This document shows, piece after piece, positions 1-26,443 of a stretch of 26,443 bases of DNA (positions are counted from its first letter, which is position 1; each line of letters starts with the position of its first letter). Source of the DNA: a virus; IMG/VR virus record IMGVR_UViG_3300014501_000060, positions 1 to 26,443 of that record; one strand, 5' to 3'. Under the pieces are notes generated by a model. It saw nothing but the letters and a program-made list of their open reading frames with translations, had not been told where the DNA came from and made no database searches. Made by a program: the position numbers and the translations under genes.

Positions 1-346
1 CGAGGCATGAACCGGCGCTCTGTGCGGCCTGGCCTATCGCTGCAATCGTCGTACCGGCGGCGTCTGGAACGCCGTCCACAGTTTTCTCAAACGCATAAGT
101 GAAGCTGCCGGAAAGTTTTGTTTGAAGGCTGAGTAAATAAGCGATGGCGAAAGCTGCGGAATAACCACCGCACTCCGGGGACAAGCCCTGCATGAGAATC
201 GGCGTGCTGAAGAATGCAGGATCGTCGTAGGGCGGCTGCGTGGGGACGGGAGCGGCGGACTGCCCGACGCGAAGTTCTTGCCCGGTTCGTTGGTACGGGA
301 TGACGCCGAGCTTCGGGGCAATTTTGTCGTGGTGGGCAAACTCCAT
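1..346 (-). CDS. Papain-like (C1-type) cysteine protease, 3' end cut off by window edge
   Basis: The frame is open from an ATG at 346 to the left edge (115 codons, no stop). Residues 53-67 read QG, then PECGGYSAAFA, which resembles the oxyanion Gln and catalytic Cys region of C1 peptidases (consensus QGxCGSCWAFA), making Cys59 the candidate nucleophile. The following SGSFTYAFEK and GTTIAAIGQAAQSAGSC match the usual C1 spacing, where a tyrosine-containing segment precedes a G-T-I helix and a Gly-x-Cys. The His and Asn of the triad would lie beyond the edge. No signal peptide is seen. It is the last gene of the late operon, after the fibre and holin-like genes, so it may help in lysis, cell-surface degradation or virion processing; this is inference. 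No Shine-Dalgarno site precedes the ATG, but a promoter-like element does (362-389). Confidence 0.7.
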   Translation of the reverse strand, partial: MEFAHHDKIAPKLGVIPYQRTGQELRVGQSAAPVPTQPPYDDPAFFSTPILMQGLSPECGGYSAAFAIAYLLSLQTKLSGSFTYAFEKTVDGVPDAAGTTIAAIGQAAQSAGSCL

Positions 347-361
347 TTGAGGGATGTTTTA

Positions 362-389
362 ATTGTGAATCATTAGCGGGAATCTGCAA
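362..389 (-). promoter_or_regulatory. Promoter-like element P1 upstream of the cysteine protease
   Basis: Read on the minus strand: TTGCAG (384-389), a 16-bp spacer beginning ATTCCCGCT, then CACAAT (362-367) continuing as TAAAAC. The arrangement matches the element at 6885-6913 (TTGCCAGAATCCCGCT...CATAGTTAAATC) more closely than a generic sigma-70 promoter would. It also shares the 11-mer TCCCCACTTGC with the element at 26300-26327. Promoter activity is inferred from position and similarity. Confidence 0.4.
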
Positions 390-406
390 GTGGGGACAAC
401 GTGTGG

Positions 407-982
407 TTATTTGAGTTCGGGCAGGTTCCGCGTTGTACTGCATTGGTGGATATCAACTTTGGCGTACGGAACAGTGAAAGTAAGGCAGAAAGGTGTCGTG
501 TACGGAGCACCCTCAAGATCCTCGTATTTGATGGTGCCCAACTCGACTGCCGTAGCTTTGTTGAGGGTTGCTTGGGCTGACGAGGATGGACAATCGACAA
601 GAACCCAGATTTCTGGCTGAAGATAGGGAAACGTGTCAGTCGGTGAGTCGGCTTCTTTGGGGTCCCAGATCGCGGGCGAATCGGGCGCGTCGATGGCGCT
701 CTTGCAGCTTACGCGAATATTTTTGGCGGAAGATTTACCAAAGTTTTTGATTCTAATTTTAATAAAAGGGGCCGGGGGCGGCGGGTCGTCCGGAGGTGAG
801 GCAACCAGTAACGGTCGTTCGTCATTCACTCGCGTTTTGTGCGCCTCCCAACTACTCCAGAACGCCGCGCCCGTGGCGACGACAGCAACAATGACACTCG
901 CGATTGTGACGAACAAGGTAGATCTTCCGAAGTCTTCCCTCACGGCCGGTGGAGGCTTGTGCTGGCCCTTGCCGTTCGTCAT
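407..982 (-). CDS. Membrane-anchored protein of unknown function
   Basis: 191 aa. A short polar N-terminus is followed by one strong hydrophobic segment (about residues 22-44), then WSSWEAHKTRVNDERPLL and a mostly beta-predicted domain. The RIKNFGKSSAKNIRVSC stretch is typical of a widespread family of small bacterial membrane proteins with one N-terminal anchor and an outer Ig-like domain (the 'RPxxx ... NxGKSxAxNV' type). Function is not known. It lies between the holin-like gene and the cysteine protease, where phages often carry lysis or superinfection genes. It reads more like a bacterial or moron gene than a virion protein. ATG at 982 has no clear Shine-Dalgarno site; a weak TTGAAT-17-TAATTT pair lies upstream. 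Confidence 0.75.
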   Translation of the reverse strand: MTNGKGQHKPPPAVREDFGRSTLFVTIASVIVAVVATGAAFWSSWEAHKTRVNDERPLLVASPPDDPPPPAPFIKIRIKNFGKSSAKNIRVSCKSAIDAPDSPAIWDPKEADSPTDTFPYLQPEIWVLVDCPSSSAQATLNKATAVELGTIKYEDLEGAPYTTPFCLTFTVPYAKVDIHQCSTTRNLPELK

Positions 983-1105
983 GGAGTAACAAATTAAGCG
1001 CTTTCGAGACGCAATTCAAGCACTCCCCTCCCCTGCTACCCACTCCCCCGCCGCGAAAACAAGGGAAAACGGGACCCGCACGGTAGGGGATAGGGGATTT
1101 AGTGA
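983..1105. other. Intergenic gap with polypyrimidine tract, no gene
   Basis: A 123-base gap. On the plus strand it holds a C-rich tract around 1021-1055 (CCCCTCCCCTG, then CCCACTCCCCCGCC). I see no open frame of note, no convincing hairpin followed by a T-run, and only a weak promoter-like pair close to 982 for the downstream gene. Confidence 0.5.
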
Positions 1106-1402
1106 CTACTTCGTGAACTTGAGAATGAGCGCGGCAACGGCCACGATCAGGGTGATGACATTTGCTATAACGAGAGTCAGCTTTGAAATGCCGATGTCCT
1201 TCCCTTTTGTTTCGGAAATCCAGTCTTCGGCATTGTTTAACCGTTCCTCAAGCTTCGCCGTGCGGCCGTTTGCATAAGCTTGCTTCTGGTCAATTGCGTC
1301 TAAGCGGCCTAACATTTTGCCGAGCGCAAACATGATCTGGCCGTGCTCTGAGGTCGGTGCGCCGGGCTGGGTTGGAAGTTTTGTTTCGTCGTCGGTGGGC
1401 AT
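1106..1402 (-). CDS. XhlA/holin-like small membrane protein
   Basis: 98 aa. A polar N-terminal third is followed by an amphipathic coiled-coil region with heptad-like leucines (about residues 25-65, containing LGRLDAIDQKQ and LEERLNNAEDW). A single C-terminal membrane segment (about 73-95) ends in a basic KFTK tail. This is the layout of haemolysin XhlA-type and related phage lysis accessory proteins, which work with a holin at the inner membrane. The position just after the tail fibre and before other lysis-type genes fits. No recognisable endolysin lies next to it unless the cysteine protease plays that part. No Shine-Dalgarno site is seen before the ATG. A structural coiled-coil membrane protein remains an alternative. 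Confidence 0.55.
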   Translation of the reverse strand: MPTDDETKLPTQPGAPTSEHGQIMFALGKMLGRLDAIDQKQAYANGRTAKLEERLNNAEDWISETKGKDIGISKLTLVIANVITLIVAVAALILKFTK

Positions 1403-1416
1403 GGATTCTTATTGGA

Positions 1417-2838
1417 TTAGCCGAATACCATCCAGTTCATACTTCCGATGGCAAAGCTGAAGCTTCCAGCGCTCACGCTTGCTGAGTAAACGATATCGAA
1501 TGTGGTGTTGGTGACATTTTGGACTGTCATACTTGAGGTTCCGGTGCCTCCCGAGGAACTTCCTGAGGCGCTGACCGAATTGGAACTTATCGTGATGGCA
1601 TTGACGACGCCTGACGCGCTGTTGATCTTCATGGAAATGCCGCCTTGCGGGTTGCCGTTCGTATCGAGGAAGATCCAACCGTAACCGGCTTCCGTCACGG
1701 AACCGGAACCCGATGGAATGGGGGCGTTCATGCCGCTAACGGTTGCCGTGATAAATTGCGGTCGTTTCCCAAGGCCGTGCGTGATGGTGTGAGTGACGGT
1801 CGGGGTTGCAGTCGTAAGCGTCGGCCCTGTGTCCGTACCGCTCGCCTCGGGTACGTTGAATGCAGCCCACTGCGGGTTTGCGCTCGCTCCTTGCGTTTGC
1901 AAATAAAATCCTGACGTGCCTGGTGCGAGCAAGACCCAATTCGAGCCATTGTAATAAAGAACATTTCCCTGCACCTCACTTCCCGGATCGAGTATGAAGA
2001 GGCCGCTTGCGACTTGTGACGCCGACGAGATGTAGGGCGGCGCTACGATCACGCGAACATCGTTGTAGATGTACCCCTGCCCTGATTGCTGATTTTCTAA
2101 ATCGAAAATCCCGGTCTCACCTACGACGTGGTACACCTCGCAGATAACGACTTTATTCGTTGGATAGGTGGGTGCTGAAGGGGTCACGCTTTCGGTGCCG
2201 GTTGTGACCGCGATCGTCCCGCTCGAATCGGCGGTCACGATGTCGATGCGTGGATGCGAGGCTGGCGCAGTGAATGTCGGGGTTGAACCGCCGGTGAAGA
2301 GCACGCGCGTCGTGCCGATGTAATACGTCCCGTCCTCGATGTAGAGCTCCATCGTCTGCGCCGTCCAGGTGCCCGAGGTCACCGTCATGCCGGTGATATT
2401 GAAACTCGTCTCGATATCGGCGAGGCCATTCACGTTCTTATTCAGCGAAAACGGCACGATGTTCGTTGAACTGCCCGGCCATGCCCAGCCGACATATTGC
2501 AAGAGCGATTGATTCGCCGATGATGCGGCAACTTGCGTTGAAGTCGTGAGATCGGGGCGGCGAAGGAAATTGACTAAGTTCGTCACAAAGGCGAGCGCTG
2601 AACCGCCGATGAGAACATTGTTCGCAGTTGAGCCGATTGTCGTGACGGCCGTGGCCGCGATCGTCGTTCCGTTGATGACAATGGGAACGACTTGACCGTT
2701 CGTTGGCTCGGTGCCGAGGGCAAGGACGCCGAGTTGCTGATGCGGCAAGAGGAAACCGCCGCCGCGCGCATCATCACGGCGGTCGTTGTTCTGTGATGCG
2801 AGGATATTCTGGCCGGGTCCGATCGGGCGGGATTTCAT
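1417..2838 (-). CDS. Tail fibre / receptor-binding protein
   Basis: 473 aa, rich in Ser, Thr, Gly and Asn with little charge, as in fibre proteins. An N-terminal region (about 1-100) probably attaches to the baseplate. A middle beta-rich region (about 130-260) contains ELYIEDGTYYIGTTRV and HPRIDIVTADSSGTIAVTTG, like the repeat and attachment modules of siphovirus fibres. The segment GNVLYYNGSNWVLLAPGT (about 290-310) is a common tail-fibre repeat signature. The C-terminal domain has THTITHGLGKRPQFITATV and ends in GSMNWMVFG, a typical fibre-tip ending. It follows the hub and baseplate genes, so it probably forms the distal receptor-binding part of the tail. ATG at 2838 begins 3 bp after the preceding gene's stop; no Shine-Dalgarno site. 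Confidence 0.75.
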   Translation of the reverse strand: MKSRPIGPGQNILASQNNDRRDDARGGGFLLPHQQLGVLALGTEPTNGQVVPIVINGTTIAATAVTTIGSTANNVLIGGSALAFVTNLVNFLRRPDLTTSTQVAASSANQSLLQYVGWAWPGSSTNIVPFSLNKNVNGLADIETSFNITGMTVTSGTWTAQTMELYIEDGTYYIGTTRVLFTGGSTPTFTAPASHPRIDIVTADSSGTIAVTTGTESVTPSAPTYPTNKVVICEVYHVVGETGIFDLENQQSGQGYIYNDVRVIVAPPYISSASQVASGLFILDPGSEVQGNVLYYNGSNWVLLAPGTSGFYLQTQGASANPQWAAFNVPEASGTDTGPTLTTATPTVTHTITHGLGKRPQFITATVSGMNAPIPSGSGSVTEAGYGWIFLDTNGNPQGGISMKINSASGVVNAITISSNSVSASGSSSGGTGTSSMTVQNVTNTTFDIVYSASVSAGSFSFAIGSMNWMVFG

Positions 2839-2840
2839 GG

Positions 2841-3395
2841 TTACGAATTAGCAATGGTTATGTCCACCTCCAACGTGGTGTCTACGCCGCTCGTCTTTAC
2901 GTACGGGGTACCGAAGAGAGCGTGGTTGAACATGTTTCCGCTTCCGATGGTCGAAGTGCCGGCAAAAAATGTCCCGCATTCGTAGTAGGTTGCGTTTGCA
3001 AGAACGGCGTCGGGGAAAAAGAATTGGACAGCAGCCGTCGTGAATGAATCATCAAAGGCATAGCTCACTGGCGCGCGGTTGGTCGGCGTCGTGAGTGCCG
3101 TATCAGTATTCGCTGGCGTTGTCGTTCCCGTCCCGATCTCGCCCCACTCGATGCCGAGAGGAAATGGGTTGGTTCCCGTGAAGCCACTGATGAGGTATTG
3201 AACCAAAATGTCGATGCCGTAGTTCGAGGTATCAACGATCAGGTTGTGGTCTTCAACCTCGATTTTCCCGTCTGCAAGGAGTTCGCGCGCCAATTCCGGC
3301 TTCCCCAGTTCCATGAGGGTTTGGTAACAATGCAAAGTCCCAGCCGGGTATGAGCGGATGATGACCTTGCCTGTGATTTTCAGTCCTTCGTGCAT
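2841..3395 (-). CDS. Baseplate or tail-tip structural protein
   Basis: 184 aa from ATG 3395. A TTG at 3419 would add eight residues; an in-frame TAG lies just upstream of it, so the start must be one of these two. The N-terminus (ITGKVIIRSYPAGTLHCYQTLMELG) is a small beta domain. The remainder contains WGEIGTGTTTPANTDTALTTPT, a pattern seen in many phage tail or baseplate proteins of unknown exact role in which a value is given relative to paired T/P repeats. It lies between the hub and the receptor-binding fibre, consistent with a connector at the tail tip. A TATAGT box ends about 25 bp before the ATG; neither start has a Shine-Dalgarno site. No enzymatic motif was recognised. Confidence 0.65.
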   Translation of the reverse strand: MHEGLKITGKVIIRSYPAGTLHCYQTLMELGKPELARELLADGKIEVEDHNLIVDTSNYGIDILVQYLISGFTGTNPFPLGIEWGEIGTGTTTPANTDTALTTPTNRAPVSYAFDDSFTTAAVQFFFPDAVLANATYYECGTFFAGTSTIGSGNMFNHALFGTPYVKTSGVDTTLEVDITIANS

Positions 3396-3415
3396 GGGGT
3401 CGGGCGGGTGGGGTT

Positions 3416-3487
3416 TCAATAACTATAAGACGAACCGCCGATGCTTACTATGTGCATAACGGCCGGTTGGCCTTTCATGAGATACAT
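3416..3487 (-). CDS. Possible 23-aa peptide between hub and baseplate genes
   Basis: A short frame ATG (3487) to TGA (3416-3418) encodes a 23-residue peptide ending IVSIGGSSYSY. It fills nearly the whole gap after the hub gene, and its stop overlaps the TTG candidate start of the next gene, as coupled phage genes do. Its ending SSYSY echoes the end of the upstream hub protein (GFSSYS). It has no Shine-Dalgarno site and is too short to judge by composition, so it may be chance. Confidence 0.25.
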   Translation of the reverse strand: MYLMKGQPAVMHIVSIGGSSYSY

Positions 3488-3492
3488 CAGTG

Positions 3493-4995
3493 TTACGAAT
3501 AGCTAGAAAATCCATAGCGCGGCTGTGCAGAAGTCGGGCCGTACTTGTAGGGACGAGTTGCGGAAGTCACAGTGATGGTATCGGTGAGTTCGAGGCTTTC
3601 GGCGGCGTCGGTCAGGCTTTCGGTCACGGTCGAATCGTCCACCGTTGTCTGCGACGCTTCTTGCTGCAGCACGGTCTGCATAAGGTCGGTGAAGGTTACG
3701 ACATCGGAGCCGATGCACTCGATTTGGTATTCGAGCATACCGTTCGCGCCTGGGGCATAGCCGACCGCCTCGATACGTTTGATGATGAGCTGCTCATCGA
3801 TTCCGAAGGCCGGGAGATTTACGGTGATCGCCTGCCCGATGGCGCATCCGGGGACGAGAGTATTGAACTTCACGTCATATACCGGGTGGCCGAACTGGAG
3901 TATCTGGGCCTTCGCGCGGGCTTGAGCCTCGGGAACGCTTAGTATCTTGGTATCTGTAATCACGCCCTGGTATTCGCCGAAGGTGGCGATACTCGTCGCG
4001 TCGGAAGCGTGAGCGACGATGGGAACTTTCGCGGTGCCAAAAACCTTCACGGTCTGCCCGCTTGATGGTGCGCCGGCGGTGAACTGAATCCAACGCTGCT
4101 GGTCGTTGTACATGACCTGGAAATCGGCGGGATCGTCTTGGTTCGCGATGCCAACGGTTTGGGCTACGCCGGCGAGGGTAACGGAAATAGGAACGGCCTC
4201 GAAGTCCGAGGCCGTGGGCGAATAGTAGGGGTACGAGACGCTGAAGAACTGCGTGACTCCGTCGGTGAGGAAGCTGTCGGCAGTGTTGGCCGCAGTGAAC
4301 GTCTTCGGATACGTGCCGCCGATCACGAATACCGAGTTCTGCATGTTGGTGAGATTCAGATCAACATCAAGCGAACTCCATTCAATTTCGCCAGAGGTAC
4401 TATCCACCGATATGGGGGCCATGCCGCCCTCGCCGGCGCCATCGTCAACATCACCCAAAAAGAAATGGATATCCTTGTTGGGGTCGATGTACCAATCCCA
4501 TCCGATCAGGTTTGCAAGCGACTGGAGCGCCTTGGATGGCTGCTGGTAGTTGAACTTGATTGAAGGGATGAGGAAATTTGCATACTGGACGTGGTTGGTC
4601 GTGAAGCCCTTCGCGCCGCCGGGGTCCGCGAGTGCGACGATATCGAGAACGATGTCATGCGGATCGAGTTGGGAGTAATTGTTCCTTATCAGAATGCCGT
4701 TAAATAAATATCCCCAATCCGTGCACGTGATCTGCCACGTGAGCATCAGGCCTTCGACCGTCGCTTCGGTTTCCGTGACGGTACCCGCCCAGATGAGGCC
4801 GGTCGAATCGTAAAGCTCAATTGTGTCGCCCACGACGGGAACCGTGACACCACTCAGGTTAGCTCCGTTCTGCCGGACGTTGAATTTGCCGGTGCCAACG
4901 TCCTTGGTCAGTTGCGAAACGAAGTCGATAGTTTTCCAGTCAACGCTCGACGATATGTCGCTGCCGTTATCGAGGATTCGTATGGGATTGGACAT
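3493..4995 (-). CDS. Baseplate hub / tail protein (Tal- or gp27-like)
   Basis: 500 aa. The N-terminal part (IRILDNGSDISSSVDWKTIDF ... VGDTIELYDSTGLIWAGTVTETE, about 1-75) resembles the first beta domain of phage hub proteins, which contact the tail tube. The middle has an LQSLANLIGWDWYIDPNKDIHFF motif (about 155-180), typical of hub proteins in the gp27/gp44/Tal group. Later, ARAKAQILQFGHPVYDVKFNT and GQAITVNLPAFGID (about 360-405) match the repeated 'A..IL..G.P...F.T....GQ.I.VN' signature of this class. The C-terminal 80 residues are Ser/Thr-rich. It would cap the tail tube and carry the fibres. Start ATG 4995 overlaps the tape measure stop as TAATG, so translation is probably coupled. No peptidoglycan hydrolase domain is evident. 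Confidence 0.8.
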   Translation of the reverse strand: MSNPIRILDNGSDISSSVDWKTIDFVSQLTKDVGTGKFNVRQNGANLSGVTVPVVGDTIELYDSTGLIWAGTVTETEATVEGLMLTWQITCTDWGYLFNGILIRNNYSQLDPHDIVLDIVALADPGGAKGFTTNHVQYANFLIPSIKFNYQQPSKALQSLANLIGWDWYIDPNKDIHFFLGDVDDGAGEGGMAPISVDSTSGEIEWSSLDVDLNLTNMQNSVFVIGGTYPKTFTAANTADSFLTDGVTQFFSVSYPYYSPTASDFEAVPISVTLAGVAQTVGIANQDDPADFQVMYNDQQRWIQFTAGAPSSGQTVKVFGTAKVPIVAHASDATSIATFGEYQGVITDTKILSVPEAQARAKAQILQFGHPVYDVKFNTLVPGCAIGQAITVNLPAFGIDEQLIIKRIEAVGYAPGANGMLEYQIECIGSDVVTFTDLMQTVLQQEASQTTVDDSTVTESLTDAAESLELTDTITVTSATRPYKYGPTSAQPRYGFSSYS

Positions 4996-6701
4996 TAAAG
5001 CGCGTAATTCGTGACCTTTAACCCCCTGAGCACTTGCTTCGCAAGTTGCTGGGCAATCATGTTCGCGCCCTGGCTATCGAGATAATTCCCGCCTTGAATA
5101 TTAATCACGATCTGTTGACCGCCATATCCGCCCGCGCCGCTCGAAAGAGGAATGACCGCTTCGGGGCCGGATTCCCCGATGAGGGCGAGCGTCGGCTGCG
5201 TAACGAAGCCTCCCTCGGCAAGCATGGGAATATCGGGAATGTTGAAGCCGAGGTTGACGGCGGGGGTCCCGATCTTCGTTCCGGGTATCTGAATAGCGGG
5301 AATGGTGATGTGGATCGCATCGAGCGCGTTAATAAAGGCATTGATTGCGGAGATGACATAGTCCACGCCGGTCTTCACGGTGTTCTGAATGGTGGCCCAA
5401 ATGTTACTGATGAAGTTGCTGATGTAGTTCCAAATTGTCTCCGTGTCGGTCTTGATGAGATTCCAGTTGAAATAAACTGCCGCGGCCAGGGCAATAATGC
5501 CAAGCACGACAAGGCCGATCGGCGAAACAAGTGCAGCGATAACCACACCGACGGCCGCGACGACGGGCGTCACGGTGATAAGGGCAACGCCGACGAGTCC
5601 GACGAGAAGCAATAATCCGGCGATTGCTAAGGAACCTAAGACAATCGCGTCGGTGAGTTTCGGATGAGCCGCTGCCCACGCGGCTACGTCCTGGATAATC
5701 GGTTCGAGGTCTTTTGCCATTGTGTCGAGCAGCGGCAAGAGGTCGTTGCCGATCACGGTCCCAAGGGCTGTCATCTGGTTGCTCAACTGAGTAAGCGCCG
5801 CGCCGGGAGCGCCCGCTGCTGCGGTAGCTACGCCGCCGATGGAATCCTGCAATGTTTTCAAAATAAGGGCGTCGGCTCCGGCATTGTCGCCAACCTTCGC
5901 CATGTTCTGGATCATGGTCACCGTCGCCGCCGGGAAGTCTATATTGCCCTGGCGGATGAGCTGATTCAATCCGGCGACGGGGTCGGTAAGGGCGTTCGTG
6001 AGCATCCGGGTCGCATTTGGAAGATCGCTGCCCATCTTGGTCGCCAGGTCAGCGGCCATCAATGTCACGTTTTGGTAGGAGCCTTGAAGTTGCGAGTGAC
6101 TCAAAATGAGGGCCTCGGACGAGAGCACATCCTGTTGTGAAAAGAGGGTCGTGGCCTGCACTTGCTGCGCGTACGCTTGGATCTGGGAGAGCGGGATGGC
6201 TGAACCGGTGTCTTTGAGTATTTGTACGATCTGCGCGGAGGTTTCATCCCAATCCGCTGCGGAGGAAACAGCGTCGCCTATGGCGTTCTTGAGAGCGAGG
6301 AATGCGATACCGGCAATCGCTGCGACGCCGGCATATGCGCCTGCGGAAGTTGTAGCGGCTTCTTCACCGGATGCTGCGATAGTCGCGTTCGCTTCCGCGA
6401 TCGTGGCGGACGCCTCCTGCGCGGAGATGCCCTCGGATGCCATGAGTTCGATGATCTCGTCGGAGCTTTGTTGGGCGATTTCCGCCGCGAGCGCAAAAGA
6501 CTGCTCTTGGGTAAGCAGTGCGTTTTCTATCTCTCCCGTGGTCTCATTGACCTGTAACCCGAACTCTTCGAAACTGGCACTCGCTGCTGACGTTGCCTCA
6601 GTAACGTCCTCTCCTAACGCGCTCGCGGCCTCGCCGACTTCGGCCATCGTAGCTGATGCTTCATCAACGGCAGATATGAGGATTTCGAGTTCGGATTCCA
6701 T
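4995..6701 (-). CDS. Tail tape measure protein
   Basis: 568 aa, predominantly helical. The first 130 residues are Ala/Glu/Ser-rich with heptad character and many ASATIAEA-type repeats. Then follow an AAIAGIAFLALKNAIG segment, a soluble helical region, and a block of strongly hydrophobic helices (about 350-415). The C-terminus has the tape measure signature LAEGGFVTQPTLALIGESGPEAVIPLS (about 495-521). It sets tail length and is ejected during DNA entry; the hydrophobic block may enter the host membrane. The size is short for a siphovirus, implying a short tail. It sits between the chaperone genes and the hub, as expected. No Shine-Dalgarno site precedes ATG 6701; the upstream 45-aa gene stops six bases before it. 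Confidence 0.92.
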   Translation of the reverse strand: MESELEILISAVDEASATMAEVGEAASALGEDVTEATSAASASFEEFGLQVNETTGEIENALLTQEQSFALAAEIAQQSSDEIIELMASEGISAQEASATIAEANATIAASGEEAATTSAGAYAGVAAIAGIAFLALKNAIGDAVSSAADWDETSAQIVQILKDTGSAIPLSQIQAYAQQVQATTLFSQQDVLSSEALILSHSQLQGSYQNVTLMAADLATKMGSDLPNATRMLTNALTDPVAGLNQLIRQGNIDFPAATVTMIQNMAKVGDNAGADALILKTLQDSIGGVATAAAGAPGAALTQLSNQMTALGTVIGNDLLPLLDTMAKDLEPIIQDVAAWAAAHPKLTDAIVLGSLAIAGLLLLVGLVGVALITVTPVVAAVGVVIAALVSPIGLVVLGIIALAAAVYFNWNLIKTDTETIWNYISNFISNIWATIQNTVKTGVDYVISAINAFINALDAIHITIPAIQIPGTKIGTPAVNLGFNIPDIPMLAEGGFVTQPTLALIGESGPEAVIPLSSGAGGYGGQQIVINIQGGNYLDSQGANMIAQQLAKQVLRGLKVTNYAL

Positions 6702-6707
6702 GGGTGA

Positions 6708-6845
6708 TTAGGACTTGAGGTATTTTTGCGCTGCTTGCGAGAGTGCCTCGCGTTGCTTGGCGCGATGAACTGCGCCGATGATGATGAACGCGAAAACGGC
6801 AATCGGAATGCCTGCAAAAACGAGCAGAATGAAAAATGTTTCCAT
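6708..6845 (-). CDS. 45-aa single-membrane-segment peptide upstream of tape measure
   Basis: An ATG at 6845 opens a 45-codon frame ending TAA at 6708-6710. The first 26 residues are almost wholly hydrophobic (METFFILLVFAGIPIAVFAF, then III), and the tail is basic and helical (VHRAKQREALSQAAQKYLKS). This is a classic small membrane protein with its C-terminus probably in the cytoplasm. It has its own promoter-like element (6885-6913) and ends six bases before the tape measure start, so it is the first gene of that transcript. The function is unknown. It could be a small holin-like or superinfection-exclusion peptide, or a membrane partner for tape measure insertion; these are guesses. Codon use resembles the neighbours, which supports it as real. 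Confidence 0.6.
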   Translation of the reverse strand: METFFILLVFAGIPIAVFAFIIIGAVHRAKQREALSQAAQKYLKS

Positions 6846-6848
6846 TGA

Positions 6849-6888
6849 TAGTTAAAGATTGGTTTCGACCTTTCGACCGATTTAACTA
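6849..6888 (-). repeat. Inverted repeat in the leader of the tape measure transcript
   Basis: TAGTTAAA (6849-6856) is matched by TTTAACTA (6881-6888), an 8-bp perfect inverted repeat. Further partial pairing occurs inside (TTGGT against ACCGA, with G-U in RNA). It spans the -10 region of the promoter-like element and the leader of the 45-aa gene, so it may be an operator or an RNA hairpin. No T-run follows it, so it is not an obvious terminator. Confidence 0.4.
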
Positions 6889-6913
6889 TGTGTCTGAAGC
6901 GGGATTCTGGCAA
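6885..6913 (-). promoter_or_regulatory. Promoter-like element P2 for the tape measure transcript
   Basis: Read on the minus strand: TTGCCA (6908-6913), a 17-bp spacer starting GAATCCCGCT, then CATAGT (6885-6890) continuing TAAATC. It lies directly after the chaperone extension's stop and 40 bp before the ATG at 6845. It matches element P1 over much of its length and shares the eight bases GTTAAATC with element P6 (18638-18670). Activity is inferred. Confidence 0.5.
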
Positions 6914-6915
6914 GG

Positions 6916-7134
6916 CTACGGCTTGCTTTCGTGCTTCGTCTCTTCGGCCTCGTTTTGGAGCATCGAGAGGAGCATCGTGACAAACCATTGCGGCTGATCG
7001 CAATACTCCTGCCAGGTCCAACCCATTTCTCGCGCGAGAATGGCCGCTTTCATCTGAGCCGGAAGGAAGGCGCGGCCGCGGGCGAAGAACGAGTGCCAGA
7101 GGTGATCTACTGACTCGTCTTCGCCGACGTAAAA
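6916..7134 (-). CDS. Frameshift extension of the tail assembly chaperone (gpGT-like C-terminal part)
   Basis: This reading frame is -1 relative to the upstream chaperone gene, overlaps its end and runs to TAG at 6916-6918. Translated from the overlap it reads VGEDESVDHLWHSFFARGR, then MKAAILAREMGWTWQEYCDQ, PQWFVTMLLSMLQNEAEE. The W-x-W-x-EY-x-x-QP-x-W ... Q-x-E-x-EE pattern is typical of the second part of siphovirus gpG/gpGT-type chaperones, made by ribosomal frameshift. The -1 frame has a stop at 7162-7164, so a slip must occur between there and 7107. The best candidate is GGATTTT with TTTT at 7131-7134, which is not a canonical heptamer. Alternatively an internal ATG at 7053 gives a separate 45-aa protein, without a Shine-Dalgarno site. 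The role would be to bind and fold the tape measure. Confidence 0.65.
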   Translation of the reverse strand, partial: FYVGEDESVDHLWHSFFARGRAFLPAQMKAAILAREMGWTWQEYCDQPQWFVTMLLSMLQNEAEETKHESKP

Positions 7135-7403
7135 TCCCCTTCGATAAGCTTCGCGATCTCCTTACTCAAAAAGACGTAATCGGGCAATGAGAGCGCCCGA
7201 AGGAGATTGGGGATGTCCTCTTTCACACCGTTGATTGAAACGACGGCGATGTCGAGGACTTTCTTAGCGAGCTGCTTCTTTGGCAACTCCTGCCCGTTCG
7301 GGGAATCGTTGATGTCAAGGAATTCTCCTGCGGTGATTGATTCCTTGAGTTCTGCATTGCCGCCGGACGGCAGGGTGACTGACTTGATTTTGATTTCTGA
7401 CAT
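7107..7403 (-). CDS. Tail assembly chaperone, short form (gpG-like)
   Basis: 98 aa. The sequence EIKIKSVTLPSGGNAELKES, then GEFLDINDS and a helical C-terminal half (KVLDIAVVSINGV ... LPDYVFLSKEIAKLIEGDF), is typical of the small gpG-like proteins encoded between tail tube and tape measure. These proteins coat the tape measure during tail assembly and are absent from the virion. The gene follows the tail tube gene by 25 bp and overlaps a -1 frame continuation (see 6916-7134), the normal arrangement for this function. No Shine-Dalgarno site is seen (CCTCACCACA before the ATG). Assignment rests on size, position and the frameshift layout rather than strong sequence identity. Confidence 0.7.
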   Translation of the reverse strand: MSEIKIKSVTLPSGGNAELKESITAGEFLDINDSPNGQELPKKQLAKKVLDIAVVSINGVKEDIPNLLRALSLPDYVFLSKEIAKLIEGDFTSAKTSQ

Positions 7404-7428
7404 TGTGGTGAGGGTTTAGGTTTATGTG

Positions 7429-8424
7429 CTACGCATACGTTCCGCTGACGGTGTTGGTCAAAACGACTTTAATCATTTCGCTGTTTGCAAGCGAATACGT
7501 TGCGCGGAATTTTACTGTCTGGTACACGAGGTCTTTTACCTTGATTGGGCGGCCGTATTCGGTGAAGGCCACCTGGTCAAGCGTGATCGCGAGCGTCGGG
7601 TTTGACGCGCTGCCAATCGTGACATCGGTGTTGGTGAGCGTGACGCCGATCGCCTGAAGAACGTTCGGAGTGGCGAGCGCCACATTCTTGAAGTCAGTGA
7701 GGTTCTGGTAGATCGCCTCGAACTGTCCTTCAACCTTGAATTCCTTATTCAAGAAGTCGGCTGGACCGACGCTTCCCAAGACTTCCTGGTCTTCGATATT
7801 CGCGTCGATTGAGAGCTTGATTGACTTGAGGGCGATGGCCGTTGCGCCTGATAAGCCGGAGACGCTCGTCGCGTACTTGAAGCTCATGTACTGCGGGATA
7901 AAGCGGTTCTCTGCCAAGATGGAAGGGCTGAAGCTCGATTGCGACACGCCTTTTTGGGCGCGGGCGGAACACGAGAGCTGGACGAACTTCTTAAGCTCGG
8001 CATCGATCTCCATTTTGTGGATGACGCCATTCGCGTGCGAGTAGTCTGTGCCAGAGAGCGGGTCGTGAATGAAGAGCGTGAGCGACGGATGTTGCGCGGT
8101 CTCGCCCACGGTGAAGGTGTGGGCGTACACGCCGGTCGCCACAGTTGATACTGCCTGAGTACCGAGCATCGAGAGGAAAAGCAACCCGGTGCTCTGGTCC
8201 ACCATCGGCACCTTGAATGAGCCGTCCGCGTAGTTCTTTACCCGATACTCGTTGATGGAGTTCTCGATCACGCCAACAGCCTGGTCCGCAACGACGTTAT
8301 CGAACTTTTCGTCGAATGTGAGGTCGTCGAAGGGAAGCCAATAGGTTGCGGCTGATATTGCCGTGCCGCGCGTTGATTCTTTTGCCAATCCTAGGGCGAA
8401 TAGTCGCCCGATTCCTTTACTCAT
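7429..8424 (-). CDS. Tail tube (major tail) protein
   Basis: 331 aa. The N-terminus (GIGRLFALGLAKESTRGTAI) followed by YWLPFDDLTFDEKFDNV is the usual opening of this phage tail tube family, in which a KESTxGT element begins a beta-rich core. A loop with ADGSFKVPMVDQSTGLLFLSMLG follows. The middle has VIHKMEIDAELKKFVQLSCS and the end has a beta-sandwich with KVKDLVYQTVKFRATYS. It forms the stacked rings through which DNA passes. It lies between the tail terminator-like region and the chaperone, as in other siphoviruses. Start ATG 8424 follows the upstream stop by two bases (TAA-CT-ATG), so coupling is likely; no Shine-Dalgarno site. Confidence 0.85.
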   Translation of the reverse strand: MSKGIGRLFALGLAKESTRGTAISAATYWLPFDDLTFDEKFDNVVADQAVGVIENSINEYRVKNYADGSFKVPMVDQSTGLLFLSMLGTQAVSTVATGVYAHTFTVGETAQHPSLTLFIHDPLSGTDYSHANGVIHKMEIDAELKKFVQLSCSARAQKGVSQSSFSPSILAENRFIPQYMSFKYATSVSGLSGATAIALKSIKLSIDANIEDQEVLGSVGPADFLNKEFKVEGQFEAIYQNLTDFKNVALATPNVLQAIGVTLTNTDVTIGSASNPTLAITLDQVAFTEYGRPIKVKDLVYQTVKFRATYSLANSEMIKVVLTNTVSGTYA

Positions 8425-8426
8425 AG

Positions 8427-8726
8427 TTACTGATTGTTGGTTTCTGATTCTTCGACCTTTTCAGGTTCTGCCGAGGTGATCGGCTCGCGTTTAGCTTTGT
8501 GGATCTCTTCAGCCTGCTCGCGGCTGGGAGCTTTGATCGACATCGGTTTCCAGATGCCGCCGCCGGGGAAGAAATACTCGTTGATAAGCGAGGATACGGC
8601 TTTGAGGGAGGTAGGCGAATCGGCCGCTTTGTTCTGAGCTTCCGAGCTGTCAATAATTTTGTTAACTTTTTCGGGTATATCCAAAGATGTGGTGGGATTA
8701 GTTTTATTGAATGCCTGCGGGCACAA
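8427..8726 (-). CDS. Small tail-region protein of unknown function
   Basis: About 99 aa if translation starts at TTG 8726, or about 85 aa from a TTG at 8684; there is no nearby ATG, so the start is uncertain. The sequence is polar and charged, with an acidic C-terminal tail (KREPITSAEPEKVEESETNN) and a central SSLINEYFFPGGGIWKPMSIKAPSREQAEEIH stretch. It lies between the tail terminator-like gene and the tail tube and its stop is two bases before the tube ATG. Genes here often encode small assembly factors, but no family was recognised. Confidence 0.6.
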   Translation of the reverse strand: MCPQAFNKTNPTTSLDIPEKVNKIIDSSEAQNKAADSPTSLKAVSSLINEYFFPGGGIWKPMSIKAPSREQAEEIHKAKREPITSAEPEKVEESETNNQ

Positions 8727-9168
8727 GAACTCGACTCTTAAATTGTAAGTAAAAAACTACGTAAGTGGTAGAGCCGCTATTCACAGGCCCCGGCGGCTCA
8801 ATGATGGTGGGGTAAACCGCGCCGTTCGCCGTTCCTTGAAGCGTCGCATCACCGTCAAATACCGCGCACACGTTATCGACAAGCCCTTCGATGTAGGTCG
8901 GGTCGTTTGATGGAATATTGTCCGGCGTCGTAACGACCATGATGTACCACGTGTATTCCCGGAGATTCGTCGCCGTGTCTTCGAAGCTCGTGTCGGAAAC
9001 AACGGGCGGGATGACGACAGCGGAGGGGTATCCCGGCCACGTGCGGTCGAGCGGATTCACTTTTGAAAGCTCGTCGGCAAATGCCGAATTCAAAACACCT
9101 GACGTTACGAGCGTCTGCAAGTCTTTGAGGATGGCATTCTTCATCTGTTGAGCGGGGGTGCTAGGCAT
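8704..9168 (-). CDS. Tail terminator / tail completion-like protein
   Basis: 154 aa. An N-terminal helix (MKNAILKDLQTLVTSGVL) is followed by a beta-rich domain (PGYPSAVVIPPVVSDTSFEDTATNLREYTWYIMVV) and a helix containing YIEGLVDNVCAVFD, then a final beta segment (YVVFYLQFKSRVLVPAG). This alpha/beta pattern of about 150 residues, placed between a gp10-like gene and the tail tube, matches tail terminator (gpU-like) proteins, which form the ring that ends tail tube growth and joins the head. It overlaps the gp10-like gene by eight bases, so translation is probably coupled. Family assignment rests mainly on fold pattern and gene order. Confidence 0.6.
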   Translation of the reverse strand: MPSTPAQQMKNAILKDLQTLVTSGVLNSAFADELSKVNPLDRTWPGYPSAVVIPPVVSDTSFEDTATNLREYTWYIMVVTTPDNIPSNDPTYIEGLVDNVCAVFDGDATLQGTANGAVYPTIIEPPGPVNSGSTTYVVFYLQFKSRVLVPAGIQ

Positions 9169-9631
9169 TTGATTGGGTGGCGATTGCGCCGGTTATTTGC
9201 TGGAGCGCCTGTACAAACATTTCGGTTATGTCCGGTTGCGCGGCCGAGATAATCCTTTCGAGAAACGGGTTGGCCTTCGTTCCAGGATGATGGACGATCG
9301 GCCCGAAGAAATCACCCGTAGCCTTATTGGCAAGGACTTTCGCATTCACGGCTTTAATGATGTGGGGTCTCGTCCCGAACTCGACATAGGGAGCATAGCT
9401 CGCTTTCGGATACCAGCGGGCTTGCAGGTTGCCGATATCAAAGCCCCAATTCTGAACGAGGTAGCCCGTGCGAACCGGCACCGTGCTCGCGTTTGTGAAT
9501 TTCGCGAGTATGGCTTGCGCAGCGATGATCGCTTTTTGAACGATCGGAGCCGCGATTGCAGGATAGCTTGCAAGCGCTTCCTGGAGAGCTGGGAGGTTTG
9601 GGATTTGGACTTGGAATTGTGAGACAGACAT
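9161..9631 (-). CDS. HK97 gp10-like head-tail joining protein
   Basis: 156 aa. A helical N-terminal part (LPALQEALASYPAIAAPIVQKAIIAAQAILAKF) is followed by the family core VPVRTGYLVQNW, then ASYAPYVEFGTRPHII, and GPIVHHPGTKANPFLERI. The VRTGxL, YAxxVEFGTxPH and HPGTKxxPFL blocks are diagnostic of HK97 gp10-like proteins, which sit at the head-tail junction. It lies directly after the connector gene and overlaps the terminator-like gene. No Shine-Dalgarno site is seen before ATG 9631. Confidence 0.88.
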   Translation of the reverse strand: MSVSQFQVQIPNLPALQEALASYPAIAAPIVQKAIIAAQAILAKFTNASTVPVRTGYLVQNWGFDIGNLQARWYPKASYAPYVEFGTRPHIIKAVNAKVLANKATGDFFGPIVHHPGTKANPFLERIISAAQPDITEMFVQALQQITGAIATQSNA

Positions 9632-9635
9632 CGGG

Positions 9636-10511
9636 TTAAAAAGTTATGCCGACACGGCGATAGTTTTCGATCACGCGAAGATCGATGGCATCAAGCTCAT
9701 TGCGCCACGAGGTTGTTGCACCTTGCAACGACTCGCTGCTCTTCCCTGCGAGGCGGCGGCGAATGAAGATCCTCTCGACGATGTCTTCGCAAAGATTCGT
9801 GAGGTCGGCGGGGAGCTGGTGCGTGGTGCCGTTGCCGGCGTTCTGCCAATCGACGGAAAAGCCCGCCTGGTAGGTCGCGCGGACCATGTTGCTGTATACG
9901 CGCGGAATGGGGCCGTACACGCGCACAATACCCGAATAGCCCTGCGCTTCGAGCTCGTATTGCGGTGCAAAGAAGCTCGTCCAGCTCGGGGCGTCCGGAG
10001 TGCCGGCGCGCCACTGGAAGCTGATGAGGCCGGAGACTTCGAATACGGCGCCGGTCTGCGTGACCTGGGCCGGCTGGCTCATCGTGACTTCATTTCCTTC
10101 TGCGGAAAGCACGGTTGTGCCCGCCGGGAACAGGCCTTGAATCGCATAGAGCGGCATGTTCGGCACGATGCCGACGTTCGGTGTCACTCCCGCGACCACC
10201 GCCGAGCCCGCTGTGAGGTTGCCGGACACGATGAGGTAGGTCACGGGTGCGTTCCGCAAGACGAGAAAGATTTGCTTCGAGCCTCGGATGCTGTAGACCT
10301 CGTTTGTGTAGGTCTTCTGAACGAAGTGGCCGTCGTTCGGGAATCGCTCCAACCCGCTTTTGCCGCACTCGCGCTCGATGAGGTCGGTTGCGCCGTTTAT
10401 CACGCGCGTGAGCACCGCATCAGAGTCGCTGATCGCAATCGAAAGCCGGTCCTTCACTCGGGCGAGGGTTGTCAAAGCATAGGGGCTGACTTTTTCCTGT
10501 TGGGTTGGCAT
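9636..10511 (-). CDS. Head-tail connector (gp6-like), with a larger-than-usual middle
   Basis: 291 aa. The N-terminal helices (LTTLARVKDRLSIAISDSDAVLTRVINGATDLIERECG) and the C-terminal helical pair (LPADLTNLCEDIVERIFIRRR ... RVIENYRRVGITF) are the two halves of gp6-like connector proteins, which form the ring below the portal. Between them a VRATYQAGFSVDW segment is also typical. A beta-rich insertion (about residues 95-165, containing GVTPNVGIVPNMPLYAIQGL and GTTVLSAEGNEVTMSQPAQV) makes it longer than the usual 100-200 aa. Such inserted Ig-like modules occur in some phages and may be exposed. The insertion contains no frame break. No Shine-Dalgarno site is seen at ATG 10511. Confidence 0.78.
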   Translation of the reverse strand: MPTQQEKVSPYALTTLARVKDRLSIAISDSDAVLTRVINGATDLIERECGKSGLERFPNDGHFVQKTYTNEVYSIRGSKQIFLVLRNAPVTYLIVSGNLTAGSAVVAGVTPNVGIVPNMPLYAIQGLFPAGTTVLSAEGNEVTMSQPAQVTQTGAVFEVSGLISFQWRAGTPDAPSWTSFFAPQYELEAQGYSGIVRVYGPIPRVYSNMVRATYQAGFSVDWQNAGNGTTHQLPADLTNLCEDIVERIFIRRRLAGKSSESLQGATTSWRNELDAIDLRVIENYRRVGITF

Positions 10512-10535
10512 TACGTCGAGGAGTGGCCCTCGCTT

Positions 10536-10565
10536 CGTGGCTCTTACCTCACCGGAAGAGCCACG
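10536..10565. repeat. Perfect 10-bp inverted repeat between connector and decoration genes
   Basis: CGTGGCTCTT (10536-10545) and AAGAGCCACG (10556-10565) pair perfectly around a 10-base loop. It lies in the gap between the decoration-like gene's stop (10581) and the connector's ATG (10511). No T-run follows on the minus strand, so a factor-independent terminator is unlikely. An mRNA processing or stability hairpin that separates highly expressed head genes from the connector is plausible. Confidence 0.6.
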
Positions 10566-10580
10566 GGACGAAGGTTCGAA

Positions 10581-11036
10581 CTATGTGTTCGAAACGGTCG
10601 AGTCGGTCGGCAACTGTTGAGCAGGTCCGCCCATGATGATTTCGGCAAAGCCGAGAATCGCGGGTGACGTGCCGCCAGTGAATGCCGGAGTGATGACCGC
10701 CCGAAGGTACTGCTTCCGATTAAGGTTGAGGCCTTCGATGCGGGCGATGTTCTCCGCTGCTGCGGCTTCGCAGTTGAGCGTGAACCCAATCACGGTGCCG
10801 GTATTGTCGAGCGCATTGGACCACGTTGCGTTGTCGGACGCTTCCTGGAGCGTCACAACAAGCGTTGCGGCCGATGGCGATCCCGATGCTTCCGCGCCGT
10901 AGGCGCGGATCACAGCATCGGTATAACCCGACGTGTTGACCGAGGAGCCGTCCACGGCTGAGGAGCCGGCGAACGACTGCGCTGCGAGGCTTACGCCTCC
11001 GATGATTTTGACATCATCATAAATACTTCCACGCAT
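10581..11036 (-). CDS. Head decoration-like / capsid-associated protein
   Basis: 151 aa. Beta-rich, with VVTLQEASDNATWSNALDNTG, then GFTLNCEAAAAENIARIEGL and YLRAVITPAFTGGTSPAI. This LQE-S-D-x-x-TW ... RIEGLxxNRKxYLRAV signature belongs to a phage protein family usually encoded directly after the major capsid protein, probably binding the outside of the shell or its seams. Here it follows the capsid gene after a 159-bp gap. Hairpins lie on both sides of it (10536-10565 and 11086-11124), suggesting its mRNA is processed or its level set separately. The exact role, decoration or head completion, is inferred. Confidence 0.68.
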   Translation of the reverse strand: MRGSIYDDVKIIGGVSLAAQSFAGSSAVDGSSVNTSGYTDAVIRAYGAEASGSPSAATLVVTLQEASDNATWSNALDNTGTVIGFTLNCEAAAAENIARIEGLNLNRKQYLRAVITPAFTGGTSPAILGFAEIIMGGPAQQLPTDSTVSNT

Positions 11037-11085
11037 GTGAGAGATTGATTGGCCCCTGCCTTCCTTCGACTTTAATCGGAAGGGA

Positions 11086-11124
11086 CGAATAGAGCGGACT
11101 GCTATGCGACTATGCCTCTATTCG
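11086..11124. repeat. 9-bp perfect inverted repeat with internal repeats, downstream of capsid gene
   Basis: CGAATAGAG (11086-11094) pairs with CTCTATTCG (11116-11124). The 21-base loop contains CTATGCGACTATGC, itself a short direct repeat of CTATGC. It lies in the 159-bp gap between the capsid protein stop (11196) and the decoration-like ATG (11036). There is no gene in the gap. An RNA structure or a protein-binding site is possible; no T-run follows. Confidence 0.55.
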
Positions 11125-11195
11125 ACGGGCGGTTTATGTTCATCCCTCCCGGCCCGCGTTAGGAATGGGCACGAGCCGGGAAAAATGAGACGTGA

Positions 11196-12428
11196 CTACG
11201 AAGCTGAGGTCGAAACGACGCAGAACGCTTTGGGAAGCACGACAACGAGGGCGTGACGGTGCTTGTAGACGATACCGCTCTGATCCGAGAGGGACAATTC
11301 CTTGCCTCCCCAGGTACCAGATTGGAAGTTGCCTATTCGCATGTCGCCTTTGTCGCCGAACGCCAGAGCTTTCATATTGCCGAAGATCATGAACGCGGTT
11401 GAAGCGTTCGTGGTGCCGACAACGTATGACGGGAGCCATCGGTTCGTATAAACCGGGAAGCCCATCATGTTGCCTGCCGAACGGATCGGGCCGCCAAGCG
11501 GGTCTTTTTCAAGGCCCGACTGGTTCGCCGCAAATGCTCCGAAGAACAAGAACGGCAATCCCGACGTAGACGCTTCCTTCTGGGCAATAGCGGCCCAAAC
11601 GGTGCGGTGCATGTACCATGCGGAGCCGTCGAGGACTGATTCCTCGATCTGCGCTACGACATTCGAAGCATCGACGACGGGGTCGAACTTGCTGTAGTTC
11701 GTGCCGCCGGTTGCGAGCGTGTAGGCGTTCGTGCCGGTGACCTGCAGAATGCCCTGGAACGGTCCGGGGTTGCCCGAGGTACCGCCCACAAAGCCCTGCT
11801 GGTCGATCATGTTCGCAAGCGCCTCGCCTGCCATCGAAAGAAGCCATTCGCCAAGCTGCACGGAGGCATCGGCCAAAAGGTCGTTGCCAACGGTGAAGGC
11901 GAGCTGCCACTTCCGGGCGATGAGGACTGCCTGGCCGAACGTGAGGCCCGTAACCGAGCCTACGATGTCCACGCCTACATACGAACCCGTGAGGAAGGCA
12001 CCCGTGTAATTCGGGATGCCGAGTTCGTCGGTCTTCATCGGCCACTTCTGCGCCTGGCGCATAACGGTGCCGACTGAAGCCGCGATGCGAAGGATCGCCG
12101 CCGCGACTTCCGGTTGGACCAGATAGCCGCCACGGTTGTCCTGCTCTTCGATGAGCGCTTCGTTGGCTTTCGTGACGCGAACGGCCTTCGTCTCATGGCC
12201 CTTGTAGGCCGAGATGACCTGCGCCGCGAAGTCCTTCTTCTGGTCGCTTGTGAGGCCCGTGATGTCGCCGCCTTTTACGGCGCGTTCCACGAGCATCGCT
12301 TCGACGATCTGACGTGAGTTCTTTATGGAAATCTCCTCCATCGTGGGGACGAGGGATTTCTCCATAAAGTCGTTGAAACCTTTGGAGACGGTATCTTCTA
12401 CCGCCTTCAAAATTGCATCTTTATCCAC
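11196..12428 (-). CDS. Major capsid protein (HK97 fold)
   Basis: 410 aa. A helical N-terminal arm (about 1-100; KAVEDTVSKGFNDFMEKSLVPTMEEISIKN) is likely to be the delta/scaffold-like region removed or rearranged at maturation. The core then reads DNRGGYLVQPEVAAAILRIAASVGTVMRQAQKWPM, GGYLVQP being a hallmark opening of HK97-type major capsid proteins. Later hallmarks are ARKWQLAFTVGNDLLADAS, QGFVGGTSGNPGPFQGIL, AWYMHRTVWAAIA and the P-domain-like MGFPVYTNRWLPS. The prohead protease gene lies immediately upstream, as expected. Translation appears to start at GTG 12428; no Shine-Dalgarno site, but an A-rich run (CCACCAAAAAAAATCA) precedes it. Confidence 0.93.
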   Translation of the reverse strand: MDKDAILKAVEDTVSKGFNDFMEKSLVPTMEEISIKNSRQIVEAMLVERAVKGGDITGLTSDQKKDFAAQVISAYKGHETKAVRVTKANEALIEEQDNRGGYLVQPEVAAAILRIAASVGTVMRQAQKWPMKTDELGIPNYTGAFLTGSYVGVDIVGSVTGLTFGQAVLIARKWQLAFTVGNDLLADASVQLGEWLLSMAGEALANMIDQQGFVGGTSGNPGPFQGILQVTGTNAYTLATGGTNYSKFDPVVDASNVVAQIEESVLDGSAWYMHRTVWAAIAQKEASTSGLPFLFFGAFAANQSGLEKDPLGGPIRSAGNMMGFPVYTNRWLPSYVVGTTNASTAFMIFGNMKALAFGDKGDMRIGNFQSGTWGGKELSLSDQSGIVYKHRHALVVVLPKAFCVVSTSAS

Positions 12429-12450
12429 TGATTTTTTTTGGTGGGATGGT

Positions 12451-13317
12451 CTAGCTGCGTTCCGTGCGGTGTTTCTTCACTTTCTCGTTGATCTGGCGAA
12501 GAGCACCTTCGGAGGCAGTTTTGACCTGCCTCACGAGCCGCTGGACGAAGAGATACGCCTCCAATTCGGTCATATCCTTCGCGCCTGCTCCTGAGGTGCT
12601 CGACCTTGAGTTCGGGGCCTCCTCGCCTTTGGACTCGTCGTCCTCGGGCTCTTTCGAAGGTTCCTCCCCTTCGTCGCCCTGCGGAGCAATAAGCTCTTTT
12701 AGGGCCGCGATTACAGTGTTAGTGGATTTCTCATGCTCGGACGTGAGTGCTTGATGATGGTCTTCGAGCGCCTTGATAACTGATTCGATTTTGCCCTTGT
12801 TCTTTGCCGAGATGGCGCGGCCGGATTTGACGATCTCTTCCGCGAGAGCTTTTTCGTCTTTATCCCCTTCGCCCATTTCGTCTTTCAAGAGCTTTGCGTG
12901 GGCTTCTTCATGGCGCGATAGCTCGCCGCCCATCGATTTGGTGAACGCCTCGATGGCCTTCTTTTTCTCGTCGTCCGAATATCCAGGTTCAGCCTTGAAC
13001 TCCTCGATGGCCTTGTCGCACGCCTTGACGTGCTTCAGATGCTCGTCAGTCACCTCAGACTTGAATTCGTCAATGGACTTTTTCGGGGTCTGGTCCTGAA
13101 GCTCATAATTGTCATCAATCGCCTTCATGCACTTTTCGAGATGGCCTTCTTGCTCGCCGTCCATCGCCTTCGTGTATTCCTCGATGGCCTTGTCGAGATG
13201 ACCTTCTGCCTTCTCGCCTTTGAGACACTTCTCGCCGAACTCGTCGATCGCCTTCCCGACCGCCTCACCGTGCCGTTCGTGTTCTGCTTTGAAGGTTTTT
13301 TCTAGTTCGGTTTTCAT
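12451..13317 (-). CDS. Possible nested scaffold protein from an internal start
   Basis: Met226 of the protease fusion (ATG at 13317) stands just where the protease and linker end and the charged repeats begin (MKTELEKTFKAEHERHGEAV). It is preceded by CCCAAGAAACATCA, an A-rich leader like those of other non-Shine-Dalgarno genes here. Lambda C/Nu3 shows that phages make scaffold from the 3' part of a protease gene. The product would be 288 aa. No direct evidence of initiation exists, so this is an inference. Confidence 0.3.
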   Translation of the reverse strand: MKTELEKTFKAEHERHGEAVGKAIDEFGEKCLKGEKAEGHLDKAIEEYTKAMDGEQEGHLEKCMKAIDDNYELQDQTPKKSIDEFKSEVTDEHLKHVKACDKAIEEFKAEPGYSDDEKKKAIEAFTKSMGGELSRHEEAHAKLLKDEMGEGDKDEKALAEEIVKSGRAISAKNKGKIESVIKALEDHHQALTSEHEKSTNTVIAALKELIAPQGDEGEEPSKEPEDDESKGEEAPNSRSSTSGAGAKDMTELEAYLFVQRLVRQVKTASEGALRQINEKVKKHRTERS

Positions 13318-13992
13318 TGATGTTTCTTGGGATTTGTTTCGCTCGGGCACGCACACGAGGTCGCCGGGATTCTTGTCGTCCTCGGCCAGCACTCCGGGAG
13401 TTCCATCATCGAGCTGGCAGGCATCGCCGACTTGCGGTGATTTGTTTTTCTTCTCTTCGTAAAAGAATCCTTTGGTCACGAGATCCTGAGTCGAGACGCC
13501 TAAGCGTCCGACCTGGCGGAGTGAGAGCGCATAGCGGCCTGCCGGCACGGGGCAGAAGCTCACTTCCAAAAGTTCACGGGTGCCGTCGTCATTCTGGATG
13601 TAGCCCGGCGAAACGGCGCGGAGGATTTTCTCCTGGTATAGGGAGCAAGCGAGGTCTGATTCGGGGTTCAGGCCTGCGGGAGCGAACTTGCCAGTTGCGA
13701 TGGTCTCATTGCCTTCGGCCTTGATGTCCTCGATCGCGCCGATCGGGAAGCTCGAATAGTTATGCGCCCATAAGACCACCGGGTTCATATTGAAATACTT
13801 GAGGTCCCACTTCGATTGGTCGAGCTCGTCGCCCTGGCGGTCCTCATCTGACGTGCTCATTACAACTTCAAAGCTCCGGTCGTCGCCGGAAGCTTTTGTT
13901 TGCTTAACGAATTCTGCGGTTTCGGAGGATGCTAATTTCGCCTTGAGTTCGGCAGCTAGTTGCTCAGAAAATTGTTTAAGTGGTTCGTTCAT
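12451..13992 (-). CDS. Prohead protease fused to a long scaffold-like helical region
   Basis: 513 aa, much longer than a simple prohead protease (about 200 aa). Residues 38-180 form an S78-type protease: FEVVMSTSDEDRQGDELDQSKWDL, catalytic His77 in LWAHN, and Ser145 in LLEVSFCPVPAGRYALS. Residues about 225-450 are charged helical repeats rich in Glu and Lys, with recurring HLxKxxKAIDEF-type units (GHLDKAIEEYTKAM, GHLEKCMKAIDDN, HLKHVKACDKAIEEF, EKKKAIEAFTKSM). An acidic linker and a final helix (LEAYLFVQRLVRQVKTASEG) follow. The helical part probably acts as the scaffold on which the shell assembles. ATG 13992 has GGAGG two bases before it, unusually close. An internal ATG at 13317 could give the scaffold alone. 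Confidence 0.85.
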   Translation of the reverse strand: MNEPLKQFSEQLAAELKAKLASSETAEFVKQTKASGDDRSFEVVMSTSDEDRQGDELDQSKWDLKYFNMNPVVLWAHNYSSFPIGAIEDIKAEGNETIATGKFAPAGLNPESDLACSLYQEKILRAVSPGYIQNDDGTRELLEVSFCPVPAGRYALSLRQVGRLGVSTQDLVTKGFFYEEKKNKSPQVGDACQLDDGTPGVLAEDDKNPGDLVCVPERNKSQETSMKTELEKTFKAEHERHGEAVGKAIDEFGEKCLKGEKAEGHLDKAIEEYTKAMDGEQEGHLEKCMKAIDDNYELQDQTPKKSIDEFKSEVTDEHLKHVKACDKAIEEFKAEPGYSDDEKKKAIEAFTKSMGGELSRHEEAHAKLLKDEMGEGDKDEKALAEEIVKSGRAISAKNKGKIESVIKALEDHHQALTSEHEKSTNTVIAALKELIAPQGDEGEEPSKEPEDDESKGEEAPNSRSSTSGAGAKDMTELEAYLFVQRLVRQVKTASEGALRQINEKVKKHRTERS

Positions 13993-14017
13993 TGCCTCCG
14001 GGGGAGTGAAGAGGACT

Positions 14018-14587
14018 TTAGACGCCGGTGTGGAAACAGGTGACTTTGAGTGTGCTCGATACGCCTGTTGCGGAACTCGTCGGGGTCAATGTGACGAGGG
14101 ACGTTGCACCATTCCAGAACGTGACGGTTGCTGATACGCTGCTGCCGTTCACTGCTGTGATGAACGAATCTGCACCAAACGGGCTCGTGCTTGTCGTGCC
14201 GTTGTAGGAGACTTCGCACGCATCGCCGACTGAAAAGCCGGAAGCTGAAAATGCGACAACCGTGCTCGTTGTCGATGTGGCAGCCGTGATTGAGCCGAGG
14301 TTGACGTTCGACGAAACCGGATAGTTCGTTACCGCCGTGTTGAACGCCGTAAGCTCGTTTGCCGCCGCCAGGCCGCCGATGTAGAGGCCGTTCGGCGCAC
14401 CCCATGCCAAGCTTCCTACGGGATACGCGTATCCTGCCGCATCATTTCCGGTCACAAGCTGAGTCGGGAGTATGCCGCCGGGAAAGTCTCCGGCGAGCTG
14501 AGGAGTGGCTGAGAGTTTGATCGCGCCGACTGCTCCGACGAATGCCGCTACGAGGATGACCGCACCTACTTTCAGATATTCTTTCAT
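14018..14587 (-). CDS. Secreted or membrane-anchored protein, unknown function
   Basis: 189 aa. The first 26 residues (MKEYLKVGAVILVAAFVGAV, then GAIKLSA) form a signal peptide or signal anchor. The rest is Ser/Thr/Ala/Gly-rich and beta-predicted, with SVSATVTFWNGATSLVTLTPTSS near the end and two Cys residues (in GDACEVSY and KVTCFHTG) that could form a disulfide after export. It is preceded by the best promoter-like element in the window (14621-14648), so it may start its own transcript just before the capsid genes. It could be a host-surface modifier or an exported virion or attachment component. No family was recognised. Confidence 0.7.
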   Translation of the reverse strand: MKEYLKVGAVILVAAFVGAVGAIKLSATPQLAGDFPGGILPTQLVTGNDAAGYAYPVGSLAWGAPNGLYIGGLAAANELTAFNTAVTNYPVSSNVNLGSITAATSTTSTVVAFSASGFSVGDACEVSYNGTTSTSPFGADSFITAVNGSSVSATVTFWNGATSLVTLTPTSSATGVSSTLKVTCFHTGV

Positions 14588-14620
14588 TTTAGTTTTAGGG
14601 GATTTGGTTTATATGCCTTA

Positions 14621-14648
14621 ACTCTAGCATCGCACTTTTTGTTGGCAA
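14621..14648 (-). promoter_or_regulatory. Promoter-like element P4 upstream of the secreted protein and capsid genes
   Basis: Read on the minus strand: TTGCCA (14643-14648), a 16-bp spacer, then TAGAGT (14621-14626) continuing TAAGGCA. The 13-mer TAGAGTTAAGGCA differs at one base from TATAGTTAAGGCA in the element at 22074-22086. The gap contains no other gene. It would start a transcript with a leader of about 25-30 bases, carrying the secreted protein, protease-scaffold and capsid genes. Confidence 0.55.
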
Positions 14649-14660
14649 CCTGTGTATAAC

Positions 14661-15119
14661 TCAATTCATGGATTGCGGCAGGCTCGGTTTCACGATGATC
14701 TGCGGTCCGATCCAGCTCACTGTTTCGCTTCCGGCCCATGAGGCCACGACCATCGTGAGGAACGTTCCCGGATTCGGAAGATCACCTGCCGCTACTTCGT
14801 AATGGCAGATTCCGGCTGCCGCGTCGTCGATCACCATGAAGCCGGTAAGCGTGAGCAGTTCGTCGGTCGGGTCCTGCGCTGACTGAATGTTGAAGGTAAG
14901 CGAGCCGTCCGTCAGATCCACGGGATTCCCGTTGCAGTCGAGAAGGGTGAAGGGGATTGAATACCCGTAGTCGTTCTGGATGACGACTTTCGGCTGGACA
15001 ATGTTCGACGCGGGCGGGAGCTGGAGGATGGTCATGAGGAGCGAAATATCAGGGCCGAAAATGGCAGGAAGACGATGGGATGCGTAGGTGTTAGTTGCGA
15101 AGCCTGAGAAGCCATACAT
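14661..15119 (-). CDS. BppU-N-like baseplate / fibre component
   Basis: 152 aa from ATG 15119. The core VIQNDYGYSIPFTLLDCNGNPVDLTDGSLTFNIQSA, followed by GICHYEVAAGDLPNPGTFLTMVV, matches the Ig-like N-terminal domain of baseplate upper proteins (BppU-N type: 'DxGxxxxFTLxDxxGxPVDLTxxxxxF ... GxxxYxV'). An ATG at 15152 would overlap the spike gene by 26 bases; 15119 lies eight bases after the spike stop and is preceded by ATTAAAACCAAA, like other starts here. Such domains link fibres to the baseplate, which fits its place after the adaptor and spike. Confidence 0.6.
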   Translation of the reverse strand: MYGFSGFATNTYASHRLPAIFGPDISLLMTILQLPPASNIVQPKVVIQNDYGYSIPFTLLDCNGNPVDLTDGSLTFNIQSAQDPTDELLTLTGFMVIDDAAAGICHYEVAAGDLPNPGTFLTMVVASWAGSETVSWIGPQIIVKPSLPQSMN

Positions 15120-15126
15120 TTTGGTT

Positions 15127-18075
15127 TTAATTGTTGTCCTGTAGCCCCTCATAGATGAGTGACGACGAATCGTTCGCGGTCGTCACCTGGTCTGAAACAA
15201 CGATAGTAAGTGCGGCGTTTGTGGGAGCCGAGATGGGCTGGGCGGTGCTGTTCTGAATCAGGTTCATAGCACCAGAGCTGCCGCCCTCGCACGTCGGACA
15301 GGCAACGGTGATGCTCGCATTAGCTGACGGAGCGGTGAGTGCCGTCATGTAGAGTTGGAATCCTTGGCCGCACGTGGTGCCACCGACTGCGCACAAGACT
15401 GCCGCATGTGAAGAGAAGATTGTCGTCGTCGCTCCTGAGCCTTGCTTTATTTCGACACGGATCGTGTGGTTCGGCTGGGTAGTCGTCGCGATATTTTGGA
15501 TGGCGACTGTGAATACGAGCGTCTTATTTGCTATCCAGAAGTTCGCCGGAATCGTGGTGCTCGTCGTGAAGTAATCTTCAATCGTGCCGCGTGTTCCGGG
15601 AACGAGCTGATCTGCTGTCGCGTTGTTCGCCTTCGAGAAAATCACTTCGGGTATGCAGCCAGAGGTAAGACCGTCTCCAGCGCAAAGCAAGTTGTGGTTC
15701 GTGTCGTAGGCAACCGAACCCGATGCACTCACGTAAGGAGCTGCTCCAACTGGCACGTTAAAGAGCTGGGTGACCGTTCCTGGACTGTTCGTTATATCAG
15801 TTCCTTGTTCATCCGATATGCCGCCGTTCGTATTCACGATGAATGAAGCGGTCGAAGACGGATTAGCCCACAGAGTCGCTCCCTGGGAATGAACGGCGCC
15901 ACCATTGTTCAAGACGAATTCCGGCGTTGAACTTCCTCCGACGCCGTCATTTTGGAAGTCGTCGTTTACCGCCGTGAAAACGCCGCCGGCATCAACTTTG
16001 ATTGGTATTTCAGCCCCGTAAATTGAATTCGCGCTGACGCTTTCATTGTGGACGCCGCTATCGGAGACATGTGCCAAGCTGCCCACTTCGAGCTGACACG
16101 CATCGCGGGATTTGCCGCTTATGTTCGTGCTTTCGGTATTGAGATACACGCAATGGGTCGTCGTCGAATTTCCAAGCGTCGCAAAGACGTTGTTCGTAAA
16201 CGTATTACTCTCGCCGGAATTCGAGCTGTTTGGGGCGTAGACTTCGGCATATCCCGCGTAGCTGAAGTAATTATTATCAAGCGTGTCAAGATAGGTATTC
16301 GTATTGAAGTAAAGCTGGATACTGCCTTGCGACCACCAGTTGTCGCGGAACGTCACGTATGGGGAGTTCACTACCCAACCGATATTGCCCGTGCTCGAAA
16401 CGTTGGTATTGGTGGTATTCGCCCCGTACCAAGCGATGCCCTGGATGGTGGCACCTGCCGCCGTTCCCGTTCCCCATGTGATAGTGCCGACCGTTCCCGT
16501 TGTCGCCGTGTCATTGATTTGCGTTCCTTGGCCGCCTACGCCATAGAGCGACATACGTTCACCGCTTGTCGTCCAAACAAAACCAGTGGGGTCGCTTATC
16601 GTGTAAAGGCCCTTGGAGAGATAGACGTTCGAAGAACTCGCGACGCCGTTCAAGAAGGTATACCAATCGTTCACACAGGTATCGAGTGCGGTCACGCCCG
16701 TGGTCGAGCCGCACGTTATGCCGCCCGCAAGCGTTGCGGGAGCTGGAATATTTATATTGCCGTTAAAGACGTAAAGCCATGAGGTTGACGTGCTATTCGC
16801 AGTGTAGGTGTTCGCGGTAGATCCCCCATTGATAGTCACTCCGGCAAAAGTGGGTGATGCCGTCGTCGCCACAGACTGAGGAATCGTCGAGCTTACGGTG
16901 ATCGTTCCGCCCGAAGTTGACACTGTCGTTGACACTGTCGCGGTATTTGCAGCGGCGATGGTCAGTGTTCCGGTCGAGCTGTTAAGGGAACCAACACCCG
17001 TTACTGTTCCCGTGGCTCCGTTGAAGGCAGAAACATACGAAGTCGGGATCGTAGTTGAAGGTGCGAGGTTTGTGTTTGAGGCCAGGAAGTCCGAGGCGTT
17101 CTTGTTCTGGAACGTCCCTTGCCAATTGCCGGTGTTCGTCGCGATGCAGGTCGGGCAGGAAATCGTGCTCGTCGTAGACCAAAGAATCGGGCTTACTGCG
17201 GTGACCGACGCATTCGTGATGTAGCCGGACCCGTTCGTGAGCTGGTTGTTGTTCGTGGGAATCGTTGTGGAAGGCGCGAAGTATTGGTCGTTCGGAGGAG
17301 GGATGATGAAAGTGATTTTCCCGGTCGAACTCACGATGTCCCATCCACCCGCGCGGGTGCTTGTCGCAAAAACAAAAGGATTGGTAAAAGTGAGCGCGCC
17401 CACGGCGATGGTCGAGGTCGCGGGGGCTGAGGTAATGTAGCCGGGATTCGTCCAGGTGTACGTTATCGAATTCCCTGACGATGCCACGGTAAGGCCGGTG
17501 CCTCCCGCTGCGAAGTTGAAGGTCGATGTGCTGATGCCGTTTATCGTGATCGTCGAAGTCGGAACGAGCGTCACGCACGAAGGGCATGAAAACTGCCCGG
17601 TTGAGTTGTTGTATGAGAGCGGCGATGAAGCGGAAAGCGAGGCGAGCGTCACGTAGCCGTTGGAATTCGTCCAGCCTATGACGCCGGTCGAGGAATTGTA
17701 AGTTATCGGGTTCGTCCCGGAGAGCGATTGCAAGACCGACGCGATCGTCGTTGTCGTGAAATTGGTCGGATTCGAGGCGAGATAAAACGTGGTCGTGTTA
17801 ATGCCCTGCCACGTTCCAGACCAGTTGCCGGTGTTCAGGACCGTGATTGTGATTGAACCGCTCGACGTTGCGACTGAGCAATTGCCAGTACACAAGAGAT
17901 ACGCCGGGGCATAGGAGCTGGGGCCTATTCCGATGGGGATTTGTCCGGCTGCCGGTACGGTCGATGTTCCAAGCCCGCCAAGCCCGGTCGGCGTAGGAGC
18001 CGCTGCGACTGTCAAAACTTGCCCGACGGTGGCGAGAGCAAATAGAGAGCAGATGAGATAAAGAAGTTTTTTCAT
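15127..18075 (-). CDS. Large beta-helix tail spike or adhesin with an N-terminal signal peptide
   Basis: 982 aa. Residues 1-26 are a textbook signal peptide (MKKLLYLICSLFALATVGQV, then LTVAAA), unusual for a phage spike. Residues 27-440 are Ser/Thr/Asn/Gly repeats of the environmental fibre type, with units such as TGNWSGTWQGINTTTFYLAS and TGNWQGTFQNKNASDFLAS. Residues about 455-745 resemble a right-handed beta-helix of the pectate-lyase spike fold (VYLSKGLYTI, TIQGIAWYGA, VTFRDNWWS, NTFTNNVFA). The last 220 residues form a beta-rich tail. Cys pairs recur: C62/C66, C164/C167, C307/C310 and C926/C929, the last three as CPSC or CPTC. It begins TAATG with the adaptor gene, so it is co-translated with it. 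It may be the receptor-binding or depolymerase spike, or a host-exposed adhesin carried by the phage. Confidence 0.75.
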   Translation of the reverse strand: MKKLLYLICSLFALATVGQVLTVAAAPTPTGLGGLGTSTVPAAGQIPIGIGPSSYAPAYLLCTGNCSVATSSGSITITVLNTGNWSGTWQGINTTTFYLASNPTNFTTTTIASVLQSLSGTNPITYNSSTGVIGWTNSNGYVTLASLSASSPLSYNNSTGQFSCPSCVTLVPTSTITINGISTSTFNFAAGGTGLTVASSGNSITYTWTNPGYITSAPATSTIAVGALTFTNPFVFATSTRAGGWDIVSSTGKITFIIPPPNDQYFAPSTTIPTNNNQLTNGSGYITNASVTAVSPILWSTTSTISCPTCIATNTGNWQGTFQNKNASDFLASNTNLAPSTTIPTSYVSAFNGATGTVTGVGSLNSSTGTLTIAAANTATVSTTVSTSGGTITVSSTIPQSVATTASPTFAGVTINGGSTANTYTANSTSTSWLYVFNGNINIPAPATLAGGITCGSTTGVTALDTCVNDWYTFLNGVASSSNVYLSKGLYTISDPTGFVWTTSGERMSLYGVGGQGTQINDTATTGTVGTITWGTGTAAGATIQGIAWYGANTTNTNVSSTGNIGWVVNSPYVTFRDNWWSQGSIQLYFNTNTYLDTLDNNYFSYAGYAEVYAPNSSNSGESNTFTNNVFATLGNSTTTHCVYLNTESTNISGKSRDACQLEVGSLAHVSDSGVHNESVSANSIYGAEIPIKVDAGGVFTAVNDDFQNDGVGGSSTPEFVLNNGGAVHSQGATLWANPSSTASFIVNTNGGISDEQGTDITNSPGTVTQLFNVPVGAAPYVSASGSVAYDTNHNLLCAGDGLTSGCIPEVIFSKANNATADQLVPGTRGTIEDYFTTSTTIPANFWIANKTLVFTVAIQNIATTTQPNHTIRVEIKQGSGATTTIFSSHAAVLCAVGGTTCGQGFQLYMTALTAPSANASITVACPTCEGGSSGAMNLIQNSTAQPISAPTNAALTIVVSDQVTTANDSSSLIYEGLQDNN

Positions 18076-18635
18076 TACTGGTATTGCGCGACGTGGGGTT
18101 GGCCGGCTAACTCTTCCGGCGGGGGGACTATATAAGTTATCGTAGTGCCTGAAATCGTATAGTCAATCCCCTGAATTTGCGGTTGGCGTGCAAGCGTGAT
18201 TTGTACCGAGTTCGAATCGAAGGGCGTGATGCTGCCGGCGAGCGTGAATGTCGTGTTGCTTCCGTCGATCGTGCCGTTCACGTTCACATAGCGCCACGGC
18301 CTCTGGAGGTTCGCGCTAAAGTCGTTGATTGTTTTCGCGGTGATGCCGAGCATGAGGCGATAGGTCTTGCCAGGCACGTTTTTAGGCGAGGCTGTCGTGC
18401 CTTCCTGCGCACGAAGTACGGTGAGCGTGTTCCCGGAAATACCGGTGACGCGGATGATCTCCACGTTCGGGTCGTCGGACGGATCGGGCCAATCCGTCGC
18501 ATTCCAATATGTCATGTTGAACGGCGTGGCGGGCAGGGACGACGCCCCGGACGTGACGATGATCGAGGTATCAGAAGAACCGTAGCCGATTGAAACGGTC
18601 AGTTTGATGAAGTTGGCTACGGCGTCGAGAGACAT
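18075..18635 (-). CDS. Fibre adaptor / virion structural protein
   Basis: 186 aa from ATG 18635; a TTG at 18647 would add four residues. The sequence NFIKLTVSIGYGSSDTSIIV, then PFNMTYWNATDWPDPSDDPNVEIIRVTGISGNTLTVLRAQEGTTASPKNVPG and LMLGITAKTI, is a family often encoded directly upstream of phage fibre genes. The DPNVEIIRVT ... GNTLTVxRAQEGTTA core is its hallmark and probably forms the N-terminal or adaptor part of the fibre complex. A second beta domain (about 110-186) has QPQIQGIDYTISGTTITYIVPPP, like the BppL/fibre connector sequences. It overlaps the spike start (TAATG). A promoter-like element ends eight bases before the ATG, implying a leaderless mRNA. Confidence 0.7.
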   Translation of the reverse strand: MSLDAVANFIKLTVSIGYGSSDTSIIVTSGASSLPATPFNMTYWNATDWPDPSDDPNVEIIRVTGISGNTLTVLRAQEGTTASPKNVPGKTYRLMLGITAKTINDFSANLQRPWRYVNVNGTIDGSNTTFTLAGSITPFDSNSVQITLARQPQIQGIDYTISGTTITYIVPPPEELAGQPHVAQYQ

Positions 18636-18643
18636 TTGATTTA

Positions 18644-18670
18644 ACAATAAGCAGTAAACGGAATTTGCGA
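18644..18670 (-). promoter_or_regulatory. Promoter-like element P6 with -10 abutting the adaptor ATG
   Basis: Read on the minus strand: TCGCAA (18665-18670), then ATTCCG within a 15-bp spacer, then TATTGT (18644-18649) followed by TAAATCAA and ATG. GTTAAATC is shared with element P2 (6879-6886), and GCAAATTCCG resembles GCAGATTCCCG in element P1. Only eight bases separate the -10 from the ATG, so the transcript would have little or no leader. The -35 is poor. Confidence 0.4.
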
Positions 18671-18683
18671 CATTGTGGATAAG

Positions 18684-19334
18684 TCAGGAGGCGAGAATTT
18701 GAATTACTTCGGCCATGAGGGTTTTCTCTTCCGGAATCTTTTCAGCGTGATGATAGACACAAAGAGTTTGCAGGTTTTGCATGGAATTATCGTGCGAAAT
18801 TCGATACATGATGATGTGGTCAACGTGGAGGGGCTGGCTAAATCGCTCGATGTGTTCCCATTCGGGCATATCGCATTTCACGCACATAAATCCGTCGCGT
18901 TGGCGAACACGAAGTTTAATAGCATCCCAATCCTTGCCTCGCCACCAAATCTTGCCTCCCATGTAACCGTGATGTAGTTTTCCGGTTCTGCCACGCATCC
19001 AGTTGTGTTCAAGCTTTGCGGCGCTGATCTTTGCACGAGATGCAGGTCGCTTGGCAGGGTTATTCTCGCCGCGCACCTTCGGGTTAGGAACGCCACGACG
19101 CCATTGAATTGCCGCCATTGCTCCATGAGCAGCTTTCACGATGGCGTTCGGATCTATCAACCCATTCTCATATCGGTATCGAAGGGCCTCCGCGTTATTG
19201 CAGAAACATTTGCGTTTTGCGCGAGTGGTGCTACGCAGCAAGTCGGCACCACAATAGGCACATGCAATATGGACCCGTTTCAACCGGATAGTGTGACCGC
19301 GCCACTGATATTTAATTGCGAGGGCGTCAGTCAT
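18684..19334 (-). CDS. HNH homing endonuclease with NUMOD-like region
   Basis: 216 aa. An N-terminal zinc-binding part has CAYC (residues 25-28) and CFC (43-45). Residues 85-112 (VRGENNPAKRPASRAKISAA) resemble a NUMOD3-type DNA-binding motif. The HNH domain has C151-x2-C154, LHVDHI (His170, Asp172, His173), QNLQTLC (Asn187, Cys192) and HH at 195-196. Such free-standing endonucleases cut DNA of related phages and spread by gene conversion, and commonly insert between terminase, portal and head genes. It starts seven bases after the portal stop and ends before the adaptor promoter. It may be active, since the catalytic residues are intact. Its location separates the portal from the attachment block. 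Confidence 0.85.
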   Translation of the reverse strand: MTDALAIKYQWRGHTIRLKRVHIACAYCGADLLRSTTRAKRKCFCNNAEALRYRYENGLIDPNAIVKAAHGAMAAIQWRRGVPNPKVRGENNPAKRPASRAKISAAKLEHNWMRGRTGKLHHGYMGGKIWWRGKDWDAIKLRVRQRDGFMCVKCDMPEWEHIERFSQPLHVDHIIMYRISHDNSMQNLQTLCVYHHAEKIPEEKTLMAEVIQILAS

Positions 19335-19340
19335 TCGGGT

Positions 19341-21641
19341 TTAAATGGCTATGTCTTCGGGGCGAATCATGCATTGACAATTTGGATGAAGGGGTGGAAA
19401 ACCTACGTCGCCGTAGTCCAAAGACATCGTTTGCGCGTCGTCACCCTCGCCAACGGTGAGTGAATCTCCATTCTTGAAAAACACATCGTCAACGGAAATC
19501 GTTTTCCCAGCCATTGCTTGGCAGAACGTGCACGGATTATTCGCGGTGTACCAGCGCACGGTCTTTACGACGCCGGACTGTTGCCAGGCGGTCTTTAACG
19601 CACTGTTCGCAGTCCTGAACGATTCGGTCTTTGCGACCATCGCCGCGCGGCTTTCGTCGCTCCACTCGTAGATTTCTTCAACGCTTTTCGTTATATCGGC
19701 GAGGGGCGCACCGGCTTGGAGGCCATCGTTGATCTTGACTTCCAAGACGTTCAGCGTCGTCTGCTGGTAGCTCTCGGACATCATCTGCACGGAGCGCTTC
19801 ACGGCTGCGCGGGTGGTGTCGTTGAATGGGTTGAGTTCGGGCTTCCCGACATCGGCGGCTGCGGCCAGTGCCTCGTGCTCGAAAAGCGTGTCCATGATCG
19901 GACTCAAGGCGTCGGTTGTAATCGAGATCCACTTCTGGATGTCGAAGAGGTCGGTCGGGTCGATTCCCTTCTCGATCGCGTGAGGAAGGTTCTTGAGTAC
20001 TTCTACCTTCTGCTCGGCGTTGATTTTCCGCATTGCAGCGGCGATGTCCTTCTCGGCCGCATGGACGTAGTCGCTGAACTCCTTCCACTTCGTTTCGTCC
20101 TGCTCTTTCGTCGAAACAAATTTCTTCGTCGGAAAATCGAGGCGCTTCGCAAGCTCTGCCTTAATCTTCTCGGTGAGGCTCTCGCGCATGGCGACGCGCT
20201 TCTTGGCGAGCTTTTGGAGTTTCGTCCTGGGCGGGCGGTACGCGATGCGCCGGTCAAAACCTTTCGCGTTCGGGTCGTTCTCCGGCTGCGGCGCGGGGTC
20301 GGCGTTTCCCCCTGACGTGCCGATCGGGGCCATCATGGTCGGGGCCATGAGCGTATCGCCGCCTTCCACAGGCCCGCGGCCAAGGTACGATTCGCGGCCT
20401 TCATTCGCCGTGAGGAGCGGCTGGTTGCCCATCGCCGCCTGCATCTCCTGCACGCGGAACGCCTTGTCCTCGGGCACCGGATCGATGAAGCTGATATACA
20501 AGTCATCGCCATAGCGCGGCACAAGGCGGTCGTTCAGCACGGCGCAGATGAGCATCATGTGCGGCTTCACGACGCGCTTCGAAAAGACGTAGTCGGCGGT
20601 TTCGGCTGTCGCGCGGTTCGTGTCCGATTCCGCTGTTCCCAAGATCGTGCGGGAGACGCCGAACATGGCGAGGATGCGGTCGCGCATGTCCTCGGACATA
20701 TTCTTGAAATCCATGTCCTTAGGCGAAGTGCCTACGACTTCCGGCTTCACTCCCTTCGGAAGAACGCCGATGCGGTTCATGTTATCGATGCCGCCGTGAA
20801 CGTCCGTGAAGCCGATCTTCAGGGCTTCAAGCTGCGTCTCGGCAACGAAGTCGGTCGTGAGCCACATGGAGGGCCGCGCACCGTTTATGAAAAACTTGCG
20901 GTTGAATTCCATCGCGTAGGTGTCGTTATCGATGTATTCCGCTCCGGCCATGACCGGGCTGTAGCCGTTGAAATAGTCAGCCGCATTAGGGAGATCGAAG
21001 TGGATGACCTCGTAGGGCTTGAAGACATATTCTTTCGTTTCGAGCCGCATGGAATAGCCCAAGAGCTGGTACGGCCAGGAGCGTCGGTCGATCACGGGAT
21101 GCACCTTGTCGGCGGGCATGAGGTGGAGTGCCTTCGGTTTATCGAGCTCGTTCTTCACGCCTTCGAGATAGACGAATGCATTGCCGGTGAGGTCGAGTAC
21201 TGCTGAGATCAGATACTTCAGCTTCAACCCGTTCATGCTGTCGTTCGGCGCGTCTAGTAAGTCGAGGATATCGTGGTCTTTCTTCTCCTCGTGGTCGTCG
21301 CCATCCACTTCGAAGAGACGCCAGTCGATCGCCATCACCTCGCGGGCCTTAGCGTTCACGGCCGCATAGACGAAGCCCTTGTTGTTCTCGATCGCTCGTG
21401 CGGCGTCGATGGGGTTCGTTCCCGAAGGGCGCTCGATGATGAACTGGTTGCCACCGCTGATCTCCCCGAATTGTGACGCGCCAGATTTGGTCTTTACGGT
21501 CCGCACGACGCCGTAGCGAGACATTGCCGGGCCGCCCTGCTCCTGTTCGTGGAGTTCGGGAAAGACACTTGCTGCAATGCCGCGCAACCGGCGTGCTATC
21601 CAGCTTGGCTTGTTATTGGCGTTGAGGGAGGGTGAAGGCAT
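19341..21641 (-). CDS. Portal protein fused to a Mu gpF-like head morphogenesis domain
   Basis: 766 aa. Residues 1-450 are a portal of the phage-portal (HK97-type) class: VYAAVNAKAREVMAIDWRLFEV, then LHLMPADKVHPVID, YEVIHFDLPNAADYFNGYSPVMAG, and DMRDRILAMFGVSRTILGT with the ring motif near the C-terminal end. Residues 450-766 add a Mu gpF-like domain, with CTFCQAMAGKTISV (Cys704, Cys707) and VGFPPLHPNCQCMIRP (His752, Cys755, Cys757), the usual paired zinc-like motifs. In most phages these are two genes. The portal is the DNA entry ring; the gpF domain takes part in head assembly. It is complete, with no frame break. ATG 21641 lacks a Shine-Dalgarno site. Confidence 0.9.
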   Translation of the reverse strand: MPSPSLNANNKPSWIARRLRGIAASVFPELHEQEQGGPAMSRYGVVRTVKTKSGASQFGEISGGNQFIIERPSGTNPIDAARAIENNKGFVYAAVNAKAREVMAIDWRLFEVDGDDHEEKKDHDILDLLDAPNDSMNGLKLKYLISAVLDLTGNAFVYLEGVKNELDKPKALHLMPADKVHPVIDRRSWPYQLLGYSMRLETKEYVFKPYEVIHFDLPNAADYFNGYSPVMAGAEYIDNDTYAMEFNRKFFINGARPSMWLTTDFVAETQLEALKIGFTDVHGGIDNMNRIGVLPKGVKPEVVGTSPKDMDFKNMSEDMRDRILAMFGVSRTILGTAESDTNRATAETADYVFSKRVVKPHMMLICAVLNDRLVPRYGDDLYISFIDPVPEDKAFRVQEMQAAMGNQPLLTANEGRESYLGRGPVEGGDTLMAPTMMAPIGTSGGNADPAPQPENDPNAKGFDRRIAYRPPRTKLQKLAKKRVAMRESLTEKIKAELAKRLDFPTKKFVSTKEQDETKWKEFSDYVHAAEKDIAAAMRKINAEQKVEVLKNLPHAIEKGIDPTDLFDIQKWISITTDALSPIMDTLFEHEALAAAADVGKPELNPFNDTTRAAVKRSVQMMSESYQQTTLNVLEVKINDGLQAGAPLADITKSVEEIYEWSDESRAAMVAKTESFRTANSALKTAWQQSGVVKTVRWYTANNPCTFCQAMAGKTISVDDVFFKNGDSLTVGEGDDAQTMSLDYGDVGFPPLHPNCQCMIRPEDIAI

Positions 21642-21656
21642 TTACTTCGTGCGGAC

Positions 21657-22073
21657 TTATCTATTCCAAAGTGGCGTGACCTTTCCGTCGTTTATTCGAA
21701 ACGCAATCAGAGGCGACGCCGTAGGTGTCGGGCGGGAATAGGCGCACGCAAGCGGCTGTTTGATTGTGAGCGGGTCTGTGCTTACGATGTGATGTTCCTT
21801 CGTGGTACCGATCGGCTGGTTGCAGTGCGGGCACATGAGGACGATGGCATCGTAATCCGGCCACACGATCTCGATCACTTCTTTGAAGCTTTGCTTTTTG
21901 CCGCCGAGATACGAAATCAATTTGCGGATGAAGCCCCGCGGGGCTTCATCCGCAACCGGCTCGAACTTCCTGATCGGCGCGCGCTTTTCGATATAGCAAT
22001 AATCCCCGGCTTGCATGAGGTCGGCTGATGAGGGAACGCGACGGACTTCAAGGGTGTGGACGGGAGCTTCCAT
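21657..22073 (-). CDS. Small Cys/His protein of unknown function
   Basis: 138 aa from ATG 22073. The longer open frame to 22202 is rejected because the promoter-like element ends just before 22073. The middle is basic (FIRKLISYLGGKKQSFKEVIEIVWPDYDAIVLM). A Cys/His cluster follows: CPHC (residues 81-84), HH (94-95) and C110, suggesting a zinc site. The C-terminus SPLIAFRINDGKVTPLWN is a pattern seen in small phage head-region proteins but does not give a function. It lies between terminase and portal. Residues 40-51 are encoded by the 34-bp palindrome at 21922-21955. It appears to be made from a leaderless mRNA. Confidence 0.65.
   Translation of the reverse strand: MEAPVHTLEVRRVPSSADLMQAGDYCYIEKRAPIRKFEPVADEAPRGFIRKLISYLGGKKQSFKEVIEIVWPDYDAIVLMCPHCNQPIGTTKEHHIVSTDPLTIKQPLACAYSRPTPTASPLIAFRINDGKVTPLWNR
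21922..21955. repeat. 34-bp perfect palindrome inside a coding gene
   Basis: The 17 bases TTGCGGATGAAGCCCCG at 21922-21938 are followed by their exact reverse complement at 21939-21955. The symmetry stops there (T at 21921, C at 21956). On the minus strand it encodes VADEAPRGFIRK of the Cys/His protein without breaking the frame, and ADEAPRGFIR is also encoded in the plus frame as a consequence. It could form a cruciform or a strong RNA hairpin. No T-run follows, so it is not a normal terminator. Confidence 0.9.
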
Positions 22074-22086
22074 TGCCTTAACTATA
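22074..22086 (-). promoter_or_regulatory. Promoter-like element P5 with -10 seven bases before ATG
   Basis: Read on the minus strand: TATAGTTAAGGCA followed directly by ATG at 22073. TATAGT (22081-22086) is a good -10. The upstream spacer TTTCCCGTAGATTTCC resembles that of element P3 (26300-26327); the two agree at 18 of the first 23 positions starting from CCTT on the plus strand. No good -35 hexamer is visible. The spacing predicts transcription starting at or just before the ATG. Confidence 0.5.
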
Positions 22087-22171
22087 GGAAATCTACGGGA
22101 AAAAGCTATTGTGTATAAAATGATCCGGCAGAACGGTCGCCTATGGACTTTATAGATGAGTGAGGTGAAAA

Positions 22172-22864
22172 ATGTCACCAGCGATTCCAAGTCTTCTGAC
22201 AATAGCTGGTTCCGCGATTGCGGCGTATTACGGTGCGTACTTCAAAAGACGCGGTGAAGATAAGGCCATTGCTGCCGGATTCACCGAGGTCTTGAGACAA
22301 ACGCGGGAAACGACAGAAGCGACGAAAGCAATCGAGGCGAAAATCAATGACGACGTATGGGCACGACAAAGGCAGTGGGAAGCAAAACGAGACGTGTTAT
22401 TTGAGTGTACGAAACAAGGAATAAAAGCGAGGGGCGGTGTCGAGTTTTTACAACGTCATTACTCAGATGGAGAAGTGGCCGAGGAAGAAAAGAAGGCGCG
22501 AGATGAGTCCCGGGCCGCAGGTATTGAAACATTTAATGGAGTAATCGAAGAACTGCGTGCGTATGCGGCGCTTGCTGAGTTGATGTGCCGACGAGAAACG
22601 ACCAACATTATGTATCATTATGCCTCTGTAGCTGAAACACTTGTTGATCTGATCATCCGTCACACCGTGGGCGATGAGAACTACATAAAGACGCGGGAGG
22701 ATTTATGGACGGAAATTGATATTTTGAGATATAAGACGCTGATAGCCATTCGATACGAGCTAGGAATTCCTGAGCTTGCTTTCCCTAATATATCATGGCT
22801 CGCTAAGCCTCAATCCAGTGAATCTTCGGCAGCTCCAAGCCCTGGTTCACGAGCCCCTGAATGA
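22172..22864 (+). CDS. Membrane-anchored coiled-coil protein, moron-like
   Basis: 230 aa, opposite in direction to the terminase and portal genes. The N-terminus (SPAIPSLLTIAGSAIAAYYG) is a hydrophobic anchor followed by AYFKRRGEDKAIAAGF. A coiled coil (LRQTRETTEATKAIEAKIND) leads to VWARQRQWEAKRDVLFECTK, a motif common in a widespread bacterial family of unknown function with one anchor and long helices. The body is helical, and the C-terminal 18 residues are a Ser/Pro/Ala tail that reads antisense to the terminase end. GAGGTG lies five bases before the ATG, a better Shine-Dalgarno site than most minus-strand genes have. It probably acts at the host membrane, for example in exclusion; this is inference. 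It overlaps the large terminase gene by 62 bp. Confidence 0.75.
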   Translation: MSPAIPSLLTIAGSAIAAYYGAYFKRRGEDKAIAAGFTEVLRQTRETTEATKAIEAKINDDVWARQRQWEAKRDVLFECTKQGIKARGGVEFLQRHYSDGEVAEEEKKARDESRAAGIETFNGVIEELRAYAALAELMCRRETTNIMYHYASVAETLVDLIIRHTVGDENYIKTREDLWTEIDILRYKTLIAIRYELGIPELAFPNISWLAKPQSSESSAAPSPGSRAPE

Positions 22865-24278
22865 GCCAAACCAAACCATCATTTAGGTCATCGTGCGATT
22901 CGACGCCGAGATTAAATATCTGCCCTAGCAACTCTTCGCATCCGCTTCGTGGGAATAGAACCGTGCCATTCTTGATGTACGGGGCTACAACCTGCAACCG
23001 GCTGCGCTTGTCCGTCGTCGGCTTCATCGGCACGACGGGAAGCATCGCGCGTTCCATCTCCTGGATCGCCGCTTTCTGGTATGCCACGTCCTCCACGAAA
23101 AAGATATTTGCGCCGCCGGATTCGCCCGGTATGGACCGCACTTTCTTCAGGAAGTCGTGGAACGTAACGTGCTCGCAGTAGGGATTTGGCTTTATGAAAA
23201 TCTTGGGCGAATCGCCGGCGTTGTACGGCGGTTTGTCTTCAACGTAGAACACGTCGCCGCTCACGATCGTCGTGTAGTCGGCATCCTCTTTTTGGCTGAT
23301 TGCAAGATCGATGCCGTGTCCCTTTATCGCCGCCGTTGATTTTGGCTTCTCGTCGTAATAGTGGATGTCCTCAGGCGTGATGATCTGGCCTTCGTCCGCC
23401 ACAATCTTCAAAAGCATTTCCCGCTGCCAGGCGATGGCGCCCATGTCGCGTTCTTTGTCCTTGAGCGCTTGTTCGGTTGGGTACATCGCGGGCCACGTGC
23501 AAATGCCCTTGCTATCGATGAGCGGGAATTCGAGGACCTTGAATCCGCTCCCCGGCGTTTTTAACCGGGAAAGCAGGGCATCCATGTGGAGCAGATTGCC
23601 GATGACGACAAGCTTTCCTTTCCGGGCGTCCATGCCCGGCATGACCTCGGAATGGAGCCACCTATCGGTCTTGTCTCGGTTCTCTTTGGTCCGTACCCAT
23701 TCGCCGTCTTCCGGGTCGTCAACGATGACGAGCTTCGGCCGGTATTGGAGATGGCGCAGGCCGCGCACTTTCTGGCCACGCGATCGCGCAAGGATGCGGA
23801 CGCCGTTCGAAAGCACGATGTTTTGCTTCTGCCACTCCTCGCCGTCGCCCTGGAGCGTGAAGTCCTCAATGACGTTCCCCTTGATCTCGCCGTAGTCCTG
23901 CTTGATAAGCAGGTTGTTTTCGAGCTCGTACTTGAGGGCGCTGATGTTGAGCGTCGCCTGGCGGGTGGAGTCGGAGACGAGGATGATGAAGGGAAATTTC
24001 TCTGGATGTTCAAGTGCGGCCCACAGGGGAAGAGCGAGCGAGCCGAACGTGGATTTGCCGGACCCGCGGAAGCCAATGATGAGGAGGCGCTTGAGGGCTT
24101 CGTCTTCGAGGGCGTGGACAAGCTGTGGATGGAAGGTGGCAGGCGGGTCGGTGAAATAGCCGCTAAGGTAGACCAGCGAAAAGCCGAGGAGCGTGCGGGA
24201 GCTCTCACGGCGTGCCTCGTACGTCTCGAAAAACGACTCAGGCGGCGGCTTCTGTAGTTGGTTGGGCTGTTCCTGCAT
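22803..24278 (-). CDS. terL: Terminase large subunit
   Basis: 491 aa, of normal size. The N-terminal ATPase has Walker A GFRGSGKST (residues 69-77), a second conserved segment SDSTRQATLNISALKYELEN, and Walker B LVIVDDPED (183-191). The C-terminal RNase H-like nuclease domain includes HGIDLAISQKEDADYTTIV (321-339), FFVEDVAYQ (393-401) and HDDLNDGLVW (462-471), giving the acidic metal-binding residues. It drives DNA into the prohead and cuts the concatemer. AAAGGAGG abuts the ATG with no spacer; it lies inside the small subunit gene, which overlaps by 41 bp, so translational coupling is likely. Its 3' end overlaps the plus-strand gene ending at 22864. Confidence 0.95.
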   Translation of the reverse strand: MQEQPNQLQKPPPESFFETYEARRESSRTLLGFSLVYLSGYFTDPPATFHPQLVHALEDEALKRLLIIGFRGSGKSTFGSLALPLWAALEHPEKFPFIILVSDSTRQATLNISALKYELENNLLIKQDYGEIKGNVIEDFTLQGDGEEWQKQNIVLSNGVRILARSRGQKVRGLRHLQYRPKLVIVDDPEDGEWVRTKENRDKTDRWLHSEVMPGMDARKGKLVVIGNLLHMDALLSRLKTPGSGFKVLEFPLIDSKGICTWPAMYPTEQALKDKERDMGAIAWQREMLLKIVADEGQIITPEDIHYYDEKPKSTAAIKGHGIDLAISQKEDADYTTIVSGDVFYVEDKPPYNAGDSPKIFIKPNPYCEHVTFHDFLKKVRSIPGESGGANIFFVEDVAYQKAAIQEMERAMLPVVPMKPTTDKRSRLQVVAPYIKNGTVLFPRSGCEELLGQIFNLGVESHDDLNDGLVWLIQGLVNQGLELPKIHWIEA

Positions 24279-24765
24279 CCTCCTTTGGAGGGGGCAATAA
24301 GCCCCAGTTTTCGAACACGGCGCGGATCGCCTGCTTGCGTTCGGCGGGAAGCGGCGTATTGCGGATGGTCGCGTCTAGCGTGCCGAGCTTGCGCTCGAAG
24401 ACGCCGGCGTCGAAGAGTTTCTCGAACATATCCTTGTGCGCCTCGCGGATCTCACGCAATGCCATGACGCGGTCCTGTTTCCGGGCGAATTCGTCGTTCG
24501 CTATTTCCCACGCGACGGCGGAGATTTCCATCATTGTGTCCTGGAAGGCGGAGAGTGCGTAGTTGAGAGTGAGGGTTTCCAGACGCTTTACGCGCTCTAC
24601 TTGAATCTCTTTCAAAAGCGTTGCTACGTACCAACGGTCTAACGCCAGTCCATTATCCTTGAGACGTTCTCGTAGGGCGACTTGGGTGATCTGTGGATGC
24701 TGAGCAATGATGCTCCGGATACGGGACTTGTAATATTGTTTCTGTTCTTTGGCAATGCTTGGCAT
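24238..24765 (-). CDS. terS: Terminase small subunit
   Basis: 175 aa. The N-terminal QKQYYKSRIRSIIAQHPQITQVALRERLKDNGLALDRWYVATLLK contains a helix-turn-helix-like segment that would bind the packaging site. A helical central region (VKRLETLTLNYALSAFQDTMMEISAVAWEI) suits oligomerisation, and the C-terminus (GLLPPPKEDAGTAQPTTEAAA) would contact the large subunit. It lies directly upstream of and overlaps terL, the usual order. The family call rests on gene order and fold pattern; small subunits vary greatly in sequence. It diverges from the plus-strand gene at 24850; a TTATAA box in the gap could serve both directions. Confidence 0.8.
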   Translation of the reverse strand: MPSIAKEQKQYYKSRIRSIIAQHPQITQVALRERLKDNGLALDRWYVATLLKEIQVERVKRLETLTLNYALSAFQDTMMEISAVAWEIANDEFARKQDRVMALREIREAHKDMFEKLFDAGVFERKLGTLDATIRNTPLPAERKQAIRAVFENWGLLPPPKEDAGTAQPTTEAAA

Positions 24766-24790
24766 GAAAATGTTGGCAGGTGTCGGTTTT

Positions 24791-24796
24791 TATAAT
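24791..24796. promoter_or_regulatory. TATAAT box in the terS / membrane-gene divergent gap
   Basis: On the plus strand TATAAT (24791-24796) is a perfect -10 for the gene starting at 24850. On the minus strand the same bases read ATTATA, and TATAAA follows, which can serve terS. TTGGCA lies only 12 bp upstream of the plus-strand box, too close for a standard -35. Activity in either direction is inferred. Confidence 0.35.
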
Positions 24797-24849
24797 CATG
24801 CCATCTATGGGCAAAAGCGCAATCACGACGAGAACAGAGGAGGTTAAAC

Positions 24850-25356
24850 GTGTACATCGTAAAACAAGGCGAGACCGAAGCTGAGACGAAGAAAAGGGCG
24901 TTCGCGCAAACGGTGGCTGAGTCCGTGGCCTTATTTCTGCTTAGCCTTTCTGCCCTGCCAGGAGGGGGTCCAGTGAGGCAAGGTCTGACGAGAGTGTTCG
25001 ATTGGCTTCTGAGCGAGCTTGGACTGCAGGTAACACAACTACTCATCGCAGGCTTCGTTGCTATTGCTGGAATTACAGCATATTGGTTCAAACGCAAGAA
25101 TCAGAAATGGTACGGGATGGTGGAGATAGGCGTGGGTGTTCTGTCAGCCGTCTTCGTCGCGGGGACGCTAACGCCGCATAAGCTTGATTTGGCGAGGTGG
25201 AGCACGCTGGCCGGTTCTGCATACGTGATAGCACGAGGTTTGGAGAACCGCGCTAAGGGGATGGAGCTTTTGAAGCTGAAAGTTGTTTTAGAAAATCCCG
25301 AATCTTCTTCAAGTCCTCAAAATCCGCAACAACCTCAATCCGCGCCTTCATCTTAG
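24850..25356 (+). CDS. Multi-pass membrane protein, moron-like
   Basis: 168 aa from GTG 24850, with a strong AGGAGG (24838-24843) six bases before it. About three hydrophobic segments are visible (residues about 22-38, 60-80 and 90-107), joined by short basic loops such as KRKNQKWYG. The C-terminal tail is polar and low-complexity (VVLENPESSSSPQNPQQPQS). That tail overlaps the 3' end of the minus-strand gene 25253-25459 by 104 bp. No known family was recognised; a holin-like or membrane-exclusion role is possible but not shown. Its strong Shine-Dalgarno site contrasts with the minus-strand genes. Confidence 0.7.
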   Translation: MYIVKQGETEAETKKRAFAQTVAESVALFLLSLSALPGGGPVRQGLTRVFDWLLSELGLQVTQLLIAGFVAIAGITAYWFKRKNQKWYGMVEIGVGVLSAVFVAGTLTPHKLDLARWSTLAGSAYVIARGLENRAKGMELLKLKVVLENPESSSSPQNPQQPQSAPSS

Positions 25357-25459
25357 TAAGCTTGGTGTGGTCGGGGGTTTCGCCGGATTCATGCAAAGCT
25401 TTCTCTAGCTCCTTCTGGCTCACGGCCGGGCCGAATTTGATGGTATATTTCTCAATCAT
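25253..25459 (-). CDS. Small helical protein overlapping an opposite-strand gene
   Basis: 68 aa. The sequence MIEKYTIKFGPAVSQKELEK, then ALHESGETPDHTKLTKMKAR and IEVVADFEDLKKIRDFLKQLS, looks like a compact alpha/beta or helical domain with good amphipathic pattern. Its last 34 codons lie antisense to the coding tail of the plus-strand membrane gene, and its ATG is only 15 bases from the divergent start at 25475. No Shine-Dalgarno site. Both overlapping proteins look composition-wise real, but one might be a frame artefact. Confidence 0.5.
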   Translation of the reverse strand: MIEKYTIKFGPAVSQKELEKALHESGETPDHTKLTKMKARIEVVADFEDLKKIRDFLKQLSASKAPSP

Positions 25460-25474
25460 TCTGAGGGAAATGTA

Positions 25475-25735
25475 ATGGCGATATTTGTGCTTCTCGGCAG
25501 CGGATGTCTCGGCCTTTTGGTCGGGAGCATGGTCCGCGTGACGTTTAGACAGCTCAAGACGATTGACGTGAAGGCGTTGGGTTCACTCCTTTCGGTGATG
25601 ATGGGAGCGGGTGTGATTGCGATCTTCCAAGCGGTGGCGGGAAAAGGCGAGCCGCTTCCCAAAGAAGTATATTGCTATCCGATTGGCTTATTCCTGGGAT
25701 ATGCATTTACAGCAGCTCTTGAGCAGGAAAAGTAA
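25475..25735 (+). CDS. Small membrane protein, three predicted segments
   Basis: 86 aa. Hydrophobic segments at about residues 3-20 (IFVLLGSGCLGLLVGSMV), 36-55 (GSLLSVMMGAGVIAIFQAVA) and 68-82 (YPIGLFLGYAFTAAL), with short loops. GAGGG lies about nine bases before the ATG. It may share a transcript with the 24850 membrane gene. Its TAA stop abuts the TAA of the minus-strand neighbour with no gap. Size and topology resemble a holin, but no family motif was recognised. Confidence 0.65.
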   Translation: MAIFVLLGSGCLGLLVGSMVRVTFRQLKTIDVKALGSLLSVMMGAGVIAIFQAVAGKGEPLPKEVYCYPIGLFLGYAFTAALEQEK

Positions 25736-26242
25736 TTAAAGGTTCCGAATGCTGTCCGCAAGCCTTCTGCTCGATTCGGCCTGGGTGCGGAAGTATTTTG
25801 CCGTCGCGTCCTGCTGACCGGCCTCGGTTTCCTTGTCTGTGATCTCCTGGCGACGCCCGGCGAGGAGTTTCTCTACGTCTTTGCGTTCCTTGTCTGATTC
25901 GTACTGCTCCTGGCCGGTCATCTCGGAGCGCTTGATGAATTTCGTTGGAGCTTTGCATTCTAGGCACCGGCGCGTCGGGTCATCAATGGACTCCTGAACG
26001 AATGCCTCGTTCTTCTCATGCCCGTTCTCGCAAAGCCAGAACCCCTTCTCCTCCATCTCGGCAACGTGTTTGATTCGGGCGTCGAGTTCGTCGGCGTCCT
26101 TTTTGAGTTGCACGATAAGCTCGCGTGTCGCTTTCGCGTTCTGCTCGGAGACGCGGGCGCTCCAGGTGTGCATACCCGCTTCTGTTTCCTTATTGAGAAT
26201 GTATTTCCACTTCGCAAACCACGTTGCGAGAGCTCGTAGCAT
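25736..26242 (-). CDS. Coiled-coil protein with a zinc-ribbon-like insert
   Basis: 168 aa. N-terminal helices (LATWFAKWKYILNKETEAGM, then NAKATRELIVQLKKDADELDARIKHVAEMEE) form a coiled coil. A small putative zinc knuckle follows, with Cys71 and His75 (CENGHE) and Cys93/Cys96 (CLEC), then a second coiled coil (QYESDKERKDVEKLLAGRRQEITDKETEAGQQ). The overall form, helix-zinc-helix, suggests a nucleic acid or protein scaffold role. It is upstream of the terminase genes on the same strand but separated by the moron-like genes. It has its own promoter-like element (26300-26327) and no Shine-Dalgarno site. No family was recognised. Confidence 0.7.
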   Translation of the reverse strand: MLRALATWFAKWKYILNKETEAGMHTWSARVSEQNAKATRELIVQLKKDADELDARIKHVAEMEEKGFWLCENGHEKNEAFVQESIDDPTRRCLECKAPTKFIKRSEMTGQEQYESDKERKDVEKLLAGRRQEITDKETEAGQQDATAKYFRTQAESSRRLADSIRNL

Positions 26243-26299
26243 GAGTTTTGGTGAGGTTGGTTTTCGGGCGGGTTACGATGCCGATTTCCGGTTTCCTTC

Positions 26300-26327
26300 A
26301 GTATAGGGAATCTGGGGAATATGGCAA
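26300..26327 (-). promoter_or_regulatory. Promoter-like element P3 upstream of the zinc coiled-coil gene
   Basis: Read on the minus strand: TTGCCA (26322-26327), a 16-bp spacer TATTCCCCAGATTCCC, then TATACT (26300-26305) continuing GAAGG. This is the best sigma-70-like pair in the window together with element P4. The spacer closely resembles that of element P5, and TCCCCACTTGC is shared with element P1. Confidence 0.6.
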
Positions 26328-26379
26328 GTGGGGATAAAATGGTTGCCCACTAACAATCAAACGGAGGACTAATCGAGTA

Positions 26380-26443
26380 ATGCAAAAACAATTTGAACGT
26401 TGGTGCAAAAGACGGTCTCACTTGCTGGTCTTTATCGGCGCAC
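26380..26443 (+). CDS. Start of a gene cut by the window edge
   Basis: An ATG at 26380 opens a frame that runs to the right edge (21 full codons): MQKQFERWCKRRSHLLVFIG. It has a basic start followed by a hydrophobic stretch, like a small membrane protein or signal anchor. GGAGG (26363-26367) lies twelve bases before the ATG, somewhat far. Direction and SD match the other plus-strand moron-like genes. Too short for a functional call. Confidence 0.45.
   Translation, partial: MQKQFERWCKRRSHLLVFIGA

Follow-up and report, generated by a model that had tools for sequence, protein, structure and literature searches.

A tailspike-like protein with a predicted Sec signal peptide and paired cysteines, encoded among the head genes of a group of siphovirus-like phages

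A 982-aa spike encoded in the window (the whole stretch analysed here, 26,443 bases of an IMG/VR virus record) departs from known phage spikes: it keeps tailspike modules but is not of the usual cytoplasmic kind lacking a signal. Ordinary phage spikes assemble in the cytoplasm, where they are synthesised. The window spike probably acts outside it, judging from its sequence and those of its relatives. Its predicted export, together with disulfide pairing of its cysteines, is well supported, and we regard it as very probable. In the open-licence literature searched, we came across no tailspike described as Sec-exported and rich in disulfides.

Position and neighbours of the spike gene

The late genes of the window lie on the minus strand in a siphovirus-type order: TerL, portal-MuF, HNH, the spike cassette, putative protease/scaffold, capsid and tail (Table 1). 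The window spike had no match in Pfam, PHROG or cultured phages, and a scan of genome contigs with the spike as query found no relative. Relatives were present in IMG/VR contigs, in the same slot between the portal and protease genes. Searches with TerL recovered 45 viral loci at first and 80 subsequently, together with 11 genome loci. In the clade of the window (TerL ~60-87% identical), the portal-protease slot usually holds fibN190 and a large spike, with or without additional genes, as well as a small beta-sandwich protein and sp189. Portal and protease are nearly adjacent in loci L033 and L038, and a single unrelated small gene separates them in L004; such empty or one-gene slots indicate that the slot is a variable cargo site. 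As these three contigs lack both the cassette and fibN190, the spike cassette is accessory.

Table 1. Features of the spike gene, its product and the neighbouring genes in the window. Residue numbers are those of the encoded protein.
Feature	Position	Strand	Basis
Exported spike gene (predicted), 982 aa	15127..18075	-	ORF; IMG/VR relatives in same slot
Sec signal peptide, residues 1-25, predicted cleavage VAA^APTP	18001..18075	-	alignment of 18 homologues; controls 0/~370
Conserved N-terminal mature domain (GGxGT...P..G..IG......YxPA)	17836..18000	-	alignment; motif also in L136:7857-8687
Cys pair 62/66 (CTGNC)	17878..17892	-	sequence; family has both Cys or neither
Cys pair 164/167 (CPSC)	17575..17586	-	sequence
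Cys pair 307/310 (CPTC)	17146..17157	-	sequence
Cys pair 455/467	16675..16713	-	sequence
Cys pair 642/660, within beta-helix	16096..16152	-	sequence; alignment
Cys pair 798/807	15655..15684	-	sequence
Cys pair 895/902	15370..15393	-	sequence
Cys pair 926/929 (CPTC)	15289..15300	-	sequence
Right-handed beta-helix (predicted), ~residues 471-757, NSGE motif	15805..16665	-	AlphaFold2, blocks mostly pLDDT 50-85
fibN190: unexported, Cys-free tail-fibre N-terminal-domain protein	18075..18647	-	phrog_8469 tail fiber 5e-8
bppU (label used here): small beta-sandwich protein, no signal peptide	14661..15152	-	overlaps spike gene end
sp189: N-terminal membrane anchor and beta-sandwich with conserved Cys pair	14018..14587	-	AlphaFold2; homologue Cys counts
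Portal with C-terminal MuF domain	19341..21641	-	Pfam Phage_portal 3e-52, Phage_Mu_F 8e-11
Putative prohead protease, scaffold-like extension	12451..13992	-	adjoins capsid gene; weak PHROG match only
Major capsid protein	11196..12428	-	Pfam Phage_capsid 5e-25

The gene that most consistently accompanies the spike is fibN190, immediately upstream. The two genes share TAATG in the window, where fibN190 stops and the spike starts; fibN190-spike junctions range from -15 to +52 nt, with -3 the commonest. With fibN190 overlapping it at the start and bppU at the end, the spike gene appears to be read with the head genes. This points to late lytic expression, and co-translation within the late operon is strongly supported by sequence and highly probable. 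Four distant members (L037, L072, L086 and L092) have a signal-bearing spike, and fibN190 was not detectable in them.

A second signal-bearing gene downstream of the spike, sp189, had been put forward in the preliminary description as a possible partner. The gene is real, but its hydrophobic segment has no conserved cleavage site and so looks like an uncleaved membrane anchor. AlphaFold2 predicted a transmembrane helix at residues 2-25, followed by a beta domain mostly at pLDDT 80-94. With the anchor excluded, the cysteine count was even in 22/22 homologues; beside an invariant cysteine there is a second one, close by or at the C-terminus, and almost always just one of these two. As regards partnership, sp189 co-occurs with the spike and is predicted to be extracytoplasmic, but it is present without a spike in L031 and L024, and was rejected as an obligate spike partner. 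Homologues of bppU mostly have one cysteine, as expected for an unexported protein.

Several other features of these loci were noted. Two genes in the same slot of L067 (15974-16294 and 16734-17318) read like adenylylsulfate kinase and sulfotransferase, and there too the slot looks like a cargo site. TerL is ~800 aa long rather than 491 in L048:9974-12394, L026:4020-6440, L027:7246-9663 and L028:10001-12475; the extra ~320 aa, inserted in frame close to residue 466, are candidate inteins. The portal frame of L028 (14934-18323) is ~1 kb longer than in relatives, possibly reflecting a second in-frame insertion. At the end of the window, positions 2-346 hold a truncated gene start reading like a papain-type cysteine peptidase, and positions 407-982 encode another predicted membrane-anchored protein, with four cysteines.

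Signal peptide and cysteine pairs

The spike begins with MKKLLYLICSLFALATVGQVLTVAA^APTPTG, which comprises a KK n-region, an uncharged h-region and an AxA-like cleavage site. The secretory signal peptide of the preliminary description is present in standard Sec layout, although the alignment places cleavage after residue 25 (VAA^AP), not 26. Signal peptides were called at the annotated start with a fixed n/h/c heuristic, using structural-gene homologues as controls. The heuristic was positive for 19/21 spikes and 15/17 sp189 proteins, as compared with none of ~370 controls (TerL, portal, HNH, protease, MCP, fibN190, bppU and tail genes). Of 35 distinct loci, 33 have a signal-bearing ORF directly after fibN190. 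The other two are L021, an incomplete contig, and L078 (MQDKWFERTLAALGVIGLVVLLWAGVAHA), which the heuristic missed only because its n-region has a net charge of zero. Alignment of homologues showed that the signal-peptide sequence diverges across the virus group while the layout and the AxA site are kept, and that conserved mature sequence begins immediately after it. Reading of the spike sequence revealed neither a lipobox nor a twin arginine, indicating that it is neither a lipoprotein nor a Tat substrate. No LPXTG motif, second membrane segment or outer-membrane anchor was recognised in the spike, nor was there an autotransporter C-terminal beta-barrel translocator, Pfam giving no match anywhere in the protein.

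The pairs C62/C66, C164/C167, C307/C310 and C926/C929, to which attention had first been drawn, are all present in the sequence. The description of an otherwise cysteine-poor fibre did not hold: the mature spike has 16 cysteines, not 8, arranged in eight consecutive local pairs, the four additional ones being 455/467, 642/660, 798/807 and 895/902. C9 lies inside the signal peptide and is not among the 16. Four pairs with a spacing of 3 or 4 were observed against ~0.5 expected for 16 cysteines in ~957 residues (Poisson P ~0.002, calculated by hand).

Pairing extends across the family. The number of mature cysteines varies from 2 to 30, and it was even in 36/36 complete spikes (32 plus four more). 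With the automatic cleavage rule the figure was 31/32; the sites of L092 and L059, in which that rule cut inside the hydrophobic segment, were placed manually where the conserved mature sequence begins. The naive probability of 36 even counts is 2^-36, the effective number being smaller because the proteins are related, though their counts vary widely. Taken serially, 194/195 cysteine pairs were closer together than either flanking gap, and gaps alternated between short and long, with medians of 16 residues within and 105 between pairs (Mann-Whitney P 6e-57). Many pairs are 12-35 residues apart and do not form CxxC motifs. Cysteines are gained and lost pairwise across homologues, as in the aligned segments LCAGTCSV and LTPGSNVTI. 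At 642/660, the exported versions aligned have CC or neither cysteine, while the non-exported L016:14956-17895 has G/C.

Other signal-bearing cassette proteins had an even mature count in 16/17 cases; L003:20006-21007, with five, was the sole complete one with an odd count. Non-exported fibre-like proteins were even in 11/21 cases and odd in 10/21, with a cysteine density of 5.8 per 1000 aa as against 12.0 in exported ones. Even counts were found in 43/87 TerL and 35/76 portal controls. An excess of even counts is a known property of exported bacterial proteins, for which the same criterion has been used (PMC7678975). Even counts combined with serial pairing are characteristic of cysteines that form disulfides in an oxidising compartment. 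The earlier suggestion of an exported, disulfide-stabilised spike is strongly supported by a signal peptide kept while diverging, even counts in all complete spikes and pairwise change of cysteines.

An alternative is that the spike is not exported, its hydrophobic N-terminus being an element for virion assembly or anchoring and its cysteines binding metal in the cytoplasm. Phage spikes are usually cytoplasmic and CxxC motifs can bind metals, but a full signal-peptide layout, AxA included, is retained despite sequence divergence, and even counts and serial pairing hold over the whole range of cysteine numbers. The wide spacing of many pairs and the broken beta-helix pair of the non-exported L016 homologue argue in the same direction. 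Cytoplasmic metal binding through CxxC was judged unlikely given the pairing, the spacing and the signal peptide, and we consider a spike that stays in the cytoplasm very improbable.

Modules, host and destination of the spike

The mature N-terminus of the spike is predicted to be a linker-like domain and is a candidate anchor. Its motif recurs in L136:7857-8687, a non-exported, Cys-free tail protein that matches phrog_31660 tail fiber (8e-7); in L136 the shared domain is preceded by a further N-terminal stretch, at the position where the window spike has its signal peptide. In a profile search of PDB sequences, this domain gave only weak, probably fortuitous, matches to galactoside O-acetyltransferase, and the C-terminal part of the spike gave none. 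Usable AlphaFold2 confidence was limited to the beta-helix part of the window spike. Foldseek neighbours of the modelled part were polysaccharide-active beta-helix enzymes and tailspikes, with a best, non-significant, PDB E-value of 0.023 and a best BFVD E-value of 8e-4.

No sequence match linked the window spike to a known tailspike family, tail PHROG matches being confined to its relatives. The C-terminus of the L060 spike matches phrog_9017 tail fiber (5e-8), and the second signal-bearing gene of L082 matches phrog_2106 minor tail protein (5e-9). Among the cassettes examined, spikes have a conserved N-terminus and a variable tip and length (~300-1700 aa), as do virion fibres. The sharing of modules with tail fibre and minor tail proteins suggests that the cassette proteins are virion-appendage modules equipped with signal peptides and disulfides. 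In L016:14956-17895, fibN190 is fused in frame to a two-module beta-helix tailspike lacking a signal peptide, and a separate exported spike follows. Aromatic tails (IWW, FWW, WLW and GDW) end the second signal-bearing proteins L078:14126-14890, L082:10796-11575, L045:7614-8366 and L040:6061-6771.

A close relative of the window virus is a prophage of ~52 kb in tRNA-Met (L106/L107/L108; G001:C67:116036-168126) of a MAG named Acidobacterium sp. It is flanked by 23-bp att repeats, the left copy being the 3' end of tRNA-Met, and the 232-kb contig around it carries genes of a free-living bacterium. Two VirD4/TraG-like ATPase genes occur near its right end. From these relatives we infer that the host of the window virus is a soil Acidobacteriota bacterium. 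The TerL family was found in 33/380 Patescibacteria genomes as compared with 2/396 sampled Acidobacteriota. A Patescibacteria host was rejected: relatives with TerL identity of at least 80% are in Acidobacteriota MAGs, one of them integrated as a prophage, and the cassette is missing from most contigs of Patescibacteria type. VKOR and DsbA, but not DsbB, are encoded in three Acidobacteriota MAGs that carry close relatives.

We propose that a temperate, siphovirus-like Acidobacteriota phage would make the spike late, alongside its head proteins. After Sec export and removal of its signal peptide by signal peptidase I, the spike would fold in the periplasm, and host DsbA/VKOR would there join the eight local cysteine pairs of shaft and beta-helix by disulfides. 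Since the spike has neither a lipobox nor a second membrane segment, and no outer-membrane anchor or translocator was recognised, it would stay in the periplasm of a diderm host until lysis, a step that we consider fairly probable. At lysis it would meet virions, and its N-terminal domain would dock on a virion-borne adaptor, for which fibN190 is the best candidate; such docking is our leading guess and is held tentatively. The variable beta-helix tip would then bind or cut surface polysaccharide, a target that has about an even chance of being the right one. Taken together, these steps describe a possible two-compartment appendage, offered with caution: the virion with fibN190 would be assembled in the cytoplasm, and the distal spike would be exported, undergo oxidation in the periplasm and join the virion only at lysis. 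We know of no precedent for a spike and its adaptor meeting after lysis.

The evidence for export and disulfides fits equally well a spike that is never on virions but is periplasmic and released at lysis as a soluble depolymerase or receptor decoy, clearing debris or matrix. The spike has no membrane anchor, its beta-helix carries a conserved NSGE motif with matches in the polysaccharide-lyase/tailspike fold class, and replacement of the extra N-terminal stretch of L136 by a signal peptide could mean diversion from the virion. However, a free effector needs neither strict coupling to fibN190 nor a strongly conserved N-terminal domain, the Foldseek PDB matches are non-significant and the catalytic residues putative; we regard it as rather unlikely. 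Less likely still is residence in the envelope, in which the spike and the anchored sp189 would exclude superinfection, mask receptors on debris or act as an adhesin of lysogens. The cassette does encode several proteins predicted to be extracytoplasmic, one of them membrane-anchored, the relative is temperate, and there are published precedents in T5 Llp (PMC9586334) and PblB (PMC4508584). Against this, the spike has no recognisable lipobox or LPXTG motif, nor a C-terminal barrel or further membrane segment, and it lies in a tight late structural operon whose genes overlap or abut, unlike a typical, separately promoted lysogenic-conversion gene; sp189 also occurs where there is no spike. The spike is coupled to fibN190, has a conserved N-terminus and varies at its tip, and on these grounds we moderately favour virion docking ahead of a free enzyme, with surface display last.

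Meaning and comparison with known systems

Throughout a virus group, a spike of the head operon retains a signal peptide together with a predicted disulfide ladder, against the usual cytoplasmic view of fibres and spikes. Either virions would gain an appendage after lysis, or phages would repurpose tail modules as exported tools for the envelope or matrix. In a survey of phage DGR-target variable proteins, lack of signal peptides was counted toward phage origin (PMC6199706). The even-cysteine rule also gives an inexpensive way to recognise extracytoplasmic phage proteins from sequence.

Right-handed beta-helix tailspikes (such as P22 gp9, HK620, CBA120 TSP2 and K2-2 TSP) resemble the spike in being virus-encoded, with a beta-helix distal part (a predicted one in the spike), a modular shaft, a conserved N-terminus and a variable tip. 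They are cytoplasmic, whereas the spike has a Sec signal peptide, eight cysteine pairs and a position between portal and protease; there is no sequence match between them. Non-exported fibres (L016:14956-17895, L136:7857-8687, phrog_31660 and phrog_9017) share with the exported spikes the predicted beta-helix, the GGTGT...GQxLIGN domain or the C-terminal domain, but have no signal peptide, and in L016 and L136 cysteines are absent or depart from the paired pattern. The streptococcal adhesins PblB and PblA, for which we know of no disulfide ladder, differ in their Gram-positive host, and no sequence match to them was found. Like the spike, they are tail-type proteins of temperate phages with a proposed role outside the virion, and a signal peptide is also predicted for pneumococcal PblB (PMC4508584). 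Llp of T5 is likewise phage-encoded and acts in the periplasm (PMC9586334), but proteins of the Llp/Cor superinfection-exclusion kind are small lipoproteins with a lipobox, whereas the spike is a predicted non-lipidated protein of 982 aa encoded in a late structural operon.
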